Origin: an uncultured Acidimicrobiaceae bacterium
Lineage (GTDB): Bacteria; Actinomycetota; Acidimicrobiia; Spongiisociales; UBA5794
DNA length: 64,000 nucleotides
NCBI GenBank assembly: GCA_947258985.1
Contig: CAMYKI010000008.1
Span: forward strand, 18,275 to 82,274
Direction: 5' to 3'
Position 1 is the first letter of the stretch. The number at the start of each line of letters is the position of its first letter. A program made the position numbers and the translations under genes. The notes beneath the pieces were generated by a model that saw only the letters and a program-made list of their open reading frames with translations, did not search any database and was not told the origin of the DNA. Positions 1 through 64,000 of this stretch are shown here, piece after piece.

Positions 1-2300
1 CCCCACGGGTCTATGACTCGGTTGCCATCAACTCGGATCGCATAGTTCTCGATCGCAAGCGTGATCCCGGGACCACCCCCGGTGATTGTGTTGCGCGAGA
101 TCGAGCTGGCCGCCATTCTGATGAACAGAATGCCGGACTGGTCGAGCTCGCGGTCGTAACCCGCCCAACCGGCGTTGACGATGGTGTTGTCGGCTACGTC
201 GACCGCGGTGCGCCCTGGAGCCCAGTCATTGAGTGTCTGCGCGGTCAACCGGGCACTGCTGCCCTCGGCGGCGATACCAACTGCGCCGGCATCGATGACC
301 CAATTGTTGCGCACGGCGATCGGGTTCACTCCCTGGTCGCCTTCGACGGCGATGTCGATTCCCGTGTGCTCGCTCCCGACCACGAGGTTCCCCTCCACAA
401 CAGCCCCCTGGACGAAGATGCTCTCCTCCGGCTCGGCGCCTCGCTTCCCGACGGCGACCAGGCCCTCACCCTCTGTCTGTGCCCCATGACGAATCTCAAA
501 GCCGCGCACCTCCACAAAGTCTCCAAGGATTGAAACCACGGGGCCACTACGTGCAGCCATGTCTATGGAGACTTCGTCGGGCTCGGTGTTCCTGGGCAGC
601 TTCACATAGACGCTGGGCTGATACGTAGACGGCACCGGCCCGATCACCATGAACTCAGACACATAGGGCTGAGCTTCACCGTCGCGCGGACGGCGCTGAC
701 TCGGCTTCTCCGCGGATGTGACTACGGTTCCTACGACCTCAGGAATGCCAAACCGGAATAGCGGGGGCAGCGGTTCGGCTACGGCCGCGCTGGTCGTGTC
801 CCACTGGAACACGAGGTGATGCCAGCCCTCGCGCATTACGACGTTGTGCCAGACCTCACCGAACAACCCGCGGCCCAGTTCGGGATGAGCCAGCTCGGCC
901 TCCTCGTTGTCGACATCTGCCCGGACGTTGCCCGGCAGCAGCTCACCATCCAGCCAGACCCGGTATTCGTAGGGCTGTTCGTCGAGGGGAAGTCCTGCGA
1001 CGCGCCCGGCGCGGAACGGACCCGACACCGAAAGATCGAAGTCGTAGTTCCCGTACCACTCGTGGTCCTCAGCCAGGTCCGGTCGATCCACCCACACCCA
1101 CGCCGATCCCCAGTACACGCCACCCTCGAAGTCCTCGCCGAATTCGGTTCCCAGGTCGACAAATCCGCCCCCATCGGCCTCTTCGACCTGCCAGATGTAC
1201 TGACTCGATCCGAATTCGAAGACCGTTCCCTCGAGCGCACGCACGTTGCCGTCGAATCGGGGCTCGACGAAGGCTTCGTCGCCGGTGGTAACGACGAACT
1301 CTCCGGGCTCTAGATCCCACGGGGCAGAACGTTCGATCAGCGCCTGGCCGTCCACGGCGACGGTGCCCGGAAGATTGAAGAGGGCGTCAGCGCGAAGGAC
1401 CCCGCTGAGTCCCTCGACCGGCTCCCAGGAGTCGGCGGGCAACGGATCATTTCCGGTGATGACGGGCATGGCTCCGGATGCCCCCCGGATACCCTCGATG
1501 CGGATAGGAGCGTCGGCCGTACCGTCCTGTTCCACCACAACGGACTCGCGGTATATGCCGGGATAGACGTGGATGGTCGAACCGGGGACCGCACGGGAAG
1601 CGGCCTCTCCGACGGTGAGCAGCGGCTCCGCCCTGCTCCCGGGGTTCTCATCGGAGGCAGCCGGATGCTGGTTATCGACGACGAGCGTAGGACGCGGCGT
1701 GATGGGCACGGGCGCCGGCCCGGCAACCGTTGGAGCTGAGGTTTCTCCGGAAGATGAGTCCGGCGCCGTATAGAAGTAGTAGTTGGTGACCTCAGCAACC
1801 GGCCGACCCAGCAGGGTCGTTGCTATCTCATCTGCAGTGTGACCCTCGGCCCCTCTAATTCTCTCCAGTGGGTAGTTGATGACCCACCAGCCGGCCGGCT
1901 CCACCACAAATCCGTTCTCGGCGTCGTATGCGACGGAAACGGACACATCAGTCAGCAAACGCCGCTCGCCGTCCTGAGTCACGACCGAAGGCTCGATAGG
2001 CCCGACTTCTGGGAGCAGCTCGGAAGACGGCAACGGAAGCGGCCTCCCCCCGGCATTGAGTGCTTCGGCAGCTGCCCGCGGTGGAGGGGCCTCCACCGGA
2101 GCGGGTACAACGGATGGAGCAGCCGTCGTTGTCGTTGCCGCAGCGGCCGCATCGAGGGCGGCGTCGGCGGCCACCAATTCATCCGGGAAGAAGTATGGGT
2201 CCTCGACGGGCACGGCCGACTCCTCACCCGCACTTGCGCACGCGGTAAGAGCCAGCATTAGCGCCAGCGCTGTAAAGCCCATCCTGGGAAACGAGGTCAA
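1..2300 (-). CDS. Secreted lipoprotein with right-handed parallel beta-helix (pectate-lyase-like) domain, C-terminus truncated by window edge
   Basis: Continuous minus-strand reading from a TTG at 2298-2300 (SD GAGGAAGGA) or ATG at 2280-2282: (MTSFPR)MGFTALALMLALTACASAGEES... with lipobox LTAC, then TVGEAASRAVPGSTIHVYPGIYRESVVVEQDGTADAPIRIEGIRG and repeated helix rungs (VVEGNLVVGSEHTGIDIAV, VRNNWVIDAGAVGIAAEG, VADNTIVNAGW, ISRNTITGGGPGI). Absent from the ORF track because it has no stop inside the window. Confidence 0.85.
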   Translation of the reverse strand, partial: MTSFPRMGFTALALMLALTACASAGEESAVPVEDPYFFPDELVAADAALDAAAAATTTTAAPSVVPAPVEAPPPRAAAEALNAGGRPLPLPSSELLPEVGPIEPSVVTQDGERRLLTDVSVSVAYDAENGFVVEPAGWWVINYPLERIRGAEGHTADEIATTLLGRPVAEVTNYYFYTAPDSSSGETSAPTVAGPAPVPITPRPTLVVDNQHPAASDENPGSRAEPLLTVGEAASRAVPGSTIHVYPGIYRESVVVEQDGTADAPIRIEGIRGASGAMPVITGNDPLPADSWEPVEGLSGVLRADALFNLPGTVAVDGQALIERSAPWDLEPGEFVVTTGDEAFVEPRFDGNVRALEGTVFEFGSSQYIWQVEEADGGGFVDLGTEFGEDFEGGVYWGSAWVWVDRPDLAEDHEWYGNYDFDLSVSGPFRAGRVAGLPLDEQPYEYRVWLDGELLPGNVRADVDNEEAELAHPELGRGLFGEVWHNVVMREGWHHLVFQWDTTSAAVAEPLPPLFRFGIPEVVGTVVTSAEKPSQRRPRDGEAQPYVSEFMVIGPVPSTYQPSVYVKLPRNTEPDEVSIDMAARSGPVVSILGDFVEVRGFEIRHGAQTEGEGLVAVGKRGAEPEESIFVQGAVVEGNLVVGSEHTGIDIAVEGDQGVNPIAVRNNWVIDAGAVGIAAEGSSARLTAQTLNDWAPGRTAVDVADNTIVNAGWAGYDRELDQSGILFIRMAASSISRNTITGGGPGITLAIENYAIRVDGNRVIDPW

Positions 2301-2387
2301 AGGGTCCTTCCTCTTCACAGGAGGAGATCGGCTCAGGACCTGCCCTGCTTGAGGATTGCGCAGAGCCGTGGCCGGCACAGTCGAGCC

Positions 2388-2662
2388 ATGATCTCCCAGC
2401 CTTCTGTGGAGGTGTTACCGCTCGAGAAGAAGGACAGACGCCGGGCCGGAGGAGTGTTGGCTCGAGCGTTCTACGACACCGATCAGTGGGCGGCGCTCTT
2501 TCCCTACCAGGGGGCTCGCCAACTACAGCTAGAGCAGATGTTTGGGGGCACCGGGAAGCTGATCGACGGCTTGGATTTGAGGTTGTCGAGGAGGCCACGA
2601 TCGAACCCCTCGCGGTGCCTTTCTCTTTCATGGTCCAACGACCGGAACGTACCGACACCTAG
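2388..2662 (+). pseudogene. GNAT-family acetyltransferase remnant with internal deletion and frameshift
   Basis: N-terminal MISQPSVEVLPLEKKDRRRAGGVLARAFYDTDQWAALFPYQGARQLQLEQMF joined out of frame to a GNAT-like C-terminus LGFEVVEEATIEPLAVPFSFMVQRPERTDT*; the acetyl-CoA-binding core is missing. Confidence 0.7.
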
Positions 2663-2712
2663 CACTGTTGGAACGACAGAGCTCCGGCCGCGGCCTCTGC
2701 GATGACGGTGAC

Positions 2713-4089
2713 CTAGACGGGCTCGAACCTTGCCGTGAAGTGGCGCAACCACGGCGCCTGCTCCACGATCCGGTACCCACCGATGTTGGTGGCCCCCATG
2801 GCGACGTCGATAACGACCTCTGCGACAAAGTCGATGTGGCTCTGGGTGTAGGTGCGGCGGGGAATCGCAAGCCGCACTAGCTCCATCGCCGCCGGTATCT
2901 CCAAGCCGTCCGGTTGCGGCTTGCCGAACATCACGGACCCGATCTCGACACCACGCACACCGCCGTTGCGGTACAGCTCGACGGCAAGCGCTTGCGCCGG
3001 GTACAGGCCTGCCGGGATGTGGGGCAGCAATGCCTTGGCATCGAGATACACGGCATGACCGCCCGCCGGGCGCACGATCGGCACCCCGGCGGCGTAGACC
3101 TTCTCAGCCAGGTATTCGGTCGAGCGAATCCGGTAGCGCAGATAGTTCTCGTCCAGCACCTCGTTGAGACCAACCGCAATCGCCTCGAGGTCGTACCCGG
3201 CCAGGCCGCCATAGGTTGGAAAGCCTTCGGTCAGGATCAACAGATTGCGGCACCGGGCAGCCAGTTCGCCGTCATTGAGCGCCAGGAACCCGCCGATATT
3301 CGCGAGACCGTCCTTTTTTGCCGACATGGTGCATCCGTCGGCGATCGCAAACATCTCATGGGCTATCTCGCGTGGTGTCTTGTCGGCGTAGCCCTCCTCA
3401 CGCAGCTTGATAAACCAGGCGTTCTCGGCGAACCGGCAGGCGTCGAGGATGAGCGGCAAGCCGAACTCATCGCACACCGCCCGCACGGCACGCAGATTGG
3501 CCAGCGAGACGGGCTGGCCGCCGCCTGAGTTGTTGGTAACGGTCACCATCACCATCGGCACCCGGTCAACGCCGACGTCCTCGATGGTGGCTCTCAGGGC
3601 AGCAGTGTCGACGTTGCCTTTGAAAGGTAGAACAGTCGACGGGTCCCTCCCCTCGGCTATCACCAGATCCCTGGCTTCTGCCCCCTGGTATTCGACGTTG
3701 GCGCGCGTGGTGTCGAAGTGGGTGTTCGAAGGCACCACATCGCCCTCAGCCACCGCGTTGGCAAACAGGATCCGCTCGGCCGCCCGTCCCTGATGGGTGG
3801 GAATCACCTCGCTGAAGCCGGTGAGGTCCTTCACCGTTGTCTCGAACCGGAAGAAGGACCGTCCCCCCGCATAGGACTCGTCGCCGATCATCATCCCGGC
3901 CCACTGTGCGGCCGACATGGCCCCCGTCCCGCTGTCGGTCAGCAGGTCGATGATCACTTCGTCCGCGTGAAGTCCAAACAGGTTGAATCCGGCCCGGTGG
4001 AGGGCAGTCTCCCGCTCTTCGACAGTGGGAAGATCAATCGACTGAACGCTCTTGATACGGAACGGTTCGATGATGCTGCGATGCGGCAT
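2713..4089 (-). CDS. tnaA: Tryptophanase (PLP-dependent beta-eliminating lyase; tryptophanase/tyrosine phenol-lyase family)
   Basis: IIDLLTDSGTGAMSAAQWAGMMIGDESYAG, PTHQGRAAERILF, SAKKDGLANIGGF, LLPHIPAGLYPAQALAVELYRNGGVRGVEIGS; closer to tryptophanase than TPL in the C-terminal region. Start MPHRSIIEPFRI with SD AGGAGTGTC. Confidence 0.85.
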   Translation of the reverse strand: MPHRSIIEPFRIKSVQSIDLPTVEERETALHRAGFNLFGLHADEVIIDLLTDSGTGAMSAAQWAGMMIGDESYAGGRSFFRFETTVKDLTGFSEVIPTHQGRAAERILFANAVAEGDVVPSNTHFDTTRANVEYQGAEARDLVIAEGRDPSTVLPFKGNVDTAALRATIEDVGVDRVPMVMVTVTNNSGGGQPVSLANLRAVRAVCDEFGLPLILDACRFAENAWFIKLREEGYADKTPREIAHEMFAIADGCTMSAKKDGLANIGGFLALNDGELAARCRNLLILTEGFPTYGGLAGYDLEAIAVGLNEVLDENYLRYRIRSTEYLAEKVYAAGVPIVRPAGGHAVYLDAKALLPHIPAGLYPAQALAVELYRNGGVRGVEIGSVMFGKPQPDGLEIPAAMELVRLAIPRRTYTQSHIDFVAEVVIDVAMGATNIGGYRIVEQAPWLRHFTARFEPV

Positions 4090-4223
4090 GACACTCCTGG
4101 AATCGTTGCCGGAAGTCTTGCAGAATCCAGCGCGACCGGCCCATTTGCGTTGCGCACCTCCGAGCACAAGTATCTGGGCAGCGATTGCTGTGGGGGCAGC
4201 AGTCGTCTACTGGAGGAGCAGTA

Positions 4224-5369
4224 GTGGACACCGTCGAATCGCCAGCCGCAAGCCGACAGGCTTCGTCTTTGTCGGGCCCGGTCAGGGCACTTCTCGTCGT
4301 CGGGTTGTTGTATGCGTTCCTGATCGGCGTCAAGCTGCTCGAGGGCGGTATCAACGGGCTGGGAAGCGACTTCACCGACGCCTTGTTCCAGGGGGTATCC
4401 AACCCACTCGCCGGTCTTTTCGTTGGAGTTCTCGCAACCGTTCTGGTGCAGTCGTCCTCGGTGACCACGGCGACCATCGTCGGGCTGGTCGGCACCGGCC
4501 TCGTTTCGGTCGAGCACGCAGTGCCAATGATCATGGGCGCCAACATCGGTACCACGGTCACCAACACCATTGTCTCGTTGGCGCACATGAGACAGTCGGA
4601 AGAGTTCAAGAGAGCCTTCACCGCGGCAACGATGCACGACTTCTTCAATCTCATGGCCGTGGCCGCGCTGCTCCCGCTCGAGGTCATCACCGGGGTTCTT
4701 TCGAACACCGCCAAGACAATCACCGACGCCGTCGCCGGCGATATCGGTGGCGGCAAGTTCAACAGCCCCATCAAGGGAGCGGTGAAGTGGGGGGCCGAGC
4801 AGGTCGAATCCCTGTTCGGATGGATCGACAATGAGAAGGCTGCAGCAGTCGTCTTCCTCATCGTTGGTATCGGCCTCATCTTCCTCACCCTGACGTTCAT
4901 CACGAAGAACATGCGGGTGCTGGTGGCCGCCCGCATCGAACGCTCACTGAATGCGGCCCTGGCTAAGAGCGGGGCTGTGGGCATCGTCGTCGGCATGCTG
5001 GTGACAATCGCGGTTCAGTCGTCAAGCATCACAACATCGATCCTGATACCTCTGGTCGCCTCCGGGATTCTGCTCGTGCGCAATGCATACCCCATCACGC
5101 TCGGCGCCAACATCGGTACCACAGTGACGGCATTGATCGCTGCCCTCGGCATCGGCGAAGTCGATGGTCTCACCATTGCCGTCACCCACACCATCTTCAA
5201 CACCGTTGCAATTCTGCTCATCTATCCGTGGCCGAAGATCCGGTACATACCGGTGACGCTGGCCGAAAAGCTCGCCGAACTGGCGTTGCGGCGCAAGTCG
5301 CTGGCGCTGGGATACACGCTCGTTTCGTTCGTACTGATACCCCTCGCCGGTATCCTGATTCTGAGGTAA
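4224..5369 (+). CDS. Na/Pi cotransporter family protein (NptA-like)
   Basis: Duplicated QSSS motifs (VQSSSVTTATIVGLVG; VQSSSITTSILIPLV) and GANIGTTVTN/GANIGTTVTA; GTG start after SD GGAGGAG. Confidence 0.9.
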   Translation: MDTVESPAASRQASSLSGPVRALLVVGLLYAFLIGVKLLEGGINGLGSDFTDALFQGVSNPLAGLFVGVLATVLVQSSSVTTATIVGLVGTGLVSVEHAVPMIMGANIGTTVTNTIVSLAHMRQSEEFKRAFTAATMHDFFNLMAVAALLPLEVITGVLSNTAKTITDAVAGDIGGGKFNSPIKGAVKWGAEQVESLFGWIDNEKAAAVVFLIVGIGLIFLTLTFITKNMRVLVAARIERSLNAALAKSGAVGIVVGMLVTIAVQSSSITTSILIPLVASGILLVRNAYPITLGANIGTTVTALIAALGIGEVDGLTIAVTHTIFNTVAILLIYPWPKIRYIPVTLAEKLAELALRRKSLALGYTLVSFVLIPLAGILILR

Positions 5370-5381
5370 AGGGAGGCTCTA

Positions 5382-6059
5382 ATGGTGATGGATTTCTTCA
5401 GAGGGGGCGGACAGTCGACCATCGAAGAGGTCGAAAAGACCCTTGTCGAGATGATGGAGAACGCTTACGTCGTCTACGAAGAGGCAATGGGTGCGGTCTT
5501 TGGCGGCGGCAAGTCCAAGGAGACCAAGAAGCACGTCAAGAAGACCGACAAAGAGATCAACGTTGCCCAGCAGGAAGTGCGCCGCGCTCTCGTTATGCAC
5601 GCTTCGGTCAGTCCGACGACGGACATTGCCGACACGCTTGCATATATGTCGGTGGTCAAAGACGTAGAGCGGGTCGGCGACTACTCGAAGAATGTATACG
5701 ACCTGGCCAAGTTCGGCACCGACTTCACCGGTGCAGCCGACTTCGAAGAGTTGGCGGAGTACCGCGACAAGGTGGGTCAGTTGATGGAGGATGCCACCGC
5801 AGTATTCGCCGTACGGGACGAAGAGGGTGCTCAGGCGCTGATCAACAAGGCCGACGTCTTCCTCGACGAGTATGACGACCATGTGCGCACCGCGTTCAAC
5901 TCGACCGGGCCGGCCTCGGAGGCCGTGGCTCGTGCCCTGTATTACCGCTTCCTCAAGCGGATCACGGCGCACGTCATGAACCTAATGACGGCGCTGGTGG
6001 CTCCGATCGACCGCCTCGACTACTACGACGAGGCCAAAGAAGACAGAGTCGAGCCCTAG
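5382..6059 (+). CDS. PhoU-domain phosphate transport/regulatory protein
   Basis: 13 nt downstream of the Na/Pi cotransporter; helical, ALVMHASVSPTTDIADTLAYMSVVKDVERVGDYSKNVYDLA resembles PhoU repeats. Confidence 0.8.
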   Translation: MVMDFFRGGGQSTIEEVEKTLVEMMENAYVVYEEAMGAVFGGGKSKETKKHVKKTDKEINVAQQEVRRALVMHASVSPTTDIADTLAYMSVVKDVERVGDYSKNVYDLAKFGTDFTGAADFEELAEYRDKVGQLMEDATAVFAVRDEEGAQALINKADVFLDEYDDHVRTAFNSTGPASEAVARALYYRFLKRITAHVMNLMTALVAPIDRLDYYDEAKEDRVEP

Positions 6060-6084
6060 CTCGCCACATTCGACAGGCCCAGCC

Positions 6085-7725
6085 TCAGGCGTTCTCGATA
6101 CCGGCTGCGTCCTGCAGCCCGAGCTCCTCGATCGCCAACTCGCGCATCCGGAACTTTTGGATCTTGCCGGTGACCGTCATCGGGAACTCGTCTACGAACC
6201 GGATGTAGCGGGGAACCTTGAAGTGGGCGATCTTGCCCCTGCAGTACTCGGTGAGCTCTTCCGAAGTGAGATCCGCGTCCTTGCGCCGCATCACCCAGGC
6301 CATGATCTCCTCGCCAAACTTCACATCGGGAACACCGATCACCTGCGCATCCACAACGTCGGGGTGGGTGTAGAGAAACTCCTCGATCTCCCTGGGATAG
6401 ACGTTCTCGCCACCGCGAATGATCATGTCCTTGATCCGGCCGACGATGTTGACGTAGCCGTCGGCGTCCATGGTGGCGAGATCACCAGTATGCATCCAGC
6501 CGTCGTCATCCACCGCTTCGGCGGTGCGCTCAGGGTCGTTCCAGTAGCCGAGCATCACCGAGTAACCATTGGTACATAGCTCCCCGGCTTCTTCCCGTTC
6601 CAGAGTCCGGCCCGTTGCCGGATCGACGATCTTGACCTCGACGTGGGGATGGATGCGACCGACGGTGGATACCCGCCGTTCGACATCGTCGTCGGGCGCT
6701 GTCTGCGTGGACACAGGCGAGGTCTCGGTCATCCCATATGCAATCGTCACCTCCGTCATGTTGAAATCGGAGATGACCCGCTTCATCACTTCCACGGGAC
6801 AGGGTGATCCCGCCATGATTCCTGTGCGCAACGACGAGAGATCGTATTCGTTCACATCAGGGTGCTCGAGGGCTGCGATGAACATCGTGGGAACGCCGTA
6901 GAGGCTGGTGCAGCGTTCCGTGCTCACCGTCTCGAGAACCGCATCGGGGAGGAACCGGGCACCGGGGACGACAATGGTGGCGCCGTGCGTCGTGCAGGCG
7001 AGATTGCCGAGAACCATACCGAAGCAGTGATAGAACGGCACCGGGATACACACCCGGTCGGCCGCCGTGTAGTGGCACATCTCCCCTGTGAAGAAGCCGT
7101 TGTTGAGGATGTTGATGTGGCTGAGGGTCGCTCCCTTGGGGAAGCCGGTCGTACCAGAGGTGTACTGGATGTTGATCGGATCATCCGGTTCCAGCTCGAC
7201 AGCAACCGCCGCCAAATCGTCCAGGGTGACTGTCTCCCCGGCGGCCAACAGCTCCTCCCAATCGGATGAGGCGAGAAACAGCGTCCTTTCCAAGGAGGGA
7301 ACCAGGGGGGCGACCTCGGTGATCATTTCCCGGTAGTTGCTGCTGAGAAACTCCGGGGCCGAGATGAGGTACCGACAACCCGACTGGTTCAAGGCGTATT
7401 CGAGCTCGCTCGTTCGATAGGCAGGGTTGATGTTCACGAGGATGGCCCCGATGCGGGCCGTGGCGTACTGGACCAGAACCCATTCGGCGCTGTTCGGGCT
7501 CCAGATTCCGATCCGATCGCCGGTGACGACCCCGATCCCCAGCAATCCCCGTGCGACTCTGTCGACCTCGTACGCAAACTCCCTGTAGGTCAGCCGAACG
7601 TCCTGATACGGGACGACAAGAGCTTCCTCATCTGGATACCGGGCGACAGTTGCAGCAAGGTTGTCGCCGATGGTTTGACGGATCAAAGGGACGTCGATAG
7701 GACCGGCATCATGGGCGAGAGCCAT
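6085..7725 (-). CDS. AMP-dependent synthetase / acyl-CoA synthetase
   Basis: [79 protein letters not shown]. Confidence 0.95.
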
Positions 7726-7811
7726 TGATACTCCTTTGAGCGATGCGATACGCGAACGTAACCCGACACCTCGATGGTCATCTAGTGGCCGACCGGACCC
7801 AGTTCTGGTGA

Positions 7812-7859
7812 CGTCTGGCGTATCTCAGCGCTGTATACAGCGCTGAGATACGCCAGACG
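7812..7859. repeat. 48-bp perfect palindrome in the intergenic region, possible terminator hairpin
   Basis: CGTCTGGCGTATCTCAGCGCTGTATACAGCGCTGAGATACGCCAGACG is its own reverse complement; no T-tract follows on either strand. Confidence 0.9.
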
Positions 7860-7868
7860 CGGGGGAGC

Positions 7869-8600
7869 TCAGCCGTGTTCTAGTTCGATGTCGTGACTGC
7901 CGCAGGTGCGGCAGCGGAGGCGAGGTCCGCCGGCGGGGGCTTTCGGTACCGCCGTTGCCGGAGGTTGGCCCGCCAGTTGGCGCTGTGTCGCCACGGGCTT
8001 CGTCATCGGCGGTGGGATTGCTGCAGCCGGAGTGACCACCCGGCCACGCTCCATCATGTCGGCACCGCAGCTGACGCAAACGTCCACCGAATGGTGCTGC
8101 GTGACCCCGCAACGGGGGCAATCGCTCCACTCGTCGGCGGCCCCGTCTTCCACCGGCCCGAACGGGTTGACGGGGGCATCCTCGTCTTCATCCTCGACGG
8201 AGGGCATATGAAGAAACGCCGGTTCTAGGGGTTCGCTCGGGATGAGGCTACGGGCATAGGTCGTGTGAGGATGGACATCACCGATTGCGTCGATATCGAA
8301 GAGCCCAAACCCGCGGCTCTCTCCCAGGGACTTGGCACCGTCGGTAAACCCGGTCACCGAAAAGAGCAACCTGCGCACGGCCTCACCCTCGGTCGCCTTG
8401 AGCATGGCGAGGATGGCCGACGGGCTCATGGCGACCCTGTCGAACTTGATCCGGGTCACCAGACCGGCGCTGCGAAGTTCGATGATGCCGTCTGCCGGTT
8501 CGGTGATCTTCTCAGGGACGGCGCCGAGGAACGTCAGCCAGCGTTGGGCGACGTGATAAGCCTCGGCCAGAGTGACGGTCGGCGTGCGATAGCGGTCCAT
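7869..8600 (-). CDS. Uncharacterised protein: Mrr-like (PD-(D/E)XK-like) N-terminal domain plus two C-terminal zinc ribbons
   Basis: IIELRSAGLVTRIKF...LFSVTGFTDGAKSLGESRGFGLFDIDAI resembles the Mrr_cat pattern (VTTSGFTxxAxxxAexxgIeLiDgdxL); CPRCGVTQHHSVDVCVSCG and CRTCGSHDIELEHG zinc ribbons. Confidence 0.5.
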   Translation of the reverse strand: MDRYRTPTVTLAEAYHVAQRWLTFLGAVPEKITEPADGIIELRSAGLVTRIKFDRVAMSPSAILAMLKATEGEAVRRLLFSVTGFTDGAKSLGESRGFGLFDIDAIGDVHPHTTYARSLIPSEPLEPAFLHMPSVEDEDEDAPVNPFGPVEDGAADEWSDCPRCGVTQHHSVDVCVSCGADMMERGRVVTPAAAIPPPMTKPVATQRQLAGQPPATAVPKAPAGGPRLRCRTCGSHDIELEHG

Positions 8601-8881
8601 GAATTCCTTGGCGGCGGTGGATTACAGGGTATCGGATAGTAGGCGGATCTACCTAAGCACGGAACGCGACGTTGGACACCAACGGTCACACACCGGCGAC
8701 TTCGGCAATGATCGTATCGATATATCCAGATCGACAGCGAAGCCGGGTATTCATGAGTCAATCGGAGTCCCGGCTCATCGGAGTTGACGTGCACAGCTTC
8801 GTACTACCGATCGAAGTAGCCCTCGGGTGCGATGTGCCAGTCCGGCAGTCAGTCGGTTTCTCCCGTCGAACGACGCCGGGA

Positions 8882-9802
8882 TCAGGACGCACCGCGCGGT
8901 TCCGCCGGTCGGCCGCGTCGATGTGGAACCGAGTGTTCCCAATCTGCCAGCAAGGTGCGCAGCGCCGCAACAAACGCCAGCGGCTGATCAAGGATCAGGT
9001 GATGATGCGCCTCCGGAATGGTCACCACCGGTGCCGCCCTGTCCATTAGCTCGTACATGTAGTCGGCCGTGTCCGAGGGGACAGTCACTGAATACTCTCC
9101 CCGAAACAGCGCCACTCGACACTTGACGCTCGCCAGCTGGTCTCGCAATGAAATCAGCGTGTGCTTGAACAGCGCCGGGTCGAATTTCCACGTCCAGCCC
9201 TCGCCCGTCTCGGCGAGAGAATTGCGAGCTACATGGTCAAAGATGAAGTCGTGCTCACAGGGCTGCGGGGGTATCAGGCGGAAGTGCGTCAAAGCCGTCT
9301 CCAGATCGGGATAGGCACCGGGGCTGCGAAACGCCCTCCCCCGTGCTCCCTCCTCCGACTCCGGATCGGGGCGGCGCACCGGAGTATCGACCAACACGGC
9401 TCCCCGGAGCCTTTCGCCGTGATCGGATGCGGTCTGAATCGTGACCAGCCCCCCAAGGCTGTGGCCGACCAACACCGGTGGCCCGGGAAACTCCGCCGCA
9501 TCGGAAACCGCCACTACCTCACATGCCCAAGCCTCGTGCGAGTAGGCAGGGCGCCTTCCGCTGTCGCCGTGACCCGACAGATCCAGCGCAACCACGTGCC
9601 AGTCCTCGGCGAACATGGGGGCCAGAAACGTCCACCAGTGGGCATGAGCGGCGCCCCCGTGCACCAGAACCAGACCGGGTCGGCTCCGGTCACCCCACTC
9701 CAGATAGTGGATCGGCACGCCATCGACGTCGATGACTCGCTCGTCGTATGGCGTCGCCATGGCCCGGCGGAACCACCCGGGAACGGCGCGGTGGTCAGCC
9801 AT
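8882..9802 (-). CDS. Alpha/beta hydrolase
   Basis: LVLVHGGAAHAHWWTFLAP, LDLSGHGDSGRR, VGHSLGG, C-terminal PEAHHHLILDQP; overlaps the upstream PLP gene by 8 bp. Confidence 0.9.
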   Translation of the reverse strand: MADHRAVPGWFRRAMATPYDERVIDVDGVPIHYLEWGDRSRPGLVLVHGGAAHAHWWTFLAPMFAEDWHVVALDLSGHGDSGRRPAYSHEAWACEVVAVSDAAEFPGPPVLVGHSLGGLVTIQTASDHGERLRGAVLVDTPVRRPDPESEEGARGRAFRSPGAYPDLETALTHFRLIPPQPCEHDFIFDHVARNSLAETGEGWTWKFDPALFKHTLISLRDQLASVKCRVALFRGEYSVTVPSDTADYMYELMDRAAPVVTIPEAHHHLILDQPLAFVAALRTLLADWEHSVPHRRGRPAEPRGAS

Positions 9803-11510
9803 CCGGTGGCATGGAAACGCCGAGCAGCTCATCGGGCAGCGGGAACCAGCGGAGGTGCTCGAAGTCCTCAGTGACCAGAGGCGCCCCGAGCGGTTCCGGG
9901 GGTGTCCCAGCCTCGATGTCGCGCAGGATCGAATAGGCCCTGGTCAGGTAGCCGGCGAGGTCATCGTCGGAGTGCTGATGCGACTTGTGCCGATATTCCA
10001 TAGACCCGGACGAATAATCGATGTCATCCAGGCTAAGCGGTGGCTCGACGAGCGGAGTGCGGTGCCGCCACAACGCGGTCTCCGGGTCGAAGCGGTAGTG
10101 CGGCAAGAGCCGCCAGCCTTCGTTCGCCACGAAATGCACGGCGTCGAGGATGAATTCGACGACCTGATCCGAGATGAAGTAGTTGAAGTTCACCCGAACC
10201 CAGCCGGGCTTGATTCCCTCACAACCCCTCGTGATCTCACGCTCGAACTCGTGTGATCTTTCGAGATCGATACCGAGCAGGCGATGCCCGTAAGGCCCGG
10301 CGCACGAGCACCCACCGCGTGACTGGATGCCGAACAGATCGTTGAGTACCGCAACGACGAAGTTGTGATGCAAGTAGCGCTCGCCGTAGCGCACAATGAA
10401 CGACACGATCGACAGCCGATCTGCGTCGTGGTTGCCGAGGACTTCGATGTTGGAATTCGGCGCCCACGAGGCGATCGCTTTCCTCGTCATCTCCTCTTCG
10501 CGCCGCTTGATCGTTTCGGCACCGACAGCCTCCTTGAGCTGGAAGATCAGGCCCGCCCGGATCGATTCGATGATCGCCGGCGTACCGCCTTCCTCGCGGT
10601 GCTCGATGTCTTTCAAATACTGGTGGTCGACCAAATTCACGTAGGCAACGGTGCCTCCGCCCGGAACGGCCGGAACCCGGTTGGCAAACAGTTCCCGCCG
10701 GGCCACGAGGATCCCCGGCGTTCCCGGTCCCCCGATGAACTTGTGCGGTGATAAGTAGATGGCGTCCTTGTATGCGAGGTCGGCCTCGGGACCCGTGGCG
10801 GGGGGACTCATGGAGATGTCAACGTACGGGCCGGCGGCCGCAAAATCCCAGAATGACAATGCGCCGTGCTTATGCAGCATGGTCGAGATCGCCTGGACAT
10901 CCGAGATGATCCCGGTCACGTTGGAGGCAGCTGAGAACGAGCCAATCTTGAGCTCCCGATCGGCGTATTTCTCTAGTTCGCTCTCCAGAAGAGCGAGATC
11001 GATGTGACCGTCGGCGTCCTCATCGATGGTGACGACGTCGGCAATCGACTCCCGCCAGGGCAGTTCATTCGAGTGATGTTCGTAAGGTCCGATGAACACC
11101 ACAGGACGCTCGGCTGGCGGAATCTGCTCGCTGAGCTGGTACCTGTCTTCGAGGTTGCAGGGAATTCGGATCCCGAGCACCCCGATGAGTCGATCAATCG
11201 CCCCGGTCATCCCGGACCCGCAGAACAAGACTGCGTGCTCTTCGGTAGCGCCGACGCAGTTCCTGACGATATTGCGCGCTTCCTCACGGAATCGTGTCGT
11301 CTGCAGACCGGTTCCCGACGATTCGGTATGGGTGTTTGCATACAGCGGCATGACCGCGTCACGGATGTAATCCTCAATGAATGTGAGGGAGCGCCCCGAG
11401 GCGGTGTAGTCGGCGTATGTGACCTTGCGCCTCCCGAAAGGGCCTTCCACGACCTCGTCCCGGCCGATGACACTGGTCCGTATCGTCTCGATCAATTCGT
11501 CCGAATTCAT
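9795..11510 (-). CDS. Aminotransferase class V-fold PLP-dependent enzyme (cysteine desulfurase-like)
   Basis: YADYTASGRSLTFIEDYI, NTHTESSGTG, GSGMTGAIDRLIGVL, FDFAA-type motif, YLSPHKFIGGPGTPGILV (PLP lysine), RGGCSCAGPYG. Confidence 0.9.
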   Translation of the reverse strand: MNSDELIETIRTSVIGRDEVVEGPFGRRKVTYADYTASGRSLTFIEDYIRDAVMPLYANTHTESSGTGLQTTRFREEARNIVRNCVGATEEHAVLFCGSGMTGAIDRLIGVLGIRIPCNLEDRYQLSEQIPPAERPVVFIGPYEHHSNELPWRESIADVVTIDEDADGHIDLALLESELEKYADRELKIGSFSAASNVTGIISDVQAISTMLHKHGALSFWDFAAAGPYVDISMSPPATGPEADLAYKDAIYLSPHKFIGGPGTPGILVARRELFANRVPAVPGGGTVAYVNLVDHQYLKDIEHREEGGTPAIIESIRAGLIFQLKEAVGAETIKRREEEMTRKAIASWAPNSNIEVLGNHDADRLSIVSFIVRYGERYLHHNFVVAVLNDLFGIQSRGGCSCAGPYGHRLLGIDLERSHEFEREITRGCEGIKPGWVRVNFNYFISDQVVEFILDAVHFVANEGWRLLPHYRFDPETALWRHRTPLVEPPLSLDDIDYSSGSMEYRHKSHQHSDDDLAGYLTRAYSILRDIEAGTPPEPLGAPLVTEDFEHLRWFPLPDELLGVSMPPDG

Positions 11511-11587
11511 GCGATGAATCTAGCCGAGCGGGCTGCCGGGGGCTGACCCTCGGCAGCCCGATGACATCGCAACCGGCTCTCCCCCGG

Positions 11588-11634
11588 TTCTTGCGTAACT
11601 GGTGCCGGGATACCGGCCTGAGCTACGCAGGAAG
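11588..11634. repeat. REP-like imperfect palindrome, family 2, copy 1
   Basis: TTCTTGCGTAACTGGTGCCGGGATACCGGCCTGAGCTACGCAGGAA; matches copies at 33408, 38168 and 38238. Confidence 0.85.
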
Positions 11635-11647
11635 CGAAATGGGGCGG

Positions 11648-12418
11648 CTACGCGGGCGGGCGACACACCTTGCACGAGCGATAACCGGCGGCTGCGGCTC
11701 GATCGGGCGTTCGGAATTCGACGCGATGGGCCGCCGTGATGCGACGGGCGTTCCGACACGTTGGGTAGCAGTAGACCTGGGTCGTGTCGCTTCCGATGTA
11801 ACGCAACGGCTTGGACGCGAACAGTGAGCCGTCCATGCCCTCGTGAAGCAGCAGGTCCTTCTTCATCTCCGGACCGAAGGCGTAGTTGCCGACAGAACCG
11901 TCGCTCTTCACCACCCGATGGCAGGGGATCACGATCGGTACCGGGTTCCTGGCGAGGGCGGTTCCGACAGCGCGGACGGCGCCGGCACTGCCCATCTCCC
12001 TGGCGACCCAGCCGTACGGCCGAACCTCACCGGGAGGGATCTCTGCAGTCACTTCGAGTACCTGCTTCTGGAATGGGCTGAGTTGCCGCAAATCAACGGG
12101 GAGCTTGCCGAGCCGGCCGCTGTCGAGCGACCGTCGCAGTCGGGTCGCCAGCCGGGGGGGAACGTCGCCGGCCACGTAGGCGGGCCTTCCCACGGTACGG
12201 GCGTGGACCTCGAGGAACTCGCTCTCGTCTTCTGTCGGCACTACTGAAGTGACCCCCCGCGGCGTGAAGCCGACGTAGAGAAGGCCAAGTGGACCGGGAA
12301 AAGGTGCGTACTCGTCTGCAAGCGCGGTCTCCACGAGGACCCTCTGCCGGATGCCATCTGGCGTGGTCTCTTGCTCTCCCAACATGGCGAGGATCTGGGA
12401 CTCGGTTGGCTGTGTCAT
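11648..12418 (-). CDS. Methylated-DNA-protein cysteine methyltransferase fused to a C-terminal Ada-type metal-binding (methylphosphotriester) domain
   Basis: MGMT active site VPIVIPCHRVV; C-terminal GSDTTQVYCYPTCRNARRITAAHRVEFRTPDRAAAAGYRSCKVCRP matches the Ada four-Cys zinc domain; ATGA overlap with the upstream sigma factor. Confidence 0.9.
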   Translation of the reverse strand: MTQPTESQILAMLGEQETTPDGIRQRVLVETALADEYAPFPGPLGLLYVGFTPRGVTSVVPTEDESEFLEVHARTVGRPAYVAGDVPPRLATRLRRSLDSGRLGKLPVDLRQLSPFQKQVLEVTAEIPPGEVRPYGWVAREMGSAGAVRAVGTALARNPVPIVIPCHRVVKSDGSVGNYAFGPEMKKDLLLHEGMDGSLFASKPLRYIGSDTTQVYCYPTCRNARRITAAHRVEFRTPDRAAAAGYRSCKVCRPPA

Positions 12419-12975
12419 GTCGTTTCCTCCGTGGCGAGCGTGGTGCGGAGCCGGGCGATACCGCGGTGGACGTCCGACTTGACTGTCCCTGTCGGGCGAC
12501 CGACCACCTCACCGATCTCGTCATAGCTAAGGCCGACAACATGCCGAAGCACGATGGCGTCTCGCTGCCCGGAGGCCAGCTCAGCGAGGCGTTGCCGCCA
12601 TTCGTCAACGCCGATGGCGGCAACCGCTTCATGCTCAACCGACACCGAAGCCACCGGGTCGACCCTGGTGTCGAGTTCCACCTGGCGGGGCCGGCGACTT
12701 CTCGTCCTGGCGTGGTTGCGGCACAGGTTGAGGGTGATGGTGAATAGCCAGGGACGCAGGTGTAACTCGCCGACCTCCTCGGGATCGTACCGCCCGAGCG
12801 CTTTGTAGGCACGGATGAACACCTCCTGCGTCACGTCTTCGGCGTCTTGCCGGCCCGGCAGCCACCGTCGCGCTGCGTTGAAGACGAGACCTTGCATCTC
12901 GTCCAACAACAACGGGAAGGCGTCATCCAGGTCCGCTGCAAGTCGCTTCAGGAGCGATTCATCTGTGGGGATCAT
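12415..12975 (-). CDS. RNA polymerase sigma factor, ECF subfamily
   Basis: QDAEDVTQEVFIRAYKALGRYD (region 2), LRPWLFTITLNLCRNHAR, LRHVVGLSYDEIGEVVGRPTGTVKSDVHRGIARLR (region 4). Confidence 0.95.
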   Translation of the reverse strand: MIPTDESLLKRLAADLDDAFPLLLDEMQGLVFNAARRWLPGRQDAEDVTQEVFIRAYKALGRYDPEEVGELHLRPWLFTITLNLCRNHARTRSRRPRQVELDTRVDPVASVSVEHEAVAAIGVDEWRQRLAELASGQRDAIVLRHVVGLSYDEIGEVVGRPTGTVKSDVHRGIARLRTTLATEETT

Positions 12976-13037
12976 CCAACTCTCCGCATGTGTCTAAGAG
13001 GTAGAACCCCAAGCAACCGGCTCCAGTTGCAGACGAT

Positions 13038-14750
13038 TCAGCGTTCCATCTCGCTACGAAGTAGATCCAGCCCTACCGGGCCGACCTCGAGTAGCCGAGC
13101 ATGGAACGCTTTTGGCTCGAACCGGGAACCGGATCGGGCTTGGGCCTGATCCCGGAGGTCCAGGATCGTCCTTTCGCCGACCTTGTAAGAAATGGCCTGC
13201 CCCGGCCATCCGAAGTACCGGGTGATCTCGGACTCTGCATATGGCCGGCCAAGCATGGCGTACTGCTCGAGCATCTCGACGGCGAGCTCGAATGACCAGT
13301 CCTCGCCCGGATGGAACGACTGGCCGGGAGGAATCGGGAGTTCGAGATGCGAGCCAATGTCGATGACGACCCGGCAAGCCCGCAGCATTTGGGCCGAGAG
13401 CCAGCCGAACACGTAGTCGGGCTTGTCAAAGAAGCCCAGCTCGTTCATCACCCGCTCGGCATAAAGAGCCCAGCCTTCTCCTGAACCCGGCTTCCAAACC
13501 CAGACCCGATGCAACCGCGACATCTTCTCCGCCTGCGAGAACTGGACGCCGACCTGGAGATGATGACCCGGGAACCCCTCGTGATATGCGGTGCTCACCT
13601 CATCGAACACCGGGTACGGGCCTTCCGGGGTCAACGACCACCAGACGCTGCCCGGCCGCGAGAAATCCTCGGACGGCCCCACGTAGTAGGCGCCCAAAGA
13701 TGAACCGGGAGGAGCGATGTTGACGGTTAGCTCGCGAATGGCGAGAGGAACATCAAAGTGCGAACCGGATAGACGATCGAGAGCATCGTCGAGACGGGCG
13801 CCGATGAAGGCTTGCAGTGCCGCCGAGTCCGGCATCGTCCGGTCAGGATCTGTCTTGAGTAGATGATGAACCGCGGCAACATCGCTGCCGGGGTCTATCT
13901 CGGCGGCCAACGCCGCCATCTCCTGGCGCAGCTGGGCGACTTGATCCCAGCCCCACGCGTAAGTCTCGACCGGGTCGATGCGAGTACCGAGAAACTCATA
14001 CGCCGCACGGACGTAACGTTCGGCGCCAACAGCATCTTTTTCGGCAGCATCGGTGGCATACGTGTAGGCCAGATAGTCACCGAACTCCGAGAAGGCGCGT
14101 CGGGCGTCGGTGACCGCGGCCTCCAATCTCGTCAGCAAGCCGCCGTCCCCGTTGGTCTCGGTGTAGTCGGCAAGCAATCTCGTGATGCGGGATGTAGCCG
14201 AAGCACTCACCCGGCACTGTTCGACGGCGGCACGGACCTGACGCTCCGCCACTGCCATGTTCTTGCGTCGGCCCTCGTCGAGGGTGGCCCTGTAGCCGTC
14301 CAAAGCCTCCGGGAGACGTTCCAGCCGGTAGACAATGTTGGTCCAATCCTCATCGGACGTTCTCCCCATGTGGTCCCAGACCTCACGGATGCTCTGCAGG
14401 CTCGACGCCATCGAGTTCAAATCCCGCAGGTTGTCCTCGTGTTCGAAGAAGCCGGCTTCCTCCTCGAGAGTCTCCCTTGCCAGGGCAACGGCCAATCGGT
14501 CTTCGTTCGAGACCGCTTCCGGCAACTCATCAATCCGCCTGCGAAGGCCGCGCAGAGTGTCCAGTGCAGCCGCGGCGCCGTCGGGGCTCAGATCGGTCCA
14601 CCTGTCGTCGTGGCCCTCTATGCCGACTTCCGTTGCGACGTCCGGGGCGAGCCGGGCCAATTCATCGACGATCTCGTCGCTCAGTTTGAATATGGGATGT
14701 TTCTGCACGAACACAGCGTAACCCCCAGAAAGTACCGTCTCGCCGACCAT
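13038..14750 (-). CDS. DUF885 family protein (putative HExxH-like metallopeptidase fold)
   Basis: STAYHEGFPGHHLQVGVQ, LYAERVMNELGFFDKPDYVFGWLSAQMLRACRVVIDIG, YFGWPGQAISYKVGERTILDLRDQAQ, typical of DUF885; ATGA overlap with the upstream gene. Confidence 0.85.
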   Translation of the reverse strand: MVGETVLSGGYAVFVQKHPIFKLSDEIVDELARLAPDVATEVGIEGHDDRWTDLSPDGAAAALDTLRGLRRRIDELPEAVSNEDRLAVALARETLEEEAGFFEHEDNLRDLNSMASSLQSIREVWDHMGRTSDEDWTNIVYRLERLPEALDGYRATLDEGRRKNMAVAERQVRAAVEQCRVSASATSRITRLLADYTETNGDGGLLTRLEAAVTDARRAFSEFGDYLAYTYATDAAEKDAVGAERYVRAAYEFLGTRIDPVETYAWGWDQVAQLRQEMAALAAEIDPGSDVAAVHHLLKTDPDRTMPDSAALQAFIGARLDDALDRLSGSHFDVPLAIRELTVNIAPPGSSLGAYYVGPSEDFSRPGSVWWSLTPEGPYPVFDEVSTAYHEGFPGHHLQVGVQFSQAEKMSRLHRVWVWKPGSGEGWALYAERVMNELGFFDKPDYVFGWLSAQMLRACRVVIDIGSHLELPIPPGQSFHPGEDWSFELAVEMLEQYAMLGRPYAESEITRYFGWPGQAISYKVGERTILDLRDQAQARSGSRFEPKAFHARLLEVGPVGLDLLRSEMER

Positions 14751-15706
14751 CAGGAGCCCTGAGCCGCCCCTCCTTCAGGGCCGCCGCGGATGAGCTCTTC
14801 GATGTGGAGTCGGGCCTCCTCGTCCCCCGGAACCTCCATTAGCGCCTGGGTGAAGTCGTTCTCAGCAAGGATGTCTTCACCACGCGCTTGGTGAATCATG
14901 CCGCGCCCAACCAATGCGATCGCTGCGATCGAGGGCGCACGATTGGGGTACTCGAGGACTCGTGCCAGCGTCGCTATTGCCTCGTCGTGGCGCTCCAGTT
15001 CGGTGAGGGCCCGGCCGCGGTAGGCCAACATGAGCGCCGTCACGTCGTCGTCGTTGTGAATGCCGGTAGTGATGTCGAGCACGGACTCGAATTGGTCGGA
15101 CTCGTAGAGGAGTTCGGTGAGCGACAGCCGGATGTGTGTCGTCTGCTCCGCTCCACGCAACAACTCGACCGCTCCGTCGGTATCGCCGCGCGCCTGGTAG
15201 AGCTCACCAAGGAGCAGGACAATGGAGTTCGTCTGCAGCGGGAGCTGCACCATCACCCCAGCGGCAATCTCCACCAAAAGACCGGCACCGGGGAGATACT
15301 TCTTGACGAACGAATCCCGCCCGACCTCATCGTCGGAACGAACCACCTCCTCGAGAAGCTCCACTCCGCGCTCGAGTGACGATTCCATCAGAAGAAGCCC
15401 GGCGATCGTCCTGGCAACGGTGCCGTACTTCGGATTCTGACCCGCTGCAGCCAACATGGCTTCCGGATCTCCCGACGCCACCGCCGCATGGAATGCTTTT
15501 TCGCCTTTGGATGACATCATCCCGGGTTTCTGCGAAGCAACCAGCCCGGGGTAGCGATCCGGCTCCTCGAAGTCCCAGCTCAGGTCGCGAAGGACAGCAC
15601 CGTCTCCGCGCTGCCCCGGTCTCCACTCAAAGCTCTTCTCGTCTGCAAGCAGCCGATAGCGGCGCGCCGATCCCCCTCCGAACCTGAACGTCATGACGTC
15701 CTCCAT
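14750..15706 (-). CDS. Hypothetical protein with TPR-like repeats
   Basis: Helical repeats GELYQARGDTDGAVELLRGAEQ, RALTELERHDEAIATLARVLEYPN, GMIHQARGEDILAENDFTQALMEVPGDEEA. Confidence 0.65.
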   Translation of the reverse strand: MEDVMTFRFGGGSARRYRLLADEKSFEWRPGQRGDGAVLRDLSWDFEEPDRYPGLVASQKPGMMSSKGEKAFHAAVASGDPEAMLAAAGQNPKYGTVARTIAGLLLMESSLERGVELLEEVVRSDDEVGRDSFVKKYLPGAGLLVEIAAGVMVQLPLQTNSIVLLLGELYQARGDTDGAVELLRGAEQTTHIRLSLTELLYESDQFESVLDITTGIHNDDDVTALMLAYRGRALTELERHDEAIATLARVLEYPNRAPSIAAIALVGRGMIHQARGEDILAENDFTQALMEVPGDEEARLHIEELIRGGPEGGAAQGS

Positions 15707-15805
15707 CTCCGACCGTGGGGCCGGGGTAGCTCTGGCAACACCAGATTATCCGAACCCGCCGTCGCGCGGAGTAGCATCGTCAGACTCAACAAGTAAGGAG
15801 GCCCG

Positions 15806-16834
15806 GTGGACAACACGGCAACACCAGGTGCCTTCGTGCGCGATCTCCCGAAAGCGGAACTGCATGTTCACATCGAAGGAACTCTCGAGCCGGAGTTGAT
15901 GTTCGAGATCGCGGAGCGCAACGCGTTGCCGCTTCGTTTCGACTCCATTGCCGAGTTGCGTTCCGCCTACAAGTTCCAAGATCTCCAGGAGTTCCTGGAT
16001 ATCTACTACGAGGGCGCCGCCGTCCTGCAGACCGAGCAGGACTTCTTTGATATGACCCTTGCATATTTGCAACGCGCCGCAGGCGACGGGGTGCGCCGCG
16101 CTGAGATCTTCTTCGACCCGCAGACTCACGCGGACCGCGGGATCCCGTTCCCCGTGTTCCTGGAGGGTATCCATGCCGCCGGCCGACACGCCGAGCGTGA
16201 GTTGGGCATATCGACCGGTTTGATCCTGTGCTTCTTGCGCCACCTTGCCCCCGAGGCAGCGATGGAGACGCTCGAAACCGGTCTCGCGTATCAGGAGCAC
16301 ATCATCGGAGTCGGTCTGGACTCGTCTGAGGTCGGATTCCCGCCGGAACTCTTCTCCGATGTCTTCGATCGCGCCGGTGCCGCCGGTCTGCATCGGGTGG
16401 CCCATGCCGGGGAGGAGGGACCGCCGGCGTACGTGTGGGGGGCACTCGACACGCTGCACGCTGAGCGGATCGATCACGGGATTCGGGCGCTCGAAGATCC
16501 CGGACTCGTGTCCCGACTCGCCGACAACCGAATCCCGCTGACGGTATGCCCGTTCTCCAACGTCAAGCTGGGTGGATTCACGACGCTCCAAGACCACGTT
16601 CTGCCGACGATGATGGATCACGGCCTCAATGTCTCGATCAATTCAGATGATCCCGCCTACTTCGGCGGCTACGTCGGCGACAACTACATCGAAACGCAAA
16701 AGGCGCTCGGACTGTCAGACGCCACCATGGCGGTGATAGCCCGGAACTCGCTCGAGGCGACATTCCTGCCGGCATCGGTGAAGCAAACGCGGCTGCAGGA
16801 ACTCGACGACTACGTAGCGAGCCACTCCGCCTAG
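15806..16834 (+). CDS. add: Adenosine (or adenine) deaminase
   Basis: LPKAELHVHIEGTLEPELM, EIFFDPQTHADRGIPF, HAGEEGPPAYVWGALDTLHAERIDHGIRA, SINSDDPAYFGGYV; GTG start with SD AAGGAGG. Confidence 0.9.
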   Translation: MDNTATPGAFVRDLPKAELHVHIEGTLEPELMFEIAERNALPLRFDSIAELRSAYKFQDLQEFLDIYYEGAAVLQTEQDFFDMTLAYLQRAAGDGVRRAEIFFDPQTHADRGIPFPVFLEGIHAAGRHAERELGISTGLILCFLRHLAPEAAMETLETGLAYQEHIIGVGLDSSEVGFPPELFSDVFDRAGAAGLHRVAHAGEEGPPAYVWGALDTLHAERIDHGIRALEDPGLVSRLADNRIPLTVCPFSNVKLGGFTTLQDHVLPTMMDHGLNVSINSDDPAYFGGYVGDNYIETQKALGLSDATMAVIARNSLEATFLPASVKQTRLQELDDYVASHSA

Positions 16835-16867
16835 TCGGAGATCATCCCCCACCAACCGGCAACGGCT

Positions 16868-17869
16868 CTATTGCTGCTCGAAGTTCGTTCCCAGGGCCGC
16901 GGGCGGCTCCGATGCGAGGAACTTCCGAAGTGAAGCGAACCGATCCCCGAGGGCGCGGAATCCCGGCCGATTGATGACGACGAGGGTGAGGATCATCGTT
17001 GGGAATGGAAGGATCGGCAGCACCTGGGAAAGACCGGGGAAGACCGGCTGCAGTTTCAGGGCCACAACCTGCAACGCACCGAAGAGATAGCAACCGAGGG
17101 CGACCCGGATCGGATGCCATCCACCGAAAATCACGACGGCGAGAGCGATCCAGCCGTAGTTGCGCACATGACCTTCCGACCAGCCGAACTTCTGGTCGAG
17201 GGAGAACGCAGCCCCGCCGATGCCGACGAGGGCACCGCCCAAGATGGTGTAGAAGTAACGCATGCCTCGCACCGACACCCCGCGGGCAAATGCCGCTTCG
17301 GGTCGCTCCCCCACCGCCTGCATCTCGAGGCCCGGCTTTGTTCGGTAGAAGAACCAATAAGCAACGGCAATGAGCGCAAAGCTGCCATAGATCGACAGAT
17401 TGTGTTGGAAGAACGCTTTGCCCAGGAAGGGAATGTCCGCAAGCACCGGAATCTCGAGCTTTGGCACCGAGGGTCCCGGCTCTCTGACAAACGGGCCGCC
17501 GAGCAACGACGACAATTCCGACGCGAGGAGGAAGAGCACGAAGCCGACGGCGATCTGATTGAGCCTCAGATCGATGCCGGCGTAGGCGATGATCAGGGCG
17601 ATTAGGCCGGACGCGGCCGCAGCCGCCAGAAACCCGACGATGACACTCTCTGTGAGATAGGCCGCTCCAAATCCCGCCATCGCCGAGAGCAGCAGGCTTC
17701 CATCGAGCGAGAGATTTACCACGCCGGCTTTCTCGGTGATGGTCTCGCCGATGGTTGCGTATACGAGCGGGGCAGCACCGGCAACGACTGTGCCGGTGGT
17801 CACATCGAGGTCGCCGGCTATCGCCAGGGCAACAACAACGGGAACGGTGACGAACAGAGTGAGCACCAT
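16868..17869 (-). CDS. ABC transporter permease (BmpA/nucleoside-type, family II permease)
   Basis: ATIGETITEKAGVVNLSLDGSLLLSAMAGF, LNQIAVGFVLFLLASELSSLLGG; adjacent cognate components. Confidence 0.9.
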   Translation of the reverse strand: MVLTLFVTVPVVVALAIAGDLDVTTGTVVAGAAPLVYATIGETITEKAGVVNLSLDGSLLLSAMAGFGAAYLTESVIVGFLAAAAASGLIALIIAYAGIDLRLNQIAVGFVLFLLASELSSLLGGPFVREPGPSVPKLEIPVLADIPFLGKAFFQHNLSIYGSFALIAVAYWFFYRTKPGLEMQAVGERPEAAFARGVSVRGMRYFYTILGGALVGIGGAAFSLDQKFGWSEGHVRNYGWIALAVVIFGGWHPIRVALGCYLFGALQVVALKLQPVFPGLSQVLPILPFPTMILTLVVINRPGFRALGDRFASLRKFLASEPPAALGTNFEQQ

Positions 17870-17871
17870 GT

Positions 17872-18933
17872 CTAGCCGTCACCTCCCGCCTCTACGGCAG
17901 CGGCCCGAATCGTCGCCCGGCGTCTTTGCCAGCCGGTGGCCAGGAGCACGAACAGCACGAGGGTTCCCTGGATGACGCCACCGACCGACGAGTCGAGGTC
18001 GAGCCGAAGCTCGAGCTGTGACGAGCCGACCGATAGTGCTGCGAAAAAGAGCGCCAGCGGCGCAACCGGCCCGGCTCGGAAACCTGCCAGCAAGACAACA
18101 AGGATGCCAAGGAAGCCAAAACCGCCGGACACGGACGGAACGAGTTTGTGATGAAAGGCCATCGCCTGGGTTGTGCCCGCCAGCCCGGCGAGAGCGCCGG
18201 CAACAGCAAAAGCGCCAAGCATGTAGCGGTTGGAGGGGACTCCGAGGCGAGCGGAGCTCGCCATGCTGTTGCCGACAGCCTTCAGTTTCAGACCGAACAG
18301 ACTGCCCCTCATGAGGAGATACACGCCAACTATCGATGCGACGGCGAGAAGTAGTGACAGCCATGAGATGTCGAGAGATCCGATCCGGGGAAACCACACA
18401 TCACGATCGAAGAGGTCCGTCCCGGAAGTGGAGGCGACCCCTTCTCGCGCCCAGGGCCCAATGACTAGGTATGTCGTCATCCCAAGCGCGACGAAGTAGA
18501 GGCCGAGACCGCCGAAGATCTCGTTGACACCGCCGTGGGTCTTCAGCACGCCGGCAAGGATGCCCCATAGAGCTCCGCCAAGAATCCCGGCAACGATGCC
18601 GCTGAAAATCACCAGCCATGCGGGTCCGGGAATCGACCGAGCAGCCCATGTCGCAAAGATCGCACCGACGATTATCTGACCCTCCACACCGATATTCCAA
18701 AGACCCGCCGAGTAGGTGATAACCAGCGACGCCGAGGCGATCACCAGAGGAACCCACACCAGGAGCGTTGCCGACACCTTTGACATCGAGCCGAATGAAC
18801 CTTCGAAGATGAGCTTGAAGGCCTCCCAGGGGTTGGCGCCGAGCGCCAACAGAAGAAGGGAGACGACAACCCCGGCTCCAACGACGGCAAAGAACGTGCC
18901 CTGGACCTCTGCGCGGCGGGAAGGGGTCGTCAT
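17872..18933 (-). CDS. ABC transporter permease (nucleoside-type)
   Basis: LVITYSAGLWNIGVEGQIIVGAIFATW, GGVNEIFGGLGLYFVALGM, GLKLKAVGNSMASSARLGVPSNRYML. Confidence 0.9.
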   Translation of the reverse strand: MTTPSRRAEVQGTFFAVVGAGVVVSLLLLALGANPWEAFKLIFEGSFGSMSKVSATLLVWVPLVIASASLVITYSAGLWNIGVEGQIIVGAIFATWAARSIPGPAWLVIFSGIVAGILGGALWGILAGVLKTHGGVNEIFGGLGLYFVALGMTTYLVIGPWAREGVASTSGTDLFDRDVWFPRIGSLDISWLSLLLAVASIVGVYLLMRGSLFGLKLKAVGNSMASSARLGVPSNRYMLGAFAVAGALAGLAGTTQAMAFHHKLVPSVSGGFGFLGILVVLLAGFRAGPVAPLALFFAALSVGSSQLELRLDLDSSVGGVIQGTLVLFVLLATGWQRRRATIRAAAVEAGGDG

Positions 18934-20396
18934 TCGCGGTCCTTGCCGCCGATGAGGTACCCGAGTTCCTCAGTGTCCGTGTCGGCCGCGACCAACTCAC
19001 GGAGCACCTTGCCGGCAAAGAAGACGAAGATGCGGTCCGCATAACGACGCAACTCATCGAGATCAGCAGAAGAAAACACGATGGCGGTACCGTCATTTCG
19101 CCTCTCGAGGAGCTGATGCCACACCCATTCGGCGGATTCGATATCAAGACCGCGTGTCGGGTGTTCCATGAGCAGCAACTCGATATGGTCCGGCATCATC
19201 GCCAGCAGGAGCCGTTGCTGATTCCCTCCCGACAATGACTCCGGAGTGGACTCGGTGGTTCCCTTTACAGAGAATCGGCTGATCTTCTCGTCGGCCTCGG
19301 TTCGGGCACCGTCCCAGTCCACTACGAACCCCTGACGAGTGTCTCCCGCGAGTGCGTAGTGCTCTGTTATCGAGAGGCCTTCGACCAAGCCCTCACCGAG
19401 ACGGTCGGCCGGCAGCCAGTGAACGCCGACCTCCAGATGTCTGTTGTATCCGGCGGACGTAACATCCTTTCCGTGCAATCTGATGGTCCCCCCGTCGGGA
19501 TGCCGCAGGCCGGCGCACACCCGCAGCAGCGTCTGCTGGCCGCTTCCGGCCAAGCCGGCGAGCCCGATCACTTCTCCCGCTCTGGCTGTGAACGATATGT
19601 CCTGCAATGTGACCAAGCGTTCGGCGGCCGTCACATCTCTCAGTTCGACGACGGGTTCGCCGAGTGCGACGTCGGTACGCTCCTCGAGCACGATGTTCTT
19701 CCCAAACATCAGCCTCACCAGGTCCGATGCAGGGACCGGCAACTCGACTTCTCCGGTGACCTTGCCGGCACGCAGCACCGTGGCGTGGTCACAGATCTCC
19801 TCGATCTCCTCCAGCTTGTGAGAAACGAAGATCACCGTCAGCCCCTCGTCGGCGAGCTTGCGGAGAGTCGCAAAGAGGAGACGCCGCTGCGACGCCGAGA
19901 TGGCGGTGGTTGGTTCGTCCAGGATCAGAACACGGACCCCAAGGGAAAGCAGTCGGAGTATCTCGAGCTGCTGCCGCTCTCCCACCGTCAAAGAGCGCGC
20001 CGTGACATCCGGAGAGAACTGGAAGTCGAACCTTCCCGACAGTTCCTCCAGTTCGCCGCGGTCCGCAGCCGGTTCAAGACGCACCCCACCCGGCCTTCCG
20101 AGCGTGAAGTTCTCTAGTACGGAGAACGGAAGGCAAAGCAACGGATCCTGGTGCAAGAGCCCGATCCCGGCCGCAACCGATTCCTTGGGGTTGCTCACTT
20201 CGAGCGGCGCGCCACCAAGCATGACAGACCCGCTGTCGGCCGATAGGAACCCGGCCAGCACCTTCATCAGGGTCGACTTCCCGGCGCCGTTCTCGCCGAG
20301 GAGACCATGGATAGTCCCCGCCTCGACCCGCATGGTGACGCCGTCGTTGGCGCGCACCGGCCCGAAGTGCTTGTGGATGTCGACTAACTCGAGCAT
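18930..20396 (-). CDS. ABC transporter ATP-binding protein with two ABC domains (nucleoside import)
   Basis: GLLGENGAGKSTLMKVLAG, LSVGERQQ-type signature, LILDEPTTAISASQRRLLF; second half SLSGGNQQRLLLAMMPDHIELLLMEHPTRGLD; ATGA overlap with the downstream permease. Confidence 0.95.
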   Translation of the reverse strand: MLELVDIHKHFGPVRANDGVTMRVEAGTIHGLLGENGAGKSTLMKVLAGFLSADSGSVMLGGAPLEVSNPKESVAAGIGLLHQDPLLCLPFSVLENFTLGRPGGVRLEPAADRGELEELSGRFDFQFSPDVTARSLTVGERQQLEILRLLSLGVRVLILDEPTTAISASQRRLLFATLRKLADEGLTVIFVSHKLEEIEEICDHATVLRAGKVTGEVELPVPASDLVRLMFGKNIVLEERTDVALGEPVVELRDVTAAERLVTLQDISFTARAGEVIGLAGLAGSGQQTLLRVCAGLRHPDGGTIRLHGKDVTSAGYNRHLEVGVHWLPADRLGEGLVEGLSITEHYALAGDTRQGFVVDWDGARTEADEKISRFSVKGTTESTPESLSGGNQQRLLLAMMPDHIELLLMEHPTRGLDIESAEWVWHQLLERRNDGTAIVFSSADLDELRRYADRIFVFFAGKVLRELVAADTDTEELGYLIGGKDRE

Positions 20397-20414
20397 CAGA
20401 TGCAGCTAGTTGGC

Positions 20415-20440
20415 TGGGGGGTGCCGTACGGCACCCCCCA
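20415..20440 (-). terminator. GC-rich hairpin between substrate-binding protein and ATPase genes (attenuator/terminator or stabiliser)
   Basis: TGGGGGGTGCCGTACGGCACCCCCCA, 26-nt perfect palindrome 12 nt after the BMP stop codon; no T-tract. Confidence 0.6.
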
Positions 20441-20452
20441 ACTCACTGCGAC

Positions 20453-21721
20453 TTACGATGAGCTGGCGCCCTCGATACCTTCGAGTAGCTGCGGCAGGTA
20501 CCAGATCTGCTGCGGAGTGGCCGTCTCGCCGTCTGCCAGGAACGGTGTTCCATCCTGGTAGTTGAGCGGTCCGCGGAATATCTCTACCGACCCGTTGGCC
20601 AAGTCGGTCATGAACGCCATCAGCTTGTCGGAGTTCTCGGCAGAGAGCCCGGAGCCCGTGACCCAGCCGATGTGCGACGTGTCACGATCGTTGATGTTGG
20701 TCCAATCCGGCCCCAGCCACTGGAACTGGGGGGTGAAGTTGCCCAGGCCAATCTGAATGGCAACGTCGAGGTAGCTCGGGCCCCAATTGAAGTAGGGAAC
20801 CCCGAGGCACACTTCTTCGGCCTCGGCGCAGGCGCCCCCGTAGTCGTATGGGATGGCCCACACGGTTTCGCCCGCTTCGGCCCGTTGCCCGGCACGCACG
20901 ATCGCTTCGGTTGTATCGATGCCGGAGATGACCACGTCGGCGCCTCCGTCATAGAACTCGTTCACGACCTGGGTCGGGTCGAGGGTTACGCCCGGAATCT
21001 GGAACCAGAATCCAATCCAAGTCACCTTGAAGCCGAGGTCTGCAGGATCGTTGCCTTCGCCCTCCCAGCAGTGCCGGGCGCCAAGGTATGCCGCAGCGAC
21101 GAGACGGCGGGTTTCGTCGTTGATCAGTGGTCCGAGGTACGCGATCTGCCCGGTGTCCGTGGTAAGAGCTGCGGCACAACCGGCGATCGCCTTGCCGATC
21201 TCCATCTGTCCCATGATGTTGCCCAGATTGGTGAGGTCCTCGCGATAGGCCTCTCCTTCCACCCAGGCGCTGTCGCCGGACGACCAGATCATCGGTACGT
21301 CGGGATGCTTTTCTGCGGCGAGCTGGATGCCGTCCTTCATGTCGTCGGATGTGGCAAATATCAGCCCGGCGCCTTCGGCGACCATATCGTCGACGATCTG
21401 CTCGACGGTTACCTCAGGCTTGTCCGCAGGATTGACGAGATCGACGACGAGCATTTCGGCGCCGAGCTTCTCTTCGAGATACTCGCCCGCTTCGAAGTGA
21501 GCCTGGGACCAGCCGCGGTCGTCGCGCGGTCCGACCAGGATCATGCCGAAGACAAGTGGCTCCTCCACCGCTGCGGTCGTTTCTGCTGCTGTGTCGTCCG
21601 GTGCGGTTGTGGTTTCGGATGTCTCTGCGTCGCCGTCGTCGGAACATGCAGCCCCGATCAACGCAAACGCAAGAAGAACCGCCCCCCACCTCCGCAGCAT
21701 ACGCCCGCTGGAACCATTCAT
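20453..21721 (-). CDS. BMP-family ABC transporter substrate-binding lipoprotein
   Basis: MNGSSGRMLRRWGAVLLAFALIGAACSDDG (lipobox LIGAAC), VFGMILVGPRDDRGWSQAHFEAG, FATSDDMKDGIQLAAEKHPDVPMIWSSG; SD GAGGAGG. Confidence 0.9.
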   Translation of the reverse strand: MNGSSGRMLRRWGAVLLAFALIGAACSDDGDAETSETTTAPDDTAAETTAAVEEPLVFGMILVGPRDDRGWSQAHFEAGEYLEEKLGAEMLVVDLVNPADKPEVTVEQIVDDMVAEGAGLIFATSDDMKDGIQLAAEKHPDVPMIWSSGDSAWVEGEAYREDLTNLGNIMGQMEIGKAIAGCAAALTTDTGQIAYLGPLINDETRRLVAAAYLGARHCWEGEGNDPADLGFKVTWIGFWFQIPGVTLDPTQVVNEFYDGGADVVISGIDTTEAIVRAGQRAEAGETVWAIPYDYGGACAEAEEVCLGVPYFNWGPSYLDVAIQIGLGNFTPQFQWLGPDWTNINDRDTSHIGWVTGSGLSAENSDKLMAFMTDLANGSVEIFRGPLNYQDGTPFLADGETATPQQIWYLPQLLEGIEGASSS

Positions 21722-21805
21722 GGATACCCTCCTCGAAACGGTAAGAGGCGAGTATACGGCGTCACCCCGGCCCGGTGGGCCCGACGGCTGCAGCGGTCGT
21801 GACAA

Positions 21806-21912
21806 CTAGGAGCCTGCTGAACGATGTCAGTTTGGCCTCGCAGCCGCGCTTGAGGCCGGGCGCTCTTCGTGGCCGAGCGAGTCCGCACGCCATTTGCTCC
21901 GCAGTCTCCTAG
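21806..21912. repeat. ~107-bp interspersed repeat with CTAGGAG/CTCCTAG terminal inverted repeats, family 1, copy A (diverged)
   Basis: CTAGGAGCCTGCTGAACGATG ... CATTTGCTCCGCAGTCTCCTAG; same ends and length as 46701-46806 and 53326-53431; contains the TAG stop of the DUF427 gene. Confidence 0.75.
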
Positions 21913-22664
21913 GAGAAGATCGTCTTCGGGCGTGTCTCTAGTTCGCCATCGATGTAGATATCCAGCTTCTCGTTGTAAAACGAAACCATGCCGGCAATAC
22001 GCCCGCTCTCCTCTGCGGGGAACGGATACCACCACACCACGTTTTCGTGTCGGGCTCCGCCAATCACCACGTCGTAGTAGCTCGCCACACCTTTGTACGG
22101 GCAGTCTGTGTGAAGGTCGGTTCCCTCGAGAAGGTCCATGCGCACATCCGTCTTCGGCAGGTAGTACCGCGTGGGAAGGCCGGTTTCGTAGAGGAATCGA
22201 CCCGAGCGCGAGTCAGCGACCTTGACCCCATCGATGACCACCTCGACGTGGCGTGAGCTCGGGAGGATGTCCACCCGCGTGTGGGGATCCCGGGCGTGCA
22301 CATAGACTTCTTCGTCCTCCTCGAACCACGAGTCCATCGCCGCCCAGTCGAAGGCGACGTGGTCGCGCAGCTCCTCCACAGGAGAATCAAGATGCCGATA
22401 GGCGGCGGCATCCGCCTTCCTCCCGGCAGTCGCCACGGTGTAAAGCGTGGCGTCGCCACGGCTGGGCGACCGTTTGGTTTCACCCGTCGCCGAGAGCATT
22501 TCGAGCCGGACGTCCCCCTCCGGGAAGTAGTACACGGGGTAGTAGGGCTTCTCCCAAACGAGCAAGGGGCGAGTCGTGTCGGCAACGAGTTCGCCGCCCA
22601 GATAGACCCGGATCCGCTTCGCGCCCTCTTCGATACGCACCCGGCGTCGGTTCTTGTCGCTCAT
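21909..22664 (-). CDS. DUF427 domain-containing protein (two tandem DUF427 units)
   Basis: RVRIEEGAKRIRVYLGGELVADTTRPLLVWEKPYYPVYYFPEGDVR and a second unit HVEVVIDGVKVADSRSGRFLYETGLPTRYYLPKTDVRMDLLEGTDLHTDCPYKGVASYYDV. Confidence 0.9.
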   Translation of the reverse strand: MSDKNRRRVRIEEGAKRIRVYLGGELVADTTRPLLVWEKPYYPVYYFPEGDVRLEMLSATGETKRSPSRGDATLYTVATAGRKADAAAYRHLDSPVEELRDHVAFDWAAMDSWFEEDEEVYVHARDPHTRVDILPSSRHVEVVIDGVKVADSRSGRFLYETGLPTRYYLPKTDVRMDLLEGTDLHTDCPYKGVASYYDVVIGGARHENVVWWYPFPAEESGRIAGMVSFYNEKLDIYIDGELETRPKTIFS

Positions 22665-22718
22665 TGTGAAGTCCCTTGATCGTATGTTCAGCAGAACCCG
22701 TGACGGGTTAACGATATT

Positions 22719-22746
22719 CGGAATTGTCCGACATCGGACAATTCCG
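22719..22746. promoter_or_regulatory. 28-nt inverted repeat between fhs and the DUF427 gene (terminator or operator)
   Basis: CGGAATTGTCCGA-CA-TCGGACAATTCCG, 13-bp perfect arms. Confidence 0.55.
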
Positions 22747-22808
22747 CTTCCTATCGACCGCTGATCACCCTGTTGGTTCCTGCGCAGCCAACACGAAGTC
22801 CGATCGTT

Positions 22809-24581
22809 CTAGAACAAGCCGACGACCTTCCCCTCGTCATCGATGTCGACATCCATGTACGCCGGGGTCATGCCGAGTCCTGGCATCGTCCGCATCGTTC
22901 CCAGCATCGGATAGATGAAGCCGGCACCAACAGATGCCCGCACCTCCCGGACCCGGACCGTGTGCCCTGTCGGCGCTCCCTTGAGATTGGGGTCTTGGCT
23001 TATGGACAAGTGGGTCTTGGCGACACATATCGGGAGATTGCCCCAACCTTGCCTCTCGAACGACTCAATCTGGCGCTCCGCAAGCCCGTCGTACTTCACG
23101 TCGGCCGCTCCGTAGATACGCTTGGCGATGGTTTCGATCTTGTCCCGAATCGGGATGTCCAGTGGATAGAGGAACTCGAAGGAAGAGGGTTGCTCGGCGG
23201 CGGCAACCACTGCCTCCGCCAAGGCGATCGCTCCCTCTCCTCCGTCGCTCCAGTGGCTGGTGGCCTCGGCGGCAAGAGCGCCCGCTTCGAGAGCCCGCCT
23301 ATTGACTAGCTCAACTTCGGCGTCGGTATCGTCCGAGAACCGGTTGGTGGCAACGACCACCGGCATGCCAAAGAGCCGGGCGTTGCGAATGTGCGCTTCT
23401 AAGTTGGCGATGCCGGCATCGAGCAGATCCAGGTTCTCTTCGGTGTACGCCGGGTCGAGTCTCCGCCCCGGGACCACTCGCGGCCCGCCTCCGTGCATCT
23501 TGAGAGCCCGAACCGTTGCTACCAGCACCACTGCGTCGGGGGTGAGCCCGGATGCGCGACACTTGATATCGAAGAACTTCTCCATCCCGATGTCGGCACC
23601 GAACCCGGATTCGGTGACCACATAGTCGCCAAGCTGCAGCGCCACCCGATCGGCCAGGATCGACGAGTTGCCCGGTGCAATGTTGGCGAAAGGCCCGGCA
23701 TGCACGAACGCGGCTTGCCCCTCGATGGTCTGCATCAGGTTGGGGTGAAGCGTGTCCTTCATGAGTACGGTGACTGCGCCGGCCACCCGGATGTCGTCGA
23801 GCGTGACCGGCTCATCGAGTTTGGTGGAGCCGACAACCACGTTCCCGACCCGGCGGCGCAGGTTGGCGAGCGCCGAGCGATAGTCGTGACCGTCGACCAG
23901 TGCCAGGATTGCCATCAATTCGCTGGCAACGGTGATGTCGAAGCCCGCCTCCCTGGGTTTGCCGTCCGGTTTGCCACCCATTCCAACCATGACATTGCGC
24001 AGGGCGCGATCGTTCACATCGGCGACCCGACGCCACTGGATCGAATACGGATCGATGGCGATCCGGCTGAGGCCGCGCTTTTCGAGAGTCTCGTCGCTGG
24101 TCTGCGCCTCGTGGTACCAGCGGGCGTCTACCGCGGCAGCGGCCAGATTGTGTGCCGCGGCGACGGCATGGTTGTCTCCGGTTAGATGGAGGTTGAAGTC
24201 TTCCATCGGCACTATCTGGCTGTAGCCGCCCCCGGCGGCCCCACCCTTGATACCAAACGTCGGCCCCAAGGAAGGCTGGCGAATCGCCGCGATCGCTTCG
24301 TGACCCAGCCTGCCGAGACCCTGGACCAAACCGACGACCGTCGTCGTCTTGCCCTCTCCCAGTGGGGTCGGGGTAATGGCGGTGACATCTATGTACTTGC
24401 CGCGGGGCCTGTTTCCCAGATCCTCGAGCACGTCGAGATGCACCTTCGCTTTGTCGTGCCCGTAGGGAATCAGGTGCCGGCGATCGATCCCGAGCCGGTC
24501 GGCGATCTCGACAATCGGCTTGATCCTTGCCGCCTGGGCGATATCGAGGTCGGAGGGAACCGGCGATAGACGGTTGCTCAT
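22809..24581 (-). CDS. fhs: Formate--tetrahydrofolate ligase
   Basis: DVTAITPTPLGEGKTTTVVGLVQGL, RQPSLGPTFGIKGGAAGGGYSQIVPMEDFNLHLTGD, FVHAGPFANIAPGNSSILAD, PGLGMTPAYMDVDIDDEGKVVGLF. Confidence 0.97.
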   Translation of the reverse strand: MSNRLSPVPSDLDIAQAARIKPIVEIADRLGIDRRHLIPYGHDKAKVHLDVLEDLGNRPRGKYIDVTAITPTPLGEGKTTTVVGLVQGLGRLGHEAIAAIRQPSLGPTFGIKGGAAGGGYSQIVPMEDFNLHLTGDNHAVAAAHNLAAAAVDARWYHEAQTSDETLEKRGLSRIAIDPYSIQWRRVADVNDRALRNVMVGMGGKPDGKPREAGFDITVASELMAILALVDGHDYRSALANLRRRVGNVVVGSTKLDEPVTLDDIRVAGAVTVLMKDTLHPNLMQTIEGQAAFVHAGPFANIAPGNSSILADRVALQLGDYVVTESGFGADIGMEKFFDIKCRASGLTPDAVVLVATVRALKMHGGGPRVVPGRRLDPAYTEENLDLLDAGIANLEAHIRNARLFGMPVVVATNRFSDDTDAEVELVNRRALEAGALAAEATSHWSDGGEGAIALAEAVVAAAEQPSSFEFLYPLDIPIRDKIETIAKRIYGAADVKYDGLAERQIESFERQGWGNLPICVAKTHLSISQDPNLKGAPTGHTVRVREVRASVGAGFIYPMLGTMRTMPGLGMTPAYMDVDIDDEGKVVGLF

Positions 24582-24647
24582 GATGCTCCAATGTCGGGGC
24601 GCCGTCGCCGACGCACTTGGTGGCAGTTGCACGAAGTGTAAAGATGA

Positions 24648-24675
24648 ACGTTGCGAACGCTACGGAACGCAACGT
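24648..24675. promoter_or_regulatory. Inverted repeat in the divergent fhs/serA promoter region (candidate operator)
   Basis: ACGTTGCG-N12-CGCAACGT, perfect 8-bp arms. Confidence 0.4.
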
Positions 24676-24687
24676 GATCAATGGAGT

Positions 24688-25890
24688 ATGCCTGTGAAGA
24701 TTCTCATCGCCGACAAGTTCTCGGAAAGCCACCTGCAGGAGATGCAGGAAACGGGCCATGAGGTCACGCTTCGTCCCAACCTGGGTGCCGGCGACCTTGC
24801 CGGTGTCATCCCGGGATACGAGGTGCTGGTCGTTCGCTCGACCCGCGTCACCGCCGCAACTCTCGAAGCTGCGGACAGTCTCAACCTGATCATCCGGGCA
24901 GGCGCCGGGGTCAACACAATTGACGTCGACAAGGCGGCTGAGAGTGCGATCTTTGTCTGCAATACGCCCGGGAAGAACGCGGTCGCGGTGGCAGAGCTGG
25001 TGATGGGGCTCCTCCTTGCCATCGATCGCAACATCGCCGATCAGGTAGCCGAGGTCCGCGACGGTGTTTGGAACAAGAAGAAATACTCGAAGGCCCGTGG
25101 TGTCGCAGGTCGATCCCTCGGGATCGTCGGATTCGGTTCGATTGGACTCGAGGTCGCCAAGCGAGCTCAAGCGTTCGGCATGAAGGTATCGGCCACCGAC
25201 GCCGACCCGGGGAGGGAAGCCTTTGCGGAAGAGGCCGGGGTCGAATGGATCTCGGATCTGGCGACGCTGGCCGCCAACAACGATGTAATCACATTCCACG
25301 TTCCGGCGATACCGCAGACCGAGAACCTGGTCTCGCGCGAGCTTCTCAGCGTCATGAGGCCCGGAACCGTCATCATCAACTCGTCTCGCGGAACCATCGT
25401 CGACGAGGAGGCCCTGCTGGAAGCGATGGACGAGAAGGACATCCGCGCCGGACTCGATGTCTACAAGGGCGAGCCGGGCGCCGGCGACAAAGCTTTCGAG
25501 TCGCGTTTGGCCCAACACCCCAATGTCTACGGCACACATCATGTCGGCGCATCCACCGAGCAGGCCCAGACGGCCATCGCCGACGCAGTGGTCGCCACTA
25601 TCGAAGAATTCGAGGACGGAAATCTGATCAACTGCGTGAACCTCGGCGAGGTTCTCGGAACCGAATTGACCGTCACCGTTAGGCACTTGAACCAGGTTGG
25701 TGTTCTTGCCGGGGTGCTCGCCACTTTGCGTGGTGCCGGGCTGAATGTCGAACACATGGAGAACCTCGTACTGAAGGGCAGAAAGGCGTCGTCGGCTCTC
25801 ATTCACGTCGTCGGCGATGTCGACCCAACCATCGTCTCTCAACTCTCAGAGCTCGATGGTGTTATCGGTGTCTCCTTGGGCGACCGGTGA
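24688..25890 (+). CDS. serA: D-3-phosphoglycerate dehydrogenase-type protein with C-terminal ACT domain
   Basis: VKILIADKFSESHLQEM, RSLGIVGFGSIGLEVAKRAQAFGMKV, NSSRGTIVDEEALLEAM, HHVGASTEQAQTAIADAV; ACT-like VTVRHLNQVGVLAGVLATLRGAGLNVEHMEN. Confidence 0.92.
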   Translation: MPVKILIADKFSESHLQEMQETGHEVTLRPNLGAGDLAGVIPGYEVLVVRSTRVTAATLEAADSLNLIIRAGAGVNTIDVDKAAESAIFVCNTPGKNAVAVAELVMGLLLAIDRNIADQVAEVRDGVWNKKKYSKARGVAGRSLGIVGFGSIGLEVAKRAQAFGMKVSATDADPGREAFAEEAGVEWISDLATLAANNDVITFHVPAIPQTENLVSRELLSVMRPGTVIINSSRGTIVDEEALLEAMDEKDIRAGLDVYKGEPGAGDKAFESRLAQHPNVYGTHHVGASTEQAQTAIADAVVATIEEFEDGNLINCVNLGEVLGTELTVTVRHLNQVGVLAGVLATLRGAGLNVEHMENLVLKGRKASSALIHVVGDVDPTIVSQLSELDGVIGVSLGDR

Positions 25891-27128
25891 CCACTACGCG
25901 GCCTCTCGTACGCCCGACCAGTATCTATCTACCGGTGCCCGAATACGCGCCAAAGGTTGCGGTGGTGCCCAAGTCATCTGTCCCGGCGGGGTACTGGGAG
26001 AATCTCGAGGCCACCAACCCCTACAGCTTCGAGTTGGTGATGCGGGACGTGATCCCCACTGAGGGAAGCGCAACAGAGCTGGCAACGCCGGTAGGCCGTG
26101 CCCGGCTGGACATGATGATCGGACGCGGTGTTTACGAGTCACACCCGGAGCCGGCCTACTACGTATACCGCGTCTCCGACGGCTACCGCACCCAAACCGG
26201 GATCGTCGCCGAGGTCGACGCATCGGCATACGACCGCGGGCTGATCAAGCGTCACGAGCACACCCGGCCCGAATCCGAAGGAGCGCTCGTCGACGCCCTG
26301 AAACGGATGGGCGCAAATTCCTACCCGATGTGCATGACCTACAAGCACGCCGGCATCAACGCGTTGATCGACCGGCTCACCGAGGAGGCACCGCTCCTCG
26401 ACTTCCTCGGCCAGGACGGCGTGCAGCAGACAGTGTGGAAGGTCGGCCCTGCCGCCGAGCAAGAGCTGGAGGAATGCCTCCACAACATTGAAGCGCTCTA
26501 CATCACGGACGGCCACCACCGCGCGGCCGCCGGCGCTGCTTTGTCACGTGAGACCGCGGCCGCTCACCCCGATGCGACCGGGGATGAGCCGTTCAACTAT
26601 GTGATGGGTGTGGTCTACCCGTCACAGCAGCTGAAGTTGGTCGAGTACAACCGCTGTGTAGCCGACCTCGCCGGGCTGACCGATGTCGAGTTCGTGCAGC
26701 GGGTGAGCGAGCGCCTCGAGGTGGAGCGACTCCACACATCAGATCCAGAGGAAGCCCGACCGGACCGGCGAGGCCGGTTTGGGATGTATGTAGGTGGCAA
26801 GTGGTATCGGGTGACGGTGCCCAAGGGGTTGCGTGCCGCCGACGATGCCTATGGGAGCCTCGACGTCGTCCTCCTCAACAATCTCATTCTCGGGCCGATC
26901 CTCGGCATCAGCGACCCGCGCACCAGTGAGCGGCTGGAGTACATCCCGGGCACGGTACCGCTCGAGTACATCGCAACCGAAGACACCTGCGGAGCCTTTT
27001 TCATCGTGCACCCCACAAAGATGGCACAAGTATCAGCAGTCGCCGATCGCGGGCTTGTCATGCCGCCGAAATCGACATGGTTCCTTCCCAAGATCAGCAG
27101 CGGCCTTTTCATCCGCTTATTCGATTGA
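25887..27128 (+). CDS. DUF1015 family protein
   Basis: ALYITDGHHRAAAGAAL, NYVMGVVYPSQQLKLVEYNR, FFIVHPTKMAQVSAVADRGLVMPPKSTWFLPKISSGLFIRLFD; GTGA overlap with serA. Confidence 0.9.
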   Translation: MTTTRPLVRPTSIYLPVPEYAPKVAVVPKSSVPAGYWENLEATNPYSFELVMRDVIPTEGSATELATPVGRARLDMMIGRGVYESHPEPAYYVYRVSDGYRTQTGIVAEVDASAYDRGLIKRHEHTRPESEGALVDALKRMGANSYPMCMTYKHAGINALIDRLTEEAPLLDFLGQDGVQQTVWKVGPAAEQELEECLHNIEALYITDGHHRAAAGAALSRETAAAHPDATGDEPFNYVMGVVYPSQQLKLVEYNRCVADLAGLTDVEFVQRVSERLEVERLHTSDPEEARPDRRGRFGMYVGGKWYRVTVPKGLRAADDAYGSLDVVLLNNLILGPILGISDPRTSERLEYIPGTVPLEYIATEDTCGAFFIVHPTKMAQVSAVADRGLVMPPKSTWFLPKISSGLFIRLFD

Positions 27129-27130
27129 CT

Positions 27131-27964
27131 GTGCAGGCGCCCCACGCAGTTGTGCTCGGGGTAGCCCAGGATGGAGGTCACCCGCAGCCGGGCTGCCGAC
27201 TGCCGTGCTGCCGCGGTCCCGGGATGAGTCCTCACCTGACGACGTGTCTGGCCATCGTGGACGGAAACGATGGCTGGCTGCTCGACGCCGGCCCCGACTT
27301 GCCTCGCCACGTCGGACGCCTGAGCGAACGAGGAATCACCCTGGCTGGAATCCTGCTCACTCATGCCCACATCGGCCACTACACCGGTCTGGCCATGTTG
27401 GGGAGAGAAGCGATGGATGTGGCGGACATGCCGGTTTGGGCGGCGCCCCGGATGGCGGCCTTCCTCCAATCGAACGGGCCCTGGGACCAGCTTGTCAAGG
27501 CCGGCAACATCTCCCTCCGTAGTGTCGAGAACTCGGTGCATCTGTCGCCGCGTCTCAGCGCAGTCGCCTTTCCCGTCCCCCACCGGGACGAGTACTCCGA
27601 GACCGTGGGGATTCGCATAGCGGGACCGTCGGCAAGCCTGCTCTACGTGCCGGACACCGATGGCTGGGATGGCTGGGAGACCAGTATCGAGGAACACCTC
27701 GGGAACGTGGACATCGCATTCCTCGATGGGACGTTCTTCAGCGGCGACGAACTTCCCGGCCGCGACATGACCGCCATCGCCCATCCGTCTGTGACCGACT
27801 CGCTCCGGCGATTCTCTGCTCTGCCCCCGGCAGAGCGGGCCAAGGTTCACTTCACCCATCTCAACCACACCAACCCGCTGCTGCGCGGCGACAGCGACGA
27901 GTACATGCGGGTAGTTCGATCTGGTCTGGCAATTGCAGATGAAGGCCAGATCGTCATGCTGTAG
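27131..27964 (+). CDS. MBL-fold metallo-hydrolase, PqqB-like
   Basis: AVVLGVAQDGGHPQPGCRLPCCRGP, WLLDAGPDLPRHVG, ILLTHAHIGHYTGL, FLDGTFFSGDELPGRD, HFTHLNHTNPLL. Confidence 0.8.
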   Translation: MQAPHAVVLGVAQDGGHPQPGCRLPCCRGPGMSPHLTTCLAIVDGNDGWLLDAGPDLPRHVGRLSERGITLAGILLTHAHIGHYTGLAMLGREAMDVADMPVWAAPRMAAFLQSNGPWDQLVKAGNISLRSVENSVHLSPRLSAVAFPVPHRDEYSETVGIRIAGPSASLLYVPDTDGWDGWETSIEEHLGNVDIAFLDGTFFSGDELPGRDMTAIAHPSVTDSLRRFSALPPAERAKVHFTHLNHTNPLLRGDSDEYMRVVRSGLAIADEGQIVML

Positions 27965-27993
27965 ATCCCGGTCTGAATGTCGGTGGACTCAAT

Positions 27994-28725
27994 TCAGGTC
28001 AGGTGCCCGCCTCCATCCACACGAACGATTTCACCCGTCACGAAGTCGTTTCGGATGAGATGCAACGCAGCATCCACCACGGGATCGGTGCCGCCGGCTC
28101 GCCGCAACGGAAGTTCCGCGGCGAGAGCCTCCACATAGGCCGCATCCTCGCCGGGTGGCGGCAGGATCACTCCGAGGGCGACGGCGTTGACCCGGATTCG
28201 GGGGGCAAGAGCCCGCGCCGCGGCCCTGGTGAAAGTGTCGATGCCGCCCTTGGCAATGACATACGAGAAGTGTTTCAGATAGGGCGACGTCGTCCGGACA
28301 TCAGTGATATTCACAACCGCACCTTCAGCCTCGGACCCGAGGGCGCCAGCAAAAGCCTGCGTGAGGAACACCGGAGAGGCCAACGTCAGACTATGCGACC
28401 GTTGCCAGCCCTCGAGGGTCAGGTCTTCGAACGTGTCCGTGGCGAAACCCGATGCCGAGTTGACCAGGATCGAGACATCGCCGAGCGCATCTGCCGCCAT
28501 CGCCAATAGTCCTGGAGCGGCGTCGGGGTTGCCCAGATCGACAGATCCAATGGCCCCGAATCCACCGACCTTCTCGATCTCTGCGAGAGTCTCTTCGGCA
28601 GGTCCGACCGAGCTGTTGTAGTGGATGAAGACGCGCGCTCCTGCGTTGGCAAGCCCTAGGGCGATTGCCTTGCCGACTCTCTTCGCTCCGCCCGTGACGA
28701 GGGCGACCCGGTCAGTGATGTCCAT
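27994..28725 (-). CDS. SDR-family oxidoreductase (pteridine reductase/FabG-like)
   Basis: RVALVTGGAKRVGKAIALGLANAGARVFIHY, ILVNSASGF, YVIAKGGID, RVNAVALGVILPP. Confidence 0.9.
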   Translation of the reverse strand: MDITDRVALVTGGAKRVGKAIALGLANAGARVFIHYNSSVGPAEETLAEIEKVGGFGAIGSVDLGNPDAAPGLLAMAADALGDVSILVNSASGFATDTFEDLTLEGWQRSHSLTLASPVFLTQAFAGALGSEAEGAVVNITDVRTTSPYLKHFSYVIAKGGIDTFTRAAARALAPRIRVNAVALGVILPPPGEDAAYVEALAAELPLRRAGGTDPVVDAALHLIRNDFVTGEIVRVDGGGHLT

Positions 28726-28754
28726 CAGGGCAGGCTAATCCGGAGCGACATGAA

Positions 28755-29369
28755 ATGGCACAAGTCGGGAGAAGGACTATCTTTTCGCGGGTGAGCAAGC
28801 AAGACCCCAAACACGGCCGCTGGATTCTGCCCCTGGTAGTCCTGGCGCTCGTCGCATTCACATATACGTTTGTCAACAATCTCCCGGCTGCGGAGACCAA
28901 GGCAACGACGACCGTTGCGGCTGAATCCACGACCACCACCACGGAAGCTGCTGACGAGACGACGACCACCACCCTCCCCGAGGATGTAATTGCGTTTGTC
29001 GCCGAGGCGGATTCACTGGCGGCTACGGCAGTCGACATGCGTGCCCGCGCCGACACGATCAACGCCGAGTACCCCGACATCACCGGATACGGTGCTACCC
29101 GCGAGCTGCTGAGCGCCCTCAAGGCTGATGCCACCGCTCTAAGAGAGGAAGTGGAGGCCGTTGTCGTTCCACCGGCCGCCGTGGAGAAGTGGACCGACGT
29201 CACCACTGCTGCGGCGGCAATGGAGAAGTCCGCCGATGACATGCTCGACGGCCTCGTGAACACATCAGGATCGGATAGGCGGTTGGCCGCACTGGAGGAC
29301 TTCAACGTCGCGGCCGCCACTTTTGATCAGGCCCTCGATGCCGCCAAGGATGCCGCAACCGATCTGTAG
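28755..29369 (+). CDS. Hypothetical membrane-anchored protein with Thr-rich linker
   Basis: Single TM (WILPLVVLALVAFTYTFV) followed by TTTVAAESTTTTTEAADETTTTTLPED; start may be 28791 (GTG). Confidence 0.6.
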   Translation: MAQVGRRTIFSRVSKQDPKHGRWILPLVVLALVAFTYTFVNNLPAAETKATTTVAAESTTTTTEAADETTTTTLPEDVIAFVAEADSLAATAVDMRARADTINAEYPDITGYGATRELLSALKADATALREEVEAVVVPPAAVEKWTDVTTAAAAMEKSADDMLDGLVNTSGSDRRLAALEDFNVAAATFDQALDAAKDAATDL

Positions 29370-29389
29370 ACAATCGACCAATGACGCAG

Positions 29390-29418
29390 AAAGACGGGGC
29401 CTCGAAAGCCCCGTCTTT
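29390..29418. terminator. Bidirectional intrinsic-type terminator between convergent genes
   Basis: AAAGACGGGGC-CTCGAAA-GCCCCGTCTTT, 11-bp perfect stem with A/T-flanked ends. Confidence 0.85.
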
Positions 29419-29461
29419 CATATCATGAGGAGGACAAGTCCTCTACGAGTCGCGGCTCTTC

Positions 29462-30463
29462 TCAGCCATCGATCTCCGAGCAGACGCTATCGGTGATCAG
29501 CGCCGTCACCACGTAAGGATCCATGTTGGCGTTGGGACGACGATCCTCGATGTAGCCCTTGCCATCCCGGGCGACCTGCCACGGAATCCTCACCGAGGCA
29601 CCACGATCGGAGACGCCGTAGTTGTACTCGGTCCAGGGTGCGGTCTCATGGAGGCCGGTGAGACGCTGTTCGATACCGGCGCCGTACTGCTTGATGTGCA
29701 CGTCGGCCTTCTTCCCGAGTGCTTCGCAGGCGGCGATGATCGGGTCGTAGCTCTCCCGCATCTCCTTCGTGGAGAAGTTAGTGTGGGCGCCGGCGCCGTT
29801 CCAGTCGCCCGATACGGGCTTCGGCATGAGGTGTGCAGAGATGTCGTATTCCTCCGCGATGCGGTACAGCAGCCAGCGGGCGAGCCAGATCTCGTCTGAC
29901 ACCAAAAGCGCGTCGCCGGGTCCGATCTGGAACTCCCACTGTCCGATCATCACTTCGGCGTTCGTTCCCGAGATGCTGAGTCCGGCGTCGATGCACGCTT
30001 CGGTATGGTGCTCGACGATGTCGCGACCCCAAATCTCATCGGCACCGACACCGCAGTAGTAGCCGCCCTGCGGGGCAGGAAAGCCGCCGGCGGGCCAGCC
30101 GTGGGGCCGACCATCCTTGAAGAAGGTGTACTCCTGCTCGATGCCGAACCACGGTTCATGAGAGGCGTACCTAGAGGAGACCTCAGCGCAGTTGGCGCGG
30201 GTGTTGGTGTCGTGGGGCGTCATGTCGGTGTTGAGCACTTCGCAGAGAACGAGCTTGTCGTCGCCACCACGGATCGGATCGGGAACGACGCGGACCGGGT
30301 TGAGGACGCAGTCGGAAGAGTCGCCGGGTGCCTGCTCGGTGCTGGAACCGTCAAAACCCCACTCCTGGGGTGCATCGGCGTCGGCGACGATCCTGGTCTT
30401 CGATCGCAGCTTGGCGGTTGGCTTCTGGCCATCGATCCAGATGTACTCAGCCCTATAAACCAT
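29462..30463 (-). CDS. glnII: Glutamine synthetase, type II (eukaryotic-type GSII)
   Basis: AEYIWIDGQKPTAKLRSKTRI, WGFDGSSTEQAPGDSSDCVLNPV, WFGIEQEYTFF, GWPAGGFPAPQGGYYCGVGAD, GDWNGAGAHTNFSTKEMR, GVSDRGASVRIP. Confidence 0.95.
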   Translation of the reverse strand: MVYRAEYIWIDGQKPTAKLRSKTRIVADADAPQEWGFDGSSTEQAPGDSSDCVLNPVRVVPDPIRGGDDKLVLCEVLNTDMTPHDTNTRANCAEVSSRYASHEPWFGIEQEYTFFKDGRPHGWPAGGFPAPQGGYYCGVGADEIWGRDIVEHHTEACIDAGLSISGTNAEVMIGQWEFQIGPGDALLVSDEIWLARWLLYRIAEEYDISAHLMPKPVSGDWNGAGAHTNFSTKEMRESYDPIIAACEALGKKADVHIKQYGAGIEQRLTGLHETAPWTEYNYGVSDRGASVRIPWQVARDGKGYIEDRRPNANMDPYVVTALITDSVCSEIDG

Positions 30464-30488
30464 CTTGTCGGCTCCTTGATATGACAAC

Positions 30489-30507
30489 GCACCGGTACGA
30501 CCGGTGC
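30489..30507. promoter_or_regulatory. Dyad in the divergent glnII/glnA promoter region
   Basis: GCACCGGT-ACG-ACCGGTGC perfect 8-bp arms. Confidence 0.4.
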
Positions 30508-30547
30508 AGCAACGCAATAGCGCTGCCCACAAGTATGTCAATCGAGG

Positions 30548-30575
30548 GTTTCGTTCCGGTAACAGGAATGTGAAC
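30548..30575. promoter_or_regulatory. Candidate GlnR-type box in the glnII/glnA intergenic region
   Basis: GTTTC-N6-GTAAC-N6-GTGAAC resembles the actinobacterial GlnR consensus GTNAC-N6-GNAAC by eye. Confidence 0.35.
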
Positions 30576-30646
30576 GCTGTGTTTCGGGACCGATACGGGC
30601 TGTTCCTCAGGTTGCCGGTCGCTTACCATCACACCCTGGAGGTCAC

Positions 30647-31939
30647 ATGCAGCGGCAGCAGGAATACGTACTGAGAACCGTGGAGGAGCGCGGGTTGCGC
30701 TTCATCCGGCTCTGGTTCACCGACATTCTCGGTTTCCTGAAATCGTTTGCGATCACCCCGGCCGAACTCGAATCGGCATTGGTCAACGGTATGAGATTCG
30801 ACGGATCTGCCATCGACGGGTTCTCCCGCGACCAGGAATCGGACATGCTGGCTCAACCCGACCCGACCACATTTCAGATTATGCCGTTCAACTCGGGAGA
30901 CGCCTCTGTTGCCCGCATGTTCTGCGACATCGTCACCCCGGAGGGGGAGCCCTTTTCCGGCGACCCCCGCTGGGTGCTCCGCAAGAACCTGGAGCGCGCC
31001 CGCAACCTGGGCTACACCTTCTATGTGGGACCCGAGGTGGAATACTTCTACTTTGCCGACAGCAGCTCCGAGCCGCAGACCCTCGATCGGGGCGGCTACT
31101 TCGACCTCACCCCTCTCGACGTGGCTCAGGAGTATCGGCGCAGCACGATTGTGGCACTGGAGCATCTCGGCATTCCTGTTGAGTCCTCGCACCACGAGGT
31201 CTCCCCGAGCCAGCACGAGATCGACCTGCGACACACCGACGCGCTGACGATGGCGGACAACCTCATCACCACCCGCCTCGCCGTCAAGGAAGTGGCGATG
31301 GAGCGAGGCATCTACGCCACCTTCATGCCAAAGCCCCTCGAGGGCCACGACGGTTCGGGGCTACACCTCCATCTCTCGCTGTTCGATGGGGATCGGAACG
31401 TCTTCCACGACGAGGCGGAGGCCGACAACCTCTCGCACGTAGCTCGCGGATTTGTCGCCGGGCTCATCCGCCACGGTCGGGAGATAACGGCCGTGACCAA
31501 CCAGTGGGTCAACTCCTACAAACGTTTGGTCACAGGCTTCGATGCTCCGGTTCTATCCGCGTGGGACCGCACCAATCAGGCTGCCGTGGTGCGGATCCCC
31601 CGGGTTGCCGGGGACAGGCCGGGGTCGACACGGATCGAGTACCGGGCGCCCGACCCTGCCTGCAATCCATACCTGGCTCTCTCGGTGATTCTCGCTGCCG
31701 GTCTCAGCGGCATCGAGCAGGGCTACGAACTCGGCGACAGGGAATCCATCGGTTCGGCACAACGCCTCCCCACCACTCTTGCGGAAGCTCTCGATGCCAT
31801 GGAGAGCTCGGCTCTGCTCAAGGATACGCTGGGCGAGCACGTGTTCGAATGGTTCTTGCGGAACAAACGCCGCGAATGGCAACGCTATGAGCACCATGTA
31901 TCCCGATTCGAGCTCGAGCAGTATCTGCCGGTGCTGTGA
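30647..31939 (+). CDS. glnA: Glutamine synthetase family protein, type I
   Basis: RFIRLWFTDILGFLKSFAI, GMRFDGSAIDGFSR, ESSHHEVSPSQHEIDLRHTDALTMADN, TFMPKPLEGHDGSGLHLHLSLFD, RIEYRAPDPACNPYLALS. Confidence 0.95.
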   Translation: MQRQQEYVLRTVEERGLRFIRLWFTDILGFLKSFAITPAELESALVNGMRFDGSAIDGFSRDQESDMLAQPDPTTFQIMPFNSGDASVARMFCDIVTPEGEPFSGDPRWVLRKNLERARNLGYTFYVGPEVEYFYFADSSSEPQTLDRGGYFDLTPLDVAQEYRRSTIVALEHLGIPVESSHHEVSPSQHEIDLRHTDALTMADNLITTRLAVKEVAMERGIYATFMPKPLEGHDGSGLHLHLSLFDGDRNVFHDEAEADNLSHVARGFVAGLIRHGREITAVTNQWVNSYKRLVTGFDAPVLSAWDRTNQAAVVRIPRVAGDRPGSTRIEYRAPDPACNPYLALSVILAAGLSGIEQGYELGDRESIGSAQRLPTTLAEALDAMESSALLKDTLGEHVFEWFLRNKRREWQRYEHHVSRFELEQYLPVL

Positions 31940-32589
31940 TGTTTGTCGCCGTCTATCCCGCCGACCCCACGCAGCCGCTCATCGCCGCGCTGCTGGCCGC
32001 CGGATACCAGCCCGTACCCATCGATGACGTGGACGCACTCGATCAGCGCGTTCCCGAAGGTGGATGGACCGCCGCCGTCGTCGAGGTAACCGCCGATCTG
32101 GGCAGGGCTTTGGCGGTAGCGGGGAAGATCACCGAGCAGTACAGCCTCCCCGCCTTGCTGCTAATCGACCGGACCATGACGGCGGACATCATCGGGGAGA
32201 TCGGGTTTGCCGACTTCGTACTTTCACCCGTTGATCGCACCGAACTCAGGGTGCGGCTCGGCAGGCTCCATTCGAGTTCACCGGTCCAGGCCGACGACGA
32301 CATCATCCACTTCCGGGATCTGCAGTTGAACACGGCCACGTATCAGGCACTTGTCGGCGGCGCGCCCCGTGATCTCACCTTCATGGAGTATGAACTGCTC
32401 CGCTTCCTGGTCGAGAACCCCGGACGGGTGTGGAGCCGCGACCAGATATTGTCGAAGGTGTGGGGCTACGACTACTTCGGAGGCTCCCGCACTGTCGACG
32501 TTCACGTCCGTAGATTGCGCGCCAAGCTCGGTGAGGAACGTTCGTCGTGGATCACCACTGTGCGGAGTGTCGGCTACCGCTTCGGGTGA
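31936..32589 (+). CDS. glnR: Winged-helix OmpR-type regulator with degenerate receiver (GlnR-like)
   Basis: C-terminal DLTFMEYELLRFLVENPGRVWSRDQILSKVWGYDYFGGSRTVDVHVRRLRAKLGEERSSWITTVRSVGYRFG; N-terminal receiver-like domain lacks a clear D-D-K set; ATGA-type overlap with glnA. Confidence 0.8.
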   Translation: MMFVAVYPADPTQPLIAALLAAGYQPVPIDDVDALDQRVPEGGWTAAVVEVTADLGRALAVAGKITEQYSLPALLLIDRTMTADIIGEIGFADFVLSPVDRTELRVRLGRLHSSSPVQADDDIIHFRDLQLNTATYQALVGGAPRDLTFMEYELLRFLVENPGRVWSRDQILSKVWGYDYFGGSRTVDVHVRRLRAKLGEERSSWITTVRSVGYRFG

Positions 32590-32652
32590 TTGGTGCCGTC
32601 GCAGGCGCCACTCCTCCGGTATCGTCACTGAGACTCATGGTGGGAGACAGGC

Positions 32653-33261
32653 ATGCCATATCCGGTTGATGTAACAGTTGAGTACGGCGACGGGGAACGT
32701 AGTCGCGGGCTGGCAGTTGCCGGCATTCTCCTCCCGATCAAGCTGCTGATGACTCTGCCGCACATGATCGTGCTCGGGATCGTGTCCATCGGTGCGTTCT
32801 TCGCGGCGTGGTTTGGCTATTGGGCAATCGCCTTTACCGGCAACCTGCCACCGGGAATTGCCCGCTTTGTCCACAACACCATCGGGTGGAGCACCAGGAT
32901 CAGCGCCTGGATCGCCAGCATGCGTGATGAGTATCCGGCGTTTGCTCTCGAACAGCCGGATTATCCGGCAACGGTGGTCATCACAGAACCCACTCTCGAA
33001 CGCAGCCGCGGGCTGGCCGTAACCGGCATCTTGTGGGGCATCAAAGGCTTATTGCTGCTGCCCCACATCATCGTTATCCAGGTCCTCGGCATCGTTGCCG
33101 CAATCGCCGGCTGGATCGCCTTCTGGGCGATTGCCTTCACCGGTGTCTACCCGGACGGCATCTTCAACTTCGTGCTGGGAACGCTGCGCTGGTCGGTTCG
33201 AATAAACGCCTGGCAGTTCAGCCTCACCGACGAGTACCCGCCGTTTGCCCTAAACGACTAG
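32653..33261 (+). CDS. DUF4389 domain-containing membrane protein (duplicated unit)
   Basis: Two repeats: RSRGLAVAGILLPIKLLMTLPHMIVL...WAIAFTGNLPPGI...WIASMRDEYPAFAL and RSRGLAVTGILWGIKGLLLLPHIIVI...WAIAFTGVYPDGI...WQFSLTDEYPPFAL. Confidence 0.85.
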   Translation: MPYPVDVTVEYGDGERSRGLAVAGILLPIKLLMTLPHMIVLGIVSIGAFFAAWFGYWAIAFTGNLPPGIARFVHNTIGWSTRISAWIASMRDEYPAFALEQPDYPATVVITEPTLERSRGLAVTGILWGIKGLLLLPHIIVIQVLGIVAAIAGWIAFWAIAFTGVYPDGIFNFVLGTLRWSVRINAWQFSLTDEYPPFALND

Positions 33262-33291
33262 AGAAAGGCCGTTCGCCCGGCAGGCTCGGCG

Positions 33292-33407
33292 CTAAGCCCC
33301 CGGGGGCAGCGGCTCGCCCGGCGCCACCTCCAGGCCGATGACTTCCCACGATGTCGCCGTAGTAGGTGATCGTCATCGACTCCTGGGGACACCCGAACGA
33401 GTACCAG
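33292..33407 (-). pseudogene. Remnant of an unidentified gene C-terminus, frameshifted
   Basis: Minus strand WYSFGCPQESMTITYYGDIVG then +1 frame EVIGLEVAPGEPLPPGA*; abuts REP copy 2. Confidence 0.4.
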
Positions 33408-33453
33408 TTCTTGCGTAGCTGGTGCCGGTATCCCGGCACCGCTAACGCCGGAA
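33408..33453. repeat. REP-like imperfect palindrome, family 2, copy 2
   Basis: TTCTTGCGTAGCTGGTGCCGGTATCCCGGCACCGCTAACGCCGGAA. Confidence 0.85.
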
Positions 33454-33462
33454 CGGGGGATC

Positions 33463-34977
33463 TCAGCCGAATTCGATGCCCTGGGCCAGCGGCAGTTCGT
33501 CACTCCAGTTGATGGTTACGGTCTGGCGGCGCATGTACGCCTTCCAGGAGTCCGACCCGGACTCGCGGCCACCACCGGTTTCCTTCTCGCCGCCGAACGC
33601 CCCACCGATCTCGGCACCGGAGGTTCCGATGTTGACGTTGGCGATGCCGCAATCTGAGCCCTCATGCGACAGGAAACGCTCGGCAGACTTGACCGAGTCG
33701 GTGAAGATCGCCGACGACAGACCCTGGGTGACACCGTTGTTGATGGCGATCGCTTCACTCAGCTCATCGAATTCGATGATGTAGAGAATCGGAGCAAACG
33801 TCTCCACCCCGAGAATCGGCGCATCGGCAGGCATCTTGATGATGGTCGGCTCGACGAAGTGACCCCCGCGATCGAGCACGTTGCCTCCGCAAAGCAGCTC
33901 ACCGCCCTGTTCCTGGGCGATCTCAACTGCGGCCGCATATGTTTGAACGGCACTCTGGTTGATCAGCGGACCCATGAGGATCCCGTCTGCAAGCGGATCA
34001 CCAATCGGAACCTTGCCATACGCCTCGACAAGCTTGGCGGTGACCTCGGCGGAGATACCTTTCTGAATGATGACCCTCCGCAGCGAGGTGCACCGCTGCC
34101 CGGCGGTACCCACCGCAGCAAACAGAGACCCGCGAACGACGAGATCGACATCGGCATCGTCCATCACAATGATGGCGTTGTTGCCACCAAGCTCCAGCAG
34201 AGACCGGCCCAGCCTCTTGGCAACGGCGGTGCCGACCTTCTCGCCCATGTCGCAGGATCCGGTCGCGGAGATCAGAGGGACCCGTCGGTCGTTGATCATC
34301 GTGTCACCGACACTGCGCCCCGGACCAACTACCAGGTTGAAGACACCCTCGAACCCGGACCCGGCCATGACCTCCTGAGCGATCTTCGTCACCGCAACCG
34401 CCGTGAGCGGTGTCGAACTGGAAGGCTTCCAGATCATCGCATCGCCACACACACCGGCGATGCACGAGTTCCATGCCCACACTGCGGTCGGAAAGTTGAA
34501 CGAGGTGATGACACCGACCGGTCCCAGCGGATGCCATTGCTCATACATACGGTGACGAGGGCGCTCCGACCCCATCGTCAAGCCGTAGAGCTGGCGGGAA
34601 AGACCGACCGCAAAGTCGGCAATGTCGATCATTTCCTGAACCTCGCCGTCACCCTCGGGCTTGATTTTGCCCATCTCGTATGACACGAGGGAGCCGAGTG
34701 GATCCTTGTATTCGCGTAGCGCGTTGCCCAGTTTGCGGATGTACTCGCCGCGAGCAGGAGCGGGCAGCATCCGCCACTCCTTGAACACCTCGGCGGCGTT
34801 GGCAACAACCTTTTCGTAGTCCTCGACCGTGGCCTGTTTGACGGAGGCGATCGCCTCGCCGGTCGTCGGGTCGTAGCTGGTGAGGAGGTCGCCTCCGGTG
34901 TCGAGCCACCCGGCGGCGAACGCCCCGGGATTCACGTCCTCCAGCCCAAGCGCACGCAGAATCTGATCACGGTTCAC
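33463..34977 (-). CDS. Aldehyde dehydrogenase (ALDH7/AMADH-like)
   Basis: GVITSFNFPTAVWAWNSCIAGVCGDAMIWKPSS, LLELGGNNAIIVMDDADVDL, GTAGQRCTSLRRV, GGAFGGEKETGGGRESGSDSWKAYMRRQT. Confidence 0.92.
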   Translation of the reverse strand: MNRDQILRALGLEDVNPGAFAAGWLDTGGDLLTSYDPTTGEAIASVKQATVEDYEKVVANAAEVFKEWRMLPAPARGEYIRKLGNALREYKDPLGSLVSYEMGKIKPEGDGEVQEMIDIADFAVGLSRQLYGLTMGSERPRHRMYEQWHPLGPVGVITSFNFPTAVWAWNSCIAGVCGDAMIWKPSSSTPLTAVAVTKIAQEVMAGSGFEGVFNLVVGPGRSVGDTMINDRRVPLISATGSCDMGEKVGTAVAKRLGRSLLELGGNNAIIVMDDADVDLVVRGSLFAAVGTAGQRCTSLRRVIIQKGISAEVTAKLVEAYGKVPIGDPLADGILMGPLINQSAVQTYAAAVEIAQEQGGELLCGGNVLDRGGHFVEPTIIKMPADAPILGVETFAPILYIIEFDELSEAIAINNGVTQGLSSAIFTDSVKSAERFLSHEGSDCGIANVNIGTSGAEIGGAFGGEKETGGGRESGSDSWKAYMRRQTVTINWSDELPLAQGIEFG

Positions 34978-35126
34978 GGGTAAGACCTCCTCGAGCAACG
35001 ATGTACTCAAACGCTACTAGGCGTGGGAGGAACGAGATTCAGGAGAAGCCATCAACAGCTGCGCCCTTTCCCGCAGAATCACCCGTCTCAGGGCTCAATC
35101 CAATCGGAGGAACGAGGGGGTGCCGC

Positions 35127-35267
35127 CTACGAAATCCGGGACAGTCTCGGCGGCAGGACGTGCAGTTTCACCGCATCGATTTCGCCCGAGCCCACCTCAA
35201 TGTGACAGCGGGGGCATTCGGGTGTCGCTGCATCAACAAGGCGCCAGCAGTTCCCGCAGACAACCAT
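35127..35267 (-). CDS. 46-aa zinc-ribbon microprotein downstream of ridA (below ORF-track cutoff)
   Basis: MVVCGNCWRLVDAATPECPRCHIEVGSGEIDAVKLHVLPPRLSRIS*: CxxC...CxxC; begins 21 nt past the ridA stop. Confidence 0.5.
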   Translation of the reverse strand: MVVCGNCWRLVDAATPECPRCHIEVGSGEIDAVKLHVLPPRLSRIS

Positions 35268-35287
35268 ATCCCCCAATCGGCCACCTG

Positions 35288-35668
35288 CTACCGCGCCGCG
35301 ATGACCTCGATCTCGATGGCGACACCGAGCGGAAGAGCGGCTACCTCGACGGTTGAGCGGGCCGGCTTGGCGGCGTCGACGTACTCACCGTATGCCGCGT
35401 TGACGACGGGGAAATCACCCATGTCGGTGAGGAAGATGGTGGTCTTGACGATGTCGTCGTAGTCAAGCCCGAGATCGCCCAGGATCGAGCCCAGGTTCTT
35501 CATTATCTGGTGGGTTTCCGCTTCAACACCGCCATCCACCAACTTGCCGGCGGCGGTATCCATGCCGAGTTGGCCGGAAACGAACACAAAGCCATTGGCC
35601 TCTGTGGCCACCGAATACGGGCCGACGGGGGCGGGAGCAGTGGGCACGTCGAGAATCTTCTTTGGCAC
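35288..35668 (-). CDS. ridA: RidA family protein
   Basis: PVGPYSVATEANGFVFVSGQLGMD, QIMKNLGSILGDLGLDYDDIVKTTIFLTDM, ARSTVEVAALPLGVAIEIEVIA. Confidence 0.95.
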   Translation of the reverse strand: MPKKILDVPTAPAPVGPYSVATEANGFVFVSGQLGMDTAAGKLVDGGVEAETHQIMKNLGSILGDLGLDYDDIVKTTIFLTDMGDFPVVNAAYGEYVDAAKPARSTVEVAALPLGVAIEIEVIAAR

Positions 35669-35708
35669 GGTTACCTCCGGTTGGTCATGGCCATCAGGCT
35701 AACGGCCG

Positions 35709-36488
35709 TCAATCCGCCGCCGGCATCAGCACCTCGTATCGCGACGGATCATTGCGATCGACACGCACCTGGACCGTATTCCCCCGCTCCATGAAGAGAA
35801 GGGTCGGGTCCTCGTCGACCCATTCGCCGCGGAACCGGTGCAGCACACCGTCTATCTCGGCGCGAGCTTTGACTCGATAGCGAACATCACCCGCCGCATC
35901 CATCTGCGACGGCTCGGTGCCCATGAACGTGGCTTCGATGATGTCCCCCGTCGACGCAGTCGAGAGCGGAGATGTTGGTGAGTAGGTCACATCGCCCGAG
36001 GGTCCCCAAGGTGGGACCTGCCCGGTGGTCACTGCGGTTGCGGCACCGTCCTGCAATCGTCTCCTTCGGACCGCGGCGTACAAGATGCCAAAGATCGCCA
36101 CGAGCGGGATCGCGAGGAGGATTGCCGGAAGACCAAGCAGCAGGAAGTAGTTGCGCACCCGGGCATCGGATGGGTTCTCCGGGTTGTAGAGGAGGGTCTT
36201 TCTATCGCCGATGTCGGGGACAACCAGCCCACCCAGGTTGACCAGCGACTCGTACCGATAGGCCCGTCCGTCTACATCGAACTCGTAGACGGGCCTGTAG
36301 AGAGTGTCCCCGTCGCTGTCGACCGTCGGGATGAGGTCGACGACCACCGCATCGGCGCTGTCGTGGGTGAGGACGCGCCCAATGTTCGAGAACAACCACC
36401 AGCCGACACCGAGGCTGATAGGTACCAGCACAACAACAACGATAAAGGTCAGGCAACCGCTACTGAGACAACTGCCGCGCCGAGCCAT
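35709..36488 (-). CDS. DUF3592 domain-containing membrane protein
   Basis: YRPVYEFDVDGRAYRYESLV, GDRKTLLYNPENPSDARV followed by a TM segment. Confidence 0.8.
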   Translation of the reverse strand: MARRGSCLSSGCLTFIVVVVLVPISLGVGWWLFSNIGRVLTHDSADAVVVDLIPTVDSDGDTLYRPVYEFDVDGRAYRYESLVNLGGLVVPDIGDRKTLLYNPENPSDARVRNYFLLLGLPAILLAIPLVAIFGILYAAVRRRRLQDGAATAVTTGQVPPWGPSGDVTYSPTSPLSTASTGDIIEATFMGTEPSQMDAAGDVRYRVKARAEIDGVLHRFRGEWVDEDPTLLFMERGNTVQVRVDRNDPSRYEVLMPAAD

Positions 36489-36524
36489 AGGCTCAGGCTA
36501 GCTGGGGGATTCCGGACCGGGAGT

Positions 36525-36878
36525 TCAGCAGAACGACTGGCCGCAACCGCACGAGCGCTGCTCGTTGGGATTGTTGATCGCAAACCCGGCGCCCTGGAGA
36601 CCGTCACGGAAGTCGATCGTGGCACCGCCAACCATTGCCGCGCTCTCAGGGTCGACGACAACCCGGACCCCGTCGGTTTCGTTGACGATGTCGGACTCGT
36701 CGACGGCTGAATCGAAGTACATGTCATATGAGAAGCCGGAACACCCTCCGGGCCGGACTGCGAGACGTAGCGAAAGGCTCTCATCGCCCTCGGCTTCGAT
36801 CAGTTCGCTCACCTTGGCGGCGGCACTGCTGCTGAGCATCACGCCGGTGACGGTGTTGGTTTCGTCGTTAGTGATCAT
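36525..36878 (-). CDS. erpA: Iron-sulfur cluster insertion protein (HesB/IscA/ErpA family)
   Basis: LSLRLAVRPGGCSGFSYDMYFD ... GAGFAINNPNEQRSCGCGQSF, three conserved Cys. Confidence 0.95.
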   Translation of the reverse strand: MITNDETNTVTGVMLSSSAAAKVSELIEAEGDESLSLRLAVRPGGCSGFSYDMYFDSAVDESDIVNETDGVRVVVDPESAAMVGGATIDFRDGLQGAGFAINNPNEQRSCGCGQSFC

Positions 36879-36981
36879 GTTTTTGGGACCTCGCGGTGTC
36901 TGGATGCGCCGGATTATATGGGACAGTTCCCACTATGGCGATAGGTTTTTTTACTCCCGCCGGCAGTCTACGCTTCCCGTC

Positions 36982-38121
36982 ATGGTTCAGTTGACGGATA
37001 TCGAAGCGGCTCTGCGGCGAGTAATTGACCCCGAATTGGGGGCCGACATCGTCGATCTCGGCATGGTCAAGGACGTGCGGATCGACGGGTCGGCGGTCAC
37101 CGTGAAGGTCGCCCTGACAATCGCCGCATGCCCGCTGCGAGATCAGATCGAAAACGAAGTGCTTCGCAAGCTACGGGCGGTCCCCGACGTCGCAGACGTC
37201 AAGGTCGAAATCGGGGCCATGACCCAGACGGAGCGAACCGAGCTGATGGAGCGAGCCCGGCTGCGAGCTCGAGAGCAGTCCGAGCCGACCATGGTGCACC
37301 CCAACACGAGGGTTGTCGCCGTCAGCAGCGGCAAGGGTGGCGTCGGCAAGTCATCGCTCAGCGCCAACCTGGCGCTGGCGATCTCGGCACAGGGGCACCG
37401 GGTGGGGTTGCTCGACGCAGACATCTGGGGGTTCTCGATCCCGCGGATCCTCGGGCTCGGCGGTGCGAGACTTGAAGCGGGCACTGACGGCAAGATCATC
37501 CCGGCGGAGACTTACGACCTAAATGTCGTATCCACGGGCCTACTACTCGACGACGAAGACACAGCCCTCATGTGGCGCGGCCTGATGCTGTCGAAGGCTC
37601 TGGAACAGTTCTTGCGTGACGTTGCCTGGCCAGAGAACCTCGACTATCTGTTGCTTGACATGCCACCGGGAACCGGCGACGTACAGATGGCGCTGGCACG
37701 CCTGCTCCCCCAGGCGGAGATGGTGGTCGTGACCACACCGCAGCTGGCGGCGCAGAAGGTGGCGGCCCGGGTCGCCGACATGGCTCGGCGCTCACACATG
37801 CCGGTTATCGGCGTGATCGAGAACATGTCCGGTTTCACCACTCCCGGCGGCGAGCACTATCCGCTGTTCGGGTCGGGCGGCGGAAATGCCCTGGCGGCGG
37901 ATCTGGGTGTTGAGTTGCTCGGGGCGGTGCCGATTGATCCCAGAGTTGCCGAGGGGGGTGACGCCGGGAATCCCGTCGTGGTCGCAGAGCCCGATTCGCC
38001 GGCAGCAACGGCAGTCACCTCTGCCGCAAAGTCGCTGACCTCGTTGCTGCCACCAATCGCCGACGATGGTTGCTCTGCCCGCCTCACCTTGGTAGCCGAG
38101 CAACTCGCCCAAATGGGCTGA
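36982..38121 (+). CDS. mrp: Mrp/NBP35-family iron-sulfur carrier ATPase
   Basis: DUF59 N-terminus VIDPELGADIVDLGMV, VAVSSGKGGVGKSSLSANLALAI, DYLLLDMPPGTGDVQM. Confidence 0.95.
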   Translation: MVQLTDIEAALRRVIDPELGADIVDLGMVKDVRIDGSAVTVKVALTIAACPLRDQIENEVLRKLRAVPDVADVKVEIGAMTQTERTELMERARLRAREQSEPTMVHPNTRVVAVSSGKGGVGKSSLSANLALAISAQGHRVGLLDADIWGFSIPRILGLGGARLEAGTDGKIIPAETYDLNVVSTGLLLDDEDTALMWRGLMLSKALEQFLRDVAWPENLDYLLLDMPPGTGDVQMALARLLPQAEMVVVTTPQLAAQKVAARVADMARRSHMPVIGVIENMSGFTTPGGEHYPLFGSGGGNALAADLGVELLGAVPIDPRVAEGGDAGNPVVVAEPDSPAATAVTSAAKSLTSLLPPIADDGCSARLTLVAEQLAQMG

Positions 38122-38161
38122 GTCGCCGGACGTGTGGGCCGGACCCATCCGTTCCTGCCGA

Positions 38162-38293
38162 ACCCATCCGTTCTTGCGTTGACCCTGCCGAAATACCGGC
38201 ACCAGCTACGCAAGAAGCGAGGGAGACCCGGACCCATCCGTTCTTGCGTTGACCCTGCCGAAATACCGGCACCAGCTACGCAAGAAGCGAGGG
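38162..38293. repeat. REP-like palindrome, family 2, copies 3 and 4 in perfect tandem (70-bp period)
   Basis: 62-nt ACCCATCCGTTCTTGCGTTGACCCTGCCGAAATACCGGCACCAGCTACGCAAGAAGCGAGGG at 38162 and again at 38232; partial third ACCCATCCGTTCCTGCC at 38143. Confidence 0.95.
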
Positions 38294-38294
38294 G

Positions 38295-39497
38295 TTACAG
38301 ACACAGGCCCGCAACGAGCGGGTAGGGATTGACGGCGGCGCCGCCGCCCGGTGCCCATTCGAAGTGGAGATGCGGCACCGTGTACTGGGCATTGCCGGTA
38401 CTCCCCACATAACCGAGCAATCCACCGACACTCAGGCTCTGACCTACAGCCAGACCAGCGGCCCATCCGTCGAGATGGGCGTAGTAGTACTCGTCGCCGC
38501 TCACGCCCTTGAGCGTCACTGTGATTCCCCCGAGGGCACTGTTGCGCATTCGCTTGACGGTGCCGGCCTCGATGGCCACAAGGGGTGTGCCCCGCGCAGC
38601 AATCATGTCGACCCCCTTATGGGAGCGGCCGCCCGACCGCGGTGCGCCCCACGTGTCGGTGAAGGCCACCGCTCCGTTCACCGGGCACACCATCGAAGCT
38701 CCCGAAGGTGGAGGCTCTGTCGTCGTAGTGGGCGGCTCGGTTGTCGTCGTGCTCGAGCCTGCGGGCCCTTCGGTAGTGGTTGTGCTCTCTCCGGAAACGG
38801 TGGTCGTGGTCACCGCCGGGGTGGTGGTCGTCGTCGAGGTCGCCTCCCGGGCCCGACGTTCCTCTTCCTCGCGACGGAGCCGCTCGGCTTCCTCCCGTTG
38901 GCGGCGCTCCTCTTCCTGGATCTCGTAGGCCCTGACGATGGCGTCGTAATCCCGATTGGCTGCTTCGAGCTGGCTCAGGATCGACGTCGCCAGGGTCTCG
39001 AGTTCGTTCTTCGTATCGATCTGGCTGGATAGCGCCTGTTCCACCACAGCCTGCTGCTCTCGGTAACTCTCCTCCAGGGCGAACAGCCTGATAACTGTGT
39101 CGGTCCCCTCACGACTCAGCAGAGCAAGGTATCCGGCCCGGATGGGAACATCCTGGATCGTGGCGGAGTGGAAGAGCACCGACGTCGAAGCCCCGGCGTA
39201 CTTGTAGCGATCGGTGGCCACGTCGCGAGCCGCGACCCTGGCGAACGCAAGATCCTGCTCCTTTTCCGACAGTTCGATACCGAGCGAGGTGAGAGAGTTC
39301 TCGAGCTCGATGAGCCGGGCAACGGAAGCGTCGTAGTCGCCGGTGACGGATTGGAGGTTGGCCGATATCTCCCTCCGCTCCGCCTCGGCAGCGGCAATAT
39401 CGTCCCGAGTGATTTCTGTCTGGGCGGCAACAGTGAAGGCGGGAGTGAGCGCGACGACGAAGGCGACCGCTGTAACGATGACCCGTCTCACACTCAC
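38295..39497 (-). CDS. M23-family murein peptidase with coiled-coil N-terminus (EnvC-like)
   Basis: Signal peptide RRVIVTAVAFVVALTPAFTVAA, coiled coil, Thr-rich linker, HKGVDMIAARGTPLVAIEAGTVKRM...GDEYYYAHLDGWA...VPHLHFEW. Confidence 0.92.
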   Translation of the reverse strand: MSVRRVIVTAVAFVVALTPAFTVAAQTEITRDDIAAAEAERREISANLQSVTGDYDASVARLIELENSLTSLGIELSEKEQDLAFARVAARDVATDRYKYAGASTSVLFHSATIQDVPIRAGYLALLSREGTDTVIRLFALEESYREQQAVVEQALSSQIDTKNELETLATSILSQLEAANRDYDAIVRAYEIQEEERRQREEAERLRREEEERRAREATSTTTTTPAVTTTTVSGESTTTTEGPAGSSTTTTEPPTTTTEPPPSGASMVCPVNGAVAFTDTWGAPRSGGRSHKGVDMIAARGTPLVAIEAGTVKRMRNSALGGITVTLKGVSGDEYYYAHLDGWAAGLAVGQSLSVGGLLGYVGSTGNAQYTVPHLHFEWAPGGGAAVNPYPLVAGLCL

Positions 39498-40282
39498 GCT
39501 CTCTCCACCAATCGAACCGACGTCGTTCCCTGTGCCCCGCCTGCGTCCAAGACTACCCAACCTTCGTTTTTGAGCTTCGTGAGCTGGGTGTGCACCTGAA
39601 ACACGGCGGCCATGCGCAATGCCGGATCGAGGCCTGCGTAGACCACGTCGACGATGTCGTCGACGGTTCCGGCACCGTTACGCACTGCCCCCAGCACCTG
39701 CTGCTCCCTCTCGACGCGATGTGCGATGTACTCGTCGATCACGCGCCTAGCGTCGGGCAGGTCGGGACCGTGACCCGGATACAGATGCGCCGGATCGAGA
39801 CCGGCAACCTTCTCCAGCGACGACATGTAGGCGGCGGCATCTTCCACGATAACGGTGGAGCCACCGACAATGTGATCGCCGGTGAACAGATATTCGCCGA
39901 GCCGGAAACACAGGTGATCGGCGGTGTGCCCCGGCGTATGCACCGCGACCAGCTCGGTGACGCCGAAGCCGATCGGCGAACCGTCCTCGAGCCGATCCGT
40001 CGGCATGAAGCCGGGACCGTCGGCAAAGCCGAATACAGGAACGTCTAGCTCGACGCCAAGCCCGTTGGCGGAAGGTGCGTGGTCCGGGTGGGTGTGGGTC
40101 ACCGCGACACCAACCGGCGTCAATCCCGTTAGCGCCACCCGAATGGCGGCAAGGTGCTCGTCGATAACGGGACCGGGATCGAGGACGATTGCCTCGCCCT
40201 CCGATTCGATCAGGTACGAGTTTGTGCCGGGCCCCGTAAGCGGACCCGGATTGGGAGCGCGGACAAGCTCAATCCTCGTCAA
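39494..40282 (-). CDS. MBL-fold metallo-hydrolase
   Basis: LTGPGTNSYLIESEGEAIVLDPGP, VAVTHTHPDHA, VHTPGHTADHLCF, YLFTGDHIVGG, YPGHGPDL; GTGA overlap with the M23 gene. Confidence 0.92.
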   Translation of the reverse strand: MTRIELVRAPNPGPLTGPGTNSYLIESEGEAIVLDPGPVIDEHLAAIRVALTGLTPVGVAVTHTHPDHAPSANGLGVELDVPVFGFADGPGFMPTDRLEDGSPIGFGVTELVAVHTPGHTADHLCFRLGEYLFTGDHIVGGSTVIVEDAAAYMSSLEKVAGLDPAHLYPGHGPDLPDARRVIDEYIAHRVEREQQVLGAVRNGAGTVDDIVDVVYAGLDPALRMAAVFQVHTQLTKLKNEGWVVLDAGGAQGTTSVRLVERA

Positions 40283-41066
40283 CGAGCACCTCCGCCGGCC
40301 GGCCGACACCGTCCCCTGCAATCCGATTCGCCGCTCGCAGAGCGTCGGGATCGACGGGCCCATCCGTCAGATCATCGAACCCGGGATCGCCCGGCATAAC
40401 GACCTCGAACGGGCCATCGGCGTCGAGTCGGATTCGAGGTTGGACGGAGATTACCGGCCGACTTCGCCAACCGTCGATCGCGGCGTCGACCGAGTCGAAT
40501 GCTGCAATCTGGGCAAGGGTGCGCTGCGTGGGAAACGGCACCTGCCACTCCCCTGCGGCGGAGCGCCGCAACGCCTCCTCCACATTCACGAACTCGGCGG
40601 CGTCGACCTCATCACCGTCGGGATACGATTCCATCGCGCCGTCAACGGCAGCAAGGAAGAACCGTGCGTCAAATCGGACGGGGAGCATGCTGGGAGTTAT
40701 CCAGTTGGCGAAGTACGCAGTGCGATCCGCGGGAAAGACACTCCCATTGTCCATCGCGGAGCGAAACACGTTGGATCGATCGGCACCTGAAATGGCTGGA
40801 GGATCGATCAGCCAGATGCCGGTTTCTTCGACCAGTTCGCGGAAGGCGGCAGCCAGCCAGGGCAGCAAGACGGGATGCTCAACGTTCGTGATGATGGCGG
40901 CAACGGCCGGATCGTGGTCCTCCGCATCGACGATGCCGCCGGGGAACACCCAGGCGCCGGGCATGAACCGGGTTTTGGCGCTACGCCTCACCATGAGCAC
41001 TTCGATGCCGGCGGGAGCCTGATAGACGACGCAGATCGTTGCCGACGGACGCGGCGCTACGGTCAC
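40269..41066 (-). CDS. NUDIX hydrolase
   Basis: ICVVYQAPAGIEVLMVRRSAKTRFMPGAWVFPGGIVDAED...AAFRELVEETGIWL. Confidence 0.88.
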   Translation of the reverse strand: MTVAPRPSATICVVYQAPAGIEVLMVRRSAKTRFMPGAWVFPGGIVDAEDHDPAVAAIITNVEHPVLLPWLAAAFRELVEETGIWLIDPPAISGADRSNVFRSAMDNGSVFPADRTAYFANWITPSMLPVRFDARFFLAAVDGAMESYPDGDEVDAAEFVNVEEALRRSAAGEWQVPFPTQRTLAQIAAFDSVDAAIDGWRSRPVISVQPRIRLDADGPFEVVMPGDPGFDDLTDGPVDPDALRAANRIAGDGVGRPAEVLVDED

Positions 41067-41440
41067 AGCACCATCACCCGATTGGACCAGCGGCGCACAC
41101 CCCACTTGCGTAGGGCTTCTCGAATCGGCGGGGACAAGAGCGCAAAACCGATGGCATCGGTCAGGAACCCGGGGGTAATGAGGAGCGCACCTGCGACCAG
41201 GATCATCGCACCGTGAGCCAGCGGCTTGGCCGGGAATTGGCCTGCCGCAAATTCTGTCTGCAGCCGGATCAACTCGGCCCGGCCCTGCCGGGAAACCAAA
41301 GATGCACCGATGACGGCCGTCACCAGGACGATCCCCAGGGTGGGCCACAAACCGATCCGGCCCCCGATCGCGATGAACAACCCGATCTCAATGGGCGGAA
41401 TGAGAATGAACAAGAGAAACAGGATGGATGTTGGGCGCAT
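41063..41440 (-). CDS. fxsA: FxsA family membrane protein
   Basis: LFLLFILIPPIEIGLFIAIGGRIGLWPTLGIVLVTAVIGASLVSRQG...LAHGAMILVAGALLITPGFLTDAIGFALL. Confidence 0.92.
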   Translation of the reverse strand: MRPTSILFLLFILIPPIEIGLFIAIGGRIGLWPTLGIVLVTAVIGASLVSRQGRAELIRLQTEFAAGQFPAKPLAHGAMILVAGALLITPGFLTDAIGFALLSPPIREALRKWGVRRWSNRVMVL

Positions 41441-41476
41441 CTCGGCGAGGATACCGGCATGGGTAGGCTCTGCCAC

Positions 41477-42865
41477 ATGGAATATCGGGACCTACCCAGG
41501 GTGGATGACCTAGCCGGCCAACTCTCCGCAGAGGGCCTGGTCATCGACCTGGCCACAACTGTTGCCCGGGAAGCCATCGAAACAGCCCGTCGTCTGCTCG
41601 ACGAAGGGAAGAGTCCGGTGGATCCCCTATCCCATGCTCGTTCGGTTGCCGCGGAATTGCTCGCTCTCAAACCGATCCGGGTCATCAACGCGACCGGTGT
41701 GCTCCTGCACACCAATCTGGGCCGAGCCACTCTGGCGGCTGAGTCGAATGATCTCTCCGCAACCGTTGCCACCCACCCCGCAACCGTGGAGATGGACATC
41801 ACCACCGGCAACCGGGGCAAGCGGGCGGCATATGCCCGCCGACTGCTCCAGTCGCTGACCGGGGCGGAGGACGCCCTCGTGGTCAACAACAACGCGGCTG
41901 CGTTGCTGCTCGCTCTTGCGGCTGTTGCCGGTACCGGGAAGGCGGTCGTTTCTCGTGGTGAGGAGATCGAGATCGGCGGATCCTTCCGGCTTCCCGAGCT
42001 AATGGCGGCTTCAGGAGCGTCGCTCCTCGAGGTGGGGACGACCAACCGCACCCGTCTGTCCGACTATGAGGCCGTGATCGGCGACGCCGCCGCCATCCTC
42101 AAAGTGCACCCATCCAACTACCGGCTCGAGGGATTTGCGGAGTCCGTCTCCTATGAGGCGCTGGCGACCCTCGCTCGGCGGTCGGACGTCCCGCTTATCG
42201 CCGACGTGGGCAGCGGCCTTCTTGACGCCAATGTGCCCTGGATGCCCGGGAGCCCCCCGCAATGGCTGGCAGAGGAACCCGGAGTTCGTCAGACGCTCGA
42301 CGACGGAGCGGATCTGGTCCTGTTCTCCGGAGACAAGCTCCTGGGCGGACCGCAGGCAGGGATTGCGGTTGGGAGGGCCGACCTCATCCAGAGAATGGCC
42401 ACCCACCCACTGGCACGTGCGTTGCGTATCGACGGCAGCACCCACGCCGCGTTGGCGAGCACCCTCGAGATGTACGCGTCCGGCCGCGGAACCTCCATAC
42501 CTTTTTGGGCGATGGTTTCGTTGTCATACGACGAACTCGAATTGCGCCATCAGCAGCTGCTGGACCGGCTCGAGGGCAAGGGCGAGGTCGTGCGGGGGGA
42601 GTCAGTCCCCGGTGCGGGATCGGTCCCCGGCGAAACCATCCCATCACCCAACCTGCATCTCGCCGGCAGCGCCGACACTTTGTGGGAGAAGTTGCTCGCG
42701 GCATCGCCACCAATCCTTGCCCGCCGCCGCGAAGGGACCCTCGTCATCGATCTGCGCACCGTTGATCCCGCGGACGACGCTCTCATCGCCGAAACGCTGT
42801 CGGCATCGACGTCTGGCGTACGTGGTGGGGTTTTACCCCCACAACTAACTCCAGTCGCGGAATAG
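41477..42865 (+). CDS. selA: L-seryl-tRNA(Sec) selenium transferase
   Basis: [85 protein letters not shown]. Confidence 0.95.
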
Positions 42866-42867
42866 AC

Positions 42868-44624
42868 ATGGCGATCGTTGCCACGGCGGGTCATGTCGAC
42901 CACGGCAAATCCACTCTGGTCTAGGCGTTGGGGCCGAAGAGAAGGAACGCGGTCTCACCATTGACCTCGGCTTTGCCTGGACGAATATCGGCGACACCTC
43001 GGTCGGCTTCGTGGACGTTCCCGGGCACGAACGGTTTATCAAGAACATGCTCGCCGGCGTCGGTGCGGTGGATGTCTCCCTGTTCGTTGTTGCCGCAGAC
43101 GAGGGCTGGATGCCGCAGAGCGAGGAGCATCTCGCCATCCTCGATCTGCTCGGCACTGCTCACGGGGTCATCGCACTCACTCGTATCGACCTCGCAAACG
43201 AAGACACGGCAGATTTCGCAGAGCTGAGCGTCATTGAGGCCGTCGAAGGTACCCATCTGGCCGACTGGCCCGTCATCAGAGTGTCTCCGGTGACCGGGGA
43301 AGGGATGACGTCGCTGCAGTCGGCTCTCGATGATCAACTGCGGAGTGCCGGGCCTCCGGTCGACAGCGGACGGCCCCGGATTTGGGTAGACCGTTCCTTC
43401 CGTGTCGCCGGGGCGGGACTGGTAGTGACCGGAACCCTCACCGGGGGGTCGATCACGGATGACGACACCCTGACGCTTTGGCCGGGAGAACAGCTCGCTC
43501 GCGTCCGAGGGCTGCAGAGCCACGACGCTACGGTCACCAGGTTGGCACCGGGAACCCGGGCCGCCCTCAATATCACCGGCGTGGAAGACGTCGGGCGCGG
43601 CGCAATGCTCGGCCGTCCCGGGGACTTTGCCTCGTCGTCCCGGTTCCTCGCAGAGGTCCAACTCGTCCGCCGCTTCGAGGGTGGACTATCCGGTCGTGGT
43701 GCCTACCACCTCCATGCGGGGAGCGGGGCCTGGCCGGTCGACGTCAGGATCATCACACCCGATGCCGCCGGAGCCGCAGTCGTACTCCGATCACGCACTC
43801 CTCTCCCCCTGCACGCCGGTGATCGGTTCATCCTGCGGGAGACAGGACGCCGCGCCGTGGTAGGTGGCGGATTGGTTCTCGACCCCAATCCCCTCGAACG
43901 GGGATCGGCACTTCGGGATGCAGTCCCAGGGCTCGAGGCTGCAGCGGCGGATGGCGCGGATGAGATCGCCGATGCGTTGCTCGAGGTGAGGGGGATCGCC
44001 AGCATCACCGACCTCGAACGCGACTCCGGCGGAGGCAGACCCTCATCGCCCTACCGCACCGGAACACTGATCATGGCCGAACGAAGAGCAATCGCGCTGC
44101 ACGATGAGATGGTGGCAACGGTGAACCGTTTTCACAGCGAGAACCGGCTCCGCCCCGGGATACCTCGGGCAACTCTCAATTCATCGCTTGGTATCGACCC
44201 CGATGCGGTCGGCGCCCTCATCGCGGGGAGTGAGACGATCACCGACGACGGAGCCACGGTGAGGCTGACGGAGTTCTCCGCCGGCCTGACTCCCAGCGAA
44301 CAGAAGGCCTGGGATGCGGCGAGGGACACCTTGCAGATCGGACTTGCGGTTCCGAGGGCTTCACAGCTGGGTCTCAGCGTGGAACTGGTGCATGCGCTGA
44401 TTCGGGCAGACGAACTGGTCAAAATCGCCGACGACCTCGTCTATCTCCCGCATCAGATCGACGCCATAGAACAGCGCTTGCGGGAGGTGCCACATGAGTT
44501 CACCGTCGCAGAGTTTCGCGATTTGGTTGGGGTCACCCGACGCCAGGCCATTCCGTTACTCGAGTGGTTCGATAAGCAGGGGATTACGACGCGCCACGGC
44601 GACGTGAGGTCGGTCCGGAGCTAG
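42868..44624 (+). pseudogene. selB: Selenocysteine-specific elongation factor SelB, disrupted after the P-loop (frameshift plus amber)
   Basis: [18 protein letters not shown] then TAG; reading resumes in another frame as [70 protein letters not shown]... to the stop at 44624 with C-terminal winged helices. Confidence 0.85.
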
Positions 44625-44630
44625 CTACCG

Positions 44631-44882
44631 TCAGACGGCGGCCGGGATCTGACGGCGCTCGGTCTCGGTGAACCCGCCCCAGATGCCGTACTGCTCGGTC
44701 GACTCGACTGCATATTCCAGACACGAGCCCTGTACGGGGCACACCTGGCATATGGACTTGGCCCTGGCCTCCCGACGTTCTCGCTCGTCCTTCCTTTCGG
44801 AAGTTGTAGGTGGAAAGAACAAATGAGAGTGATTCCCCCTACACAGCGCGATCGGCTGCCACGAACGATCCATCGGCGTCAC
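44631..44882 (-). CDS. WhiB-family transcriptional regulator
   Basis: Cys at ALCRG, ICQVCPVQGSCLEYAV, and GIWGGFTETERR; GTG start after SD GGAGGAG. Confidence 0.95.
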   Translation of the reverse strand: MTPMDRSWQPIALCRGNHSHLFFPPTTSERKDERERREARAKSICQVCPVQGSCLEYAVESTEQYGIWGGFTETERRQIPAAV

Positions 44883-45002
44883 GGGCTCCTCCTCCTTAGA
44901 GCGACAATGCAGCGGCTGGAGGAACTTAGGCACCTAATCCGACTCACGCCAGGAATAACCTGGGAGTTCTAAGGACAGTTTTCGCGATCAGTTCGAACTG
45001 AG

Positions 45003-46262
45003 TCATTCGACGGGCGGTGCTACCTGCAACGTCGTCCCCTCCACGGCCAACACTTCAACGGGTGAACCGGGCTCTACCGCGGCCGCCCGATGAGCCCGGG
45101 CCCGCCAACGGGCACCATCGATCACCACGACACCATCGGGTTGCAGGGCGGTCTCAGCGGTCCCGGTCATGCCCACCAGATGTTCCCGGCCAATGGTCGG
45201 CGTACCAAAACGTGAGCGCACGATCGTGGTCATGGCGAATAGGTAGAAGAGCATGATTCCGGCAACGGTGATCACCACCGTCCACCATTTGGTGCTGATT
45301 TGTGCGGTCCCGCCGACGAACCACAACCCGCCCCACAAGAGAAGAATCGTTCCGACGATGCTGCGGATCCCGAGTTCGTGGCGCTGGAAGTCCCACGTGT
45401 AGAGGCCCATACCGAGGACGGCCAGCACCACTGCCCACCAGTTCATCGGAAGGGTGGCAAAGCCGTAACCGGCAAGGAACAAAGACAGCACGGCGACGGC
45501 CGCGGCGACTCCGGCTCCGGCCGCATAGAACTCGAAGGCGGCTGCGGCTAGTCCGGCGACGAGGAAGAAAAATGCGGCATCCGGCCGGGTTCCAAGCCGG
45601 AGGAAACGCGTCAGCAGTGTCGGCTTGAGAAACCGCACCTCCACAGACGAAACGGTGGCGACAGTGCCGTCGTCGAGCACAATCTCGGTCGCAGTTTCCA
45701 GGACCACACTTCGAGATCCGGTGTTCGCCTCCATGCCATCCAGAGCTGCGATGAATTGCCCGATGGTCGGTTGCACGATCTCTATCGGCTCGAGGGAATC
45801 GACATCCTCAATCACGACCTCATCCTCTCGCAATTCCCAGGCCCATTCCCCGGCAATCACGGTGAGGGTGTCGTCGACGACTGTGGGAGCCGTAAACCCG
45901 ATGCGAGCACCGGGAGCAGCCCCGGCAACGGCTACCTGATTGAGTAGTTGCGCCACCCCGCCGTAGGCAACGGCACGCTCGGGACCAACCCAGGCAACGA
46001 CCGGAGTAGCCGATGTCTCCAGCAATCTGAACAGATCTGCGAGATCTCCGGATGCGATACCGGGATTGTCGAGCTTGAGCACGACGACCTGCGCATCTTC
46101 TGTGCCGATGGCATCAACCATGAAGTCAAGGCCTCGCTGGTCGAGCGGCCCGCGAACGTCGGCGACAACGACCGGTCCGGCCGCATCGTCCTGGGCCACA
46201 GCGGGTATGGCGCCGACCACGGCGGCTATCACAAACAAGAAGAAGGAGAGGCGTCTCAACAC
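45003..46262 (-). CDS. NfeD-family protein (ClpP-like N-terminus, TM core, C-terminal OB fold)
   Basis: VVVADVRGPLDQRGLDFMVDAIGTEDAQVVVLKLDNPG...; C-terminal LVGMTGTAETALQPDGVVVIDGARWRARA. Confidence 0.85.
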   Translation of the reverse strand: MLRRLSFFLFVIAAVVGAIPAVAQDDAAGPVVVADVRGPLDQRGLDFMVDAIGTEDAQVVVLKLDNPGIASGDLADLFRLLETSATPVVAWVGPERAVAYGGVAQLLNQVAVAGAAPGARIGFTAPTVVDDTLTVIAGEWAWELREDEVVIEDVDSLEPIEIVQPTIGQFIAALDGMEANTGSRSVVLETATEIVLDDGTVATVSSVEVRFLKPTLLTRFLRLGTRPDAAFFFLVAGLAAAAFEFYAAGAGVAAAVAVLSLFLAGYGFATLPMNWWAVVLAVLGMGLYTWDFQRHELGIRSIVGTILLLWGGLWFVGGTAQISTKWWTVVITVAGIMLFYLFAMTTIVRSRFGTPTIGREHLVGMTGTAETALQPDGVVVIDGARWRARAHRAAAVEPGSPVEVLAVEGTTLQVAPPVE

Positions 46263-46332
46263 GACGCCGCATGGTAACCGTCACGGCCACGCAGAATGCT
46301 GCACAGCCTCCCCCGGTAGTACTCTGCCCGCC

Positions 46333-46704
46333 ATGGCAGCACGCATCATGGTCATCGCCGACGAACAGTGGGCCCGCAATGAGGTCCACGCGGCTCTCAC
46401 CGAGCCAGACTACGCGTTGGTGGACCACACCGACCCGGCAACCGCAAAGAACGCGGTGCGTTCGGAGAACCCGAATCTCGTGGTGATCGATCTCCAGGTG
46501 GCAAGCATGGGGGGGATGGCGATCGCCCGTGATCTGCATCAGCAGGCCGCACTCGACGGGGAGGACGAGGTCCCTGTGGTTCTCCTACTCGACCGCAAGG
46601 ACGACAGCTTCCTCGCCAAACGCGCCGGCGTCGCCGGCTGGGTGGTCAAGCCGTTTACCGCAAATGACATCCGCAAAGCTGTTGAGGCTGCGCTTGGCGG
46701 TTAG
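46333..46704 (+). CDS. Single-domain response-regulator receiver protein
   Basis: IMVIADEQWARNEVHAAL, NLVVIDLQVASMGGMAIARDL, VVKPFTANDIRKAVEAAL. Confidence 0.85.
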   Translation: MAARIMVIADEQWARNEVHAALTEPDYALVDHTDPATAKNAVRSENPNLVVIDLQVASMGGMAIARDLHQQAALDGEDEVPVVLLLDRKDDSFLAKRAGVAGWVVKPFTANDIRKAVEAALGG

Positions 46705-46806
46705 GAGACCGTTGAACAAAGGCGGTGAAGGCTCGCCCGAACAACGAAGTGCCCACTCACGGAGCAGTCGCCGAGTCAGAACTCGCATTGCTCAGCGGGC
46801 GGCTAG
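46701..46806. repeat. ~106-bp interspersed repeat, family 1, copy B
   Basis: TTAGGAGACCGTTGAACAAAGGCGGTGAAGGCTCGCC...CGAGTCAGAACTCGCATTGCTCAGCGGGCGGCTAG; nearly identical to the reverse complement of 53326-53431. Confidence 0.9.
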
Positions 46807-46893
46807 TCCGCTGCCCCTGCCTCCTCCCCACAAGGGCAGTCTCTACTCCTCGGCTGCGAAGACGCCTACGAAGACGCCTACGGGAATGGCGCG

Positions 46894-48141
46894 GTGAATC
46901 CAACAAACGTCATCTATCTGGTGATCCTGGCCTTCTGCGCTGTGGGGTCGGGCTTCTTCTCCGGATCGGAAACCGCCCTCATCGGCATCGGCCGGGAGCG
47001 AGTCCACCAGGTCTCGTCGCTGGGAAGGCGGGGCAAACGTGTTGCCCAACTCGTCGCCGATCCGGAGCGCCTCTTGTCGACCCTGCTGGTGGCGAACAAC
47101 CTCGTCAACATCCTCGGCGCTGCCGTCGCCACGACTCTGTTCATCTCTCTTCTCGGAGAGCAATGGGGACCCTGGGTTTCGACCGCAGTGGTCACTGTCG
47201 TGGTCTTGATTGTCGGCGAGATCACCCCGAAGACAATCGCCGCTCGCCACCCTGAACGGTTCTCACTGGCGGTTGCGCCGACCATCTGGCGTTTGTCACT
47301 GGTGCTTGGCCCCATTGCCCGGTTCTTCACCTGGGTGACCCGCGGCCTCCTCCGGCTGTTCAGGATCCCGACAGACGACGAGAACCGGGGAGTCACCGAG
47401 GCAGACATCAGGGCGCTGGCCGAACTCAGCGCAGCCGGTGGCGAGATCGAGGCTGCCGAACGCGAGATCATCGACTCTCTTTTTACCCTTGCGGACCGCC
47501 CGGTCAAGGACGTGATGACCCCACGGGTCGACATCGTGACTCTGGGCAATCCGGTGACCATCGGCAACGTCCGCAAAGCAATCACGAACGCCGCTCACTC
47601 CCGTTTCCCGGTTACCGGGGGCGATCTGGATGATCTCGCTGGAATCCTCTACGTGAAGGATGTCCTCCGTCTGCCGGGAGAGCCGAGTCCCGGCGAGATC
47701 TCGGCACTTGTTCGCACGGCAAACTACATACCCGAGTCGGCGCCGATCCTCCGTGTCTTGCAGGATATGCGCGCCCGCCGCTTCACGTTTGCGCTCGTCC
47801 TCGACGAGCACGGCGGCATAGAAGGCATCGTCACCATCAAGGACCTCGTTTCCGAACTTGTCGGCGAGCTCCAGGACGAATACGACCCCGGAGTCCCGGA
47901 GATCGTCCAGGTCGGCCCCGAAAGGTGGATGGCGGACGGCCGCCTCGCCATCGACGATCTCGACGACGCTCTCGATCACACGTTCCCCGAGGGGCCTTAC
48001 AGCACGATCGGTGGCCTCTTCCTGGCCATAGCGGGACGCATCCCCGCAGACGGGCACCAGTTGACCATCGACGATTACCGGCTGGTGGTGATGCGGATGG
48101 ACCGCAACCGGATCGACCGCATCCGGGTCGAGAAGGTCTGA
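46894..48141 (+). CDS. Hemolysin-family/CNNM-CorC membrane protein (DUF21 plus CBS pair)
   Basis: FCAVGSGFFSGSETALIGIGRERVHQV, VGEITPKTIAARHPE, VKDVMTPRVDIVTL, LVLDEHGGIEGIVTIKDLVSELVGE. Confidence 0.95.
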   Translation: MNPTNVIYLVILAFCAVGSGFFSGSETALIGIGRERVHQVSSLGRRGKRVAQLVADPERLLSTLLVANNLVNILGAAVATTLFISLLGEQWGPWVSTAVVTVVVLIVGEITPKTIAARHPERFSLAVAPTIWRLSLVLGPIARFFTWVTRGLLRLFRIPTDDENRGVTEADIRALAELSAAGGEIEAAEREIIDSLFTLADRPVKDVMTPRVDIVTLGNPVTIGNVRKAITNAAHSRFPVTGGDLDDLAGILYVKDVLRLPGEPSPGEISALVRTANYIPESAPILRVLQDMRARRFTFALVLDEHGGIEGIVTIKDLVSELVGELQDEYDPGVPEIVQVGPERWMADGRLAIDDLDDALDHTFPEGPYSTIGGLFLAIAGRIPADGHQLTIDDYRLVVMRMDRNRIDRIRVEKV

Positions 48142-48197
48142 CGAGGGCCGCCACCGGCTATTCCTGCCGCCGAGGCATGGCTACACTCTCACCTCCA

Positions 48198-48274
48198 CGG
48201 GACGTAGCGCAGCTTGGTAGCGCGCCTCGTTCGGGACGAGGAGGTCGCCGGTTCAAATCCGGCCGTCCCGACCA
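48198..48274 (+). tRNA. tRNA-Pro (anticodon CGG), CCA encoded
   Basis: CGGGACG TAGCGCAGCTTGGTAGCGC GCCTCGTTCGGGACGAGG AGGTC GCCGGTTCAAATCCGGC CGTCCCG ACCA; cloverleaf pairs by eye, 77 nt. Confidence 0.95.
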
Positions 48275-48305
48275 GGGGCCGGCAGCAATGCCGGCCTCTT
48301 CCCAT

Positions 48306-48636
48306 TTCAGGCGCGGCGCACCGCCTCCAGGATCGCCTGTCGTAGCGATTCCCTCTCCTTTCGGTTACGGGACGACATCTCAATGCGCACCGGCCTGTTG
48401 GCACCGCTCACAACCAACTGCAGGGAACCGGGAGGGATTCGTCGGGGATTACGGTCTCGATGTCGGAGAGGGCAGATGAATGGATCGGTAGGCGTTCACC
48501 GCCCAAAGATGAGATTACGCCGATGAACACGATCCCGGGCGCTATCTCGGCGATGGCCGTCCACTTGCCCGGCGCCGCCAACAGCTCGTCTCGGAAGGTT
48601 CCCCCGATGTGGTGGCGCCATCGAGGTTGGGCGCAG
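48306..48636 (-). pseudogene. Possible frameshifted remnant of a small gene after the SRPBCC gene
   Basis: Minus strand WRHHIGGTFRDELLAAPGKWTAIAEIAPGIVFIGVISSLGGERLPIHSSALSDIETVIPDESLP then other frame GSLQLVVSGANRPVRIEMSSRNRKERESLRQAILEAVRRA*. Confidence 0.35.
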
Positions 48637-48638
48637 GC

Positions 48639-49094
48639 TCAGACGCTGCTTCGGGTAATACTGGCTCGCAGGGCCTGCAGTTCCTCCTGCAGCCGCCGTT
48701 TCGTGCTGCGCCGCAGGAATGGTCCGAACAGGACGCCGACGAGTCGCGTCGCCAAGCTGTCCGGCCCGGTTTCGACGTTGGTCGTCACCTCCGTGGCGTT
48801 GCCGACAGAGCGCAGCTCGAGGGTACCCCGGAAGGGAAACGAGAACGGGCCGAGCTCGGATTTGGTGGTAAATCGCACAGGGGGCTCGAATTCGACAACC
48901 TTGAAGTCGATACCGGATCGGCGCAAGCCGTCGGCATAATCGGCGGTGAACCGGGCTCCTGCCTTGACCCGGTCGGATAGAAGCTTCACCCGTGACACAC
49001 CGGACACCCAACGTGGCATGTTCTCGACATTGCTCACGTACGCGAAGACTTCATCGATAGAGCGTTCTATGACGATTGAGGTTTTGGCAATCAT
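48639..49094 (-). CDS. SRPBCC-family protein (polyketide cyclase/dehydrase-like)
   Basis: IAKTSIVIERSIDEVFAYVSNVENMPRWVSGVSRVKLLSD...; amphipathic C-terminal helix. Confidence 0.88.
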   Translation of the reverse strand: MIAKTSIVIERSIDEVFAYVSNVENMPRWVSGVSRVKLLSDRVKAGARFTADYADGLRRSGIDFKVVEFEPPVRFTTKSELGPFSFPFRGTLELRSVGNATEVTTNVETGPDSLATRLVGVLFGPFLRRSTKRRLQEELQALRASITRSSV

Positions 49095-49182
49095 TCCAGC
49101 CTCTTCCGGACCTATTCCACCGTACCTCATCTATCGGCAAATCGGTACGGATACATAAGCTCCGGCGAGGCCGAATCTGCGT

Positions 49183-50193
49183 TCAGACCAGTTCCGCCAG
49201 CTGGACTGCGTTGAGGGCCGCGCCCTTCCGCAGGTTGTCACCAACCGTCCACAAGCTGATGCCGCCTTCGTCGCCAACGGTCGGCCTGACGCGTCCGATG
49301 AGCACATCATCGATGCCGGCAGAGTCGAGCGGTGTTGGAACCTTCGAGTCATCCCACAGCTGAGCGCCGGGTGCAGCCGCCAGGATCTCGTTGGCCTCGT
49401 CGAGAGCAACCGGCCGATCGAAGAACATCGTCGCCGCGATCCCGTGACCGACCATCACGGGTACCCGAACACAGAACGGCTCGACCCTGATGGCAGACGA
49501 TTCGAGGATCTTCCGAGTCTCGTGGACCAGCTTCCACTCCTCGTCGGTATAGCCCTGCTCGGTGAAGGAGCCTGCATGGGCGAGGACGTTGAAGCCAATC
49601 GGCCTGCTGTAGAGATCGCTGTTCGGATCGGACCAGCCGCCCTGAGACAGGGTCTCGCGATCCTTGCCGAGGATGTCGAGTTCGTGGGTGAGCACCTCCA
49701 TGCCGGTTTGACCGGAACCAGACACCGACTGGTACGACGTGGCCGTCATCCGATTCAAACCCGCTGCCTGATGGAGCGGACCAGCCGCCATCATCAGCAC
49801 CATCGTCGTGCAATTGGGATTGGCGACGATTCCCTGATGATCCTTGATCGCAGCATCGTTCACCTGGGCGACGACCAGCGGCACATTCGAGTCCTGCCGG
49901 AAGGCCGACGAGTTGTCGATGACGACGCCGCCCGCGGCGGCAAACTTCGGCGCAAACTCCTTCGACCGGGAACCCCCTGCCGAAAACAGGGCAACCTCGA
50001 CGCCCGCAGGATCGGCAGTCGCCAGGTCCTCGACGGTGACATCGCCCCACTTCGTTGGGACGACTCTGCCTGCAGATCGGGCCGACGCCATGAGGCGCAG
50101 GTCCGATACCGGGAAATCACGCTGTTCGAGGATCGAGAGCATGGTGGTGCCGACGGCACCGGTTGCCCCAACGATCGCTGTCCTCTTACCCAT
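49183..50193 (-). CDS. asd: Aspartate-semialdehyde dehydrogenase
   Basis: [82 protein letters not shown]. Confidence 0.97.
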
Positions 50194-51421
50194 TTTCTGC
50201 ACTCTCCTCGTCTTGGCCGAGTGAGAACCCGTCGTGGAGACCACGCACCGCGGCTGTCACATCCTCGCCTCGAACCACACAGGATATGCGAATCGGCGAC
50301 GTACTGATCATTTCGATGTTTACGTCGTGGTCGGCGAGGATGCGAAACATCTTCCCGGCGATACCCAGTTCGTCCTTCATGCCGGCACCGATGAGCGACA
50401 CCTTGGCGATGTTGTGGTCGACATCGACTCCTGCAGCGCCGATCTCGTCCACCGCGTTGGCCGAAACCTTCTTCGCCATGTCGAGATCCGCCCTTGGAAC
50501 CGTGAAGCTGATGTCGGTGACACCCTGGAGAGAGACGTTCTGGACGATCATGTCCACGGAGATCCCGGCCTGCGCCAGCGGCTCGAACAGTTGTGCCGCC
50601 AATCCCGGTTGATCGGGGACCCCATGGACCGTCACCTTGGCTTCCGAGACGTCGTGGGCGACACCGCGAATAATCGCTTCTTCCATGGTTTCCTCCTTGA
50701 CCCACGTTCCTTCTCTGCCGTGGAACGATGATCGGACATGTATCGGGATGTTGTAGCGGCGCCCGAATTCGACGGAGCGAGCCATCAGCACCTTCGCCCC
50801 TGCGGCAGCCATTTCGAGCATCTCTTCGAACGAGATCTCGTCGAGTTTTGTGGCATCGGGGACAAGACGCGGATCTGCGGTGAACACGCCGTCGACATCG
50901 GTATAGATCTCACAGACTTCGGCACGGAGCGTGGCTGCCAGGGCGACGGCAGTGGCATCTGAACCACCGCGGCCGAGTGTGGTGACATCACGAGTCTCCG
51001 GGCTAAAGCCCTGGAACCCGGCAACAATCACGATCTTGCCGTCGTTCAATCCTTCTCTGACCCGATCGCCTCTGATCCCGATGATCTCGGCGTGACCGTG
51101 ATCCTCCGTGGTCAAGATCCCGGCCTGCGAGCCGGTAAGGCTCATCGAGCCGACACCGTGGTCCTCTATTGCCATCGCAACCAGGGCCATCGAGATGCGC
51201 TCTCCCGCTGTGAGCAGCATGTCCATCTCGCGAGGATGAGTGTTGTCGGTCACATCGGAAGCGAGGACGATGAGCTCATCAGTGCTCTTCCCCATTGCCG
51301 ATACGACGACGACAACGTCCTTGCCTGCTTTTTGCTTCGCCACGGCACGGGCGGCGACCGCCTTTATGCGATCAGCATCTCCGACCGAGGTTCCACCGTA
51401 TTTCTGCACAACTATTGACAT
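50186..51421 (-). CDS. lysC: Aspartate kinase
   Basis: [58 protein letters not shown], two ACT domains; overlaps asd. Confidence 0.97.
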
Positions 51422-51471
51422 GCGGGCGAGTGTACAGGCGTACTCCCGGGGCGGAACTACCATCCCGCCGC

Positions 51472-52236
51472 ATGTCACGATCAACCCGCTTTCGGTTCCT
51501 CATTGCCGCCATCGTTGCGCTGCTAATCATGACGGCCTGTGGCGGGGACGACTCGAACACCGGGGCTCCCGATACCGCTGTCGCCCTCGAAGGGGAACCG
51601 ACGACGACAAGCGAGCTTCCCGCGATCACCCTGCCTCCGCAACCGCCCTCTGACTACGCAGGTTTCATCGCACAACCAACTGCATGTGCTGCCACCGCCC
51701 CGGCCGAGATCGCTCCGATGGTGTTCGACACCCCCGAGGATCAAGGTCTTTCGTCTGCGGGGACCGTATCCGCAGTCATCACGACTTCTTGCGGAGAGAT
51801 ATCCGTAGAACTCGACCCCGGGATCGCCCCCGAGACGGTCAATTCGTTTGTGTTCCTGGCCCGCGCCGGTTACTTCGACGGAACCGTCTTTCACCGCATC
51901 CTGCCCGGATATGTGATCCAGGCAGGCGACCCCACTGCGACCGGCCGAAAAGGCCCCGGGTACACAATCCCCGACGAGTTGCCCGATTCGGGATTCCTCT
52001 ATGAAACCGGGATTCTTGCAATGGCCAATTCGGGCCCGAACACGACCGGTTCGCAGTTCTTCATCATGCTGGCCGACGCCCCACTCCCCCCCGCCTACTC
52101 CGTGTTCGGGAAGGTCATAGAAGGTTTCGAAACCCTCGATGCAATCGCCGCAATCCCTCTCGGGCCAAACGCGTTCGGTGAGATCAGCGTCCCCCTCGAG
52201 ACGCTGTACATCGAGTCCATCACGATCGCCGAGTAG
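51472..52236 (+). CDS. Cyclophilin-type peptidyl-prolyl isomerase, lipoprotein
   Basis: Lipobox [79 protein letters not shown]. Confidence 0.93.
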
Positions 52237-52297
52237 CGGGAAACAGGCATCCTCGAAACGAATGACAGCCCGCCCCCACTGGTAGAATCGCCGGGCT

Positions 52298-52465
52298 ATG
52301 GCGACAGACAAACGAGAGAGACAGCGTCAGAATCGCGCCGAGAAGCAGGCGGAGCAGTCGAAGATCGCCCGCAAGAAGAAGGCGATCGCTCTGGTGAAGC
52401 GTGTCGGCGTCTGGGTTGTGGGCGGGGTGGGCCTACTCGCTCTAGCCAATGTCGTGTGGGGATGA
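52298..52465 (+). CDS. 55-aa basic membrane microprotein (below ORF-track cutoff)
   Basis: MATDKRERQRQNRAEKQAEQSKIARKKKAIALVKRVGVWVVGGVGLLALANVVWG*: highly charged N-terminus, one TM helix. Confidence 0.65.
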   Translation: MATDKRERQRQNRAEKQAEQSKIARKKKAIALVKRVGVWVVGGVGLLALANVVWG

Positions 52466-52492
52466 GCTCCTCCGTACTGATCGGCACGTTGC

Positions 52493-53329
52493 GTGGCGGT
52501 TGATCTTCATCTGCACAGCACATTCTCAGATGGTTCCGATTCCCCGGAAGGGGTTGTCGAGCAGGCAGCCCGCCTCGGCTTGAGCGGCATCGCCCTCACC
52601 GATCACGACACCCTCGAAGGCATTCCGCGTGCGGCGGCAGCTGCAGCGGCAGCCGACATCCGTTTCATCCCCGGAATAGAGCTATCCGTCGAATGGCGGA
52701 ACCAGAGCATGCACATGCTCGTCTACTTCCTCGAGCCGGAACCGGGTCCCTTGCAGAATCGCCTCGACGAGCTGCGGCGCGGCCGGGCCGGCCGCAACGA
52801 ACGGATCGTCGGCCTCCTTCGGGAATGCGGTCTCGACGTCACCCTCGACGAAGTACTCGTCGAGGCCGGGGAAGGGGTGGTCGGGCGGCCGCACTTTGCC
52901 GGAGTGATGATGCGCAAGGGCTACGTCGACTCAGTCGCTGAAGCGTTTGATCGCTACCTGGCGACGGGACGCCCTGCATACTCGCCACGCCGGAAGCTCA
53001 CCGCTGCCGAAGCCATCTCCCTGGCACGGGCGTCGCAGGCAGTTCCAGTGATCGCCCACCCCCACACGCTGGGTCTGCGAGCCGAAGAGTACGGAACTGA
53101 CTTCGCCGAGCTGGTGGAACTCGGCCTTGGCGGAATCGAGTCCTACTACGGGGAGTACACGCCCGATCTGCGGAGCAACATTGCGGGATTGTGCGATCAA
53201 CTCGGGATCGTCGCCACCGGCGGATCCGACTACCACGGCAGTTACAAGCCACATCTATCGATCGGCATAGGCAAGGGTGATCTCAGAGTTCCCGACGAAT
53301 CATTCGATGCGCTGGTCGCCGCCCGCTAG
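52493..53329 (+). CDS. PHP-domain phosphoesterase (RNase AM/TrpH-like)
   Basis: VDLHLHSTFSDGSDSPEGVV, IALTDHDTLEGI, IPGIELSVEW, VIAHPHTLGL, ATGGSDYHGSYKP. Confidence 0.93.
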   Translation: MAVDLHLHSTFSDGSDSPEGVVEQAARLGLSGIALTDHDTLEGIPRAAAAAAAADIRFIPGIELSVEWRNQSMHMLVYFLEPEPGPLQNRLDELRRGRAGRNERIVGLLRECGLDVTLDEVLVEAGEGVVGRPHFAGVMMRKGYVDSVAEAFDRYLATGRPAYSPRRKLTAAEAISLARASQAVPVIAHPHTLGLRAEEYGTDFAELVELGLGGIESYYGEYTPDLRSNIAGLCDQLGIVATGGSDYHGSYKPHLSIGIGKGDLRVPDESFDALVAAR

Positions 53330-53431
53330 GAGCCCGCTGAGCAATGCGAGTTCTGACTCGACGGCTGCTCCGTGAGCGGGCACGTCTTTGGTCGGCGAGC
53401 CTTCACCGCCTTTGCTCAGCAGTCTCCTAGG
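53326..53431. repeat. ~105-bp interspersed repeat, family 1, copy C (inverted relative to copy B)
   Basis: CTAGGAGCCCGCTGAGCAATGCGAGTTCTGACTCG...GGCGAGCCTTCACCGCCTTTGCTCAGCAGTCTCCTAGG; contains the TAG stop of the PHP gene. Confidence 0.9.
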
Positions 53432-53507
53432 TCTCGAGACAGGCTCTACCCTCGACAAATGGCGTAGTCTGACCGGCGAAGCGTATCGCCAGCGTGAGAC
53501 GTCACCC

Positions 53508-54875
53508 GTGACAACATCAGATCTAGCTCGCCTCCAGGCACCGGTTGCCTATACGGATGTGCGGCTGCGCATCAACACGATGCGGGCGATATTCGGTGCT
53601 GCTCTCAGCGCCCTCGGCATCACCGGGTTGACCCAGGGGTTGGATCCGGCAGCGTGGATCCTGCTCATTGGCCTCTACTTGACCGTCGATGCCCTGTGGA
53701 GGAGGCATCACGGCTCGAGCGCGCTCCCGATGCTCGTAACCGACATTCTGGCGATTGGCGCCATCGCGATAGTTCGCGACGATGCCGGGTTGATCGGCGC
53801 CGTCGCCTTCCTCTATGTGTTCACAGGATCAATGCTGCTGCTGCGCTTCCCGATGGCAATCGGCGTCATCGGCACCGCCGTCATCATCGCGATTGTTGCG
53901 GCCTTCGCAAGGCCGATGCTCGATCCCGAAGTCAGCGGAGCGCGGCAGGTGGTCCTCGACCTGGTAGTCGTAGGGGCGATAGTGGCGATCGTGGCAACGC
54001 TCCTGTACAGCGCCGTCCAGGCTCTACATGCCTCCACGCTCCAGCACCAGGAAGCTCTCAACGCGGAACGCCGGGTAGTTGAACTCAAGGATGAGTTTGT
54101 CTCGATGGTCAGCCACGAGTTCCGCACACCACTGACGAGCATCGCCGGCTTCTCCGCCACCCTCCGCGCCGGCTGGGACTCACTGACCCGGGAGGAGATC
54201 GACGAGTTCCTCGTCATTATGCGGCAGGAAGCCCAACACCTCAGCAGTCTCGTTGAGGACGTCCTCGTGATCCCGCGCATCGAGGCCGGCCGACTGCGGT
54301 TGAGCAGCCAGGAGTTCGATCTGGCAGCAGAGGTAGCGGCCACATCACGTCTGGTCTTCGCAGACACGGGCAAGGAAGTCAACGCCGCTATTCCCGGTGG
54401 CGTCCTAGTGAACGCCGATCGGGGCAGAACCGGTCAGGTTTTGCGCAACCTGTTCGACAACGCCCGCAAGTACGGCGGCGACGCCGTTGAAATCGAGGGG
54501 GAAGCCGGAACCAACACTTACACCATTACGGTGTCTGACAACGGCCCGGGCATTGCCGAGAGCGATTGGGAGCGGGTCTTCGAGCACTTCGAACAGGTCA
54601 CCAAGGGCGACGCCCGCTCCGACGAAGGAGTAGGGCTGGGGCTCCCGATAGCAAGACAATTGGCACGCGCCATGGACGGTGACGTTTGGTACGTACCCCG
54701 CTTCCCAACGGGTGCCTCGTTCCGATTCTCGATGCCGCTGTCTCGCATCATTCCCGACACGGGTGCCGAAGGCGGCGAGCCCGGCAAGGACCTCGAAACC
54801 ACGACCGGGCCAACCCGCCCGGGGACAACCGACCCGGAGACAATCGGGCCGGCCGCGGAGCCTCCGGCCTCCTAG
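53508..54875 (+). CDS. Sensor histidine kinase with N-terminal membrane domain
   Basis: Multiple TM segments, then VSMVSHEFRTPLTSIAGFSATL (H-box), NLFDNARKYGG (N-box), VSDNGPGIAESDWERVFEHFEQVTKGDARSDEGVGLGLPIARQLA. Confidence 0.93.
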   Translation: MTTSDLARLQAPVAYTDVRLRINTMRAIFGAALSALGITGLTQGLDPAAWILLIGLYLTVDALWRRHHGSSALPMLVTDILAIGAIAIVRDDAGLIGAVAFLYVFTGSMLLLRFPMAIGVIGTAVIIAIVAAFARPMLDPEVSGARQVVLDLVVVGAIVAIVATLLYSAVQALHASTLQHQEALNAERRVVELKDEFVSMVSHEFRTPLTSIAGFSATLRAGWDSLTREEIDEFLVIMRQEAQHLSSLVEDVLVIPRIEAGRLRLSSQEFDLAAEVAATSRLVFADTGKEVNAAIPGGVLVNADRGRTGQVLRNLFDNARKYGGDAVEIEGEAGTNTYTITVSDNGPGIAESDWERVFEHFEQVTKGDARSDEGVGLGLPIARQLARAMDGDVWYVPRFPTGASFRFSMPLSRIIPDTGAEGGEPGKDLETTTGPTRPGTTDPETIGPAAEPPAS

Positions 54876-55126
54876 TCACTCGGCGTTTCGCCGTGTTCCG
54901 CGGTTTCGAGTTCCGCCCACGGCCGAGCATCAAAGGTGTGTGACGGCAACGGCGCGGGTATGTCGCGCGGCCTCCACGCCAGAACCCAGGAACTCTGCCG
55001 GGGCGCCTGCTGGGGCGTGGCGAGAGCTTCCGCTTCGTCCTCGAGCAAAGCAGTAATCACAGCCGCGATGGCAGCGGCCTCCTCGTGCCCGGCGCGCCCG
55101 GAGATCTCGAAACGGGGTGGGTTCAT
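54872..55126 (-). CDS. Small protein resembling acyl-CoA carboxylase epsilon subunit
   Basis: ISGRAGHEEAAAIAAVITALLEDEAEAL...SSWVLAWRPRDI; coupled to methylmalonyl-CoA epimerase. Confidence 0.5.
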   Translation of the reverse strand: MNPPRFEISGRAGHEEAAAIAAVITALLEDEAEALATPQQAPRQSSWVLAWRPRDIPAPLPSHTFDARPWAELETAEHGETPSD

Positions 55127-55530
55127 TGAGCGGACTCTACGAGTTCGACGAGGGTCCCGGCGAATGCCTTTGGATGAACGAAGGCGATGCGCGCTCCCCT
55201 GCCACCTATCCGCGGCACCTCATCCACAAGCCGGGCTCCCTCGTTCTTGAGGTGGTCAAGCGCGGCGTCAATGTCGCTTACTGCGAGGGCAATGTGGTGC
55301 ATACCCTCCCCGCGGGAGGCAATGAACTTTCCCACCGGGGTCTCGGATGCAAGTGCCCGCAACAACTGGATGAACGAACCACCTACCGCAACCATTGCTT
55401 CCTCGACACCCTGCTCCTCGACCACTTCCCGATACAGAGGTTCCGCCCCGTAAAGACGGCGGTACTCGTCTATTGCCTTGTCGAGATCCTCAACGGCAAT
55501 CGCAACATGATCCAGGTTGTACGCAAACAT
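55123..55530 (-). CDS. mce: Methylmalonyl-CoA epimerase
   Basis: NLDHVAIAVEDLDKAIDEYRRLYGAEP, GEGMHHIALAVSDIDAALDHLKNEGARLVDEVPRIGGRGARIAFVHPKAFAGTLVELVE. Confidence 0.95.
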   Translation of the reverse strand: MFAYNLDHVAIAVEDLDKAIDEYRRLYGAEPLYREVVEEQGVEEAMVAVGGSFIQLLRALASETPVGKFIASRGEGMHHIALAVSDIDAALDHLKNEGARLVDEVPRIGGRGARIAFVHPKAFAGTLVELVESAQ

Positions 55531-55586
55531 GACACAAAGATACTTGCATCTGCACCTGCAATCATGGACAAGCCTTCTGATTCCTC

Positions 55587-58500
55587 ATGACTCCAACGAT
55601 CTCCGAACTACGCGCTCAAGCCGACAAGCTCCTGTTGGCTGATCGGCGCGCCTTCCACCGCCGCATCACGGGAGCAGCAAAGATCACACCCGAGCAGAAG
55701 CGCCACAAGGCACTCGCCACGATCTCCGACGCCCTCGAATCAGCCCGTGGCGTCGCCACTGCCCGTCGCACCGCCCGCCCCGACAAAATCGCCTACCCGG
55801 CCGATCTGCCCATTACCGATCGCAGGGCTGAGCTGCTCGAAACCATCCGAGGCAATCAGGTGGTCATCGTTGCCGGCGAGACGGGATCCGGAAAGAGCAC
55901 CCAGCTTCCCAAGCTGTGCCTGGAACTCGGACGCGGTACCGATGGTTGGATCGGACATACCCAACCCCGCCGCATCGCAGCACGTTCCATCGCCGCCAGG
56001 GTTGCCGAAGAACTGGACGGCACCGTCGGAGGTCTCGTCGGCTACACCGTGCGCTTCTCCGACCAGGTCGGCGACGGCACGCTCATCAAACTGATGACCG
56101 ACGGGATCCTGCTCAACGAGATCCACCACGACCGCAGGTTGAATCGCTACGACACGATCATCCTCGACGAAGCACACGAGCGCAGCCTCAACATTGACTT
56201 CCTCCTCGGCTATCTCGAAGGCCTGCTCCCGAAGCGGCCCGATCTCAAGCTGATAATCACGTCGGCAACCATCGATACCGAGCGGTTCTCCGAGCACTTC
56301 GGCAACGCCCCCATCGTCGAAGTGTCCGGACGGACGTATCCCGTGGAGGTGAGGTATCGGCCGCTGGACGACCCGACCCTTTCCGAACCGAGAGACCAAC
56401 CTCAGGCAATCACCGATGCTGTCGTTGAGCTATTCACCGAGGCAGACGGGGACATCCTCGTCTTCTGTTCTGGCGAGAGAGAGATTCGTGATGCCGCCGA
56501 CGCCATCGACGAATTGGGGTTACGCCATACGGAAGTTGTCCCCCTATACGGGCGGCTGTCGACGGGCGAACAGAATCGAGTGTTCTCGAGACATACCGGC
56601 CGCCGGGTCGTCATCGCCACCAACGTCGCGGAGACGTCGTTGACCGTTCCCGGCATCCGCGCTGTTGTCGATGCCGGCACGGCACGCATCTCGCGCTACG
56701 GGCGGCGGACCAAAGTGCAGCGGATCCCCATTGAACCGATCTCTCGAGCTTCGGCGGACCAGCGTGCCGGCCGGTGCGGAAGGTTGGGCCCCGGGGTGTG
56801 CATCCGGCTCTACTCGGAAGACGACTTCAACTCCCGTCCGGAGTTCACCGAGCCGGAGATACAACGGACCGGCCTAGCATCGGTGATCCTGCAGATGGCG
56901 GCTCTCGACCTCGGCGATATCGAGTCCTTTCCGTTCCTGGATCCACCCGACTCGAGAAGCATCCGCGACGGTCTTGCTCTCCTCGAAGAAGTCGGTGCCC
57001 TCCGGGTCGGCGCCGGGTCCGCCCGGCGTCGGCTCACCAAGCTGGGACGACGCATGGCGCGCATCCCCCTCGATACCCGCATGGCGCGCATGATCCTCGA
57101 AGCCGACCGCAACCTCTGCCTTGCCGAGGTGGAGGTCATCGCGGCTGCCCTTTCCATACAGGACCCCCGCGAGCGCCCGCTCGATAAAGAGCAGCAAGCC
57201 GACCAGAAACATGCTCGCTTTGTTGACGAGAAGTCCGACTTCCTCAGCTGGCTGCACCTCTGGGACTACCTGCGTACTGAGCGACGGGCGCGCACTTCCA
57301 ATCAGTTTCGTCGCTTGTGCCGCGACGAATTCCTCAGCTACCGGCGGATTCGGGAATGGCAGGACATCCACGCCCAGTTGCGCGACACGTCAAATGAATT
57401 GGGGTTGCACCGCAACCGCAAGCCGGCCGATCCCGACGACATTCATCGTGCAATGCTTTCTGGGCTGTTGTCGCACATAGGTCGGAAAGATCCCGAAGGA
57501 TATGAGTACCGCGGCGCCCGCAGCGCCCGCTTCTTCATCTCCCCCGGGTCCACCTTGTTCAAGCGGTCTCCGGAATGGGTCATGGCGGGCGAGCTGGTCG
57601 AGACAAGCCGTTTGTGGGCGCGCAGTGTTTCCGGGATCCCACCAGAATGGGCCGAACAGATGGGGAAGCATCTCATCAAACGGTCCCACTCGGATCCGTG
57701 GTGGGAGCCGGGCCGGGGCACCGCGGTGGCTCGGGAATCTGTGTCGCTGTATGGCCTCCCCCTACAGACCGATCGTGTCGTGCAGTACGACAAGGCCGAT
57801 CCGGCTGCGGCCCGTGAGCTCTTCATCCGCCACGCCCTCGTCGCCGGCGAGTGGGATACGGAGCATGCATTCGCCGCCCGAAACGCCGCGGCAATCGACG
57901 AGGTCCTCGAGATCGAGGAGAGGGAGCGCCGTACCGACTTGCTCGTCGACGACGACACCCTCGTGGCCTTCTTCGATCAGCGTGTCCCCGAAGACACAAC
58001 GACGGTGCGTCACTTTGATCGCTGGTGGCGGGACGCAAAGATATCTCAGCCCGACCTGCTTGATCTGCGGCGTTCCGACTTGATCGAACCGACCGCACCG
58101 GTACCGGACCCCGCATCATTCCCGCACGTATGGTCGTACGGTGACCTTGGGTTATCGCTCGATTATGAGTTCGACCCGGCCAGCCCGGACGACGGCCTCA
58201 CGATTGATGTACCTCTCGTGGGACTGGAACGGATAGATCCCACGGTGTTCGAGTGGCACGTTCCCGGACTTCGGCTCGAGATGGTCGTTGCGCTGATTCG
58301 TTCGCTGCCAAAGCACCTCCGGAAGGCGTTTGCGCCCGTGCCGGAGACCGCTCGGCTCGTGCTACAAAGAATCGATCCGTCGGCAACTACCGGGCTCATC
58401 CAGCCGCTCCGGCGCGAGCTGACCAGACTGGGCGGGACTCCCATACCCGCCGACGCTTTCGACCTGGCTTCTCTCCCGCCGCATCTTCGACCCCGATTCC

Positions 58501-59471
58501 GCATCGTCGACGACGGTGGCGAGGTGGTTGCGCAGGGCGACGATCTTGTCGAACTCAAGCGGGACGTCCGCGCCGAAACGACCTCCGTCCTCAGCAAGGC
58601 CACGCATGAACTGGAGACAACCGGCCTGTTGGATTGGAATATCGGAGAGCTGCCGCAGGTGGTGCACGTTTCCGGTGAGGGACACACGGTGGAAGCCTTT
58701 CCTTCCCTTGTTGACGAGGGCGAGTCTGTGGGTGTTCGCCTGCTTGCAACCGCCCCCGAGCAGGAAACGGCAATGTGGCAGGGGACCATTCGGTTGCTAC
58801 TTCTCAACCTGCCATCACCGGGCAAGCTACTGAGGCCGCTTCTCACCCCTTACGCCAAAGCCGCCCTCCGCACCGGGCCGCATGAGGACCAAACCGCGTG
58901 GGTCCGGGATTGTCTTGGTTGCGCTATCGGCGAAATCGTCGACGCAGCAGGGGGACCGGCGTGGAACGCGGTCGACTTCGATCGATTGCTCACACGAGCG
59001 CGCGATGAGCTTCATCCCCGAGTCACGAGGGTGGCAAACGACTCGATCACCGTCTTCGAGTCTCTGCAGGACCTGGAAGTCGCCTTCAATCGGCCGTCCG
59101 TGCAACAGCATGAGGATGCTCTGCAGGACGTCGCCGACCAGGCTGCGGCTCTCGTATACCCAGGGTTTCTCACAGCGGTTGGTTCGTCACGGCTGCGCGA
59201 TGTGGCTCGCTATCTCGACGCTGCCACTCGCCGCCTGGAGCGTCTGCCGCAGGACCCGGTCCGGGATCGGGAGATGATGGCGCGGATTCTGGATTTGGAG
59301 GACGACCTGAATCGGCTCCAGGAGGCAATGCCGGACGAGCCGAGACTCATGGAAGTTGCCTGGCTGATACAGGAGTTGCGGGTCAGCACATTTGCTCAGG
59401 CACTCGGAACTAGGGAGAAGGTGAGCGAGAAGAGAATCCGCAACCGCATCGCAGAAATCGAAATGGGCTGA
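55587..59471 (+). CDS. hrpA: ATP-dependent RNA helicase HrpA
   Basis: VVIVAGETGSGKSTQLPKLCLELGRG, QPRRIAARSIAARVAEEL, ILDEAHERSLNIDFLLGYL, SATIDTERFSEHF, DQRAGRCGRLGPGVCIRLYSEDDF; 1294 aa. Confidence 0.97.
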   Translation: MTPTISELRAQADKLLLADRRAFHRRITGAAKITPEQKRHKALATISDALESARGVATARRTARPDKIAYPADLPITDRRAELLETIRGNQVVIVAGETGSGKSTQLPKLCLELGRGTDGWIGHTQPRRIAARSIAARVAEELDGTVGGLVGYTVRFSDQVGDGTLIKLMTDGILLNEIHHDRRLNRYDTIILDEAHERSLNIDFLLGYLEGLLPKRPDLKLIITSATIDTERFSEHFGNAPIVEVSGRTYPVEVRYRPLDDPTLSEPRDQPQAITDAVVELFTEADGDILVFCSGEREIRDAADAIDELGLRHTEVVPLYGRLSTGEQNRVFSRHTGRRVVIATNVAETSLTVPGIRAVVDAGTARISRYGRRTKVQRIPIEPISRASADQRAGRCGRLGPGVCIRLYSEDDFNSRPEFTEPEIQRTGLASVILQMAALDLGDIESFPFLDPPDSRSIRDGLALLEEVGALRVGAGSARRRLTKLGRRMARIPLDTRMARMILEADRNLCLAEVEVIAAALSIQDPRERPLDKEQQADQKHARFVDEKSDFLSWLHLWDYLRTERRARTSNQFRRLCRDEFLSYRRIREWQDIHAQLRDTSNELGLHRNRKPADPDDIHRAMLSGLLSHIGRKDPEGYEYRGARSARFFISPGSTLFKRSPEWVMAGELVETSRLWARSVSGIPPEWAEQMGKHLIKRSHSDPWWEPGRGTAVARESVSLYGLPLQTDRVVQYDKADPAAARELFIRHALVAGEWDTEHAFAARNAAAIDEVLEIEERERRTDLLVDDDTLVAFFDQRVPEDTTTVRHFDRWWRDAKISQPDLLDLRRSDLIEPTAPVPDPASFPHVWSYGDLGLSLDYEFDPASPDDGLTIDVPLVGLERIDPTVFEWHVPGLRLEMVVALIRSLPKHLRKAFAPVPETARLVLQRIDPSATTGLIQPLRRELTRLGGTPIPADAFDLASLPPHLRPRFRIVDDGGEVVAQGDDLVELKRDVRAETTSVLSKATHELETTGLLDWNIGELPQVVHVSGEGHTVEAFPSLVDEGESVGVRLLATAPEQETAMWQGTIRLLLLNLPSPGKLLRPLLTPYAKAALRTGPHEDQTAWVRDCLGCAIGEIVDAAGGPAWNAVDFDRLLTRARDELHPRVTRVANDSITVFESLQDLEVAFNRPSVQQHEDALQDVADQAAALVYPGFLTAVGSSRLRDVARYLDAATRRLERLPQDPVRDREMMARILDLEDDLNRLQEAMPDEPRLMEVAWLIQELRVSTFAQALGTREKVSEKRIRNRIAEIEMG

Positions 59472-59585
59472 CACACCCAACCAAAACCCGGGGCCAAGAA
59501 CGGGACGCAAGCGGTCTAGTTTGGCGGAGGCAAAAGGAGGCGTTGCGGCAGCAGGTACCATCAGGGCAACGCCGAAAGGATCTCG

Positions 59586-60764
<1,179 letters not shown>

Positions 60765-60769
60765 GAGGT

Positions 60770-61759
60770 ATGGCCATGCCACAGACACCGGACAGAAACC
60801 TTGCGCTGGAACTGGTTCGAGTTACCGAGGTCGCCGCCATCGCCGCTGCTAGACATCAGGGACGCGGCGACAAAGAATCGGTCGATCAGGCCGCAGTGGA
60901 TGCAATGCGTCAGGTGCTCTCGACGATCGACATGGACGGCATCGTCGTAATCGGCGAGGGCGAGAAGGACGAAGCCCCGATGCTGTACAACGGCGAGATC
61001 GTCGGCAACGGCGAACCTCCGCTGGTCGATGTGGCCGTCGACCCTGTGGACGGAACGAGGCTCACCGCCCGGGGCATGCCCGGAGCACTTGCCGTTATTG
61101 CTCTCGCACCACGAGGAACGATGTACGCCCCGGGCAAACTGGTCTACATGGACAAGATCGCTGTGGGCCCCGCTGCGGCCGGGAAAGTCGACATCGAGGC
61201 GCCGGTGGCTCACAATCTCCACCAGGTGGCCAAAGCAAAGGACAAGCCGATTTCGGACGTCACCGCGATCATCCTGGACCGGCCCCGCAACGAGCCGTTT
61301 GTCCAGGCAGTCCGTGAAGCCGGCGCACGGATTGCACTCATCGGTGACGGTGATATCTCAGGCAGCATCGCCACCGCCAAGGCCGGCAGCGGTGTCGACA
61401 TTCTGTTCGGGATCGGCGGGTCACCCGAGGCCGTCACCTCGGCATGCGCCATGGCAGCCCTCAACGGTGAGTTTCAGGCGAAACTCTGGCCACGTGACGA
61501 CAGCGAACGCGTATTTGCTGGGGAGGAAGGCCTTGATCTCAACCAGGTGCTCACGACCCGGGATCTGGTCGATTCCGACAACACGTTCTTCGCCGCAACC
61601 GGTGTAACTACCGGAGAGTTGCTGGACGGTGTTCGATTCGGGAGCCACAGCGTCCACACGAACTCGTTGGTATTGCGTTCCAAGACCGGCACAGTACGTT
61701 TCATCAACGCGATTCACTCTGTCGATCAGCTGCGCGACCTCAGCGCCTTCGAGCTATAG
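60770..61759 (+). CDS. glpX: Class II fructose-1,6-bisphosphatase
   Basis: LVRVTEVAAIAAARHQGRGDKESVDQAAVDAMR, VVIGEGEKDEAPMLYNGE, VDPVDGTRLTARGMPGALAVIA. Confidence 0.96.
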   Translation: MAMPQTPDRNLALELVRVTEVAAIAAARHQGRGDKESVDQAAVDAMRQVLSTIDMDGIVVIGEGEKDEAPMLYNGEIVGNGEPPLVDVAVDPVDGTRLTARGMPGALAVIALAPRGTMYAPGKLVYMDKIAVGPAAAGKVDIEAPVAHNLHQVAKAKDKPISDVTAIILDRPRNEPFVQAVREAGARIALIGDGDISGSIATAKAGSGVDILFGIGGSPEAVTSACAMAALNGEFQAKLWPRDDSERVFAGEEGLDLNQVLTTRDLVDSDNTFFAATGVTTGELLDGVRFGSHSVHTNSLVLRSKTGTVRFINAIHSVDQLRDLSAFEL

Positions 61760-61785
61760 GGGGACCCGGTTTCCGAATCTGGCGT

Positions 61786-62889
61786 CTATCGCTCGCCTGC
61801 CGCCGCGATTAGAGCGGCGTCGTAGCGATCTGCGACAACCGACCAGTCGGCCGCCGCCATCTCGCCTCCAACCTCGGCCGCAATCGCTGCCGCGTTCGCT
61901 CGATTCTCGATCGCCCAGATGACCTTCGTCACAAGCTGCTCCGGATCGTCGTAGAGGCAGCGGTCGTGGAACCGTTCTGGTATTCGTTCCGGGTAGACCA
62001 ACCGGTTCGGTAACACCGGGAAAGCGCCGGCATAGACGGCCTCGGTAATCGCTATTCCGAAGAACTCATGATGAGCAGTCGAGACGACTACGTCACTCGA
62101 GGCCAGCAGCGCGACGTAATCATCCGGTTCGGCCCACCCATAGTGAACGAGTTTGCCTCCGAGCCCTTCGCGCAAGCGGACGAACTCGTCGGGGTCTGTG
62201 GGGAATTGCTCTCCCGCCAGCACCAGCTCGAAAGGGACGCCCCGCCTATCCAACTCGGTCATGGCCGCGGCCAGATCCGCCGTACCCTTGTCATACTCCC
62301 AACGCTGGTTCCAGAGAATCCGTGCCACCGCCCGGGATCTGCGGGGGGCGGCGTCGAATCTCGCCAGATCCACGCCTACCGGAAGCACGACCGAGCGTCT
62401 CTCCACGGCGGGGACGAATGACTGTTGCTGGTAGTCGGGAAACTGACGAAGGAACCGGGGCACCTCTTCGAACCACTCGCGACGGTGATACTCGGAATTG
62501 AAGATGACTAGGTCGGCCACGGCCATCGACGTCCAGTTGATCATTGGATAGCTGAGATCGGCCTTGTCGCGCGGCGAGAGCGGATAGCCGAGTTGGTTCT
62601 CATGCATGTAGATCACGAAGGCAGCATTGCCCAGTGTGCGACGCGCCAGACCCAGGAAGCCGGCACCGTTGAGCATGCTGCTGCCGACCACGACGTCCAC
62701 CGGACCGTTGCGCTCGACCTCAGCTTCGAGCTCGCGGGCCAGGGTCACATGGGCACCGTGCATCCGCCACTTCCAGAAGCGATCCGTGTGAGACAAGACA
62801 ACTACGTCGTGAGATGAGGCAGCCTGATATCCGAGAGCCCATGAGGCGTGCGATCCTCCGAGGTAGGGTTCGACAACGGCGATTCTCAC
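61786..62889 (-). CDS. Glycosyltransferase of the DUF3524/GTDC1 family (tRNA-queuosine alpha-mannosyltransferase-like)
   Basis: [108 protein letters not shown] overlap with recR. Confidence 0.85.
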
Positions 62890-63479
62890 AGCTGCTTGCG
62901 ACCTGCCAGCGCTCGTCCCAGCGTTATCTCGTCGGCGTAGTCGAGGTCCCCGCCGACCGGGAGTCCGCTTGCAAGACGGGAAACCGTCACCCCCAGTGGC
63001 TTCAGCAGCCTGGCGATATAGAGAGCGGTCGTATCGCCCTCGACTGTGGGATTTGTCGCCGCGATCACCTCGGTGACTGACTCGGCCTCGATTCGGGCGA
63101 CGAGTTCCTTCATCCGCAGTTGCTCCGGCCCGATGCCGGCGATGGGCGATATTGCTCCACCGAGCACGTGGTATCGCCCGCTGAACTCCTGAGTCCGCTC
63201 CAGTACAGATATGTCCTGGGCACGTTCGACGACACAGATACACGTCGGATCACGCCGCAGATCCTGGCAAATCGAACATTGTTCTTCTGCGGTGATGTTG
63301 TAGCACCGGTTACACAGTCGGACCTGGGTCCGCAGATCGATGATGGCATTCCCGAGACGTTCGGCATCGGCCTGCTCGATATGGAGGAGGTGAAACGCAA
63401 GACGTTGCGCGCTCTTCCGACCTACTCCGGGAAGGCGCGCCAACTCGTCTACCAGCAGCTGCACCGGCGGTTCGTACAT
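62886..63479 (-). CDS. recR: Recombination mediator RecR
   Basis: [31 protein letters not shown], CxxC zinc finger [69 protein letters not shown]. Confidence 0.98.
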
Positions 63480-63805
63480 CAGCCGAGCAATCCGCCGAGG
63501 TCGAGACCTCCGGCGAGACCTCCCATGGCCGTACCTGCATCGTCGCTGGCCATCTTGAGAGCGGCATTGACTGCGGCGACCACGAGGTCTCCCGCCATCT
63601 CCGGGTCCTCCGGGTCGAGCACAGAAGGATCGAACTCGACCGAAACCACATCACCCGAGCCCCGCACGACGGCTTTGACAACCCCGCCGCCGGCACCGGC
63701 CTCGTACGTCTTATCAGAGAGATCGGATTGAGTCTTCTGTAGCTCTTCTTGCATCTTCTGTGCCTGCTGCATCAGCTGGCGCATGTCTTTTGGCATTCGT
63801 CCCAT
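63479..63805 (-). CDS. YbaB/EbfC family nucleoid-associated protein
   Basis: [57 protein letters not shown]; between recR and dnaX. Confidence 0.95.
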
Positions 63806-63865
63806 ATGCAGAGGGTAGATGACTCTGCGACATCGCGGGTGCAGTTGCCGTGGGCGGGCCGGCGT

Positions 63866-64000
63866 CTAGTCGTCGATAACCTCGCCGCCGAGTATGTCGA
63901 CTACGAGGTCTGTCGGATCGATGCCGCCCTCATCCTCTTCGAGCAGATCATCCTTGTCCGGGGCGCGGGTCGGCTCCGGGGCCGGAGCCGTCGGGCCGTC
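63866..64000 (-). CDS. dnaX: C-terminal end of a gene, probably DNA polymerase III gamma/tau subunit, truncated by window edge
   Basis: ...DGPTAPAPEPTRAPDKDDLLEEDEGGIDPTDLVVDILGGEVIDD*; acidic C-terminus and position upstream of ybaB-recR. Confidence 0.6.
   Translation of the reverse strand, partial: DGPTAPAPEPTRAPDKDDLLEEDEGGIDPTDLVVDILGGEVIDD

Follow-up and report, generated by a model that had tools for sequence, protein, structure and literature searches.

Short repeats that end in inverted repeats and lie mostly between genes, such as Correia/NEMIS, RUP, ERIC and QMITE2, are thought to be mobilised by the transposase of another element, and QMITE2 is found mainly in 3' untranslated regions (PMC10969869, PMC2229807). 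Among insertion sequences, some members of the IS1182 family have been reported to target palindromes; IS1272, which belongs to this family, has been described as replacing stem-loop targets and causing no target duplication (PMC5678879). IS5 of E. coli duplicates a 4-bp target with the consensus C(A/T)A(G/A) (PMC11677980). The repeat described here, from an uncultured Acidimicrobiaceae bacterium, differs from Correia/NEMIS, RUP, ERIC and QMITE2 in that its target is CTAG and that, at over half of its places, its edge itself forms the stop codon of an adjacent gene. We put the probability at about 0.87 that it is a MITE mobilised by a CTAG-targeting DDE transposase of the IS1182 family, and that its bias towards stop codons results from target availability in combination with selection.

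The repeat was studied in a stretch of 64,000 nucleotides (the window) and in the assembly from which this stretch was taken. Each unit is made up of a body of roughly 97 bp between two CTAGs, and the body is bounded on either side by a 15-bp terminal inverted repeat, GAGNCYGYTGARCAA. The body has the size of a MITE and contains no transposase gene. In many copies CTAG is present on both sides, as is typical of a MITE that duplicates its target, while at many edges away from stop codons CTAG can no longer be read; we assume that the duplication has decayed there. As CTAG is a 4-bp palindrome, such a duplication looks the same as element ends which carry CTAG themselves; the flanking CTAGs probably arose as the duplication of a staggered cut. 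By eye, two main sequence types (GCGAGTT... and TGTCAGTT..., respectively) and a few divergent copies were recognised; a computed two-cluster split set apart the divergent copies only. The consensus is predicted to fold into a single long hairpin of about -50 kcal/mol.

Three copies are located in the window. Copy 1 (subfamily A, plus strand) extends from 53326 to 53430 including both CTAG duplications, and its body of 97 bp (53330-53426) is bordered by the terminal inverted repeats GAGCCCGCTGAGCAA and TTGCTCAGCAGTCTC. The left repeat, GAGCCCGCTGAGCAA (53330-53344, plus strand), conforms to a consensus that also describes the ends of elements of the IS1182 family found in relatives; the right one (53412-53426), which reads GAGACTGCTGAGCAA on the minus strand, adjoins the subterminal sequence GTGAAGGCTCGC. 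Copy 2 (subfamily A, minus strand) covers 46701-46806, with TTAG at its left and CTAG at its right edge. Copy 3 (subfamily B, plus strand) covers 21806-21912 including both CTAG duplications. A second, 66-bp repeat was also observed in the window, with two adjoining copies (98% identical) at 38158-38293 and a third one (64%) at 11575-11640; it has the inverted arms TTCTTGCGT...ACGCAAGAA.

The original prediction placed three stop codons inside the terminal TAGGAG of the repeat, and all three were confirmed there, with Pfam domains in agreement with the genes named: (i) the TAG at 53327-53329 (plus strand), inside the left CTAG of copy 1, ends a PHP-domain gene (52493-53329; PF02811); (ii) the TAG at 46702-46704 (plus strand), at the edge of copy 2 whose stop-side, left tetramer is TTAG instead of CTAG, ends a receiver-domain gene (called at 46333-46704; PF00072); (iii) the TAG at 21909-21911 (minus strand), inside the right CTAG of copy 3, ends a DUF427 gene (21909-22664, minus strand; PF04248). 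The predicted rarity of CTAG was likewise borne out, since the window holds 46 such sites compared to 86 +/- 8 in shuffled sequences, and the CTAG stops at 6059, 16834, 33261 and 44624 are each the end of a called gene. A CTAG at 54872-54875 had been proposed to serve two convergent genes as both stops. The plus-strand partner, a histidine kinase gene, is solid, but the minus-strand partner (54872-55126) is weak, being a low-scoring ORF of 84 amino acids with no Pfam match. This unoccupied CTAG represents the kind of site which is occupied elsewhere in the genome.

Further copies were searched for with a profile derived from the window copies, run over stretches of the window's own assembly; the statistics cover the window and 231 kb of sequence surrounding elements. 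Approximately 71 units were found at 49 places (32 single, 12 double and five triple), and at 29 of these places the edge TAG is the exact stop of a called gene. Genes were called with a home-made script based on codon usage, not with a standard gene finder, and the sampled DNA is centred on elements, so that all counts depend on caller and sampling. Where both edges are assembled, 26 of 42 places (62%) lie at gene stops. As background, 142 CTAG sites outside the elements were classified into 78 coding sites, 33 intergenic sites and 31 stops (30 single, one double). CTAG occurs at 0.38 per kb in coding sequence and at 3.4 per kb elsewhere, stops included, which is an approximately nine-fold difference.

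When compared with all CTAG sites outside elements, stop codons are over-represented at the element edges (26/42 versus 31/142 or 22%, odds ratio 5.8, p = 2.4e-6), whereas the comparison with non-coding CTAG sites revealed no significant difference (26/42 versus 31/64 or 48%, odds ratio 1.7, p = 0.23); the background sites are not independent of each other, and both p-values are therefore guides only. Stop overlap in all three window copies had been called unlikely by chance. Genome-wide, the overlap affects 29 of 49 places instead of all of them; it is more frequent than among CTAG sites as a whole, but not significantly more frequent than among the non-coding ones. An overlap no higher than expected from the distribution of CTAG sites had been named beforehand as evidence against the idea. 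The observed overlap is above that of all CTAG sites and not significantly above that of the non-coding ones, an outcome which bears on the origin of the overlap, i.e. target availability plus selection, and not on CTAG targeting as such.

Several observations might nevertheless point to a mechanism that prefers gene ends beyond the mere presence of CTAG, perhaps through a response to convergent transcription or to the structure of the DNA at such places. Besides the numerical excess of 62% over 48%, three places (C4:20394, C7:49246 and C56:18707) are sites common to two convergent genes, so that both edges of the element are stops (one of these stops is now TAA). Moreover, of the 32 element edges located at stops, 23 are right ends (p = 0.02). 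Given that the excess over non-coding CTAG sites is not significant, we regard such a preference as unlikely. A related idea is that insertion of the IS1182 subgroup and of its MITEs is actively directed to gene ends, through recognition of CTAG in combination with some feature characteristic of the 3' ends of genes. The sparing of genes would then stem from the transposase itself and not just from selection; this idea is likewise doubtful, at perhaps slightly better odds.

The long consensus hairpin and its location at the 3' ends of genes would also be in line with repeats being retained as putative transcription terminators or as stabilisers of the 3' ends of preceding transcripts. However, the sequences shown contain no T-run after the hairpin, tandem and decayed copies are common, and a DNA search of six genomes of the same genus yielded zero matches to the element. 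Retention for this purpose therefore appears quite improbable as an explanation of the distribution, while a putative terminator function could be a secondary role compatible with mobilisation by a CTAG-targeting transposase. The tandem copies include three-unit arrays at C29:16483-16788, C54:21137-21440, C28:2519-2783, C20:9465-9748 and C56:18707-18995. Within an array, a unit usually shares about one CTAG-like word with the next. The closest relative of a unit was its array neighbour in most of the comparisons made, which suggests that tandem duplication has contributed besides insertion. Element copies were also seen at or near the ends of contigs C2, C9, C39, C42, C48, C54 and C56, which would fit an assembly interrupted by the repeat.

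The same six genomes were used in a search for empty sites, in which the joined flanks of ten sites served as one query. Sister alignments pass uninterrupted through several of the insertion points, and most of the junction-spanning alignments shown contain a single CTAG, including four of four at the convergent site C4:20394 and five of five at C34:10412. Empty sites with one remaining CTAG, for which the original prediction had suggested looking, are hence present in sister genomes at most of these junctions. At the protein level, the C-termini of most sister orthologues of the neighbouring genes coincide or differ by no more than a few residues, and the stop codon is usually the same one; a few orthologues are longer, one PHP orthologue by 16 residues. 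For 13 gene ends that abut an element, a CTAG stop is present in 31 of 53 sister orthologues, as compared to 32 of 173 genes without element contact in the window's own genome (Fisher p = 6e-8, to be taken as a guide because orthologues are not independent). The three window sites vary in this respect: a CTAG stop was found in two of six sisters at the receiver site and in two of four at the DUF427 site. None of the six sister orthologues of the PHP gene has a TAG stop, all of them ending with TGA or TAA, and an ancestral CTAG is not demonstrated by this site taken alone. In the PHP stop region of genome G006, the sequence GCCCGCTGAGCAA resembles the inner portion of the terminal inverted repeat. 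It was considered as an element remnant (L249, C165) and rejected as a coincidence, as this terminal-repeat-like sequence comes without CTAG or a second end.

These comparisons modify the proposal that the repeat supplies the stop codon of the adjacent gene. The stop does lie in the edge of the repeat, yet orthologues that lack the element terminate at, or close to, the same residue; the stop has therefore been retained and not newly made. For the same reason, truncation of genes by the element, with its own TAG as the new stop, is highly improbable: a few genes do run into an element (e.g., at C17:27406 and C23:9166), but in most comparisons the matching C-termini of sister proteins, usually with the same stop, argue that the neighbouring genes have not been truncated.

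A candidate for the mobilising activity was found in a genome of the same family as the window genome (G035). Its contig C97 carries a CTAG-flanked element of 1,759 bp with terminal inverted repeats at both ends, as in IS1182 elements, and with ends reading GAGTCTGCTGA.... The encoded transposase was assigned to the IS1182 family (NF033551, 321.3 bits at a cut-off of 270), and a part of 451 amino acids shows the domains DUF772, DDE_Tnp_1 and DDE_Tnp_1_6. The left CTAG of this element is the stop of a gene (L060:3025-4194) whose predicted product is Mrp/ApbC-like. In a class-wide search with the G035 transposase, 29 of 395 genomes gave matches. In 14 elements the two ends could be recognised on either side of the transposase (with no more than five mismatches in total), and every one of the 14 is flanked by CTAG on both sides, CTAG not having been part of the search pattern; the other transposase loci were incomplete, or their ends had diverged further. 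One end pair without CTAG (L123) begins within the transposase gene; it was taken as a chance match and not counted, and a few internal end pairs in other loci were left out of the counts as likewise presumably due to chance.

Named genomes were additionally searched with an end pattern that included CTAG. Among the matches listed, most were from actinobacteria, end pairs were either of insertion-sequence length or short (113-232 bp), and MAGs of Acidimicrobiia shared the ends of the MITE. Autonomous elements with the same ends as the MITE thus exist in relatives and in other actinobacteria. Complete CTAG-flanked elements of relatives and other bacteria abut the stop of a called gene in 17 of 41 cases among the matches listed (12 insertion sequences and five MITEs). 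Of the remaining 24, four have one readable flank only; when these are set aside, the proportion at stops is 17/37 as compared to 63/434 for background CTAG sites, again among the matches listed. The subterminal GTGAAGGCTCGC, as judged by eye and without statistics, is common to the MITE and to regions near the ends of some insertion sequences. The presence of the same ends on elements with a DDE transposase, along with paired 15-bp inverted repeats and CTAG on both sides instead of a one-ended hairpin, make it hardly credible that we are dealing with a REP-type palindrome that owes its spread to a RAYT (Y1 HUH) transposase, or with a site for site-specific recombination at TAG, even if the repeat is short, palindromic, often tandem and often adjoins the 3' ends of genes.

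When the window's own assembly (92.9% complete, 150 contigs) was searched with the G035 transposase, no IS1182-like transposase was found, and we therefore infer the mobiliser from relatives; an autonomous copy has possibly been left unassembled. The single DDE_Tnp_1 hit in this assembly, on contig C125, was rejected as the autonomous copy in view of the contig's GC content of 57.5% and of the lack of a good match to the ends. This contig (L059; 3,223 bp, with a DDE_Tnp_1 ORF of 596 amino acids) is possibly foreign or contaminating.

The likeness of the presumed mobiliser to the IS1182 family thus consists in its terminal inverted repeats and in a transposase that scores above the NCBIfam IS1182 cut-off. 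While IS1272 replaces stem-loops, the target here is the 4-bp palindrome CTAG, which is present on both sides afterwards. CTAG is one of the sites of E. coli IS5; in contrast, the G035 transposase falls short of the cut-off of the best-scoring IS5 model (77.8 bits versus 140). Taken together, the CTAG-flanked IS1182 group and its MITEs fit a position intermediate between IS1272 and IS5.

In the mechanism that we propose, an IS1182-family DDE transposase would mobilise the MITE into the palindrome CTAG, and insertion would leave CTAG at both sides. Where the target is formed by the last base of the final sense codon and a TAG stop, the stop would be rebuilt and the protein would remain unchanged; where one CTAG is common to two convergent genes, each of them would have a stop of its own after insertion. 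Insertions into coding sequence would be removed by selection, and surviving copies would be located mostly on stops or in intergenic regions, owing to both the higher density of CTAG outside coding sequence and the selective loss of coding insertions. That these particular copies were moved by such a transposase is suggested by the shared ends, and the loss of coding insertions through selection probably accounts for their present distribution. Of the two possibilities raised in the original prediction, a transposable unit that targets CTAG is supported by the two-sided CTAG, the single-CTAG empty sites and the like-ended, CTAG-flanked insertion sequences. The other possibility, recombination directed at TAG stops, need not be invoked. 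Elements overlap stops at a rate not significantly above that of non-coding CTAG sites, so that CTAG targeting together with the loss of coding insertions suffices and no machinery that recognises stop codons is required.

A limited search of the open-access literature retrieved no earlier account that places IS1182 elements or MITEs on CTAG stops. We classify the repeat as a new family of MITEs whose notable consequence is the placement at stop codons. The account given here makes the overlap between repeat and stop codons testable, and ties MITEs of several actinobacteria to CTAG-flanked elements of the IS1182 family. For annotation, it advises caution, as a repeat that overlaps a stop codon need not imply a truncated gene. 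More generally, the target word alone can render a transposon nearly harmless, because CTAG is scarce in GC-rich genes and common as a C followed by a TAG stop, and because insertion would rebuild that stop.
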